This document shows positions 1 through 46,216 of a stretch of DNA of 46,216 nucleotides, in pieces. The DNA comes from Anaerocolumna sp. (GTDB taxonomy: Bacteria; Bacillota; Clostridia; Lachnospirales; Lachnospiraceae). Under the pieces are notes generated by a model. It was not told the origin of the DNA, made no database searches, and saw only the letters and a program-made list of their open reading frames with translations. Each line of letters begins with the position of its first letter. Within the stretch, counting starts at the first letter, position 1. The DNA is taken from positions 1-46,216 of the forward strand of contig JAQZAX010000019.1 in assembly GCA_029239455.1 (NCBI GenBank). The letters run 5' to 3'. A program made the translations under genes and the position numbers.

Positions 1-993
1 GACTTCCCCTGAATTTTCCTCTTCCTTCAAGTCAAGAAACGAGAAAAGCCTTTTTGCAGACGGAAGAATCCTTGAGAGGAAATATCTTATATTAAGTATA
101 GAAGAAATCGGTCCGGTGACATAGTTACTATAGGAGAGAAACGCAAACACTCCGCCGATGGTAAGGGAACCGTTCACTATGAGGATTCCGCCAAGAATAT
201 AGAGAATTCCTGTTACAGACCATTCTAGAATAATCTCGAAGAACAGATTCCAGGTGTCTAACATTGTATTTTCCTTGTTAATGTTCAATATGCTCTTCTG
301 TTTCATTTCAAAAGTTTGGTACCGTTTCTCATAGAGATTCCAAAGTTTGATTTCTTTCACTCCACCAATGTTGTCTCCAAACCAGCCATGAAAATCCTTA
401 TAACTCTCAATTAATTCCTCCATTTTCTTTTCTTTTTTCCTGGAAAGCATCTGTACGATAAAATATTTAAATGGGACCATAATAAGTACCACAATGGTAA
501 GTTTCCAGCTGATGATTAGCAAGCCGGCTATGCCACTGATTACCCGGAATAAAAAGCTGACGTTAATGACCATGAACCGGTCTGTTATGGAGGATACATT
601 TCCTACATCCGTTTGTATACTATTAATAATTTCGGAGTTGTTTTTATCATTAAAATACTCCATTTTAAGATGCAGGAGCTTGTGAAACGCCTGATGAGAA
701 AGTGTGAAGGCTGATTCGTTGTGAATATCTGTGAAAAGCTTTGTTTGCACGACCTCTAAAAGCTGGTTCACAAGAACTAACCCTAACAGGATTAGTACCG
801 ACCAAATAATAATCTGCAGATTTTTCTGTGTCATACCATTGTCAGTGATATTTCGTATTATGAGTGGCTGATAAAAACCGACTATTGTTGATAAAATAAG
901 GCAGGTTATGATACTCCACAGCCTTGTTTTATATGGCACTAAATATTTGAATATTCTTTTTAGTAAATTAACATCAATTTTTTCTCTTTTCAT
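1..993 (-). CDS. ABC transporter transmembrane/exporter protein, incomplete (C-terminus beyond left edge)
   Basis: Not in ORF track because no stop lies in the window. Reverse-strand translation from ATG at 993 is open to base 1: MKREKIDVNLLKRIFKYLVPYKTRLWSIITCLILSTIVGFYQPLIIRNITDNG...FFEIILEWSVTGILYILGGILIVNGSLTIGGVFAFLSYSNYVTGPISSILN, typical ABC exporter TM domain. Confidence 0.85.
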   Translation of the reverse strand, partial: MKREKIDVNLLKRIFKYLVPYKTRLWSIITCLILSTIVGFYQPLIIRNITDNGMTQKNLQIIIWSVLILLGLVLVNQLLEVVQTKLFTDIHNESAFTLSHQAFHKLLHLKMEYFNDKNNSEIINSIQTDVGNVSSITDRFMVINVSFLFRVISGIAGLLIISWKLTIVVLIMVPFKYFIVQMLSRKKEKKMEELIESYKDFHGWFGDNIGGVKEIKLWNLYEKRYQTFEMKQKSILNINKENTMLDTWNLFFEIILEWSVTGILYILGGILIVNGSLTIGGVFAFLSYSNYVTGPISSILNIRYFLSRILPSAKRLFSFLDLKEEENSGEV

Positions 994-1022
994 GGGTAAA
1001 CTAATCACCTTTCACATTGGTC

Positions 1023-2222
1023 TTACTCCTGGAACAATTTAACAGCCCACCTATATAGGTCTGGGGATATTATATCTATCTCTGCTGATTTCAAATAATA
1101 GGACGGACAGTCCGATTTCTTTTCTTTCCCCGAAACAACTGCATCAACTAAATGAGAGGATAGCAGGGAATTTATATGTGCCTCATCTGCAATAACGATA
1201 ATGACGCTAACATTTAGAAAAATCGCGTAATAACAGAGCCACTCTTTTATATTTTCCTTTGGTAGAATAAATTCATTCTTCTCAAAACAGTTCTGGGAAA
1301 TCATATCACTGATGCAAGCACAGCTATATTCGTTCTTGATAAACTCCTGCTGTAGTGCTCTTGCCAGCCTCTTTATCTCCTCGTTATGGGCAAGAGAATA
1401 TTCCATAGCTATCACCGGGATTTGAATTTCTTCTTTATTTTTTATTCCCTGTAAAGTTGTTAAGGGCGGTTCACCATAACTTTCTGTAATTATTTTTAGA
1501 TGTCTTTTTTTAACAAGCAGTTCTTTTATTTCCTTAATGCCAAGAATCTTATCTTCCTGTATAAGGATATCTGCTACTTGTGCCGTAACTGCCGGTGCCA
1601 GAAGGCTATTGGTTGCTGGCAGACAATAGTTGAATTTCTGCTCCAATGTTTTTAGCACATTTAACTCAGGCACATATGCCTTAATATCGATACCATCCAC
1701 CGGATTAGGATAGATACTTTCTTCTAAAACCGAATCTGATATCTTTACTCCAATCACAAAAGGTAAACAGGCAGGATATGTAATACTTCCGTCATTGGCC
1801 CCTGCAGCAACAATAATTGTATGATTACTTTCGGTTTTTTTTGATATTTCAATCATCCTGCCCGCAGTCATAAATTCTTTCGTTCCGATACTTAAACTAA
1901 TGAGATTCACTTCATGATCCATTCCCCACCTAATTGCTTCACAAAGATTTTGAAGATTCTGCTGCTTTTTGTCGTCTATAACAGAAATGCTTATAACTTC
2001 AATTTTATCCAGAATTCCCATGGTTTCCAAGGTTTCTAATAAGACTAAAGTGCATATGGTTCCGTGATTGATTGCCTGTGGAGAATTTATATATTGACTT
2101 ATACAAGTATTGTTTCGAACTTGCAGACAAGTAATATTCACATTTTTATTTCTCAAACTTTGGAGCAGATCCATATGAATTCCATCATCTATAACTGCGA
2201 TTTTTATTTTATTTTTTTCCAT
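1023..2222 (-). CDS. S8 (subtilisin-like) peptidase with extra C-terminal domain; likely RiPP locus protease
   Basis: Catalytic motif candidates: Asp in AVIDDGIH, His in NHGTICT, Ser in PATNSLLAPAVTA. About 150 aa follow the protease fold. Confidence 0.8.
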   Translation of the reverse strand: MEKNKIKIAVIDDGIHMDLLQSLRNKNVNITCLQVRNNTCISQYINSPQAINHGTICTLVLLETLETMGILDKIEVISISVIDDKKQQNLQNLCEAIRWGMDHEVNLISLSIGTKEFMTAGRMIEISKKTESNHTIIVAAGANDGSITYPACLPFVIGVKISDSVLEESIYPNPVDGIDIKAYVPELNVLKTLEQKFNYCLPATNSLLAPAVTAQVADILIQEDKILGIKEIKELLVKKRHLKIITESYGEPPLTTLQGIKNKEEIQIPVIAMEYSLAHNEEIKRLARALQQEFIKNEYSCACISDMISQNCFEKNEFILPKENIKEWLCYYAIFLNVSVIIVIADEAHINSLLSSHLVDAVVSGKEKKSDCPSYYLKSAEIDIISPDLYRWAVKLFQE

Positions 2223-2302
2223 AACTCCACCTGTGCTTCTTCTGATTCCTCGCTTCTTCTGATTCCCCGATTATTCATATCCTATTCCTCACTTTTCACA
2301 GA

Positions 2303-4162
2303 CTATTCCTCGCCTTTACTTAAAAGTCCAAGAGGCTCTGCCTTTAAATTATTTTTCATAAAGAAAAATGCAATCAATAGAGCCATAAGAATCACAACGA
2401 GGCACAAAAGAATTGGTATCACAGGGTCATTCCCAGCACCAGTAGTGCTAAGCTTTGCCATCTTATCGGAATTATTAACCCAGTTACTATAAGCAGTACT
2501 ATAGAGTTCTTCTCCTCCTACCGAATCTGCCATAACAACTCCGGTGATTTTAAAACCCAGAAAACTTCCTGCCATTGCTCCTATAGATATGACACCCAGT
2601 ATTCCGTAAAGCATTGATAAAATACATTCCTTCTTACTCATACCAAGAGAGCGTTCTATTGCGGTACGCTTCTTCTGTTTTGTAATGAATAAGAATATAA
2701 AAAAGAACAGAATGGCAAGGGTTGTTACTCCACTCACCGCAACAAGTATCAGTGCAACCATCTTAAGATTTCGCATCCCAGAAGCCAGTTTCTCATAACC
2801 TCCGTCATAAAAGCTAATTTCCAGATTGTCTATCCCTAAAGCCTGAAATTTCTCCATGTATTCCTTGGTTGTACCATTCTTAATCTGGAAAGAGGTGGTG
2901 TAGCTTTTCATGGGTCCATAGTCAGCTATGTTGTTCTCATCGCTATTTTTCACCGACTTGGAAGGAATCACCACAGCGTTATTTCCTATTTCATAACCAG
3001 TGGGATTATTATTTTGATTTGTACCGCTGTATATACCCACAATTTCATAATCGCTGTCTTCAAACACAGGATATGCCTCTCCCTTTGCATTCAGTAAGGA
3101 ATAATGTAATATACCTCCACCCGACGGAAAAAAACTTAAACTCGCTGATCTTTTATAATCTGAATAATATAATCGTAAGTTAATTTTATCTCCAACCTTT
3201 AACTCATTTCTTCCTGCAAATCTCTGGGGTAGAATGCATACCTTTTCCCCACTTATATACTCCTCCTCTGTAATGTCTCGTCCTTGGGATATGGATACAT
3301 TCCCCTGGTGAAAATCCATGAGGAGTCCTGTTTTATTAGTAGGAATAACAGGAAAAGTGTATCTGATAAACTGATCCGATACTTCTGCTATGGCTTCCCA
3401 ATTCTGTCCCTCTTTCGTTTCATAAAATTGGTCTGTAACCTCTGTCCAATCTTGAATATATGTATTTTCCCCCTTTATCTTTTCACCTTTTTTATTCATC
3501 TGATTTGATATAGTGAAATTGTATGGCACCGCATATGGTAATGACTGGTACTTTGCATCACTGAATGGACTAAAGCTTGGCTGAATCGATGTAATATAGG
3601 TTTTACCGGCTTTTAGTAACCCAGGATTATCATCATATTGGGCACAAAACCAAATGTCCTCTCCTTCTTTCCGGCTGCCCCCAAGAACTCTTGTTATTTT
3701 TACCTTTACCGGCTCAGTGGGAATAGCATCTTCATAAGGCATGAATTCTATAATAGAAACCCAATTTCTTACTGACTCTTCTTCAAGTTCTTCCGGCCGG
3801 ATTTTAATACCTGGAGTATAAGCTCCGTAAAAAGGTCTCTGCTCTGGTGGGGTAATATAATTTGCTCCTTCAAAATCTAAGAGAGAGACCGGCAGGATGG
3901 AATCATAAATTGGTTCATCCTGATAGGTATACTCCTTGGTCGAAGCATCCCAAGTTTCTGTGACCTTAACAGTGTTTTCTTTTTGATTCACTACTCCTAT
4001 TGTCGTAAAAACCTCCTCGTACTCCTCCATGTTTTTGTTACTGGCTTGCCAGAGATTCACACCCAGAGAAAGAAACGTGACCGTCAGTATCATCAGCAAA
4101 AGAAAACTAATTACTCTTGCCTTTGTCCTTCCTATTTGTTTTAAACTATTTTTCAGTAACAT
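2303..4162 (-). CDS. FtsX/MacB-like ABC permease (copy A)
   Basis: N-terminal TM, large extracellular region, C-terminal TM block (MVALILVAVSGVTTLAILFFFIFLFITKQKKRTAIERSLGMSKKE). Paralogue of 4655-6514. Confidence 0.85.
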   Translation of the reverse strand: MLLKNSLKQIGRTKARVISFLLLMILTVTFLSLGVNLWQASNKNMEEYEEVFTTIGVVNQKENTVKVTETWDASTKEYTYQDEPIYDSILPVSLLDFEGANYITPPEQRPFYGAYTPGIKIRPEELEEESVRNWVSIIEFMPYEDAIPTEPVKVKITRVLGGSRKEGEDIWFCAQYDDNPGLLKAGKTYITSIQPSFSPFSDAKYQSLPYAVPYNFTISNQMNKKGEKIKGENTYIQDWTEVTDQFYETKEGQNWEAIAEVSDQFIRYTFPVIPTNKTGLLMDFHQGNVSISQGRDITEEEYISGEKVCILPQRFAGRNELKVGDKINLRLYYSDYKRSASLSFFPSGGGILHYSLLNAKGEAYPVFEDSDYEIVGIYSGTNQNNNPTGYEIGNNAVVIPSKSVKNSDENNIADYGPMKSYTTSFQIKNGTTKEYMEKFQALGIDNLEISFYDGGYEKLASGMRNLKMVALILVAVSGVTTLAILFFFIFLFITKQKKRTAIERSLGMSKKECILSMLYGILGVISIGAMAGSFLGFKITGVVMADSVGGEELYSTAYSNWVNNSDKMAKLSTTGAGNDPVIPILLCLVVILMALLIAFFFMKNNLKAEPLGLLSKGEE

Positions 4163-4185
4163 ATCTCACCATTCCTTACTTATGA

Positions 4186-4221
4186 ACGAGAGTCTATTTA
4201 CATATTGCAAAAGACTCTCGT
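4186..4221 (-). promoter_or_regulatory. Intercistronic hairpin between precursor 1 and permease A
   Basis: Inverted repeat ACGAGAGTC...GACTCTCGT (9 bp); counterpart at 6541-6577. Confidence 0.6.
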
Positions 4222-4266
4222 ATTTCAATTAATACATCTCAGAATTATCTTGTTAATTAGTTACTT

Positions 4267-4443
4267 TTATACCAAAGTTGTTGCTTGCGGATTATTTGCC
4301 TGTAATTTATTATTAAGATTTGTAAAATGATCATTAAAGAATAAATTGCAATCGCAATCTGTTGAGCAAGACCCACTACATGGGCAATAAAATGAAAATA
4401 CTGATTGTGCTGATGTACGATTTACTTTTTGTATCTTTTTCAT
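4267..4443 (-). CDS. Cys-rich RiPP precursor 1 (CLI_3235-class-like), 58 aa
   Basis: Translated by hand; absent from track because <60 aa. MKKIQKVNRTSAQSVFSFYCPCSGSCSTDCDCNFFFNDHFTNLNNKLQANNPQATTLV*. Purine-rich RBS region upstream (AAAAAGGAGATT). N-terminal 26 aa identical to the second precursor. Confidence 0.85.
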   Translation of the reverse strand: MKKIQKVNRTSAQSVFSFYCPCSGSCSTDCDCNLFFNDHFTNLNNKLQANNPQATTLV

Positions 4444-4492
4444 AGTTTTAATCTCCTTTTTGTTTGGTTATGAGATGTATTAATGAGAAACC

Positions 4493-4629
4493 TTATATCA
4501 ATATTGACTCCCTGATTGTTTTTGTAATGCCGTTGATGGTATTGAATCTATAACCTGTCAGCTGCCTGCTGTCAATCCTAATATGGAATGTCTTTTCAAT
4601 CAAGATATAGAGATATACCAAATTGGAAT
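4493..4629 (-). pseudogene. 5'-truncated duplicate of the carrier-related gene (C-terminal ~45 codons)
   Basis: Nearly identical to 6850-6988: encodes ...NLVYLYILIEKTFHIRIDSRQLTGYRFNTINGITKTIRESILI*. Similarity stops at AATTGGAAT|TTTTTTCACAG. Confidence 0.85.
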
Positions 4630-4654
4630 TTTTTCACAGTATACTTATGCTTTC

Positions 4655-6514
4655 TTATTCCTCACCTTTACTTAACAGTCCAAGAGGCTCTGCCCTTAAG
4701 TTATTCTTAATGAACAGAAATGAGATCAAAATCGCTACAAGAATCACAATAAGGCTCAATAGGATTGGTATTATAGGATTATTCCATGTACCTGAGGTAC
4801 TTAGCTTTGCCATCTTATCGGAATTATTGACCCAGTTACTAAAAGCAGTGCTATAGAGTTCTTCTCCTCCCACCGAATCTGCCATAACAACTCCGGTTAT
4901 TTTAAAACCAAGAAAACTTCCTACCATTGCTCCTATAGATATGACACCCAGGATTCCATACAACATTGAAAGAATACATTCCTTCTTACTCATACCAAGT
5001 GAGCGTTCTATTGCAGTACGCTTCTTCTGTTTTGTAATGAATAAGTATATAAAAAAGAACAGAATGGCAAGAGTTGTTACTCCGCTGACCGCTACAAGTA
5101 TTAGTGCAACCATTTTAAGATTTTCCATCCCAGAAGCCAGTTTCTCATAACCTCCGTCATAAAAACTGATTTCCAGATTGTCAATACCCAATGCCTGGAA
5201 TTTCTCCATGTATTCCTTGGTCGTACCATTGGGAATCTGGAACGAGGTAGTATAACCTTTCATTGGTCCATATGAAACAATATTGTTTTCTTCACTATTT
5301 TTTACAGAATTCGCGGGTATGATTACTGCATTATTCCCTAGTTCATAGCCTGTAGGCTTATTGCTCTGATCTGTGCCACTATATATGCCAACAATCTCAT
5401 AATAACTGTCTTCAAATATGGGATACGCTTCTCCTTTGGCATTTAATAATGTAAAGTCCATAGAAACGGTTCCCGAAGGAAAAAATGTTAAACTTGATGA
5501 TTTTTCATAATTTGAAAAATATAGTTTTAAATTAATTTTATCACCAATTTTCATATTATTTCTTCCCACAATTACCTGAGGCATAATACATACTTTCTCC
5601 CCATTCTCATACTCTTCCATTGTGATGTCCCTCCCCCTGGAGATGGTCACATTCCCCTGATGAAAATCCATAAGCAACTTTGTATTATTAATTGGAACAA
5701 CTGGAAAGGTATTTATAAGCCGATCGTATGCTTCAACCAAAGCTTCCCAGTTCTGTCCATCTTCATTTTCGTAAAAATGAGCATTGACCTCTTCCCAATT
5801 TTCCAAAAATGAGAGTTTTTCCTCAATTATTTTACCACTTTTATTTGTCTGAGTTGAAATAGTTGGATTATATGGATTTGATTCATAATATGCCTTTGGA
5901 TCTGAATCAAGATGCATATTCGGCCATGACTGGATTGCCGTTACATAAGTCTTCCCTGCCTCCAGCAATCCTGGATTATCATTAAAGTGGTCACATAGCC
6001 AGATATCTGATCCTGCCTTGTGACTGATACCCCAAATTACTTTGGTCACCTTCACTTTTGTCGGCGATCTTGGAATAGTATCTTTATAAGGCATGAATTC
6101 AATAATAGAGCCTAACCTTTTAATTTCAATTTCTTCTTCCTCTGGCAACCAGATTTTAATATTCGGACTATATGCCCCGTAATAAGGTCTCTGTTCCGGT
6201 GGCGTAATATAATTTACCCCTTCAAAATTTAAGAGGGATACCGGCAGAATGGAGTCATAGATCGGTTCATCCTGATAGGTATACTCCTTGGTAGAAGCAT
6301 CCCAGGTTTCTGTTACCCTAACAGTATTTTCCTTTTGGTCAACAACACCAATGGTCGTAAATACCTTCTTATATTCCTTCAAATTCTCATTACTGGCTTG
6401 CCACAAATTCACTCCCAAAGACAGAAAGGTGATTGCCAACATTATTAGTAGTAGAAAACTAATTATCTTTACTTTTGTTCTTCCTATTTGTCTTAAACTA
6501 TTTTTCAGTAACAT
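4655..6514 (-). CDS. FtsX/MacB-like ABC permease (copy B)
   Basis: 619 aa, same length as and highly similar to 2303-4162, especially the N-terminal TM and C-terminal ~200 aa. Confidence 0.85.
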   Translation of the reverse strand: MLLKNSLRQIGRTKVKIISFLLLIMLAITFLSLGVNLWQASNENLKEYKKVFTTIGVVDQKENTVRVTETWDASTKEYTYQDEPIYDSILPVSLLNFEGVNYITPPEQRPYYGAYSPNIKIWLPEEEEIEIKRLGSIIEFMPYKDTIPRSPTKVKVTKVIWGISHKAGSDIWLCDHFNDNPGLLEAGKTYVTAIQSWPNMHLDSDPKAYYESNPYNPTISTQTNKSGKIIEEKLSFLENWEEVNAHFYENEDGQNWEALVEAYDRLINTFPVVPINNTKLLMDFHQGNVTISRGRDITMEEYENGEKVCIMPQVIVGRNNMKIGDKINLKLYFSNYEKSSSLTFFPSGTVSMDFTLLNAKGEAYPIFEDSYYEIVGIYSGTDQSNKPTGYELGNNAVIIPANSVKNSEENNIVSYGPMKGYTTSFQIPNGTTKEYMEKFQALGIDNLEISFYDGGYEKLASGMENLKMVALILVAVSGVTTLAILFFFIYLFITKQKKRTAIERSLGMSKKECILSMLYGILGVISIGAMVGSFLGFKITGVVMADSVGGEELYSTAFSNWVNNSDKMAKLSTSGTWNNPIIPILLSLIVILVAILISFLFIKNNLRAEPLGLLSKGEE

Positions 6515-6540
6515 ACTTTACCTTTCCCTTTCACTAATTA

Positions 6541-6577
6541 ACGAGAGTCTATTTACAATTTAGTAAATGACTCTCGT
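6541..6577 (-). promoter_or_regulatory. Intercistronic hairpin between precursor 2 and permease B
   Basis: ACGAGAGTC-T-ATTTAC-AATTTA-GTAAAT-GACTCTCGT: 9 bp + 6 bp stem with one bulge. Confidence 0.65.
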
Positions 6578-6630
6578 ATTTCAATTAATACATCTCAAGA
6601 ATAATTATTTATCCAGTAAACTGGTAACTC

Positions 6631-6801
6631 TTATACTAATGTTCCACTGTGCGGGTTATATTCGTACAAGGAATTATAAAAATTAGAATTTGTTGCTGTG
6701 GTTGGACAATAACATGTTGTTGCACATGACCCACTACATGGGCAATAAAATGAAAATACTGATTGTGCTGATGTACGATTTACTTTTTGTATTTTTTTCA
6801 T
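6631..6801 (-). CDS. Cys-rich RiPP precursor 2 (CLI_3235-class-like), 56 aa
   Basis: Start moved from 6837 to the ATG at 6801, matching precursor 1: MKKIQKVNRTSAQSVFSFYCPCSGSCATTCYCPTTATNSNFYNSLYEYNPHSGTLV*. Confidence 0.85.
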   Translation of the reverse strand: MKKIQKVNRTSAQSVFSFYCPCSGSCATTCYCPTTATNSNFYNSLYEYNPHSGTLV

Positions 6802-6849
6802 GGTTTTAATCTCCTTTTGTTTGGTTATGAGATGCATTAATGTGAAACC

Positions 6850-7107
6850 CTATATCAATATTGACTCCCTGATTGTTTTCGTAATGTCATTGATGGTATT
6901 GAATCTATAACCTGTCAACTGCCTGCTGTCAATCCTAATATGGAATGTTTTTTCAACTAGGATGTAGAGATATACCAGATTGGAATAATCAAAGAAAAAG
7001 TACTCCGTTAATGCTTTGTCAAAGTTTTCTTCCCTGAATTCTTCTGTTATATTGAAATATTGTGAAAAGATTCCTTTTAATGACCGAATAATTTCTTCCC
7101 TATTCAT
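6850..7107 (-). CDS. Peptide maturation acyl-carrier-related protein (TIGR04067-like)
   Basis: 85 aa, ACP-like size and pattern (FDYSNLVYLYILVEKTFHIRI), in a CcpM-type gene order. Confidence 0.75.
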   Translation of the reverse strand: MNREEIIRSLKGIFSQYFNITEEFREENFDKALTEYFFFDYSNLVYLYILVEKTFHIRIDSRQLTGYRFNTINDITKTIRESILI

Positions 7108-7126
7108 ATATAATCTCCCTCCCAGT

Positions 7127-8254
7127 CTATTGAATCAATCCGTATGGTGCCTGAAGTAACGTGCTGTTAATTTCATCAGCGACCTTCTCCAACTGATATA
7201 AGTCCGTGAAATCCCCCAATAAAAAGGAAGTTTCACCGGCTACCTGTAGAATGGCTTCCTGTGCTTTCCAAGCAGGCATATGAACAAAATTCAACTTATC
7301 CTTATCCATCTCATTGGTGTTATCAATGATTTTATTGCTGATATGAATCGCATCTATCCCATATCCGAACTTTGCCTCGAAATTATTACTTAATGGTTCC
7401 CAGAATTCATGGTTGAAGAAGCCATAAGGACTGCAAACGATGAAATAACTTGCAGATATCGCTTGGGCAATCATATAAGCAGACAGTCCGAAGTCATATC
7501 TCACATCCTCATCGAACTTTATCATAGGTTTTGGCAGTTTAATGATAATCAACTCCGGATTCTCCCACTCTTCAATCTCTCTGATATAATGGTTAATCCG
7601 ATAGATTCGGCTGCTTAGCTCTCCTTTTGTGTCTGAAAAATCAATGGTATGTAAGCCAAATAAACCGTTAGCTGCTTCTGCAGCGATTGCAGATACATTA
7701 ATCCCCTGTGACCCAAATCTTTTCACTAAATTACAGAATACCTCGAAACCTTGTACCTCTTCTGCCAGTTCACCAATAATAATAACCGGTGCATAGGGGT
7801 GATAAAAAGATTCAGTAGTCTCTTTAGGGGAATTTGGCGGTAGTTTATCCGGAAGGATACAGCGGAAATTGATGTTTTTCTTCCGACAGATATCTTCATA
7901 CTGTCTTTTGGTTTCTTTTGTAAGCTTTAACAGGCAGATAATGTCCTTCTCCTGACGGATTGCTTCCTCCATAGCCTTAATTCCGTAATCATATAGTGGC
8001 GTAAATGCTTCTTTTTCCAGTATAAGTACAATATCACAAGAACGGATACTCTCCTCTAAATTTGAAGTAACCAGGTATCCCAATTCATTCCTGTTTTCAA
8101 TCACACCAATATCCTTATTTTCCAGGCCAATCCCCGCCGGGGTAACAACAGCGCCAATCACATATTCTAGAGTAAATTCTGTAAGATTCATAATAACTGG
8201 AATATCCTTTGTCCCAAATGGGACCGCACAAACTCTAAGTTTTTCCATCCTCAT
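7127..8254 (-). CDS. Peptide maturation system protein, TIGR04066-like
   Basis: 375 aa, 4-bp overlap (8251-8254) with the radical SAM gene; Rossmann/P-loop-like fold pattern (APVIIIGELAEEVQGFEVFCNLVKRFGSQGINVSAIAAE) without a clear Walker A. Confidence 0.75.
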   Translation of the reverse strand: MRMEKLRVCAVPFGTKDIPVIMNLTEFTLEYVIGAVVTPAGIGLENKDIGVIENRNELGYLVTSNLEESIRSCDIVLILEKEAFTPLYDYGIKAMEEAIRQEKDIICLLKLTKETKRQYEDICRKKNINFRCILPDKLPPNSPKETTESFYHPYAPVIIIGELAEEVQGFEVFCNLVKRFGSQGINVSAIAAEAANGLFGLHTIDFSDTKGELSSRIYRINHYIREIEEWENPELIIIKLPKPMIKFDEDVRYDFGLSAYMIAQAISASYFIVCSPYGFFNHEFWEPLSNNFEAKFGYGIDAIHISNKIIDNTNEMDKDKLNFVHMPAWKAQEAILQVAGETSFLLGDFTDLYQLEKVADEINSTLLQAPYGLIQ

Positions 8255-9696
8255 TCCCCCATCGTAACATTAGATAAATGTTTATTCAGTTCAAAAAGCA
8301 AGGTTTTATTCTTTATTTTGGAGAAGGCCATTCCTTTGGATTCCTTACAGGCTTTCCTTTTCTTTTCCGCTGATAATTCTCCATCTTCATCGACTTTCTT
8401 TCCACAGATCATACAATGGATAAAAGCCCAGCAATTCTTGCAGTCCTCTTCCGTTAATTTGCCGATATTTAACACAGAATACACATTGTTCATTTCAAAC
8501 CCAGTAGTAAGAGAACCAAGATGCATGCAAGCCGATGTTTCACTTACTCGCTCACATGGATAAAAGTCACCCCTGTAATCTATAAATAACCGCATTTTAC
8601 CTGGTATACAGGGGCCTCCCGGTGCTGCCGTGTCCCCTAAGACTCCATACTTAATCTTCTGAATCTGATACTGCATATTCATAATTTCTTCTATTGTTGT
8701 TCTCTTAACGTCCTCTTTTTTAAATCGTTTTGCCGTAGACAATACGCCCAAAAACTGGTTATAAAAGCTGCCGTTCGTATACCTGGATGAAAATTGAACG
8801 GAATCATCCTCTTTCTCAACGATGGAATGATTAGCTCTCATTTTCTTAATATATTTGTCATGAAACAGGCTGTTTATCTCCTCATAACTGTTTTCCGGAT
8901 TGATTACCATGTTGGTTGACACCGTTTTGGCAAACTCCGGCTGCCTCTCCCATAATCTTTTGATATTCTTTACCACAGTATCATAGGAACCCTTATTATT
9001 CGCAGCAAAAACCCGGTTCTGATTATGGATTGATTTTGGCCCGTCAAGACTGATCATAAGATTAAACTTATTTTCGGCAAGATAATCAATAAGCTCATTT
9101 GTTAACAAAGTAGCATTGGTTGTTGTGGTAAATGTTAGTGGCCGTCCTTCAAACACCTTCTTAGCGTATTCCACTACCTGCTGAATCAGTTCCAGATTTA
9201 AAAATGGTTCTCCGCCATAAAAACTGATGTTAGGACCCTTGGTATCTATGGAGTGGGCAAAGTAAAAATCAACTGCCTTCTTTGCCGTCTCAAAAGTCAT
9301 CCTTTTATCGGAATGGCTTCTTTGACTTAGATAGTTACTCTCAGAATAGACGCAATAAGAACAACGTAAATTACAATTTTGTGTGACCTGCAAGGTAATA
9401 CTGTCTATCTTTCGTTCCAAAAAAAGTTCCAGATTGTCTGTTGCCGGGTGCTTTATCTCCTTTACCCGGTTTGTTAAAAGATATCCACAGTCTACTAACT
9501 CTTGATACTGACTGATAACTTCCTCTTTCGTTTGCTGAAGTTCCTGTTCGATATCCTTCATTACAGCGTCAATATAATTATATAATGGTTCATTGACTGA
9601 TACTATTTCATTTCGATTGGTTTCATAAAAGTAAAATCCTAATGGTGTTTTATATAATAGAATCAGTGGTTTTGGCTGTTTACTCTGTTGTACCAT
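8251..9696 (-). CDS. ccpM: Cys-rich peptide radical SAM/SPASM maturase (CcpM-like)
   Basis: CNLRCSYC (CxxxCxxC) motif; SPASM-type C-terminal cysteines (CIPGKMRLFIDYRGDFYPCERV...DCKNCWAFIHCMIC). Confidence 0.85.
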   Translation of the reverse strand: MVQQSKQPKPLILLYKTPLGFYFYETNRNEIVSVNEPLYNYIDAVMKDIEQELQQTKEEVISQYQELVDCGYLLTNRVKEIKHPATDNLELFLERKIDSITLQVTQNCNLRCSYCVYSESNYLSQRSHSDKRMTFETAKKAVDFYFAHSIDTKGPNISFYGGEPFLNLELIQQVVEYAKKVFEGRPLTFTTTTNATLLTNELIDYLAENKFNLMISLDGPKSIHNQNRVFAANNKGSYDTVVKNIKRLWERQPEFAKTVSTNMVINPENSYEEINSLFHDKYIKKMRANHSIVEKEDDSVQFSSRYTNGSFYNQFLGVLSTAKRFKKEDVKRTTIEEIMNMQYQIQKIKYGVLGDTAAPGGPCIPGKMRLFIDYRGDFYPCERVSETSACMHLGSLTTGFEMNNVYSVLNIGKLTEEDCKNCWAFIHCMICGKKVDEDGELSAEKKRKACKESKGMAFSKIKNKTLLFELNKHLSNVTMGE

Positions 9697-9716
9697 TCTA
9701 CTCCCCTCTCTTTTCT

Positions 9717-10382
9717 CTATACGGTTATCTTACCATCTTTCATGGTATAAACAATATCTGCCTGTTCCGCAACTCCCATATCATGGGTAATGATAATCAC
9801 CGTGTATCCCCTCTCATGAGATAAACTTTTTAAAATCTCCACGACGATCTCCCCATTAACAGTGTCAAGATTTCCCGTGGGTTCATCGGCAAGAAGAATT
9901 TTTCCTCCGGAAGCAAGTGCCCTTGCCACGGCGACTCTCTGCTGCTGCCCTCCGCTCATCATCAGCGGCAGCTGATTGCATATCCTCTCCTCAAGTCCCA
10001 CACTGGCAATCAGTTCCTTTCCAGTTTTTCTAGCTTCCTTTGCAGCTATACCCCTAAGTTCCATGGGGTAAGCTACATTTTCAAGTGCTGTTAATAAAGG
10101 AAACAGGTTAAAAGACTGATACACAACAGAAGCTGTCTCTCTTCGGTACCGATCCCGGTCCAGTTTGCTCATAGGTTGATCCTCTACATAGATTTCTCCT
10201 TTAGTTGGCAGGTCAAGGCCTGCTAACAAGGAGAGCAAAGTGCTCTTTCCGCTGCCGGAATGTCCGACGATTGCATACATTTTGCCTGCCTCAAAGGTAC
10301 AGGAAACATTGGATACTGCCTCTACGGTCTGATATTTGCTTTTATAGGTATAACTTACTTCATTTACTGCTAATATACTCAT
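9717..10382 (-). CDS. ABC transporter ATP-binding protein (MacB/LolD-type)
   Basis: Walker A GHSGSGKST, signature MSGGQQQRVAVARAL, Walker B ILLADEPTGNLD. Confidence 0.95.
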   Translation of the reverse strand: MSILAVNEVSYTYKSKYQTVEAVSNVSCTFEAGKMYAIVGHSGSGKSTLLSLLAGLDLPTKGEIYVEDQPMSKLDRDRYRRETASVVYQSFNLFPLLTALENVAYPMELRGIAAKEARKTGKELIASVGLEERICNQLPLMMSGGQQQRVAVARALASGGKILLADEPTGNLDTVNGEIVVEILKSLSHERGYTVIIITHDMGVAEQADIVYTMKDGKITV

Positions 10383-10395
10383 TATGATCCCTCCA

Positions 10396-11625
10396 TCAAT
10401 CAGTTTTAGAAAGTATTGCCATTACGCTGAACCGGTTCAGCAAAAGCAATGCAATGGTTGTTCCCAGCATATAAAAGATTATAAATGCGGCAAGAATAAG
10501 TCCCATGGTTGTAACCTTAAGATTTACAACAAATGCAGATATCACTGCTCCAAGAAAGCTTCCGGATAGCACAAGTATCAAGCTTTCCAGAAAAATGATG
10601 CGAAAGCATCCCATCTTGCTTGTTCCTAAAGAGCGCATAATGGCAAACTCGTTTCGTCTACTTTGCATTAATAGATAAGATGCGATAAACCCAATTGCGG
10701 CAACGATGACAAAAATCAATGGTGCAAAGCTCTTCAGCAAATTAAGGCTCTCTGTCAACTGCGTTGCCGACAGAATAAAGGTCTCGTCATTCATGGTCAT
10801 GGCCTCTCCCAACCGTTTAAAACCTTCCTGTACATTTACCGATTTAAATCCGATTTCCTGCATCTTACTCTTAAATTCATTGATTTTAAGCGGATCCTGT
10901 AAGGTAAATCTTCCGGAATTCCCATAGCAATCAATACCTGCGTCTTCGTAAGCACTTACAACATAATCTAAGGGACTGATAACATCCGGCAGTTCATCCG
11001 ATGCCATTCTAAACCTTGTGTAATAACTTCCTACTATTTTTAGCTTTACCGGTCCCAGTTTTTCATATTGGAACATCTGTCCTCCCGAAGTGTCATATTC
11101 CGGTGCATATACCACAAGGTTCAATTCGTCACCCAGTTTAAGATTATTTTTTTCTAAAAATGTTTCTCTTACAATGCAAGCCGCTTCCTCTCCCGTGAAA
11201 AAGCTTTCATCATAACCCTCAAGATATGTAACATCCTCTGCTGAAAATGCCGTAAATGCAGACAGCGTATTACAGCCAATAAACTGGATAATTGGGCGCT
11301 GTGACTGAGGGTCCTCAGCTGCAAGGTTGACATAAGATTGAATTGTATATACTTCGTCTGTTACTAATCCGGTCTCCTGAATTTGTTGCAGTTTTTCAAA
11401 TTCAATTTGAAGGCCTACCTCCTGACTCCCATCAATATTGCAGATTCTTGCCGTAACCGGAATTGTCTCCCCCAGTTTCATCAGCTGGTTCTCATTTCCC
11501 TCGATATTTTCCATGTACAATAACAGGAATAAGACAATCATTGCGGAAATCAGGAGCGAGAGAATACTTTTCTTTCTGTGACTTACAATGTTCTTCCTGA
11601 TTGTGTTAAAGACAAACATAAGCAT
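10396..11625 (-). CDS. FtsX-like ABC permease (MacB-type)
   Basis: 409 aa, N-terminal TM, extracellular region, C-terminal TM block with RRNEFAIMRSLGTSKMGC; adjacent to ATPase. Confidence 0.9.
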   Translation of the reverse strand: MLMFVFNTIRKNIVSHRKKSILSLLISAMIVLFLLLYMENIEGNENQLMKLGETIPVTARICNIDGSQEVGLQIEFEKLQQIQETGLVTDEVYTIQSYVNLAAEDPQSQRPIIQFIGCNTLSAFTAFSAEDVTYLEGYDESFFTGEEAACIVRETFLEKNNLKLGDELNLVVYAPEYDTSGGQMFQYEKLGPVKLKIVGSYYTRFRMASDELPDVISPLDYVVSAYEDAGIDCYGNSGRFTLQDPLKINEFKSKMQEIGFKSVNVQEGFKRLGEAMTMNDETFILSATQLTESLNLLKSFAPLIFVIVAAIGFIASYLLMQSRRNEFAIMRSLGTSKMGCFRIIFLESLILVLSGSFLGAVISAFVVNLKVTTMGLILAAFIIFYMLGTTIALLLLNRFSVMAILSKTD

Positions 11626-11740
11626 CCACTTTCCTTTCGTTTATTTTTTTGTTCCTTACATCATTATGATTACACTGAAGTGATTCAAGTCAGCGTTATA
11701 GTCTGGCAACCCAAACTCTTTCTTATTTTTCCATATTTGG

Positions 11741-11769
11741 ATTATACTCCCTTTTGATTTTGTAATCAA
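11741..11769 (-). promoter_or_regulatory. Candidate sigma-A promoter of the RiPP operon
   Basis: Reverse strand TTGATT-N17-TATAAT, ~110 nt upstream of the 11625 start. Confidence 0.6.
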
Positions 11770-11931
11770 TTACCAATGTATACAAAAATACACCTATGCT
11801 AATTGCCTATAATTGTTAAATTTATATATTGTTTCCTCTCTTCATGGGTATTTTTAACAATTACAACAATAAGTATTTTCCTTTGGTTACTGCGTAGAAA
11901 ATCCTAATAAATCCTGGAGTCCATAATTTTA

Positions 11932-11960
11932 TTGATTCTGAACCTGTGTAATGTTATACT
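11932..11960 (+). promoter_or_regulatory. Candidate sigma-A promoter of rqcH
   Basis: TTGATT-N17-TATACT. Confidence 0.5.
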
Positions 11961-12063
11961 AAGCACTATAAAAATAACCTATCCATTGGGATAAAATTGA
12001 AGAACAAATGATATGATGAAAAATGCCAGGGTAAATACCCTGTATAATACAAGGAGAATAATT

Positions 12064-13827
12064 ATGGCACTGGACGGACTGGTAATCTCCAATGTGGTCT
12101 ATGAATTAAAGGAAAAGCTGGTAGATGGCAGAATCAGCAAAATATCACAACCGGAGAAAGACGAATTAGTTCTGACAATAAAAAACAATAAAGAAACTCA
12201 CAAATTGTTCCTATCTGCCGGCGCAAGTCTGCCTCTGATTTATCTGACGGAAGAAAGTAAACAAAACCCCATGAATGCACCAGGCTTTTGTATGCTTTTA
12301 CGAAAGCATCTAAATAGTGCACGAATTCTAGATGTAACACAGCCCGGATTAGAAAGAATCATTCAGATAAAAATTGAACATTTAAATGAGCTGGGGGATC
12401 TATGCATCAAATTCCTAATTATCGAATTAATGGGAAAACACAGCAATATCATATTCTGTGATGATAACAATAGGATTGTAGATAGCATTAAGCATATCTC
12501 CCATTTGGTTAGTTCAGTTCGGGAAGTGTTGCCCGGAAGAGATTATTTTCTGCCGGAAACACAGCAAAAAGCTGATCCATTTAACCTAAGTTACGAAGAA
12601 TTTAGAGTGCAGGTATTGCAAAAACCCTTGTCTCTCGGAAAAGCAATCTACTCCTCTGTTACCGGGTTCAGCCCGCTCATGGCCAATGAAGTATGTTACC
12701 GTGCTTCTCTTGATTCCGAAGCTTCCACAAGTTCTGTCAGTGAGTTGCAGGGACTGCATCTCTATAATAACTTTGTAAGACTGATGGATGATCTAAGAGA
12801 GCATAACTATATACCTAATATCGTGTTTGAAAATGAGGTACCCGCCCAGTTTTCATGTTTACCTCTAACCTGTTTTAGTGAGCTTACTGCTAAAAATTAT
12901 GACTCTATCTCAACTGTACTTGAAACATTTTATGCCACTAAAAATACCGTGACACGTATTCGCCAAAAGTCAGTGGATTTACGAAAAATTGTAGCAAATG
13001 CCATAGAGCGCAATACGAAGAAATACGAATTGCAGTTAAAACAGTTAAAGGATACTGAGAAAAAGGATAAATACAAGGTATATGGGGAACTGATTAATGC
13101 TTATGGTTATCAATTGGAACCTGGAGCAAAATCTCTGACAGCCTTAAATTATTATACCAATGAAGAAATCACAATTCCCCTTGATGAAACCTTATCTGCC
13201 CTGGAGAATTCTAAACGGTATTTTGAAAAGTATAATAAGTTAAAGAGAACCTATGAAGCCGTTTCCTCTTTAATAGAAGAAACCAAGACTGATCTAGAAC
13301 ATTTAGATTCCATCCGTATCTCTCTTGATATGGCACTGGAGGAAGAAGATCTGGTAGAATTAAAAGAAGAATTAATGGAATATGGATATGTAAAACGAAA
13401 GTTTCAGCCCGGTAAAAAAGGAAGACCAAACGCACCGGTAAAAAAGCCTAAAATTACAAGCAAGCCCTTCCATTATATTTCGTCCGACGGCTTCCATATG
13501 TATGTCGGTAAAAATAATTATCAGAATGATGAACTTACATTTAAGTTTGCTGCTGGTGGAGACTGGTGGTTTCATGCCAAGAAAATGGCAGGCTCTCATG
13601 TTATTGTTCAAACCGGAGTCAATCCATTACCGGATAGAACCTTTGAAGAAGCAGCAAGGTTAGCCGCCTACTATTCTAAGGGTCGGGAGGCTGACAAGGT
13701 GGAAGTAGATTATACAGAGAGAAAAAATGTAAAAAAACCAAGTGGCGGCAAGCCAGGATTTGTCGTTTATTACACGAATTACTCCATGGTAGTTTCTCCT
13801 GATATTGGAGGATTAGAAGAAATTTAA
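12064..13827 (+). CDS. rqcH: NFACT-family ribosome quality control protein RqcH (Rqc2 homologue)
   Basis: MALDGLVISNVVYELKEKLVDGRISKISQPEKDELVLTI; C-terminal FHYISSDGFHMYVGKNNYQNDELTFKFAAGGDWWFHAKKMAGSHVIV. Start at 12064 preferred over 12013 (AAGGAGAATAATT just upstream). Confidence 0.93.
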   Translation: MALDGLVISNVVYELKEKLVDGRISKISQPEKDELVLTIKNNKETHKLFLSAGASLPLIYLTEESKQNPMNAPGFCMLLRKHLNSARILDVTQPGLERIIQIKIEHLNELGDLCIKFLIIELMGKHSNIIFCDDNNRIVDSIKHISHLVSSVREVLPGRDYFLPETQQKADPFNLSYEEFRVQVLQKPLSLGKAIYSSVTGFSPLMANEVCYRASLDSEASTSSVSELQGLHLYNNFVRLMDDLREHNYIPNIVFENEVPAQFSCLPLTCFSELTAKNYDSISTVLETFYATKNTVTRIRQKSVDLRKIVANAIERNTKKYELQLKQLKDTEKKDKYKVYGELINAYGYQLEPGAKSLTALNYYTNEEITIPLDETLSALENSKRYFEKYNKLKRTYEAVSSLIEETKTDLEHLDSIRISLDMALEEEDLVELKEELMEYGYVKRKFQPGKKGRPNAPVKKPKITSKPFHYISSDGFHMYVGKNNYQNDELTFKFAAGGDWWFHAKKMAGSHVIVQTGVNPLPDRTFEEAARLAAYYSKGREADKVEVDYTERKNVKKPSGGKPGFVVYYTNYSMVVSPDIGGLEEI

Positions 13828-13927
13828 TTTCTTAAACTCCAACTATAAATATTAGGATTCACCTGGCAAATGACATTGTTAATCAAACTATTGAATATAA
13901 TTATCAAAAGAAAGCTGGTAGAAAAAT

Positions 13928-14737
13928 ATGATTATTGCGGACTTTCACACACACACCCATCATTCCAGCGATTCCGTTGCTTCAATGCCAAGTATGGTCC
14001 AAAAAGCCATTGCTCTTGGTCTGCAAAAAATTTGTTTTACGGATCATATGGACTATGATTACCCCAAATCAAGTTCACTTACGTTTGTATTTGACACAGA
14101 GGAATACTTTAAAGAACTAGATCACATGAAGGAGCAGTATAAGGGAAAAATTGAAATTCTTAGAGGAATTGAATTAGGATTACAGCCTCATGTTGCAGAT
14201 AAATGTAATAGGTTACTAGATAACTATAATTTTGATTTTATCATAGGTTCTTCCCATCTGGCATTAAAGAAAGATCCTTATAATCCTGGGTATTGGGAAA
14301 ATAAAACTACGGAACAGGGTATTTTTGATTATTTTGAAGGAATTATTAAAAATGTTGCTGCCTTCAACCGTTTTCAAGTATATGGACATATCGATTATAT
14401 CATTCGCTATATCCCTGATAAAAGCTATGTATTCACGTATCAAAAGTATGCTGACATTATAGATGAAGTGATTAGGACAATTCTCTCTGCCGGACGTGGT
14501 ATTGAAGTAAATACTTCGGGATACAAATATGGTTTAGGTCAGACCCACCCCAGTGCAGATATTTTAAAAAGGTATAAAGAACTTGGCGGTGAATTAATCA
14601 CCGTTGGGTCAGACGGACACAGGCCAGAGCATCTTGCCTATGATTTTGACGTTGCTGAGCAGTTGCTGGTTTCTCTAGGTTATAAATATTATGCTACATT
14701 TAAAGATCAAAAACCTGAGTTTCATAAGTTAGGGTAG
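13928..14737 (+). CDS. PHP-domain histidinol-phosphatase-like protein
   Basis: MIIADFHTHTHHSSDS metal-binding motif; HIDYIIRY; SDGHRPEHLAYDF. Confidence 0.9.
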   Translation: MIIADFHTHTHHSSDSVASMPSMVQKAIALGLQKICFTDHMDYDYPKSSSLTFVFDTEEYFKELDHMKEQYKGKIEILRGIELGLQPHVADKCNRLLDNYNFDFIIGSSHLALKKDPYNPGYWENKTTEQGIFDYFEGIIKNVAAFNRFQVYGHIDYIIRYIPDKSYVFTYQKYADIIDEVIRTILSAGRGIEVNTSGYKYGLGQTHPSADILKRYKELGGELITVGSDGHRPEHLAYDFDVAEQLLVSLGYKYYATFKDQKPEFHKLG

Positions 14738-14740
14738 GGT

Positions 14741-14767
14741 AGGGTAGAATAAATTATATTCTACCCT
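14741..14767. terminator. Bidirectional terminator-like hairpin between convergent genes
   Basis: AGGGTAGAATA-AATTA-TATTCTACCCT, perfect 11-bp stem. Confidence 0.6.
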
Positions 14768-15194
14768 CTGCTGATTGCCAACCAACGAAAAGATTATATC
14801 GTTCCGTCTTAAAACGTAAAACGCAGTAATTCAAGTCATCCGGACCATTGAAATGCCGTCCCATTCCTGGATACCACATTTCCTGTTTGACAACAGGGTC
14901 TGTAATCACTTCAATGGTTCCGACTAATGTAATATTATATGCCCCATCTTTGTTAAAGCAAACGCTGGCCCGGTTGCAGTTCGCTATACGTTTTGACTTG
15001 TTGCTTTCAATTCCGGTGCAAAAGGTAAGCCAATTGATTCCATCTGCTTTTGATGCCGTAATTGTCGAAGCAGTTGGATAACCGTCTGCATCAATCAATG
15101 CCAAGATACAATACGGCTCTGAACCTTCCGGTGAGTGATGCGCTGTGTTTTGCATGATTATTTCCCCGGCTTTTTCAATTATCTCTATACTCAT
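14754..15194 (-). CDS. Pyridoxamine 5'-phosphate oxidase family (FMN-binding split barrel) protein
   Basis: MQNTAHHSPEGSEPYCILALIDADGYPTASTITASKADGINWLTFCTGIESNKSKRIANCNRASVCF. Confidence 0.8.
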   Translation of the reverse strand: MSIEIIEKAGEIIMQNTAHHSPEGSEPYCILALIDADGYPTASTITASKADGINWLTFCTGIESNKSKRIANCNRASVCFNKDGAYNITLVGTIEVITDPVVKQEMWYPGMGRHFNGPDDLNYCVLRFKTERYNLFVGWQSAEGRI

Positions 15195-15222
15195 TTTATT
15201 GCCTCCTATTTATTAGGTTTCA

Positions 15223-15957
15223 CTAACCCTTGATAAATTTCATTATTTTTTTCATATCTGCGCTGGGATTCAGCTTTAGGACCTGTTCGGCTATTTTCTG
15301 AATTGCTTTATCCTTCTCAATTTTAGCAGCCTTTTCAAATAGATCCTCACCCCAAAAACTTTCGGTCAGGCAGAACACAGTTGAGGACCAGCCATATTCT
15401 TCACCTTTCCTAGAAATTTTCTGCTGTCTGCCGCACATCGTCAGATACATTTTCATTTGCAGCTCTACCAAGGCCCTCTCAAACTGAGACTTTTGCTCTT
15501 TTTCAAAGCCAGCAAACTGCTTGATATCATGTAACGGCAACGATTTGTGGTTGGAAATGGTATCATAAATTCGTTTTGCGTGATAGCTGATTGTGCCACC
15601 CGCGTATTCATCCTCAAAGGTCATATTCCCCCGGCGAACTGCAAGAAAATAAGGAACCCATTCTTTTGTGATATAGCCACTCTTTTTGAAAAACAGCTTT
15701 GCATAAGCAATATCGTCGCGCTCGTTAAGCACACGCATACGCCATTCCCACGGATCGGTCTTAGGGTCGCCTGTGTGCCAGCATACAGGTGTATCATAAG
15801 GTGGCTCTTCATTCCAATTCCATGGAATCACTGAAAAAATCCCTTCGCTGTTACCACCGCCCATTGAAAATCCAGCATCTAGCAAAGCAGTTACAAAATC
15901 CTCATAATTTTTTATTGGTTTATCATTCAATCTAAAAACCTCCTTCTGTAACATCAT
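15223..15957 (-). CDS. AlkZ-related / winged-helix hypothetical protein
   Basis: 244 aa; DPWEWRMRVLNERDDIAYAKLFFKKSGYITKEWVPYFLAVRRG; family assignment from memory only. Confidence 0.55.
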   Translation of the reverse strand: MMLQKEVFRLNDKPIKNYEDFVTALLDAGFSMGGGNSEGIFSVIPWNWNEEPPYDTPVCWHTGDPKTDPWEWRMRVLNERDDIAYAKLFFKKSGYITKEWVPYFLAVRRGNMTFEDEYAGGTISYHAKRIYDTISNHKSLPLHDIKQFAGFEKEQKSQFERALVELQMKMYLTMCGRQQKISRKGEEYGWSSTVFCLTESFWGEDLFEKAAKIEKDKAIQKIAEQVLKLNPSADMKKIMKFIKG

Positions 15958-15992
15958 ACCCTAGTTAACACGACAACAGTATGTCCTGTTTA

Positions 15993-16895
15993 TTAATAGC
16001 TATTTAAAACATTTGCAGCAATTCTTTTTATATCCTCCGCAATATCTACTGGTTCAAGTACCTTTACCTTATCACCGAAGCCTAAAAGCCACGAAATTAT
16101 AAAGTCCCGGTTTGTATAACCGGTTTCAAGGCGTATCAGTCCTTCCTTTGTTTCCGTGTAACAATGCAGCCCGTATGTTTCAATAAGCTGGTAAGAAGCC
16201 AATGGGTCAAATAGTGCAACCAGTTTTTTATCATCTGAAAGATGTTCGTTAAAATCCCGTTTTTCGGAGGGCATTTCACGTGGAGTAAAAGTTTCGGCGC
16301 AAAGCTGCAAATCCCATAACCGCATAAGTTTGAACATGCGGAAATCCTGGCGTTTCGTGCAGTAACCAAACACATACCACGCAGCCCATTGGAAAATGAC
16401 AAACGCAGGTTCAATGCGGCGGTGTGTCATGCCTTTTTCATAGTAATAATCAAACTCAATGAATCTTTGTTCCTGGATGGATTTTTTAATGAGTTCAATC
16501 TTTTCCGTAAGACTTCCCTTATTGTGAGAGGCAAGGTCAATCACAATGGGTTCCCGAAGTGACACTACAGCGTCCCTGTTGGAGGAGATCTTGTCTAGTG
16601 TCCTTTCGATGTTTGACTTTTCCGAAACGCTTCCAATCCCTTTAAGTGCCGCAATAATCCCTGTTAGTTCATCGGTGGTGAGAATACTTTTATCCAGTTT
16701 GAACCCTTCTGCGATAGAGATACCCCCACCACCACCCTGATGTGTAATAATCGGTATGCCCGCCTGACAAAGCGCGTCAATATCACGCCCAATCGTACGG
16801 CGGGTAACCTCAAATTTTTCGGCAAGATAGGGGGCGGTTACCCTATCTTTTTGTAGTAAAATTGTTACTATTCCAAGCAAACGGTCAAGTTTCAC
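15993..16895 (-). CDS. YafY-type HTH + WYL domain transcriptional regulator
   Basis: N-terminal HTH (RLLGIVTILLQKDRVTAPYLAEKFEVTRRTIGRDIDALCQAGIPI) and WYL-like region (FQWAAWYVFGYCTKRQDFRMFKLMRL). Confidence 0.9.
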   Translation of the reverse strand: MKLDRLLGIVTILLQKDRVTAPYLAEKFEVTRRTIGRDIDALCQAGIPIITHQGGGGGISIAEGFKLDKSILTTDELTGIIAALKGIGSVSEKSNIERTLDKISSNRDAVVSLREPIVIDLASHNKGSLTEKIELIKKSIQEQRFIEFDYYYEKGMTHRRIEPAFVIFQWAAWYVFGYCTKRQDFRMFKLMRLWDLQLCAETFTPREMPSEKRDFNEHLSDDKKLVALFDPLASYQLIETYGLHCYTETKEGLIRLETGYTNRDFIISWLLGFGDKVKVLEPVDIAEDIKRIAANVLNSY

Positions 16896-17112
16896 TTTTA
16901 TCCCTCAATTCTTTCAATGTATGGTAAAATCAGGTAGATTATTTTGGTAATATAATATATAATACCATTAAGCTGTAGCAATAATATAACTACTTATTCC
17001 GATGTAAACAGCAATGGCATCAATTTTATTCATTAAATACTTAATAACAGCATTCATATTATTTATTATAGATTATATAGTCGCAATAATCTACATCTTT
17101 TTCCATCCATAA

Positions 17113-17156
17113 AAAAGGATGCGAAATCACTTAATATGACCTTGCATCCTTTTATT
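17113..17156 (-). terminator. Intrinsic terminator downstream of mnmA
   Basis: AAAAGGATGC...GCATCCTTTT; T-rich on reverse strand. Confidence 0.65.
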
Positions 17157-17194
17157 ATTAAATATTCATTCCATTATTAATTTATATTATTTTT

Positions 17195-17242
17195 TCTTTG
17201 TAATAATCTATCTTTGTAATATTCTATCTTTGTAATAATTTA
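17195..17242. repeat. 16-nt tandem repeat x3
   Basis: tctttgtaataatcta / tctttgtaatattcta / tctttgtaataattta. Confidence 0.9.
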
Positions 17243-17245
17243 CTT

Positions 17246-18322
17246 TTATAATATTGTCCCCCCGCCAATTACAATATCTCCCTGATAAAATACAACTGCC
17301 TGTCCTGGGGTAATCGCTCTTTGCGGTTCTTCAAAGATACATTCTACCGTATCGTCATTTATTTTTCGAATGATACATCTAGAGCCTTTATGGCTATAAC
17401 GTATTTTGGCATCTACCACCATTTCACCTTCCAGATCATCAATTGCCATAAAGTTAAGGCTGCCAGCCAATAATTTGTCACTATAGACTTCATCACTATT
17501 TCCTATCACAACTTCCTCTGTTTCCGGACGAATTGCCAGTACAAATACAGGATGTCCCATGGCAAGGTTTAATCCTTTTCGCTGTCCTACGGTATAGTGA
17601 ATAATGCCTTTATGCTTCCCAATTACTTTTCCGTCAGGAGTGACAAAATTGCCAGCCTTAGGGATTTTACCTGTATATTCTGTGATAAATTTTGCATAAT
17701 CATTATCTGGAATAAAACAAATCTCCTGGCTGTCCGGTTTATTAGCAATTCTTAAATTTATGCCTTTGGCGATTTCCCTGATTTCTTCTTTGGTATATTC
17801 ACCAACGGGCATTAAGGTATGAGCCAGTTGATATTGTGTTAAATTATATAAAGCGTAAGTCTGGTCCTTGGCGGCTGTCGCAGACTTTTGCAACGCATAT
17901 CTTCCATTCTCTAACTGTACGACTCTTGCATAATGTCCAGTTGCGATATAATCTGCACCAATATCTAAAGAACGTTTTAATAAGGATTCCCACTTCACAT
18001 ATCGATTACAGGCAATACATGGATTTGGAGTATGTCCTTTTAGATATTCTTCTGCGAAGTAATCAATCACTGCCGTTTTAAATTCTCGCTTAAAGTTCAT
18101 AACATAATAAGGAATATCAAGAGCATTGGCTACCCGTCTTGCATCGTCTACAGCAGATAATCCACAGCAGCCTCCGCTTTCCTCCTGAACAAAATTATCC
18201 TCATCCTGCCATATCTGCATGGTAACTCCAATTACATCATATCCCTGTTCCTTTAAAAGATAAGCTGCTACAGAAGAATCAACTCCACCGGACATACCTA
18301 CAACTACTTTTTTGCGCTCCAA
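17246..18322 (-). CDS. mnmA: tRNA-specific 2-thiouridylase MnmA
   Basis: [33 protein letters not shown]; CxxC-type catalytic cysteines ([14 protein letters not shown]). Confidence 0.96.
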
Positions 18323-18333
18323 GTAATTACCTC

Positions 18334-18786
18334 CTAGTAGTTTATTTCTTCTTCCTCTTCACCGATATCTGTTTTAGGTTTTTCTAAACCTTCTATTTTA
18401 ATATTATTTTTTGTTGCATAATCCCATAAAGCTGCATGAATTGCTTCTTCTGCTAAGAGTGAACAGTGAATCTTCGCTTTCGGAAGACCGTCTAGTGCTT
18501 CCATAACTGCTTTATTTGTTATATTTAATGCTTCCTGTATTGTTTTCCCTTTAACTAATTCCGTTGCCATACTGCTGGTAGCCACTGCGGCACCACAGCC
18601 AAATGTCTTAAATTTTACATCATCGATAATTCCTGATTCATTGATATCTAGGTAGATTCTCATTATGTCACCACATTTTGCATTTCCTACCGTACCAACA
18701 CCACTTGCGTTCTCAATTTCTCCAACATTTCTAGGATTCGAAAAATGATCCATAACTTTCTCACTGTACATTTGTATTACCTCCAT
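18334..18786 (-). CDS. nifU: NifU/IscU Fe-S cluster scaffold
   Basis: [40 protein letters not shown]...[20 protein letters not shown]...[12 protein letters not shown]. Confidence 0.95.
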
Positions 18787-18838
18787 ATTTTAAACAGTTC
18801 ACTTTTGCAGTTTTTTACTGAGCTGATGTTATATATTG

Positions 18839-20038
18839 TTATTTTTCATGATTACCATTCTTTACAAAATCTTCATAAAGCGGAGACATAGAACGCAGCT
18901 TGGCTACGATCTCCTTCACTTGTTCCACAACATAATCAATTTCATCTTTTGTAGTCTCTTCACTTAAAGTCAAACGCAAGGATCCATGGGCAATCTCATG
19001 AGGAAGTCCAATTGCAAGTAGTACATGGGAGGGATCTAGAGAACCCGAAGTACATGCGGAACCGCTGGATGCACAAATGCCTTTCATATCAAGCATAATC
19101 AACAAAGATTCGCCTTCAATAAATTGAAAGCTAAAGTTTGTATTATTGGGAAGGCGTTTTGTTCTATGTCCGTTTAACCTTACATAAGATATTTCTTTTA
19201 AAACCTTATTTATCAGATAATCTCTTAGGGCAATTTCTTTTTCCTGACGTTCTTGCAGGGTTTGTACTGCTATAGAGACAGCCTTGCCTAGCCCTACAAT
19301 TGCCGGCACATTCTCTGTTCCTGCCCTTCTGTGTCTCTCCTGAGCACCACCATGAATAAAAGATCTTAATTTTAAACCTTTCCTGATGTATAAGAAACCA
19401 ATTCCTTTTGGTCCGTTTAATTTATGACCGCTGGCACTCAGCATATCGATATTCAACTCATTTACATCAATATCCAATTGTCCAAAAGCCTGTACAGCAT
19501 CAGTATGAAATAAGATATTGTTTGCTTTTGCTATTTCACCGATTTCTTTTATTGGTTGTACCGTACCTATTTCATTGTTGGCAAACATTACAGAGATTAG
19601 AATTGTTGTGGGACGGATAGCCTTCTTTAATTCATCCAGTTTAATAACACCTGTTTCATCTACATCAATATACGTAACTTCCGCTCCATGTTTTTCCAAA
19701 TACTCACAAGTATGAAGGATTGCATGGTGCTCAATCTTAGAAGTAATAATGTGATTGCCTTTCGCTGCGTAAGCTTCTACCGCACCTTTTATTGCCCAGT
19801 TGTCAGCTTCCGTACCGCTTGCTGTAAAATAAATATCGGATGTTTCCGCTTTTAAAGCTTTTGCAATACTACCTCTTGCTTCATCTACTGCTTTTTTATT
19901 TTGTGATGCGAATTCATATATACTGGATGGATTACCAAACTTCTCAGTAAAATATGGAAGCATAGCCTCCACAACTTCTGGTCTGGTTTTTGTTGTTGCA
20001 GCATTATCTAAATAAATTAATTTCTCCATTTCCGTCAT
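18839..20038 (-). CDS. nifS: Cysteine desulfurase NifS/IscS
   Basis: IYLDNAATTKTRPEVVEAM; PLP-Lys region SASGHKLNGPKGIGFLY; CASSGSACTSGSLDPSHVL. Confidence 0.96.
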   Translation of the reverse strand: MTEMEKLIYLDNAATTKTRPEVVEAMLPYFTEKFGNPSSIYEFASQNKKAVDEARGSIAKALKAETSDIYFTASGTEADNWAIKGAVEAYAAKGNHIITSKIEHHAILHTCEYLEKHGAEVTYIDVDETGVIKLDELKKAIRPTTILISVMFANNEIGTVQPIKEIGEIAKANNILFHTDAVQAFGQLDIDVNELNIDMLSASGHKLNGPKGIGFLYIRKGLKLRSFIHGGAQERHRRAGTENVPAIVGLGKAVSIAVQTLQERQEKEIALRDYLINKVLKEISYVRLNGHRTKRLPNNTNFSFQFIEGESLLIMLDMKGICASSGSACTSGSLDPSHVLLAIGLPHEIAHGSLRLTLSEETTKDEIDYVVEQVKEIVAKLRSMSPLYEDFVKNGNHEK

Positions 20039-20059
20039 CTCCTATTATCTTATTCTGTC

Positions 20060-20542
20060 TTATTGTCCACAGCTAGGCTTTATCTCTCCTAAGTCTATAT
20101 CAATTACTCCATGTTCGTTCATTACCTTTTTACTTTCTTCTATTAATTCTGAAAGCTTAATTGTATCAACCGCATTATTTATACTATCACTAATACGCAT
20201 CCATACATATTTTGTTACACACAGTTCAGAACCGGAGCAACTATCTTTGTTACCTGCAACTTCTGAGCAGTTTACCGGATTTAAATCCCCTTCTAAGGCT
20301 CGTAATATGTCCCCTACGGAAATGTCTTCCGGCTTTTTAGCCAGGAGATAACCACCTTGAGCGCCTCTTACACTATTCACGATTCCGGCTTTCTTTAATT
20401 TTGCGATTAATTGTTCCAGGTAACTAATAGAAATCTTCTGCCTTTCTGCTATTCCACTTAAGGCAACTGCTTCCGTTTCACCGTAGATAGCCAGATCCAG
20501 TACAGCTCTTAATCCATATCTGCCCTTTGTAGACAGCTTCAT
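20060..20542 (-). CDS. iscR: Rrf2-family Fe-S regulator (IscR-like)
   Basis: MKLSTKGRYGLRAVLDLAIYG; Cys-containing ligand loop; first gene of nifS-nifU-mnmA operon. Confidence 0.92.
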   Translation of the reverse strand: MKLSTKGRYGLRAVLDLAIYGETEAVALSGIAERQKISISYLEQLIAKLKKAGIVNSVRGAQGGYLLAKKPEDISVGDILRALEGDLNPVNCSEVAGNKDSCSGSELCVTKYVWMRISDSINNAVDTIKLSELIEESKKVMNEHGVIDIDLGEIKPSCGQ

Positions 20543-20590
20543 AGAATCACCTCTCTTATTATCCGTTCATTATAAATCCCACTAAATCAT

Positions 20591-20621
20591 TTCCTACTAT
20601 TTTATTTCCTACTATTTTAGT
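20591..20621. promoter_or_regulatory. Duplicated operator-like sequence (TTTCCTACTATTTTA x2, second ending in palindrome TACTAtttTAGTA)
   Basis: Located just downstream of the iscR -10. Confidence 0.5.
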
Positions 20622-20637
20622 ACGTTTTATTGTTAAA

Positions 20638-20666
20638 ATAATATCACCAGACATAACATTTGTCAA
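20638..20666 (-). promoter_or_regulatory. Sigma-A promoter of isc operon
   Basis: Reverse strand TTGACA-N17-TATTAT. Confidence 0.65.
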
Positions 20667-20738
20667 TAAGAATCTGGAATTGTTTTATAAGCCTCGAATA
20701 TATTTAATTAAGTTCTTTTATTGAAATCAAAGGGGATA

Positions 20739-20832
20739 AGTGTGAAAGAAAATTTAGAAAATGAAAGGTTGCCACAGTGTGATTCTTTCACTCCTTTTTA
20801 TTTGTGGCAGTATCGCAGGCATACCTGCGATA
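20739..20832 (+). ncRNA. Structured element copy A (candidate RNA; function unknown)
   Basis: Interleaved helices GTGAAAGAA(20742-20750)/TTCTTTCAC(20783-20791) and TGCCACA(20770-20776)/TGTGGCA(20803-20809), plus hairpin TATCGCAGG-CATA-CCTGCGATA (20811-20832). Confidence 0.55.
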
Positions 20833-20844
20833 TAGGTGGGTATA

Positions 20845-20938
20845 AGGTTGAAAGAAAATACAATGAAAGAAAGGATTGCCATAAATAGATTCTTTCAACC
20901 TATTTATTTATGGCAGTATCGCAGGTGTACCTGCGATA
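20845..20938 (+). ncRNA. Structured element copy B (candidate RNA; overlaps start of flippase ORF)
   Basis: AGGTTGAAAGAA(20845-20856)/TTCTTTCAACCT(20890-20901), TGCCATAAATA(20877-20887)/TATTTATGGCA(20905-20915), hairpin TATCGCAGG-TGTA-CCTGCGATA (20917-20938). Confidence 0.55.
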
Positions 20939-22418
20939 TGCAACTCGAATTATTGGATTTTTCTATCGCGTCTATCTCTCCAATGCCATGGGAGCGGAAA
21001 AACTGGGCATCTATCAGTTAATATTTCCTATCTACGGTATCGCCTTTACTATATTTGCATCCGGAATTCAGACCGCTATATCTAAATTCGTGGCAACAGA
21101 ATTAGGAAGACATCATTATAAAAGTATTAACAGAACTTTAAAAATGGGACTCATCCTATCCGTTAGCATCGCGTTAGTAATCTCATTTCTGACCTACCAG
21201 TATGCAGATATTTTAGCAGGAAATGTATTAATGGAACCAAGAAGTGCAGATTCCCTTCGTATACTTGCATTTGCATTTCCATTCTGTGGCGCAACTGCAT
21301 GTATTAATGGCTATTATTATGGACTAAAAAAAGCAGGAGTTCCTGCTATGACCCAATTATTTGAGCAGCTGGTACGTGTTCTATGCGTATATTTTTTAGC
21401 TACCTATCTAGGTAATGGAGATCTTCGTGTTACCCACGAAATGGCTGTATTCGGCATCGTAATCGGCGAAGTCGCATCTAACCTTTATAACATTTTTTCC
21501 CTTGCAATCAGCAATGCACCAAAAGAAATGCGCCATTTGATGAAAACTGACAGATTCCAGGCATTAGGAAAAAGAGCCATTACAGGTAACCTCCTTCGCT
21601 TTAGTGCACCTCTTACCGCCAATCGACTTCTGATTAGTTTATTACATAGCCTTGAGGCAATATTAATTCCGAACCTGTTACGACAATCGGGCCTTAGTAA
21701 TGTAGAAGCATTAAGCATCTACGGTATATTAAACGGTATGGCAATCCCATTTATTATGTTCCCTTCGGCAATTACTAATTCCTTATCCGTATTATTATTA
21801 CCGACAATTTCAGAAGCACAAGCGGCAGATAATATTTCGCTTATCCGGAAAACAACAGCGTTATCCATCAAATATAGTTTATTAATTGGCATTTTAGGAG
21901 CCGGTATCTTTCTGAGTTTTGGCCAGTCTCTAGGAAATGTTGTGTTTCATAATCAGCTTGCCGGAAGCCTTATTACGACTATGGCCTGGTTATGTCCTTT
22001 TCTTTACATTACAACAACATTAAGCAGTATAATAAATGGGATGGGCAAGGCACATTTAACCTTTGTTAATTCAATCATAGGGCTTGTAACACGTATCCTG
22101 TTAATGCTATATTTAGTTCCAAGAAGCGGTATCAATGGATATTTAAACAGTCTACTAATCAGCCAACTAGTAATTACCGCATTTGACGGAATCATTGTTA
22201 TTAAGAATATTCGTCCTCCCTTTCACGCTATTGATTGGATACTAAAACCAGGTATTATCATTACTTTATGTAGTTATATCCTGTACCGAATCTACGAATA
22301 TATCTCCCCTAGCCATGGAGGTATCTTAATATTACTGGGCTTTTGCCTGGGCCTAACGGTTTTGTACTTAATATTTTTAGGAATTACAAAAGCTGTTTCC
22401 TTGAAAGATTTTAAGTAA
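20910..22418 (+). CDS. SpoVB/MATE-like polysaccharide flippase (MVF superfamily), N-terminus apparently altered
   Basis: ATRIIGFFYRVYLSNAMGAEKLGIYQLIFPIYGIAFTIFASGIQTAISKFVATE; multi-TM throughout. No SD near ATG 20910. Confidence 0.85.
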   Translation: MAVSQVYLRYATRIIGFFYRVYLSNAMGAEKLGIYQLIFPIYGIAFTIFASGIQTAISKFVATELGRHHYKSINRTLKMGLILSVSIALVISFLTYQYADILAGNVLMEPRSADSLRILAFAFPFCGATACINGYYYGLKKAGVPAMTQLFEQLVRVLCVYFLATYLGNGDLRVTHEMAVFGIVIGEVASNLYNIFSLAISNAPKEMRHLMKTDRFQALGKRAITGNLLRFSAPLTANRLLISLLHSLEAILIPNLLRQSGLSNVEALSIYGILNGMAIPFIMFPSAITNSLSVLLLPTISEAQAADNISLIRKTTALSIKYSLLIGILGAGIFLSFGQSLGNVVFHNQLAGSLITTMAWLCPFLYITTTLSSIINGMGKAHLTFVNSIIGLVTRILLMLYLVPRSGINGYLNSLLISQLVITAFDGIIVIKNIRPPFHAIDWILKPGIIITLCSYILYRIYEYISPSHGGILILLGFCLGLTVLYLIFLGITKAVSLKDFK

Positions 22419-22430
22419 ACAGCTTTATTA
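22389..22430 (+). terminator. Terminator overlapping flippase stop codon
   Basis: AAAGCTGTTT...AAACAGCTTT-ATTATTAA. Confidence 0.6.
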
Positions 22431-22441
22431 TTAACTTATAA

Positions 22442-22508
22442 TGTTTATTTTTAAAGTAAAATTGTGTTTATTTTTAAAGTAAATTATGTTTATTTTTAAA
22501 GCAAATGA
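22442..22508. repeat. 22-23-nt tandem repeat x3
   Basis: tgtttatttttaaag(t/c)aaa starting at 22442, 22465, 22487. Confidence 0.9.
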
Positions 22509-22864
22509 TGTAGCCCAAGTATTGCTAATCCATCTCTTAAATATTGATGCAGTAATTCTTTTTCAATGATTTGATAGATGTCAAGCTCCTTCGTTCTCCA
22601 TCCTATAACGTTATCTTTATAGTTACGCGCTTTTTCATAAATTTCATGATGACCTAAAACGTGGCAGTGATCTTTATCCCTTCCCAGGCACATAATTGTT
22701 TGCAGAATCTTAATAGTTTCATATTCTAAGGTTTGACAATAATCAAAGAGTTCTCTGCTAACTTTTACAAATTCATTTCTTTGTATGATATCAGGAGAAT
22801 TTAATACTGAACCATGCCTGGATTCTGGTTTTGAAAATTTGGATCGATTATCAGCTAAAAACAA
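22496..22864 (-). CDS. Hypothetical protein, 122 aa
   Basis: Complete ORF, no recognised family; stop codon lies within the tandem repeat. Confidence 0.6.
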   Translation of the reverse strand: MFLADNRSKFSKPESRHGSVLNSPDIIQRNEFVKVSRELFDYCQTLEYETIKILQTIMCLGRDKDHCHVLGHHEIYEKARNYKDNVIGWRTKELDIYQIIEKELLHQYLRDGLAILGLHHLL

Positions 22865-22936
22865 AATATTTAGAAAGACATGTTCATAATGCTCAAAAAT
22901 AAAATTTCCCTCCTATAAATTTAAAAACAATACCTA

Positions 22937-23884
22937 CTAATCAATGGTAACCGTATTACGTCCATTTGCTTTACTTTTATAAAGCAGCTCATCTGCACGT
23001 TTAAGAATCGTCTTCATTGTATCATTTTCTTTGCAAAGGGAAGAACCTATGGATATTGTCACGCGCAAATCTTCCTCATCTCTACGCATGATAGAATTCT
23101 CTATGAGGGCCCTCATTTTTTGAGATAGATGGAATAATTTTTCTTCATTAACATTAGCAAGAATCGCTACAAATTCTTCTCCACCCCAGCGGCCAACAAA
23201 ATCAGAACAACGTATATTATTTGTGAATGTATTTGAAACCATCTTAAGAATTTCATCCCCAACATCGTGTCCATAGGTATCATTAATTATTTTAAAATGA
23301 TCAATATCCATAAATGCTATACCAAAAGGAATTCCTAAATTCGTAAATTCATTGATTTTAGAGATTAATTTAGTCTCAATAAATCTTCGATTGGGCAATT
23401 CTGTGAGTTGATCTATCATGGCAATAATCTTGAGTTCATTCATACTATGAATCAGGAACTGCTTATTGGAATCATCCGTAAATATTTCAACTGCACCAAT
23501 GATATTCTCACCTTCATAAATAGGTACCGCCTTCACTGTAATAGGTACCCGGTGACCATTCTTATGATGAAGGAAAACCGAAGCTTCACAGGTACTACCA
23601 GTTTTGATTGTGTTCGCTAATGGGCAAAGATTTAAGCAAAGTTGAACTCCATCCTCATTAATATGATTTAAAATATTATCAAAGCAGTAGAGATTGACCA
23701 CTTCTGAAGCCGAAAAACCTGTAATTCTCTCAGCCCCCTTATTCCAGAAAGTTATTTTCCTCTCACAATCAACAAAATATACCCCGTCATAAATGTTCTC
23801 CAGCATGTTTTTATAAAACTCATCTCCAACCCTCAACATTATAATCCCTCCAAACATTTTTACCTTAAAATACCTTAGAAACAC
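22937..23884 (-). CDS. PAS-GGDEF diguanylate cyclase
   Basis: PAS (NIYDGVYFVDCERKITFWNKGAERITGFSASEVV); RCSDFVGRWGGEEF with an RxxD I-site at canonical spacing. Start may be internal (MLRVGDEF). Confidence 0.92.
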   Translation of the reverse strand: MFLRYFKVKMFGGIIMLRVGDEFYKNMLENIYDGVYFVDCERKITFWNKGAERITGFSASEVVNLYCFDNILNHINEDGVQLCLNLCPLANTIKTGSTCEASVFLHHKNGHRVPITVKAVPIYEGENIIGAVEIFTDDSNKQFLIHSMNELKIIAMIDQLTELPNRRFIETKLISKINEFTNLGIPFGIAFMDIDHFKIINDTYGHDVGDEILKMVSNTFTNNIRCSDFVGRWGGEEFVAILANVNEEKLFHLSQKMRALIENSIMRRDEEDLRVTISIGSSLCKENDTMKTILKRADELLYKSKANGRNTVTID

Positions 23885-24013
23885 CTTCCGATTATTTACT
23901 ATTCTAAAAATATAATAGCATATATTTACTTTTTTTCAACAATTTTCTACATAATTTTTTAAATATTTTACTAAATTTTTAAAATTAGTATCACTATTGC
24001 AAAAACAGTATCA

Positions 24014-26212
24014 TTATAGTACCTTTTGAATAAAAACATTGACTATTTGGGTATCAAATTGGACGCCAGCGCATCTCTTAAGTTCCGTTATTGCCTCCTC
24101 TTTGCTTTTAGATTTTTGATAACTTCTCTTCGCAGTCATAGCTTCAAACGCGTCTGCAACTGTTATAATTCTTGATTGAATAGGAATTGCTGTATCTTTT
24201 AATCCGCTCGGATATCCATTACCATCCCAGCGTTCATGGTGATAAAGGACAATTTCTGCTAAATGTGAGTACTCATCTACTCCTTTTAGTATCTGATATC
24301 CTGTTTCGGGGTGACGGTTGATTATCTGTTTCTCTTTATCCGATAATTTATCTTTTTTATTAAGTAATTCTGCAGGAATCATAATTTTACCTACATCATG
24401 AAGGCTGCCTGCTACTTTTATGTCAAATACCTCACATTCACTAAAGCCCATGGCTCTTGCAATAGATTCACAATATTGAGATACTCTTTCTGTATGTATT
24501 TGTTCACTGGTATAATGATTGTTAATATTACGTAACACCGTTTCAAGAGTTTGACTTCTCATAGTCTTACCATGTTTTAACTTATCTTTATACATCATAT
24601 AATCAGCTTCTCTTAAAACATCCAAAATATCCTGTTCCGCACTTGATTTTATGGCATAGCCAATAGCTACTGACACAATAACTGAGTCCATCTTCGTGCC
24701 TGCAATAGCCTTTAGGATATTCTTCTTAATAACATCCGCCTGTTCACAATCTGTACCCGGAAGTACTGCAACAAACTCATCACCACCAAAACGGCCGACA
24801 TATCCATCCTGTCCAAAAGCGTCCATTAATATCTCAGCTACGGTTATAATGAGTTTGTCTCCCATTTCATGACCAAAAGCATCGTTGGTTAATTTAAGTC
24901 CATTGATATCAAATATCATATAAGCAAATGGAATATTATTACTATCGTCTATTTCTTTTGTGATTTTTTCCATGTACATTCGATTATATAAACCGGTCAA
25001 ATAATCATGGTGATTTAAAAATTCTATCTGTCTTTGTCTTTCCTGAATAATATTTTCTGCTTCTTTTCTTACTGTAATATCCCTAATAATGGCTGTGGAC
25101 ATATGCTGCTTTTGTAAATAGACAGAAGACAGTGCTACCTCTATTGGAAATTCTCTTCCACATTTATGTATTGCCGTAAGTTCTATCAGTTTTCCAACTA
25201 GAGGTCCTTGTCCCGAATGCTCAAAAACAGTATACCCATTTTTAAACTGCTCCTGGTATTTTTCCGGCATTAATACGCCATGTACCATTCTCCCAATGAT
25301 TTCATCCTTGGTATATCCAAAGATTCTCTCAGCAGAAGGACTCCAATACATGACTTTTCCTTCCTGGTCCATCATAATAACTGCGTCTATTGCAGATTCA
25401 CTGATAGCTCTAAATTTAGCTTCACTTTCATTCAAAGCATTTTCCGTTTCTTTTCTCTCTGTAATGTCTACCCCAAGGCCTAATACACCCTGGACAGTAC
25501 CATCATTATCTCTGACCTTCGTTTTAATGGTCTCAATGGTATGTTTTTTATTATCTTTAAAAGTTACTACTTCATCGTAATACTGAGTGCCTTCCTTATT
25601 TAGAGTATCAAGATTTGTTAAAACACATCCTAAGTAATCTTCCTGGGTCATGTTAAAATTCTCATCAAAAAAATGATTTGTAAAGATGGTATCTGATTTC
25701 TCGTTGGTCATCCATATACCTATGGGTGCGTTGTCCATTATCATGCCTAATAATTTGCTATTTTCCAAAAGAACTTTTTGATACAGATTTTCCTTCTCTT
25801 GGGCTTTCATCTTGGTCAGTCGATTAGAATGAAATATAGTATTCGTAATATCATTATAGATGCACGCAAAGTGGGTCTCACTTACAGGGACGATACTCAT
25901 CTGAATATATTTTTGAAGCGACTTAAGGTATACATTAGTATCTGTTTTCTGGCAACCTATAATAGTACTTTGAATAACTTTTTGATATCTGTCAATTTCA
26001 TTGCTGTCAAGTATAAATGAAGACAAAACTTCATTTATACTTTTATTCATTATATCAGATTCTTTCCTACCAAACATATCTTCAAAAGCAGGATTCACTT
26101 TGATAAATATGTAATCTTCATGCTTATTCTTATTATCATGATCAACAATGATTTCATTGTAGGAATAAGCCATTGGAGATTTTTCAAAGAATTCAGTCAT
26201 TAATAGTTCCAT
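24014..26212 (-). CDS. Multi-PAS, GGDEF and HD-GYP protein
   Basis: Three PAS-like regions, GRFGGDEF, then HDVGKIMIP...HHERWDGNGYPSGLK...IPIQSRIITVADAFEAMT. Confidence 0.93.
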   Translation of the reverse strand: MELLMTEFFEKSPMAYSYNEIIVDHDNKNKHEDYIFIKVNPAFEDMFGRKESDIMNKSINEVLSSFILDSNEIDRYQKVIQSTIIGCQKTDTNVYLKSLQKYIQMSIVPVSETHFACIYNDITNTIFHSNRLTKMKAQEKENLYQKVLLENSKLLGMIMDNAPIGIWMTNEKSDTIFTNHFFDENFNMTQEDYLGCVLTNLDTLNKEGTQYYDEVVTFKDNKKHTIETIKTKVRDNDGTVQGVLGLGVDITERKETENALNESEAKFRAISESAIDAVIMMDQEGKVMYWSPSAERIFGYTKDEIIGRMVHGVLMPEKYQEQFKNGYTVFEHSGQGPLVGKLIELTAIHKCGREFPIEVALSSVYLQKQHMSTAIIRDITVRKEAENIIQERQRQIEFLNHHDYLTGLYNRMYMEKITKEIDDSNNIPFAYMIFDINGLKLTNDAFGHEMGDKLIITVAEILMDAFGQDGYVGRFGGDEFVAVLPGTDCEQADVIKKNILKAIAGTKMDSVIVSVAIGYAIKSSAEQDILDVLREADYMMYKDKLKHGKTMRSQTLETVLRNINNHYTSEQIHTERVSQYCESIARAMGFSECEVFDIKVAGSLHDVGKIMIPAELLNKKDKLSDKEKQIINRHPETGYQILKGVDEYSHLAEIVLYHHERWDGNGYPSGLKDTAIPIQSRIITVADAFEAMTAKRSYQKSKSKEEAITELKRCAGVQFDTQIVNVFIQKVL

Positions 26213-26299
26213 TGTTTACCCTCACTTACGCACATCGTGTTGAATTTAGTCAAACTTTGTCTAATTATAGGGTAATTGTACCACTAATTGCTGTTTTTT

Positions 26300-26364
26300 A
26301 CAATCGTGATTATTGCATAAATTCAAAATACCATTAAGTTCTAAGGTATACAATCATGATTATT
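26300..26364. promoter_or_regulatory. Two operator-like sites ACAATC(G/A)TGATTATT, 50 bp apart
   Basis: 15-nt near-identical repeats each containing palindrome AATCRTGATT, upstream of 24014-26212. Confidence 0.4.
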
Positions 26365-26470
26365 ATTTATTACTATTTAAATTATTATTAATTTATAGCG
26401 ATAATGCACTAAAATTAATTACAAAAAAACGATTAAAAAGTTTTTCATTTTAAAATAACTATTATTGTGT

Positions 26471-26510
26471 AAAAAAACACGCCCCAGAAAGTAAGAATGG
26501 ACGTGTTTTT
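26471..26510 (-). terminator. Terminator-like hairpin
   Basis: AAAAACACGcCC...GGaCGTGTTTTT, downstream of the XRE gene. Confidence 0.55.
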
Positions 26511-26600
26511 GTTTATGTGTTTTTTGTTTATGTGTTTTATCTTTAGTGTTTTATCTTTAGTATTTTGCTTTTGTATTTTGCTTTTGTATTTTGCTTTTGC
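26511..26600. repeat. Nested short tandem repeats
   Basis: gtttatgtgtttt x2, gtgttttatcttta-type x2, gtattttgctttt x3 in succession. Confidence 0.85.
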
Positions 26601-26622
26601 CTTTCAAACAAGGCAAATAGCC

Positions 26623-26940
26623 TCATTTCACTTTCAGGCGGTTTATAAGGTTTAAAACAATAAGAGTATCATTATCATCTAGTTCCCTTAAGCCTTCAAC
26701 TGCTTTGTGAATTAATTCAGGGTTGAAAGGTTTATCATCGAAAAATTCTGTTGGTGTTATATCAAAATACTCGCATATTGCAAAAAATCCCTTTAAAGGA
26801 GGAAGAGACTTCCCAGATGAAATGTTATAAATAAAGCTTCTGCTATGCCCCAAGTCATAGCTTAATTGATACTCCGATATCCCTTTCTGCAGTCTTAACT
26901 GCGTTATTCGTTCGCGTACAAATTTCTCATATTTAGACAA
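26623..26940 (-). CDS. XRE-family HTH regulator
   Basis: RITQLRLQKGISEYQLSYDLGHSRSFIYNISSGKSLPPLKGFFAICEYFDITPTEFFDD. Confidence 0.9.
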   Translation of the reverse strand: MSKYEKFVRERITQLRLQKGISEYQLSYDLGHSRSFIYNISSGKSLPPLKGFFAICEYFDITPTEFFDDKPFNPELIHKAVEGLRELDDNDTLIVLNLINRLKVK

Positions 26941-27159
26941 AAATAATCACCTCCAAACATATCATAATTGATATTTTGGCTCATTAGTCCAAATATATAC
27001 GTCGTTATACTTGCAATTATCCAAATATATATGTTATAATTGTGTATTATATGTCGTAAATTGCCTTATTTGTAAGTTTTATCAAATATTTATTGATTAT
27101 AACATATTCTACTGACATACATTATATAACTTTCCGATAAATCGCAAGAGGTACAAAAA

Positions 27160-27963
27160 ATGGATTTTGATAACTTAACTCAAGCAGTAAATAATATACG
27201 AAATTTCCAAAATTACTATCATACTATGCGCATTTGGAATTTGGAATCCAATGAATTACTGTATGAAAGCCAGGATAATGATGCCTCGGAAGAGTTTCCC
27301 ACCAGTGTTCTGACTTTTCAGGGTTCAACAATTTTCATACATAAGGATACTAACACACTCGAAGTAAAACTGCCCGTGACGATTTATGGACAACCCTGCA
27401 GCATTGAACTCATCCAACATAGAGTGAAAAAAAGCGATGCTGATTCCATTCAGACAATGCAGGAACTGATAATGACAGATTCTTTAACAGGTTTATATAA
27501 CCGCAGATTTATTGACGAGCAATTTCCAATAGATATGGAAAGCGCTTTTCATAAAAACGAACCATTATCGCTTATCTATGCTGATATTGACCTGTTCAAG
27601 GAAATCAATGACCATTACGGACATGTCGTGGGTGATTATGTTATAAAGGAAACTGCGAATATATTTATCCAGTCTATCCGTAGAAAGGATGGGTGGGTAG
27701 CCCGATATGGCGGTGATGAATTTCTTCTCTGTCTCCCTTCCATCAATCAAGAAACAGCTGTCCACATTGTAGACCGCATTCGCAGCACGATAGAAAAAAA
27801 TGATTTTAATATGAAAGATAATACTTTCAAGATTTCTTGTAGTTTTGGTGTTCAGACTTTACACAATGCAGACGGAAATAGAACGTTAAATCAGGTCATT
27901 GAGTTATTGGATAGAAAGCTCTATATAGCCAAAGCCAATGGCAGAAACAGGGTAATCGTATGA
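27160..27963 (+). CDS. GGDEF-domain diguanylate cyclase with N-terminal sensor region
   Basis: TDSLTGLYNRRFIDE; ADIDLFKEINDHYGHVVGD; ARYGGDEFLLCLP. Confidence 0.9.
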   Translation: MDFDNLTQAVNNIRNFQNYYHTMRIWNLESNELLYESQDNDASEEFPTSVLTFQGSTIFIHKDTNTLEVKLPVTIYGQPCSIELIQHRVKKSDADSIQTMQELIMTDSLTGLYNRRFIDEQFPIDMESAFHKNEPLSLIYADIDLFKEINDHYGHVVGDYVIKETANIFIQSIRRKDGWVARYGGDEFLLCLPSINQETAVHIVDRIRSTIEKNDFNMKDNTFKISCSFGVQTLHNADGNRTLNQVIELLDRKLYIAKANGRNRVIV

Positions 27964-28051
27964 ATTCCAGTGTTCTTTATTCAGATGATATCCCTGCAGC
28001 ACAGACTCATAAGCACTTCGCCAAAAATAAAGAAGAGACCTTCTAAACTTT

Positions 28052-28936
28052 CTATGCCTTTCTAATAAGTAAGGAATGATATATAGTTTGATAGAATTCA
28101 GAAAATGCACTGTTTTTCCGCCATATATAATTGAATTCATGATAAAGATCAAATTCTGCAATTGGCACTACTCTTAGCTTTCCTTCCTTCAATTCCTTTA
28201 TCACTGCAATTTCATATAGAAAGCTTATGCCATATCCGCTTTCAACCAATTGTTTTATCACATGTATACTGTTTATGATTGATACGCTTGTAAAATCTGA
28301 AAATGCATATCCATGATTCGAAAGATATCGTTCTAAAATTTCTTTCGTTCCCGAACCCTCTTCTCTTAGCAATAATTTATGCATAAATAATTCTTTAAAG
28401 TTGTCCACTTTTTCCAAAGGGTAATCATTTGCACAGACGAGAACATATTTTTCATTGGATATAACTCTGGATTCATATCCACTTTTTTTGAAATATCCCT
28501 CAACCATAGCGAAATCAATCTTGCCGTCCTCTAATAAATCCAACAATTCTTTTGTATTTCCAATAGTAAAATCTATGAGAGTTTGCGGATTATTTCTAAG
28601 AAAGTCTGAGATTTTTGTTGGCAAAAAAAATTCACCAATGGTAAGAGTAGCTCCAAACTTTATTAATTTATTTCCAGTTGTACGTTCCTTAATCACATTT
28701 TTTAAATGCATGTTATCATTATTAACTGAAATCATAGCATCTCGTAGTTCTAATCCAGTATGTGTTAAAGTCAACTTTTTATTACTATAAAAAAACAACT
28801 TATCTCCATAGTAATTTTCCAAATATTTGATATGCTGTGATACTCCTGGCTGGGTAATTTTCAACTCATCCGCAGCCTTTGTATAATTCATGTGTTTACA
28901 TACACATAGAAATGTTTCTATTCTATAGTCAAGCAT
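28052..28936 (-). CDS. LysR-family transcriptional regulator
   Basis: MLDYRIETFLCVCKHMNYTKAADELKITQPGVSQHIKYLENYYGDKLFFY; start 28936 preferred to 29008. Confidence 0.92.
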   Translation of the reverse strand: MLDYRIETFLCVCKHMNYTKAADELKITQPGVSQHIKYLENYYGDKLFFYSNKKLTLTHTGLELRDAMISVNNDNMHLKNVIKERTTGNKLIKFGATLTIGEFFLPTKISDFLRNNPQTLIDFTIGNTKELLDLLEDGKIDFAMVEGYFKKSGYESRVISNEKYVLVCANDYPLEKVDNFKELFMHKLLLREEGSGTKEILERYLSNHGYAFSDFTSVSIINSIHVIKQLVESGYGISFLYEIAVIKELKEGKLRVVPIAEFDLYHEFNYIWRKNSAFSEFYQTIYHSLLIRKA

Positions 28937-29074
28937 AATATTTTCCTTCCTTACCTTCGTGATTTTTTCCATACTTACCTTTAACCATAATTTAATATTA
29001 TATATCAATTATTATAAATAATTTTTCTTTATGTATTATTGCTACTATAATAACAAAAAAGGAGGGAATAGAAA

Positions 29075-30142
29075 ATGATTTTTTTAAAGAACAAAGGTAA
29101 AGGTATTTTATTATGTTTTATGATTGCATTGTTTGGGTGGAAGCTTGTAAATACTGTTTCTTGGTTGGAGATTATTGGTGCTCCAGTCCTAGCAATCCTA
29201 ACTGGTATGATTCTAGCTATGATAATAGAGGATAAATCAAGTGTTTCAGAAGGGATAAGCTTTACATCCAAAAAAATATTACAGTATGCGGTAATTCTAT
29301 TGGGATTTGGATTAAATCTAACAACAATAGGAAAAGTTGGCCTTGCATCTCTTCCCATTATTATATCTACTATCTCAACTTCATTAATTGTAGCCTATGC
29401 CATGCACAAATTGTTAAAAGTACCTGCCAAGACTTCTACCTTAATTGGTGTTGGTTCTTCCATATGTGGGGGGTCTGCTATAGCTGCAACTGCACCTGTA
29501 ATCGACGCTGATGATGAAGAAATTGCACAGGCCATTTCTGTTATATTTCTGTTTAACGTCATTGCTGCTCTCCTATTCCCCACCATAGGTTCCATACTTG
29601 GTCTATCGAATAACGGATTTGGCTTGTTTGCAGGTACTGCAATTAATGACACCTCATCTGTTACGGCTGCTGCATCAACATGGGATACTCTGCATGGCAC
29701 AAATGGTAGCGTATTGGAATATGCCACTATAGTAAAATTAACTAGAACACTGGCAATTATCCCTATCACCTTAACACTTTCACTTATCCGCATGAAAAAG
29801 GAAAAGAAAAAGGACCTCAATAACCTCAATCGTCAAAGTAAAGTATCCATCAAAAGAATATTTCCAATGTTCATTCTTTATTTTATTTTGGCTTCAATAA
29901 TAACTACCCTAATAACAAGTTTCTGTTCTGGTACAGCATTAACTGCTGCTGAAAGCAGTTTTATAATCATAAAGCAACTAAGCAAATTTTTAATTGTAAT
30001 GGCTATGGGTGCAATAGGACTAAATACTGATATTATCAAACTGTTAAAAAAGGGTGGAAAACCTATTATAATGGGGTTTTGTTGCTGGATTGCAATCGCA
30101 TCTGTCAGCATTTTATTACAAAAACTATTATTGCTGTTATAA
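29075..30142 (+). CDS. YeiH/UPF0324 family putative membrane transporter
   Basis: [50 protein letters not shown]; divergent from LysR gene. Confidence 0.9.
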
Positions 30143-30386
30143 TGTTTGTATTATATGTAATATGTGTAATGTATTTTACATCTAGCATTATTCAGTATAC
30201 TACCTGTCATCGTATTCTTTCTTTAACGAAACAAGGGTATATGATATAGTTCACATATATCATATACCCCTACAAATTTAAATCTCTCTTGCATATTTTT
30301 AGGATACAATTTAGCTTAGTTACGGTAAATCGCCCTGCTGATAAGAAACACTAGCTTCTATGTTCACTTCATACGCTCACAAATAA

Positions 30387-31376
30387 TTAATCAACAAGGT
30401 CATTCTGGAATCTTGAAAGATGCTCATACGGAAGAATAAGTCTTCCGCGGTATAAGCCACAGCCATCATTGATCAGGGAATTATTGACTGCTGAAAACAT
30501 ATTTACATCCAATTTTGATAATTCAAGCTGCTGCAATATGATAACTCTTTCATATGCATCATCAAAATAAATATTTTCTCCTTTTGGAATTGCATCTCGT
30601 CTGGCTCTTTCACTTTCCTGTCGTTTTTCGTAACCCAAATGATTAGCAGGACCGATTTCAGCAAAATCGTCCATTTCTTTTGTACGAAGTTGTACTTCCA
30701 CATAACAACGGGCAATGTTATCATAAAATGTTATATGCAGTGAACGATAGCCACTAGACTCTGGATTTGCAATAAAATCTCTATAGTACGGGCTTACGCT
30801 CTCTTTTAACAATGGCGATTTTTTCTGACCTGTTAAAGAAGATAGTTCTGCTGTAAATCCGCGTTCCTCCAGGAAACCAAGTAATTGGTTGGCAACATCA
30901 TATAGATATTTAATTTCTTCATCCCCACGAGTTTCCCCTTCTTTTAGATGACATTTTGGAAGAGAAATCACGATTCTATATGCAATCAGGTCCCGAAAAC
31001 AGTTTAAACAATTTTTTAATTCAGGAAGAGAAGGGAAATTGCCGCGTTTCGTATAATACTCGTAAATATATTCCACGATGTATCCATTAAATTTTGCTTC
31101 TGCACGTATCAAAGATTTAATTCGTCCTTTAAAAGTAAATGCAAGAAAAGGATATTCATTTGCCATAAGTTTATAGAATTCCCGAATCCGCTGAGACTGC
31201 GAAGTCAGGAAATCATTGTGCTGCAAAAGTTCCGCAATTTGAAGCAGAAAATTACAGTGCACAAGATCAATCTGATTATTAGTTTCTTTCGCCGACTGTT
31301 TCAAATCATCAGCATATTTCTGTAAAATCCTAAGAACGGTATCGCCTGAGTATAAATAATCATTTAATTTTTTCAT
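30387..31376 (-). CDS. RelA/SpoT synthetase-domain protein
   Basis: FRDLIAYRIVISL; ESSGYRSLHITFYDN; CYVEVQLRTKEMDDFAEIGPANHLGYEKR. Confidence 0.8.
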   Translation of the reverse strand: MKKLNDYLYSGDTVLRILQKYADDLKQSAKETNNQIDLVHCNFLLQIAELLQHNDFLTSQSQRIREFYKLMANEYPFLAFTFKGRIKSLIRAEAKFNGYIVEYIYEYYTKRGNFPSLPELKNCLNCFRDLIAYRIVISLPKCHLKEGETRGDEEIKYLYDVANQLLGFLEERGFTAELSSLTGQKKSPLLKESVSPYYRDFIANPESSGYRSLHITFYDNIARCYVEVQLRTKEMDDFAEIGPANHLGYEKRQESERARRDAIPKGENIYFDDAYERVIILQQLELSKLDVNMFSAVNNSLINDGCGLYRGRLILPYEHLSRFQNDLVD

Positions 31377-31537
31377 AATATTTCTCTAAATCTGTTTTTA
31401 ACAGATGTACTTCCCTTTCCTAAGTGTTTGAATATATATTTATCAAATGTTGTAAAAATATCGTAATTATCTGATACAAATTACAGATTAATATTTGGTC
31501 CTAACTCTTACAAAACTTTATCTATAACCATTCTGCC

Positions 31538-31746
31538 CTATTTCTTCCATAGTTCATTGACTATGCTTTGACACTTATCAACTGATGTTTCCGCGAATAG
31601 TATGATGAATTCTCCCCGCCCCATCGTGTTGCCAGGTTCTCTTCTTGAATTTGATGAACAATTATTTTTGCAATTTCCTGCAGTACTATATCTCCCGCTT
31701 TATGTCCATATTCGTCATTAATTGATTTAAAGTGGTCAATGTGCTT
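31538..31746 (-). pseudogene. GGDEF-domain remnant, 5'-truncated and frameshifted
   Basis: HIDHFKSINDEYGHKAGDIVLQEIAKIIVHQIQEENLATRWGGE then a 1-nt deletion; restoring frame gives EFIILFAETSVDKCQSIVNELWKK*. Confidence 0.85.
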
Positions 31747-31976
31747 GGAATATTGCTAATAATAAATGTTGTAGCAATAAGCATGAAAATTTCTCCACCA
31801 GTCATTCCAACTAAAACAACAATACTCATTACTATTAATAAGGAATAGAGAAATGTGATGGATGGTAATATAAGACCAAACCATTTACTCTTTCTCTTAG
31901 ATAAAAATATTTGAAGGAAAATTCCACCAATCAATAGTATAAGAACAATAAATCCTAAAATTGTTGTCTTAATCAT
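31686..31976 (-). CDS. Small membrane protein with out-of-frame GGDEF-derived tail
   Basis: TM segments MIKTTILGFIVLILLIGGIFLQIF and LILPSITFLYSLLIVMSIVVLVG; last ~19 codons lie in the GGDEF remnant in another frame. Confidence 0.6.
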   Translation of the reverse strand: MIKTTILGFIVLILLIGGIFLQIFLSKRKSKWFGLILPSITFLYSLLIVMSIVVLVGMTGGEIFMLIATTFIISNIPSTLTTLNQLMTNMDIKREI

Positions 31977-31977
31977 A

Positions 31978-32277
31978 TTATTCTTCTCCTTTCGTTTTTC
32001 TGTATTCTAAAATCAATAGTTTAGCCGTATCAAAATCCAGCTTGTCATTAACTGCCAATCGTTTAATAAGTGCTATGTATGGTTCATTTGCCGTATCTTC
32101 ACTTATCTGGATTTTTTGTATTAGTTTATCAAGCCTAAGCCTAACAGTAGGATAAGTAACCCCATACTGATTGGCAATTTCTTTAAGTGATCCAGAAGCT
32201 AAAAGAAACTTCTTAATAAATGATACATCCTCATCATCAAGATTCAACATCCATTCAGGTACAATTTCTATTGCCAT
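31978..32277 (-). CDS. DUF2089-like regulator
   Basis: MAIEIVPEWMLNLDDEDVSFIKKFLLASGSLKEIANQYGVTYPTVRLRLDKLIQKI; start 32277 preferred over 32331. Confidence 0.75.
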   Translation of the reverse strand: MAIEIVPEWMLNLDDEDVSFIKKFLLASGSLKEIANQYGVTYPTVRLRLDKLIQKIQISEDTANEPYIALIKRLAVNDKLDFDTAKLLILEYRKTKGEE

Positions 32278-32400
32278 ATTTAAGCCCCCTTTAATTATAT
32301 TAATAGTAACCTTTAATATTATTAAAGTCAAGTTTAAATATTTATTTTAATAAAACGAATTTTAATAATCATTCTAGTCACTTTATTACAATCTAATATA

Positions 32401-32450
32401 AAAAGCTAGCGGATATAACCGAAATCGGTTTATTCACTAGCTCTTTGTTT
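32401..32450 (-). terminator. Terminator-like nested hairpin downstream of GH3 gene
   Basis: AAAGCTAG...CTAGCTcTTT with inner AACCGAAATCGGTT. Confidence 0.5.
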
Positions 32451-32587
32451 TATAATTTATTTAACAGTATACACCCATAAATTTTTTACTTGCCATTCCA
32501 CCGTTTCCAAATGCACAGTCTTATCCGTCTTCTAAGCCGACCATCCAACTCTTTAAAAATTTGTGCACCAGTACACCGCATTTCTCC

Positions 32588-34843
32588 TTATTCAACAAAA
32601 CCTTGTAAGTAAGCTATCATTTCCTCTATGGAAGTATCATCCATTCCCCTCCAGCTTCTAAGTGCTCGAATTGGCGCATTCTCAATCATGTTTCTCATCA
32701 TTTCTGATATTTTTTCATCCTTTGTATCCTCCTGCTTCTCAGACTTACGTTTATTCAGTATTTCCATAATAGCATCATGAGTTCTTTGATCCATCAACAG
32801 CTCTCCGAAGGTTGTATTTTCATTAATATTTATGGGAAGCAATTTTGTGGACTTTATCTGTATCTTCTTCGTTAATTCAATGTCCCTGGAGGACTTTCCT
32901 ATCTCTACTGCATATTGTCCGGTAGCACAGTACCAGTCTGAAATTCCCGTATGATACCATGCAAAAGACCGTTTATCCAAAATAAATTCGACTGTTTCCG
33001 TATCTCCTGGATATAAGAATACCTTCTCAAACCCTTTCAATTCCCGAACCGGACGATTTGTCGCACCGGTGAGATCGCTTATGTATAATTGAACCGTTTC
33101 TTTTCCGGCAGTTTTACCTGTATTGGTAATATCGACAGATACCTTGACTGTATCCTGATCGGTTATATTATCTTTTTCCAATTGGAGATTTGTATAAGAA
33201 AATGTTGTATATGACAAGCCATGTCCAAAAGGAAATAATACCGGAAGTTCTTTTTTATCATAATAACGGTAGCCGACATATATGCCTTCCCGATATTCCA
33301 CTGTATGTCCATCTCCTGGGAAATTAAGATAAGACGGATTGTTTGCCAGACATATCGGAAAGCTTTCAGGGAGCTTCCCAGACGGATTGGCGATTCCAAA
33401 CAATAATCTGACAGCAGCCTCACCTACTCCCTGTCCTCCCAAATAGAGCTCTAATATGCCTGCAACCTGATTTATCCAGGGCATTTCTATGGGAGAACCA
33501 TTATGCAGCACTACAATTGTATTTGGCTGAACCTGACTCACCTCATGGATTAACTTATTCTGACAATCCGGAAGCAGCATGTGTTTTCTGTCATACCCCT
33601 CTGATTCAAAGGATTCCGGCAACCCTGCAAAGATAACAGCAGCATCGGCAGTTTTTGCTGCGGAAATTGCATCAGCAAACCATTGTTCATTTATCTCATC
33701 CCTGTCTGCTGCAAAGGCCGGCTCATATATTATATCAGCAATTTTTCCTGCAAAATCATGAGCATTACTTATCTTACCGGCATTAATATGTGAACTTCCA
33801 CCGCCCTGATAACGTGGTGATTTAGCATATTCTCCAAGAAAAGCAATTTTACTTTTTGGATTTAATGGCAAGATCTGTTTCTCATTTTTCAATAAAACGG
33901 CGGATTCTTCTTCAATCTTAACAGCCAGATCATGATCTTTTTCTCTGTCAAACTCTATTTGTGTCCGATAATCGGTATAGCGAAATACGGTTTCTAATAT
34001 TCGTTCAACTGTGCGATCAAGGATTTTCTCCGATAAGTTTCCTTCTTTCACTGCCTCGATGATTTGCCCGTCAGTAATTCCGTTGGAAGAAGGCATTTCT
34101 AAATCCAGACCTGCTTCTAATCCCAGTACTCTTTTATTCACTGCTCCCCAATCGGACATAACAAATCCTTCATAGCCCCACTCATCTCGCAGAATGTCCG
34201 TTAATAATTTTTTATTTTCTGAAGCAAATACTCCATTTACTTTATTGTAAGAGCACATTAATGTCCAGGGCTTCGCTTTCTTAACGATCGTTTCAAAAGC
34301 AGCCAGATAGATTTCCCTTAACGTTCGCTCGTCTGCTTCAGATGAAATTGTTCCTCTGCGGTATTCCTGATTATTTGCTGCAAAATGCTTAACACTGGTA
34401 CCAACATTCTGGCTTTGAACACCATTAACAAAGCTTGCACCAAGTTCTCCTGCAAGATACGGATCTTCTGAAAAGTATTCAAAATTCCGGCCGCATATGG
34501 GACTACGTTTTATATTTACACCCGGCCCAAGGAGTATGGAGATGTCCTCTGCCTGGCACTCCTTTCCTAAAGCTGTTCCCATATCCTCAAGAAGCTTTCT
34601 GTCAAAGGAGGCTGCTGTGGCGCACGCTGCCGGAAAGCAAACAGCCTTTATACTGTCATAAATACCAAGATGGTCAGCCTGATTGTCCTGTTTACGTAAT
34701 CCATGAGGTCCGTCGGATACCATAACAGAAGGAATACCTAGGCGTTCCACACCCTTCAGATGCCAGAAGTCTTTACCTGAGCACATCCCAGCCTTTTCCT
34801 CCAAAGTCATATCTTTAATTATTTTTTTAATATTCCTTTTCAT
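32588..34843 (-). CDS. Glycoside hydrolase family 3 (beta-glucosidase/xylosidase-like)
   Basis: MTLEEKAGMCSGKDFWHL; GPGVNIKRSPICGRNFEYFSEDPYLAG; SVKHFAANNQE; GFVMSDWGAV; C-terminal Fn3-like region. Confidence 0.95.
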   Translation of the reverse strand: MKRNIKKIIKDMTLEEKAGMCSGKDFWHLKGVERLGIPSVMVSDGPHGLRKQDNQADHLGIYDSIKAVCFPAACATAASFDRKLLEDMGTALGKECQAEDISILLGPGVNIKRSPICGRNFEYFSEDPYLAGELGASFVNGVQSQNVGTSVKHFAANNQEYRRGTISSEADERTLREIYLAAFETIVKKAKPWTLMCSYNKVNGVFASENKKLLTDILRDEWGYEGFVMSDWGAVNKRVLGLEAGLDLEMPSSNGITDGQIIEAVKEGNLSEKILDRTVERILETVFRYTDYRTQIEFDREKDHDLAVKIEEESAVLLKNEKQILPLNPKSKIAFLGEYAKSPRYQGGGSSHINAGKISNAHDFAGKIADIIYEPAFAADRDEINEQWFADAISAAKTADAAVIFAGLPESFESEGYDRKHMLLPDCQNKLIHEVSQVQPNTIVVLHNGSPIEMPWINQVAGILELYLGGQGVGEAAVRLLFGIANPSGKLPESFPICLANNPSYLNFPGDGHTVEYREGIYVGYRYYDKKELPVLFPFGHGLSYTTFSYTNLQLEKDNITDQDTVKVSVDITNTGKTAGKETVQLYISDLTGATNRPVRELKGFEKVFLYPGDTETVEFILDKRSFAWYHTGISDWYCATGQYAVEIGKSSRDIELTKKIQIKSTKLLPININENTTFGELLMDQRTHDAIMEILNKRKSEKQEDTKDEKISEMMRNMIENAPIRALRSWRGMDDTSIEEMIAYLQGFVE

Positions 34844-34931
34844 TCTTTCATTACCTCGAATATAAATTTTATGTTTTATTTACGGATCTTCTTTTCTTTT
34901 ATTCGTGAACTGTTATATGAAACTGTTCATC

Positions 34932-36491
34932 TCATTTGTTAAAATACAAAGTAACAAGAGCTATCCCCATTGGTGGAAGTTCAATATCCAGGGTGATATC
35001 TTCTTCCTCCTGATAATACTCTAAATGCTCTGTTGTTATCTCGGAAGCCGCGTACAGGGCTGCTGCTTGTCCTTTACTCAGGTACTCTATTGAGCCCATC
35101 TGCTGCCATGCTGCCAATGCATTAGCATGTTTTTCATCAATTCGTTTTATTTCTGCGCTAATACAACTCCCGCTATGTTTTAGATCCAGCCTGATAGATT
35201 CTGTCTCAATCGGATGAAGCAAAGAGTGGTGGTTCACCAACATGAATTGCAGAGCTCCTGCAACCGATTTTTTAACAGCATACACATCAACGGTTCCATC
35301 GGCCATCTTCTTGTAGATTTCATTACCAAGCTCATGAAGCAATTCAAAAGCACGATAGGGAGCCTTTGGTATTCCATGCTGGGTCATCAGTCCAAAACCG
35401 CCGAAGAAAGCATGGCTCTCCTGCCCGTTTTCTTCAAAAATGTCACTAAAGGTCCAAAATGAATACCCAGCGGCTAATCCATGACCGTCAAGTACAGTTT
35501 TCGAAATAAAGGATGCACCAAAGGGTCCATCAGAAGGTAATCCTGCGAGACTCCCCCACTCCGTATAATATACAGGAAGGCCTTTCGCATCAGCAACAGC
35601 TCTCTTTGTCATTTCGGTAAGCACACCCCTGTCCACATGCTCCCATAAATGAGATTGAAATACTGCATATTCTTTCTTAAAATCTTCTGATGTTTCAGGG
35701 TCGGACATCCGCTTGACAGCCTTACTTAAATCCTTCAGCGGATTCGAAAAATTAGCACTGTCTTCAACTCCATAACCCAGGACAATATCGGTTGGATAAT
35801 GGTGTGTAGAGATAAAATCAATCGGTGTATGGCTCTCCCTGCAAAATTCCAACATCTCCGGTATCCATGCATTGTTTGAAGTAGCCGGTCCACCTACCTT
35901 CAAGAATGGATCGACCCCTTTTATCGCTTCGACCGTCACTTTATACAGTCTGAAATATTCCTGCATATCAGCAGACCAGAAACCGTAGGGCGAATCCGGT
36001 CCTCCCAGATTAGGTTCATTCCAGATTTCGAAGAACCATTGGCGTACCTCTGCACGTCCATAACGTTGTATCAGGTGTTTCGTAAATTCATCGATTAACC
36101 ATGACCATTGGCTGTAATCTCGCGGCGGGGTGGTATTTCCCTTATAATGGAATATCGTTTTCGTTCCACTCGCAAGACATTCCGGCATAAATCCGATTTC
36201 AACAAATGGCTTCATGTTGATTGATAATAAAAAATCAAATATTTTGTCTATATTGACAAAGGATAACAGTAATTCGCTTCCAAAAACCGGTTTACGTACA
36301 ACGCTCATATCATCATCGAATAATCCATGAAAACGTATATAACGATAACCGATTTCCCTCTGGCATCTGGTGAGCTGCTGCTGCCAATCCGCACGGAGTG
36401 CAGTGGATGCATGACAGCTTCCGATACAGAATTCCCAATTTTTATATAATGGCTCAGTGGCTGAGGAAAGATCAAGAGTAAAATGTTTCAT
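34932..36491 (-). CDS. Glycoside hydrolase family 39 (beta-xylosidase-like)
   Basis: YRYIRFHGLFDDDMSV; WFFEIWNEPNLGG acid/base region; VYYTEWGSL nucleophile region. Confidence 0.9.
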   Translation of the reverse strand: MKHFTLDLSSATEPLYKNWEFCIGSCHASTALRADWQQQLTRCQREIGYRYIRFHGLFDDDMSVVRKPVFGSELLLSFVNIDKIFDFLLSINMKPFVEIGFMPECLASGTKTIFHYKGNTTPPRDYSQWSWLIDEFTKHLIQRYGRAEVRQWFFEIWNEPNLGGPDSPYGFWSADMQEYFRLYKVTVEAIKGVDPFLKVGGPATSNNAWIPEMLEFCRESHTPIDFISTHHYPTDIVLGYGVEDSANFSNPLKDLSKAVKRMSDPETSEDFKKEYAVFQSHLWEHVDRGVLTEMTKRAVADAKGLPVYYTEWGSLAGLPSDGPFGASFISKTVLDGHGLAAGYSFWTFSDIFEENGQESHAFFGGFGLMTQHGIPKAPYRAFELLHELGNEIYKKMADGTVDVYAVKKSVAGALQFMLVNHHSLLHPIETESIRLDLKHSGSCISAEIKRIDEKHANALAAWQQMGSIEYLSKGQAAALYAASEITTEHLEYYQEEEDITLDIELPPMGIALVTLYFNK

Positions 36492-36603
36492 TAATTTTCT
36501 CCTTTATAGTTAATAATTATGGAATCATTATTCATAGTTCAGAACCATTTCAGATACCCGTTGAAAGGCTGTTATTCGAATTATTAACACAGGTTTCTGC
36601 TGA

Positions 36604-37491
36604 TTAACCTTTAACAGCACCAATCGTGATTCCCTTTATAAAATATTTCTGAAAAAAAGGATAGATTGCCATAACAGGTAATGCTCCCATAACAGCGACT
36701 GCCATTTTGATTCCTGTTGAAGGTAAATTCTGAGCTAAATTTCCTATCTGGCTTACAGAGCTTGAAGTTTTTAAAAATTGTACATCAGAAAGCATTCTGT
36801 TTAATAAAACCTGGACACTGAAATATTTATCCTTATTTATATAATAAAGTCCATTCGTCCAATCATTCCAATACATTAGTCCTACCATCATGATTAATGT
36901 AGCAAGTATCGGTTTTGACATAGGCAGTACTACTTTCCGTAAAATATAAGCTTCTCCGGCTCCATCAATTCTAGCTGCCTCAATAACAGCATCCGGAATA
37001 TTCGCGGTAAAAAAGGTTCTCATCATAATAACAAAAAAGCCTTGCATCAAAAGATTCGGTAAAATAAGCGCTGCATAAGTATTATTAATGTGCAGATATT
37101 TTGACCACATAATATAGGAAGGAACAAGACCTCCGTTGAACAGCATAGTAAAGAATATAAAAAAAGCTATAATATTTCTGTGTGGCAAATCTTTTCTCGA
37201 CAACGGATAGGCAAAAAGAGTTGTCAGGGTCAGGTTCGCAACTGTACCCACAACCGTAACACCGATTGTTATCATATACCCCCTGACTAATGCACTGGAA
37301 CGTGTTAACAAATAAATATATGCACTGAAATCCAATTTTTTTGGAAGGAAAGAATATCCCTCTTTAATCAGCGTCGATTCTTCAGTCACTGACGAAGATA
37401 TCAGCAATAAAAACGGAAGAATACAGCACAAGCATAGGAATACCATAATAATATGGGAGACCATTTTAAATTTCTTATTATTATCAACCAT
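36604..37491 (-). CDS. Carbohydrate ABC transporter permease (YtcP/LplC type)
   Basis: EAARIDGAGEAYILRKVVLPMSKPILATL EAA motif. Confidence 0.93.
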   Translation of the reverse strand: MVDNNKKFKMVSHIIMVFLCLCCILPFLLLISSSVTEESTLIKEGYSFLPKKLDFSAYIYLLTRSSALVRGYMITIGVTVVGTVANLTLTTLFAYPLSRKDLPHRNIIAFFIFFTMLFNGGLVPSYIMWSKYLHINNTYAALILPNLLMQGFFVIMMRTFFTANIPDAVIEAARIDGAGEAYILRKVVLPMSKPILATLIMMVGLMYWNDWTNGLYYINKDKYFSVQVLLNRMLSDVQFLKTSSSVSQIGNLAQNLPSTGIKMAVAVMGALPVMAIYPFFQKYFIKGITIGAVKG

Positions 37492-37509
37492 TTTTCTCTC
37501 CCCTTTCCC

Positions 37510-38430
37510 TTAAAATAAAGCGTCATCCTTGCTGATCTTAGATACAACAAGATTAGCAGTTAATACCAAAGCAAAACCCACCAATGACTGATATACACCT
37601 GCTGCAGAGGCCATGCCTATATTATTGCTTTGCAGCAATCCGCGATATACATAGGTATCAATGGTGTTTGTCACATCCATCAACGGACCAGAATTTAATG
37701 GAACCTGGTAAAACAAACCGAAATCCGAATAGAATATACGTCCGATACCTAATAAAGTTAATGTAATAATCGTTGATTTAAGAGCCGGCAGCGTAACATG
37801 AAGGATTCTCTGCCCTCTAGTTGCTCCATCGATGGCAGCAGCTTCATAATAAGTACTGTCAATGCCTACAATTGTTGCAAAATAAATAATTGTTTGATAT
37901 CCGAAGCCCTTCCACAAGGCTACGATCACTATAATGAATGGCCAATATTTTGCATTGGAATACCAGCTGATTCCTTCCTTTCCCAATGCTTCTAATATGG
38001 AATTATTTATATAACCGGTATCGGAAGCAAGCAGCGCATAAACGAGATAGCTTACTACGATAATGGAAATTAGATATGGCATTAAAATAATCGTTTGATA
38101 TGTTTTCTTTGCCCTTTTATTTTTAATTTCATTCAGAAGGATTGCCACCATAATCGCAACTGCCGGGGTTAATATTAGAAATACAAGATTGTAGCTGATT
38201 GTATTCCTTGTAATTACAAAAGCATCACTGCTCTGGAACAGGAACTTAAAATTTTTCAAACCAATGAAGGGACTTTTTAAAATACCCAGACGATAATTGA
38301 TTTGCTTAAACGCTATTATAATACCCGCCATCGGAATATAGTTATTAATAATAAGATAAGTTAATCCGGGTATCATCATTATATAAAGCGGTAAATATCT
38401 ATAGTATTTTTTCTTCAGCTTACGAACCAT
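37510..38430 (-). CDS. Carbohydrate ABC transporter permease (LplB type)
   Basis: YEAAAIDGATRGQRILHVTLPALKSTIITL EAA motif. Confidence 0.93.
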   Translation of the reverse strand: MVRKLKKKYYRYLPLYIMMIPGLTYLIINNYIPMAGIIIAFKQINYRLGILKSPFIGLKNFKFLFQSSDAFVITRNTISYNLVFLILTPAVAIMVAILLNEIKNKRAKKTYQTIILMPYLISIIVVSYLVYALLASDTGYINNSILEALGKEGISWYSNAKYWPFIIVIVALWKGFGYQTIIYFATIVGIDSTYYEAAAIDGATRGQRILHVTLPALKSTIITLTLLGIGRIFYSDFGLFYQVPLNSGPLMDVTNTIDTYVYRGLLQSNNIGMASAAGVYQSLVGFALVLTANLVVSKISKDDALF

Positions 38431-38454
38431 AAAGACCTCATTTCCTTAATATCA

Positions 38455-38482
38455 GGAAAGAGCATAACCTTATGCTCTTTCC
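38455..38482 (-). promoter_or_regulatory. Intercistronic hairpin between SBP and permease genes
   Basis: GGAAAGAGCATAACCTTATGCTCTTTCC, perfect inverted repeat. Confidence 0.7.
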
Positions 38483-38503
38483 CTGGACTTAATTACATTT
38501 TAA

Positions 38504-40069
38504 TTATTTATTGCTTTCTGCCCATGCATCCAGCTGTTTCTGCTTTTCCGCGATGATTGTATCAATTCCGTTATCCTTTAATTCCTGAAGATACTTCGGA
38601 ATTGCTACCTCCGGATCAAGTTGTCCGCCTAACAGTGCATTATAGTATTTACTATCTACATTGTTACATGCAGTAGCCTCATTGATTACGCTGGAATTAT
38701 CAAAGGTAAAGCCTTTTGCAGGAGATTGCTTTGCAGAAGCGTTAAATGAATTCAGGTCTTTCCAGGCTGTTGCACTGTTTCCATTCCATATATAGGCTAT
38801 CTGCTCATTGGGCCAGCCCCATGCAACACTGCTTGTATATCCAACTGTGGAAGCTGTTACTCCCTCCGGATAATCTATGATACCATTATCCTTGTCAATT
38901 ACCTGATAATGTACGCCTTCCACACCATATATACATAGATTGGATACCTCTGGATCATTATACATTAAGTCCAACAATGCCATTGCTCTATCCGGATCTA
39001 CAGAAGTCGTAGGAACACTCCACACCAATGCTACAGCATTTGTCACCGAAATTGCCTCTTTATAAATCCAGCTTTCCATATCAGTTCCATTTTCACTTGT
39101 AGCTCCTGAATTATAGCCTGAATCCTTCTGTTTTGTATGAATAAAATAACCAAATCCTTTTCCTGAACCGATCAAGGAAGAGTATCCTTCGGAATTTGTG
39201 GATGCATCCGGCATGATCAAGCCTTCCTTTGCCCAGCTATACATTGTCTCGCAGAGATTTTTAAAATAATCAGAGGCAATAAAATTTTCTACCTTTAAGG
39301 AATCGCTGTTATAGGGATCCAGTAATACTGCATCTCCACCGCCAAGGGAATCTACTGGAAGATAACTGAAGGTTCCGCCGTAATTCGAAATCACCGGATA
39401 CATTTCCGGATGCGCTTCCTTCACCTTTTCAAGCAGATCATGTAAATCGTCAAAGCTCGTCAGGCTGTCTACACTGACCCCAAGTTCATCCAATACATCC
39501 TTTCTCATGGTGAAACTCAGGTTATAGGCCTTATCCTTATTACAGGGAACTCCAAAAATTTGTCCGTTAATCTTGGCACACTGCCAGTCCTCCTGGGATA
39601 CTGCATTTAAAGTATCCTTGCCGTAGGTGGCAAGAAGGTCATCCATAGGTAAAATCTGTCCAGCATTGGCAAGTGTTCCTGCTCCTAAGGTAAAAGGAGA
39701 AAATAAATCCAGCTGCTCGCCCGATGATAACATAAGGTTTAACTGAGTTGCATAAGAACCAAAGCCAACAAAAGTAATATCTACATCACAATTTAATTTT
39801 TCCTTCGTAATTTTACTTAAAGCCTCGGACACTGCCTTTGCCTGATCGGAGGTTGAATCACCAAACATCAGAACCTTCAGTGTAGTAAAATCCCTGTCTG
39901 AAAAATCGTAACCGGAAGCAGCCTCTGTGACTGCCGGTGCGGAAGTTTCTGTACTTCCTGATTGTTCCGGTTCACTTTGATCTGTTTCAGTGGTTTTACT
40001 GCTGCAACCAGACAAGGAAGCCAATAACATGCATCCGGTAACTAATAGTGCGATAATTCTTTTTTTCAT
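38504..40069 (-). CDS. Extracellular sugar-binding lipoprotein
   Basis: Signal/lipobox MKKRIIALLVTGCMLLASLSGCSSK; 521 aa SBP upstream of permeases. Confidence 0.92.
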   Translation of the reverse strand: MKKRIIALLVTGCMLLASLSGCSSKTTETDQSEPEQSGSTETSAPAVTEAASGYDFSDRDFTTLKVLMFGDSTSDQAKAVSEALSKITKEKLNCDVDITFVGFGSYATQLNLMLSSGEQLDLFSPFTLGAGTLANAGQILPMDDLLATYGKDTLNAVSQEDWQCAKINGQIFGVPCNKDKAYNLSFTMRKDVLDELGVSVDSLTSFDDLHDLLEKVKEAHPEMYPVISNYGGTFSYLPVDSLGGGDAVLLDPYNSDSLKVENFIASDYFKNLCETMYSWAKEGLIMPDASTNSEGYSSLIGSGKGFGYFIHTKQKDSGYNSGATSENGTDMESWIYKEAISVTNAVALVWSVPTTSVDPDRAMALLDLMYNDPEVSNLCIYGVEGVHYQVIDKDNGIIDYPEGVTASTVGYTSSVAWGWPNEQIAYIWNGNSATAWKDLNSFNASAKQSPAKGFTFDNSSVINEATACNNVDSKYYNALLGGQLDPEVAIPKYLQELKDNGIDTIIAEKQKQLDAWAESNK

Positions 40070-40381
40070 AATAAATCCTCTCTCCTTCTTATATTACAGG
40101 AATATGATTTACAATTTCCTGCTGATAATATTATATACTCTCTTTATTTTTCATCTCCACCCCTGTAACGACTTCCATATGTATCAAACAGACTTCCTGT
40201 AACTGGTAACTTATCCCTTAATGCAATCATTTTTCTATCAGCGACTGCTTCTTTGCTAATTACGACATTTATTATGATCAATCATCATTTCTCATTCTAT
40301 TAAGGGAATTCTCAATTATCTAAAATAATAAAGCGCGGAATCGTTAACTGGATCGTTACGAAACCACGCTCAATATTTCGG

Positions 40382-41980
40382 TCAATCTGCTTTATTTTCT
40401 TTTCTCTCCTCCGAGGGAGAGATATCAAAAACCTTTTTATACGCTTTTGAAAAATGTGAAAAATTACTGAATCCGGCCCGTGCCGCAATAAAGCTGATCG
40501 GCAGCATCGTGGTCTTGATTAGCTGCCTTGCAGCATTCAGCTTTTCCATGATAATATATTCACTTAAAGCCATACCGGTTTGTTTTTTAAATACCCTGTT
40601 CAGATAATCAACATTCATATGGAGATACTCTGCAATATCTGACCTCTTAATATTTTTCTCAATATTTTCATTGATATATCGTTTTATTGTATCTACCTTA
40701 TCGAAGGATTCATAATAATTCTTCTGGCCATCCTCGGCAATCCGAATAATAGAATCAACAAAGACCTTCATATTTTTCAGAGACTGTGTTGCTTTTAAAT
40801 AGATTTCCTTGGAGTGATATTTTGCAAAAATTTCCTGCGGCTCTACATGATTATCCTCAAGAATTGCATACAACATCCGTATCATATCCATATGAAACAA
40901 CATAAGCATATCCTGAGTCAACTTTTTTTGCTCTGCCAGTTGATTTAGATAATCATAAGCTTCTGTTCGAACCGTATTGCATAAATTCTGCTTCAGGTAT
41001 TTTATCCATCGATCCAGCTGCGGCAGATGATAATCAGAGAATCTTGCCTTATGATTCCCTTTTTCTTCATTTATCAGAAATATCTGATTATTAAATGCTA
41101 AATTTTCCGTTTTCATATTATTTAACTGGTTAAATTGCTCTCTTATCCCAGAAGGAGTAACAGCTTCCCCGACATAAATTGCCATACGGCCATTTAAATA
41201 TTTCTCAAGAACCATCTTCATCATTTCTAATTGTCTTATGACTCCAAAGTAATCCATTAAATAATTATTTTCCCCATATATGGTTAATAAATAATTCATA
41301 TTTTCACGTACTGTTAAAATAATCTCCTGTTCATAGGATGAAAATAATTCCGTACCGACATTTAAAATAACAAAATGAAGCAGTTCTTCTCCAAACTGAT
41401 TAATGGAAATATCCATATGAAATATCTGAATTAAAGCCTGATAGCATTTCTGGTTCCATTGCGGCAGATTTCCGGCTTGATAAAAGGATTGATATTTTTC
41501 ATCTGTCATTCTGCCTTCAATCATATCCGTAATTACTTTATCCTTAATAATTTCTTTTTGACTCAGATACAATTCTCCATACAAGCTTTTTTCCTTCTGG
41601 TTTTGTTTTTCAATAACCTTATGAATCGCTTTACAGACTGCAGCTTTAATATTCTCATATGGTGCTGGCTGCAAGATATAATCAAAGCTACCCATTTTAA
41701 TCGCTTCCTGAGCATAATCAAATTGGGCATGAGCCGTTAAAAAAATACATTCTACGTCCATTCCCTGATCTCGGATCCATTTTAATAATACCAAGCCATT
41801 TTCCCTTGGCATTTCAATATCACAGATCAGGATATCAATATCTTTATTTAATAAAATCTGCTTGGCTTCATATGCATTGTAAGCAGGATACACCTCCTGT
41901 ATACCAATTCCATCCCAGGTGATACCCTTCACCAGACCATTGACAACACTCGTCTGGTCATCAACTATCAAAATTTTCAT
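40382..41980 (-). CDS. YesN-type response regulator (REC + AraC HTH)
   Basis: MKILIVDDQTSVVNGLVKGI; DILICDIEMPRENG; C-terminal AraC HTH. Confidence 0.94.
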   Translation of the reverse strand: MKILIVDDQTSVVNGLVKGITWDGIGIQEVYPAYNAYEAKQILLNKDIDILICDIEMPRENGLVLLKWIRDQGMDVECIFLTAHAQFDYAQEAIKMGSFDYILQPAPYENIKAAVCKAIHKVIEKQNQKEKSLYGELYLSQKEIIKDKVITDMIEGRMTDEKYQSFYQAGNLPQWNQKCYQALIQIFHMDISINQFGEELLHFVILNVGTELFSSYEQEIILTVRENMNYLLTIYGENNYLMDYFGVIRQLEMMKMVLEKYLNGRMAIYVGEAVTPSGIREQFNQLNNMKTENLAFNNQIFLINEEKGNHKARFSDYHLPQLDRWIKYLKQNLCNTVRTEAYDYLNQLAEQKKLTQDMLMLFHMDMIRMLYAILEDNHVEPQEIFAKYHSKEIYLKATQSLKNMKVFVDSIIRIAEDGQKNYYESFDKVDTIKRYINENIEKNIKRSDIAEYLHMNVDYLNRVFKKQTGMALSEYIIMEKLNAARQLIKTTMLPISFIAARAGFSNFSHFSKAYKKVFDISPSEERKENKAD

Positions 41981-43679
41981 TTGCCTGCACCCTCTCTATG
42001 TAAATTTCAACAACCGCACCATGATCATTAGAAAAAGCAAAGCCAACATTCTCTTTACCAAAATATAATTGAAACCTTTGAATTACATTATATATCCCAA
42101 TACGCTCATCTGAAATCGTCTCATTATCGATAAAATTATATTTCTGAAGATTCTCCTCTGTAAAACCGCAGCCGTTATCTGATATTCTTATATATATTAG
42201 TTCTTCATCTTCATTTATTAAGAATTGAATTTTTATTTTAATCTGCAGATTTTCGGATTGAGCAGTACTGTATTTTACTGAGTTTTCCACAAAGGACAGG
42301 ATGGAAACCGGCGGAATAAGCTCATGAATCGTGTTTGTTTCAACATCAATGGTACAATCAGGAGGATATTTCATACTGATCTGCTGAATTTCAATATAAT
42401 TCTTTACATATTGAAGTTCCTCTTCAATTGTTACAATATTACTGTTTTCCTGCAGCATGTAACGAAGATGCTTGGATAAATACAAAATCAGTTTCTGTAT
42501 ATTTTCATAATTCTTTTCTTCAACCATTCCATAAATATTTTTCAGGCAGTTCAGGTAAAAATGCGGACGAATCTGAATTTGAAAATACTGAAGCATGATA
42601 CCTTTATATTTTAACTCCTTTTCATAGGATGCTATTTTTAATTTCCTGATTTCTTCCAGGGTATTCAATAAGGTTTCATCTACTTTCCGGAATTCGATTT
42701 CCCGGTACGCAGTGGATTTCTCTGCATTATATTGCCCATTCCCGATATCCTCCATAGATCTGACCAGACGGTTAATTGGACTGAAAAACATACGCTTTAA
42801 CATAATATATCCTGAGGGAATCAATAGGACGGTTAATAATGATATAATGAAAAACATTAGTTGGTTGCCGCTCAAGTTTACAAACAGACCATTATAAGGA
42901 GTCAAATATGCGATTTTTATATTACTTCTATTTACGGATGATTCGCATACCATATACTTCCTATCCTTGCCAGTAAAATAGTAATTGTCACTATATTTAA
43001 GTTCTATATTATTTGTATTGATAATATCCGACCTAGTATAAATATTATCCCGGTCAAAAAAAATTGTTATGGCAGTATTGTCTGATTTCAGATTATCCTG
43101 AAACAGTATGATATTCTTTAGATTAATGACATATATAATCCAGGTATCTTTACTGCCCATGATTCGGAACAGGTATCCTCTGTCCCCAATCATGGCAGGG
43201 AACCATTTATGCCGATAGTTGTTACTACTATCCTTCATCAAGGAACCTAAAAATTCAGGTATTTGCTGATCAATATCATCAAAATTGTAATTTATATTAT
43301 ATGCAATCTGATTTACATTCGTGGTGCTACTGATTAAAGCACAGGCAGCTATGTTCGAATAAGTCTGCATCACGGTTTTTTCTGTTTTCATAACCTCATA
43401 TGCATTTGTATATCTATCCAATTCTGATATATTCTTATTACGTAATCCAGCAAAATATTCGTTATCGATTATGATCCCTGCCATGGAGTTCTCAACCATT
43501 TTCAATGTATTTTCCAAGTTTTTGCATTGGAGATACAAAGTGTTGTCTATTGCCTCTGAAACCTTTTTATTAAAAATTTTAACTGTATATAAATTGAAAA
43601 CAATAATAAAAATAATTAATGGGATTATCAATCCCATCAGTATAAATAAAATTCTTCTTTTTATGGAAAAGTTTTTCAA
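41961..43679 (-). CDS. YesM-type sensor histidine kinase (start re-assigned)
   Basis: LQYFQIQIRPHFYLNCLKNIYGMVEEKN; ISDNGCGFTEENL. AGGAGGGTCCCTTTGAAAAACTTTTCC suggests a TTG start at 43679; the track start 43901 adds ~74 residues. Confidence 0.8.
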   Translation of the reverse strand: MKNFSIKRRILFILMGLIIPLIIFIIVFNLYTVKIFNKKVSEAIDNTLYLQCKNLENTLKMVENSMAGIIIDNEYFAGLRNKNISELDRYTNAYEVMKTEKTVMQTYSNIAACALISSTTNVNQIAYNINYNFDDIDQQIPEFLGSLMKDSSNNYRHKWFPAMIGDRGYLFRIMGSKDTWIIYVINLKNIILFQDNLKSDNTAITIFFDRDNIYTRSDIINTNNIELKYSDNYYFTGKDRKYMVCESSVNRSNIKIAYLTPYNGLFVNLSGNQLMFFIISLLTVLLIPSGYIMLKRMFFSPINRLVRSMEDIGNGQYNAEKSTAYREIEFRKVDETLLNTLEEIRKLKIASYEKELKYKGIMLQYFQIQIRPHFYLNCLKNIYGMVEEKNYENIQKLILYLSKHLRYMLQENSNIVTIEEELQYVKNYIEIQQISMKYPPDCTIDVETNTIHELIPPVSILSFVENSVKYSTAQSENLQIKIKIQFLINEDEELIYIRISDNGCGFTEENLQKYNFIDNETISDERIGIYNVIQRFQLYFGKENVGFAFSNDHGAVVEIYIERVQANENFDS

Positions 43680-43734
43680 AGGGACCCTCCTGCCTATATG
43701 AACCATTCTAAACTGAACTGTTTTACAACTGAAA

Positions 43735-43938
43735 TTATTCCATAATAATATCTGGGTTGTCAACAGTAATTTGGACAACGTCAAATTTGATCCATTTGTC
43801 CCTTGGTATGGAGTCACAAACGAGATATGCTGCATCATTTGGGTGTGCAATATCAGAGTTATCACTGTCATTCCATAATCGATGGGCATAGAGAGCATCA
43901 TTTACCACTTCCAGATCAATTTTACTAACACGTTGCAT
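43735..43938 (-). other. Unassigned 67-aa ORF, possible gene fragment
   Basis: MQRVSKIDLEVVNDALYAHRLWNDSDNSDIAHPNDAAYLVCDSIPRDKWIKFDVVQITVDNPDIIME; protein-like composition, no family recognised. Confidence 0.25.
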
Positions 43939-44215
43939 AATAAGAATAATGCGCCATTTGAACCGTCTAAGATAATGCTCTTTTGATATGGTTGATAACC
44001 CTTTTTATGCTGTCACAAGAATGTATCCAGGTATTTTATCTCGATCTTCCTCAACTTTAAAGTTCAGTAAAAGGGGATTTAGAAGCATATGGGGTTGGTA
44101 ATAATTCATTTTGAGAGATGACTGAATACTTGACCAGGAGATGCTCATTCTTCTGGTCACTCTCACCTTTTCTGTAAGATAGAATTCCCAACTAATCCTT
44201 ATCTCGTAATTTCAG

Positions 44216-45769
44216 CTATAAAATATTATTAGGATTAATCTTCCTACCGGTCCACCCCATGGATCTTGCCCAGTTTTTCATTGATTCTTTTTCCTCTGGA
44301 TCGTCTCCATGAAGTACTTCAAGCATATTGCAGTATCCATAAATACCACCAACATCATCACACACTGGTAATGCGTCTACTTCTACGCATATTGGTCGAT
44401 GTTCTTCAATTGGTTCTGTTGGATTTCCAGATGCTTCATACTTTTTCTTTGATTCATAACAAACTGTTGCAGTAATCTTCACATTCCAGTCATCACCGTA
44501 ATCGTACCAATAACGAATTGCGTTTAAGATCGGTGTTGTAACCGGAGCAAGACACATATTATCTTGTTCAGAAGTCTTTAGTATCTTTTTATTAGAAAAA
44601 TCCCATAACTCAAAGTTTTGTGCCATACCTGGCATAAGTAAAATGTCATATAGCGGAAGTCTCTCGATTAATTCATCAAATCCACCTTCAAACGATATAC
44701 TGTCTGCAAGTTCTTTCACTGTCACATCTGTAATTGGTGCGATACGTTTTGTCATATCTGCCTTGGCATCCTTATTTCCTGTTTTCTTTTCTAATTCTCT
44801 ACATTCATCAAACCATTCTGTAAATGATTTTCTAACTTCCAAAGTTGGCTGCCACTCATATAATTCTTTTATATCCTGCTGGCATCTATAGAAATATTCT
44901 CTTGTTCCACCATAATAATATGGACCCGTATATTTTATCCTCAGCCAATTTTTCACACTAATTCCAGTCTCATAATCATCATCCCAATAAATATCATCAT
45001 AATCTTCACATGGAAAGCGGAAATACATTCCAGCAAGTTTTGCCCACTCTGTAAGCTTACCTGATTTAAGCATCTTATTATAATCTTCTTCATATGGATG
45101 AAAACTGTGCAAATGACTATTCTGCCATCCAAAAGCTCTGTTAATTACATAATGAAGTGCATGCAGCGTAATATCTCCTGGCACAATGATATCTCTTGAT
45201 ATATAGTTTATCATTTTACCATATTGAGCAAGTAACCCAATTTTATTTGCTCCTAATGCTTTGTCTTCCATGTTTAGCTCTAAATGAAGTCTTATAGCAT
45301 AAGGGATTGGTCGTTCTCCTGCCAACTGTCTGGTACGTTCTTTTAATATATCTAATTTATCCATTCGATTATTCTCCATTTCTTTATCTGGATTTAGATG
45401 ATTATAACTAATTTGATTTTTCTTTTTTATCTGCGAATTTTCAGCAACCTTCATTCGTCCGCGGTATCCTTCACTTCGCACTGCTTCCCCACTTCGATTG
45501 TCTCCGCCATACTGCCCTCTGCTATATGGAAGATAAGACTGCACATTCTTTTCAGAAATGAAAAGTTGTTTTGCAATTTCAGCAACTGATAATCCACTTG
45601 CATATAGAGAACATATCTGCACACTTGTATTGCTGTGCCATAAGCCTTCAGTAATAAGGACTCGTCGTACTTTAATTGGATATGTACCCAATTTTTTAGC
45701 TGTTTCTTTCACAGCGTCAGTTTCTTGATATATTTGAATGATTTTTTGATATAGATTGTCACTTATCAA
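44216..45769 (-). CDS. HTH-domain + plasmid pRiA4b ORF-3-like protein
   Basis: N-terminal HTH-like repeats (SLYASGLSVAEIAKQLFISEKNVQSYLPYSRGQYGG); pRiA4b-like region YAIRLHLELNMED...ALHYVINRAFGWQNSHLHSF. Confidence 0.75.
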   Translation of the reverse strand: MISDNLYQKIIQIYQETDAVKETAKKLGTYPIKVRRVLITEGLWHSNTSVQICSLYASGLSVAEIAKQLFISEKNVQSYLPYSRGQYGGDNRSGEAVRSEGYRGRMKVAENSQIKKKNQISYNHLNPDKEMENNRMDKLDILKERTRQLAGERPIPYAIRLHLELNMEDKALGANKIGLLAQYGKMINYISRDIIVPGDITLHALHYVINRAFGWQNSHLHSFHPYEEDYNKMLKSGKLTEWAKLAGMYFRFPCEDYDDIYWDDDYETGISVKNWLRIKYTGPYYYGGTREYFYRCQQDIKELYEWQPTLEVRKSFTEWFDECRELEKKTGNKDAKADMTKRIAPITDVTVKELADSISFEGGFDELIERLPLYDILLMPGMAQNFELWDFSNKKILKTSEQDNMCLAPVTTPILNAIRYWYDYGDDWNVKITATVCYESKKKYEASGNPTEPIEEHRPICVEVDALPVCDDVGGIYGYCNMLEVLHGDDPEEKESMKNWARSMGWTGRKINPNNIL

Positions 45770-45931
45770 TTCATATGCAGCGTCCTTTCGTTTGTTATTG
45801 AGTTAATTATATATGTGTTATTATATCGTGTCAACCTTACCTTTTTATATTATTTAGATATACAAAGAAATGATTTCCTATGTATTCGAAATAATACTAG
45901 GTACTTCAGAATATGTAGAAAGAATGTCTGT

Positions 45932-46213
45932 TTATGTCTTATCCCAAAACTCATCAGTCAGTATATACTCTACTTCATAATTTCCATCAATCTCAACTTT
46001 ATTAAATACATGCTTAAGACTAGCAAATGCTTCATTATTATACCAATATACAGTCCATTTTGTGTTCCATCTTTCTTGAGCTTTTATTGTATACCAAGGC
46101 TCTGTGTCATCCAACTGCTGTATGCCATATAGCTTTTCAAACCCTTCTATTTGCTCGCCATAGAATATGCTAAATGCTGCTTTTGATGAAATAGATATAG
46201 CTTTCTTCCTTGA
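45932..46213 (-). other. Open frame lacking an ATG, possible gene remnant
   Basis: In-frame TAA at 46214-46216, then SRKKAISISSKAAFSIFYGEQIEGFEKLYGIQQLDDTEPWYTIKAQERWNTKWTVYWYNNEAFASLKHVFNKVEIDGNYEVEYILTDEFWDKT*. Confidence 0.3.
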
Positions 46214-46216
46214 TTA

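Follow-up and report, generated by a model that had tools for sequence, protein, structure and literature searches.

Bacterial mobile elements normally avoid genes or break them. Repeats of the REP/BIME, BOX and ERIC types are dispersed and palindromic and lie between or after genes; the Rickettsia palindromic elements are inserted in frame within open reading frames (ORFs) and are translated; IS200/IS605-derived and RAYT-REP elements have a hairpin near one end, without inverted terminal repeats or a long target duplication. In the Beggiatoaceae, many sets of TAACTGA heptamer repeats stand just 5' of the start codons of unrelated genes, and a role in translation has been suggested for them (PMC4679880). 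MRSC-65-2, a mobile or repeat candidate from a survey of non-coding RNAs, has UYCCGG repeats and occasional links to transposases (PMC11109978).

The locus described here lies in a stretch of 46,216 nucleotides (the window) from Anaerocolumna sp. (assembly GCA_029239455.1, contig JAQZAX010000019.1). At the start of a flippase gene are two imperfect copies of a unit of ∼105 nt, which an earlier note, made from the sequence alone, had described as structured elements with a helix P1, an interleaved helix P2 and a terminal hairpin, P3. Both copies are present with their helices (Table 1), and direct repeats at a spacing of 106, together with inverted repeats, were recovered independently in the window. 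The compensatory differences named in the note are also correct: the P1 pair 20742:20791 is G-C and its counterpart 20848:20898 is T-A, while the P2 pair 20775:20804 is C-G and its counterpart 20882:20910 is T-A. It is likely that the two units are stacked copies of a non-autonomous, structured mobile element that targets the translation initiation region. Position between the Shine-Dalgarno sequence (SD) and the start codon is the key feature, and the note had missed it. Elsewhere in the window, the minus strand has two adjacent ORFs of equal length (619 aa), at 2303-4162 and 4655-6514.

Table 1. Features at the start of the flippase gene, in window coordinates.
Feature	Position	Strand	Basis
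Host sequence AAGGGGATAA, SD-like stretch and TAA, presumed left target half	20730..20739	+	Sequence; directly 5' of copy A
Copy A, sub-family A, GTGTGAAAG...GGGTATAA, tail AGGTGGGTATAA	20740..20845	+	Sequence; alignment of 24 near-identical family-A copies of the same genome; covariation
Helices of copy A	P1 20742-20750/20783-20791; P2 20770-20776/20803-20809; P3 20811-20819/20824-20832	+	Sequence
Copy B, sub-family B, GGTTGAAAG...GATATGCAA, without 3' tail (TGGGTATAA)	20846..20943	+	Sequence
Helices of copy B	P1 20845-20856/20890-20901; P2 20877-20887/20905-20915; P3 20917-20925/20930-20938	+	Sequence
TGCAA, probable microhomology junction of a deletion	20939..20943	+	Alignment with the empty site in G003, G004 and G007; microhomology presumed
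Flippase ORF (Polysacc_synt/MatE, SpoVB/MurJ-like), N-terminally truncated	20910..22418	+	Pfam

Across 74 diverse copies, 93.8% of pair cells are standard (P1 93.4%, P2 95.9%, P3 92.8%), and 147 cells are double-changed; column shuffles give 44 such cells and slid controls 20-27. Because the structure recurs and its double changes exceed those of the controls, its presence in the window is not due to chance, and the conservation of nucleic-acid structure deduced in the note is borne out. P1 and P3 are recovered by RNAalifold unaided. P2 is strongly paired, nearly invariant within the genus and covarying in remote copies, where it takes forms such as TACCACA/TGTGGTA, TTGCCCA/TGGGCAG, CTGCCCT/GGGGCAG and CTGCCATAT/ATATGGCAG. 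P1 and P2 are arranged in pseudoknot topology and all three helices covary. The terminal hairpin, which the note called invariant, is in fact the most covarying helix, with double changes in eight of nine pairs. The note recognised no matching Rfam family, and scanning agrees: no Rfam covariance model reaches its gathering score in the window, weak scores for microRNA families fall far under that mark, and 18 related loci yield only a lysine riboswitch and a T-box, both elsewhere in their loci.

The placement of the unit relative to genes was counted over 169 distinct copies, collected irrespective of genes. An ORF start follows 147 of them, at a distance of 0-4 nt in 143 cases; of the remaining 22, 14 are succeeded by one more copy in the same register, 3 by another hairpin module and 4 by a short ORF's ATG, and 1 reaches the end of its locus. 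The copies sit in sense orientation relative to the downstream gene, between its SD and its start codon. The genes downstream are housekeeping genes, unrelated to one another and with canonical starts; they include those that, from their N-terminal sequence, we take to be triosephosphate isomerase (TpiA) and RimM, and such N-termini show the starts to be true. The unit opens 2 nt ahead of an NTG that is in register with the SD of the host and takes the place of the start codon. At the 3' end an SD-like GGTG and then TAA lie 0-4 nt before the gene start. In 125 non-tandem copies the two bases immediately 5' of the unit are A in 84 and 89%, and the 3' end of the element is also AA. This position rule also holds in other genera, and in a shorter variant found there, which has two plain hairpins but no P2 5' strand and closes with GCAGGAGGTGTAA ahead of the start codon.

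Pairing of the tail with the anti-SD has a mean energy of -6.3 kcal/mol (141 copies), against -3.4 kcal/mol inside the element and -11.3 kcal/mol for the native SDs of empty sites (n = 12); presumably the gene remains translatable after insertion, less strongly than before. In simple, pseudoknot-free folding the initiation site is not more accessible with the element, its opening energy lying 0.9 kcal/mol above that obtained with a shuffled body, and the idea that the structure frees the initiation site of the gene is unsupported by folding.

Copies run to dozens per genome. The window's own genome is a draft of 2.46 Mb in 185 contigs, 75% complete. A similarity search of it, with both copies as queries, produced 95 candidates, 40 of them scored matches; its copies form two sub-families and occur singly or as A-B pairs. 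A strict pattern has 47 matches in this genome, 74 in G010, 21 each in G012 and G007, and 0 in G003 and G004, and the reversed pattern used as a control has 0. Among the matches listed in a scan of species representatives, the hosts are Anaerocolumna, Robinsoniella, Mobilisporobacter, Herbinix and related Lachnospiraceae, and a covariance model places the element in 17 of 397 sampled Lachnospiraceae genomes (15 genera). Loci L277, L288, L289 and L291, from other Lachnospiraceae, have two-hairpin modules in tandem arrays, including a third module type (AAGATTGAAAATTTAAATTTTCAATCTCCCTGATTTGTATGCCCGC..GCGGGCAGATGGGAGC). On one contig of KNHs205 (L123, 6462 bases), copies of identical sequence lie close to each end and face opposite ways, which may be an artefact of assembly or of a plasmid.

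The closest relative, G003, whose DNA is 84% identical in the first part of the window that matches, offers a view of the same genes without the element. It is a 63%-complete draft and the sole close relative used in this comparison; 14 short matches to element-bearing genes of the own genome were obtained, 12 of them comparable, and at all 12 the element is absent from the start codon. Most sites have well-aligned flanks, which place the insertion between SD and start codon, as in GAGATAA^TTATG (empty) vs GAGATAA[GTGTGAAAG..GTGTAAA]TTATG (filled) and AGGAATTAA^TTATG vs AGGAATTAA[GGGTGAAAG..GTGTAAA]TTATG; a further empty site reads GGGTGAAA^TTATG. A two-base target duplication, or a core AA, is possible. 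The 12 empty sites argue that the own genome gained these copies since the split from G003, 12 clean losses being less likely, and loss at single G003 sites is possible, given one relative with a 63%-complete draft. Of the options set out in the earlier note, the empty sites and the many copies in unrelated contexts thus favour a mobile element.

G003 and the own genome share a decayed older copy 5' of tpiA (L258 in G003, L017 in the own genome); its P3 differs by an apparent compensatory change, CACA/TGTG vs CGCA/TGCG, and in L017 a new copy lies directly 3' of the older copy's tail. At rimM (L025, own genome), a shorter second hairpin element (GTGTGAATTTGTGCCGG..CCCGGCATGTCTGGAA), absent in G003, shares the SD-start gap with the copy, stacked ∼47 nt 5' of it, and modules resembling it, made of a hairpin and CATGTYTG, precede copies in L039, L048, L055 and L057. 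In L048 (1505-1650) and L073 (∼3326-3407) the P2 3' strand is interrupted by a small inserted hairpin (ATAGAATGC..GCATTCTAT), and in L048 the apparent TGTGGCA duplication points to a nested mobile hairpin.

The pair of copies in the window is an atypical, damaged case of the general position rule. The upstream region can be aligned to the empty G003 site up to about the host SD-like stretch, directly before copy A. Downstream, the tail is intact in other family-B copies (GCAATGGGTATAAA-ATG); in the window, alignment with the empty site of relatives shows copy B to be tailless and the flippase to be ∼18 N-terminal codons short. The relatives have a longer N-terminus, their matches beginning at query residue 7-11. 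At the break, TGCAA is common to the element tail and the flippase gene. A deletion after insertion probably took the tail of copy B, the native start codon and ∼18 flippase codons; as it now stands, the ORF has its first in-frame ATG within copy B (P2 3' strand), without a good SD. In G003 and eight further relatives with a readable start, the flippase start is element-free, and in G002 it has only a P1-like hairpin.

These observations can be joined in a scheme in which the element moves by recombination at the AA that separates the SD from the start codon. The right end of the element would mimic the left half of the target (SD and TAA), so that insertion would rebuild a working initiation region and stay tolerable: a host SD-TAA-NN-ATG would become SD-TAA-NN-NTG(element)...GGTG-TAA-NN-ATG, with re-entry possible. 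Tandem stacking may be explained in the same way, since insertion would recreate the target, and integration may be driven by the likeness of the tail to that target. The folded body would be required by the mobile lineage and moderately maintained in place, and the copies probably act as the 5' leader of the gene. In the window, two rounds of insertion would have been followed by the deletion that removed the tail of the gene-proximal copy and the first flippase codons.

What moves the element has been sought among known enzymes. Y1, reverse transcriptase and IS110 are each lacking in some copy-bearing genomes; no transposase, integrase or autonomous copy of the element came to light in these searches, and 2.27 Mb of locus sequence contains no long ORF-bearing version, apparent half copies being mostly full copies with a changed motif. 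An element of REP or IS200/IS605 type, moved by a Y1 (HUH) transposase acting on single-stranded DNA hairpins, would be small, without inverted ends, with a terminal hairpin and in a single orientation to its target, as seen here; its position would then reflect a short target and the purging of harmful insertions. This reading is nevertheless unlikely: the single-contig, copy-bearing genomes G010, G007, G005 and G009, like G006 and G011, have no match to a Y1 transposase, and a short target predicts copies in dispensable genes or intergenic DNA, where none of the 169 copies is found. No IS110 recombinase was detected in G005 and G007. Y1, reverse transcriptase and IS110 were each rejected as mobiliser, since no one of them occurs in all genomes with copies, though old copies can persist with no enzyme present. 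Of the hallmarks of MITEs, inverted ends are absent and the target duplication is at most AA. A group II intron derivative was discarded because there is no Rfam match and reverse transcriptase is not constant in the hosts, and an integron attC-like site (with P1 as GTTGAAAG...CTTTCAAC) was set aside by reasoning, as its boxes come in the opposite order and a single insertion has no second box.

If the element were instead mainly a cis-regulatory RNA, a riboswitch or protein-binding leader that spread through a regulon by useful regulation, its sense orientation, 5' position and conserved pseudoknot would be expected, as would constraint on copies in place. Such constraint exists. Many copies are common to orthologous genes of G011, G012 and G014, and over 25 independent orthologous pairs the stems diverge by 6.2% and the loops by 10.7% (Fisher p 0.0002), with flanks at 19% upstream and 8.7% in downstream DNA. 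Pairing is kept in 35 of 65 single stem changes (p 0.0005 against one third, an expectation that is our own estimate and assumes a strong transition bias), and kept double changes among orthologous copies number only one. Recent copies of the own genome vary by 2.1% in stems vs 5.1% in the P1 loop and linker. These figures suggest moderate selection on the inserted fold, with gene conversion as an alternative for part of the constraint. Spread through regulation is all the same rather improbable. The downstream genes share no function, strict matches go from 0 to 47 between close species, and the next species lacks the element at orthologous sites. Conservation upstream of flippases, by which the earlier note would have recognised regulation, fails in the relatives and amid diverse housekeeping genes, and a riboswitch or other cis-regulatory family of Rfam was also rejected for want of a covariance-model match.

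Movement through RNA, in which an mRNA leader enters the initiation sites of other mRNAs and is reverse transcribed and recombined into the chromosome, would account for the sense orientation, the exclusively transcribed targets and the conserved RNA fold. It is very improbable, with no reverse transcriptase domain in the single contigs G005 and G009, in G011 or in the own draft, and no match to a ribozyme family in Rfam. G012 has 24 reverse-transcriptase matches, many with identical scores, vs none in the related G011, which looks like a recent retroelement burst, probably of a group II intron. Least credible is a leader peptide (MKENLEKERLPQCDSFTPFYLWQYRRPTCDMRWV in family A) acting via translation coupling or attenuation: in family A the frame from the element GTG does end at a TAA just 5' of the gene, but over 131 copies the GTG/TTG frame is not conserved, ending near the gene in 40, stopping early in 42 and scattered in the rest, and single-base indels are common. 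The earlier exclusion of coding stands by this genus-wide frame test, though not by the indels between the two window copies alone, which are +1 and -1.

The preferred reading remains that of a mobile element landing in the translation initiation region. A wider proposal, which we hold tentatively and at slightly less than even odds, is that it represents a class of mobile element with this region as its target, recognised by an enzyme or by RNA, and that it serves as a structured, portable 5' leader by which translation of dozens of genes in a genome is reset. If true, the choice of target is hitherto undescribed: a precise and repeatable landing between SD and start codon of housekeeping genes, with the initiation site rebuilt, by which the leaders of dozens of genes would be reset between sister species. 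Sister species have the same genes with and without the element at the start, which provides a ready comparison for the effect of leader structure on translation.

Like REP/BIME, BOX and ERIC repeats, the element is short, structured, multicopy and non-coding, with tandem occurrences; unlike them, it occupies the SD-start gap in one orientation and has an SD-like tail of its own and a pseudoknot. With the Rickettsia palindromic elements it has in common that a small mobile repeat is tolerated where translatability is needed, but it keeps no reading frame, and translation uses the start of the gene itself. IS200/IS605-derived and RAYT-REP elements resemble it in the near-end hairpin and in lacking inverted ends and a long target duplication, whereas several of its hosts are Y1-free and its left helix is at the very end. 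MRSC-65-2 is likewise a structured motif with dozens of copies per genome, but it differs in its UYCCGG repeats, and the main text of that survey leaves Lachnospiraceae unmentioned (PMC11109978). The nearest analogue is the set of TAACTGA repeats, which differ in being 7-nt unstructured tandem units with little SD character and no hairpins (PMC4679880); outside subscription papers, no description of an element between SD and start codon was found. The kind, a small dispersed repeat, is known; the target and the design are, as far as we can find, new.
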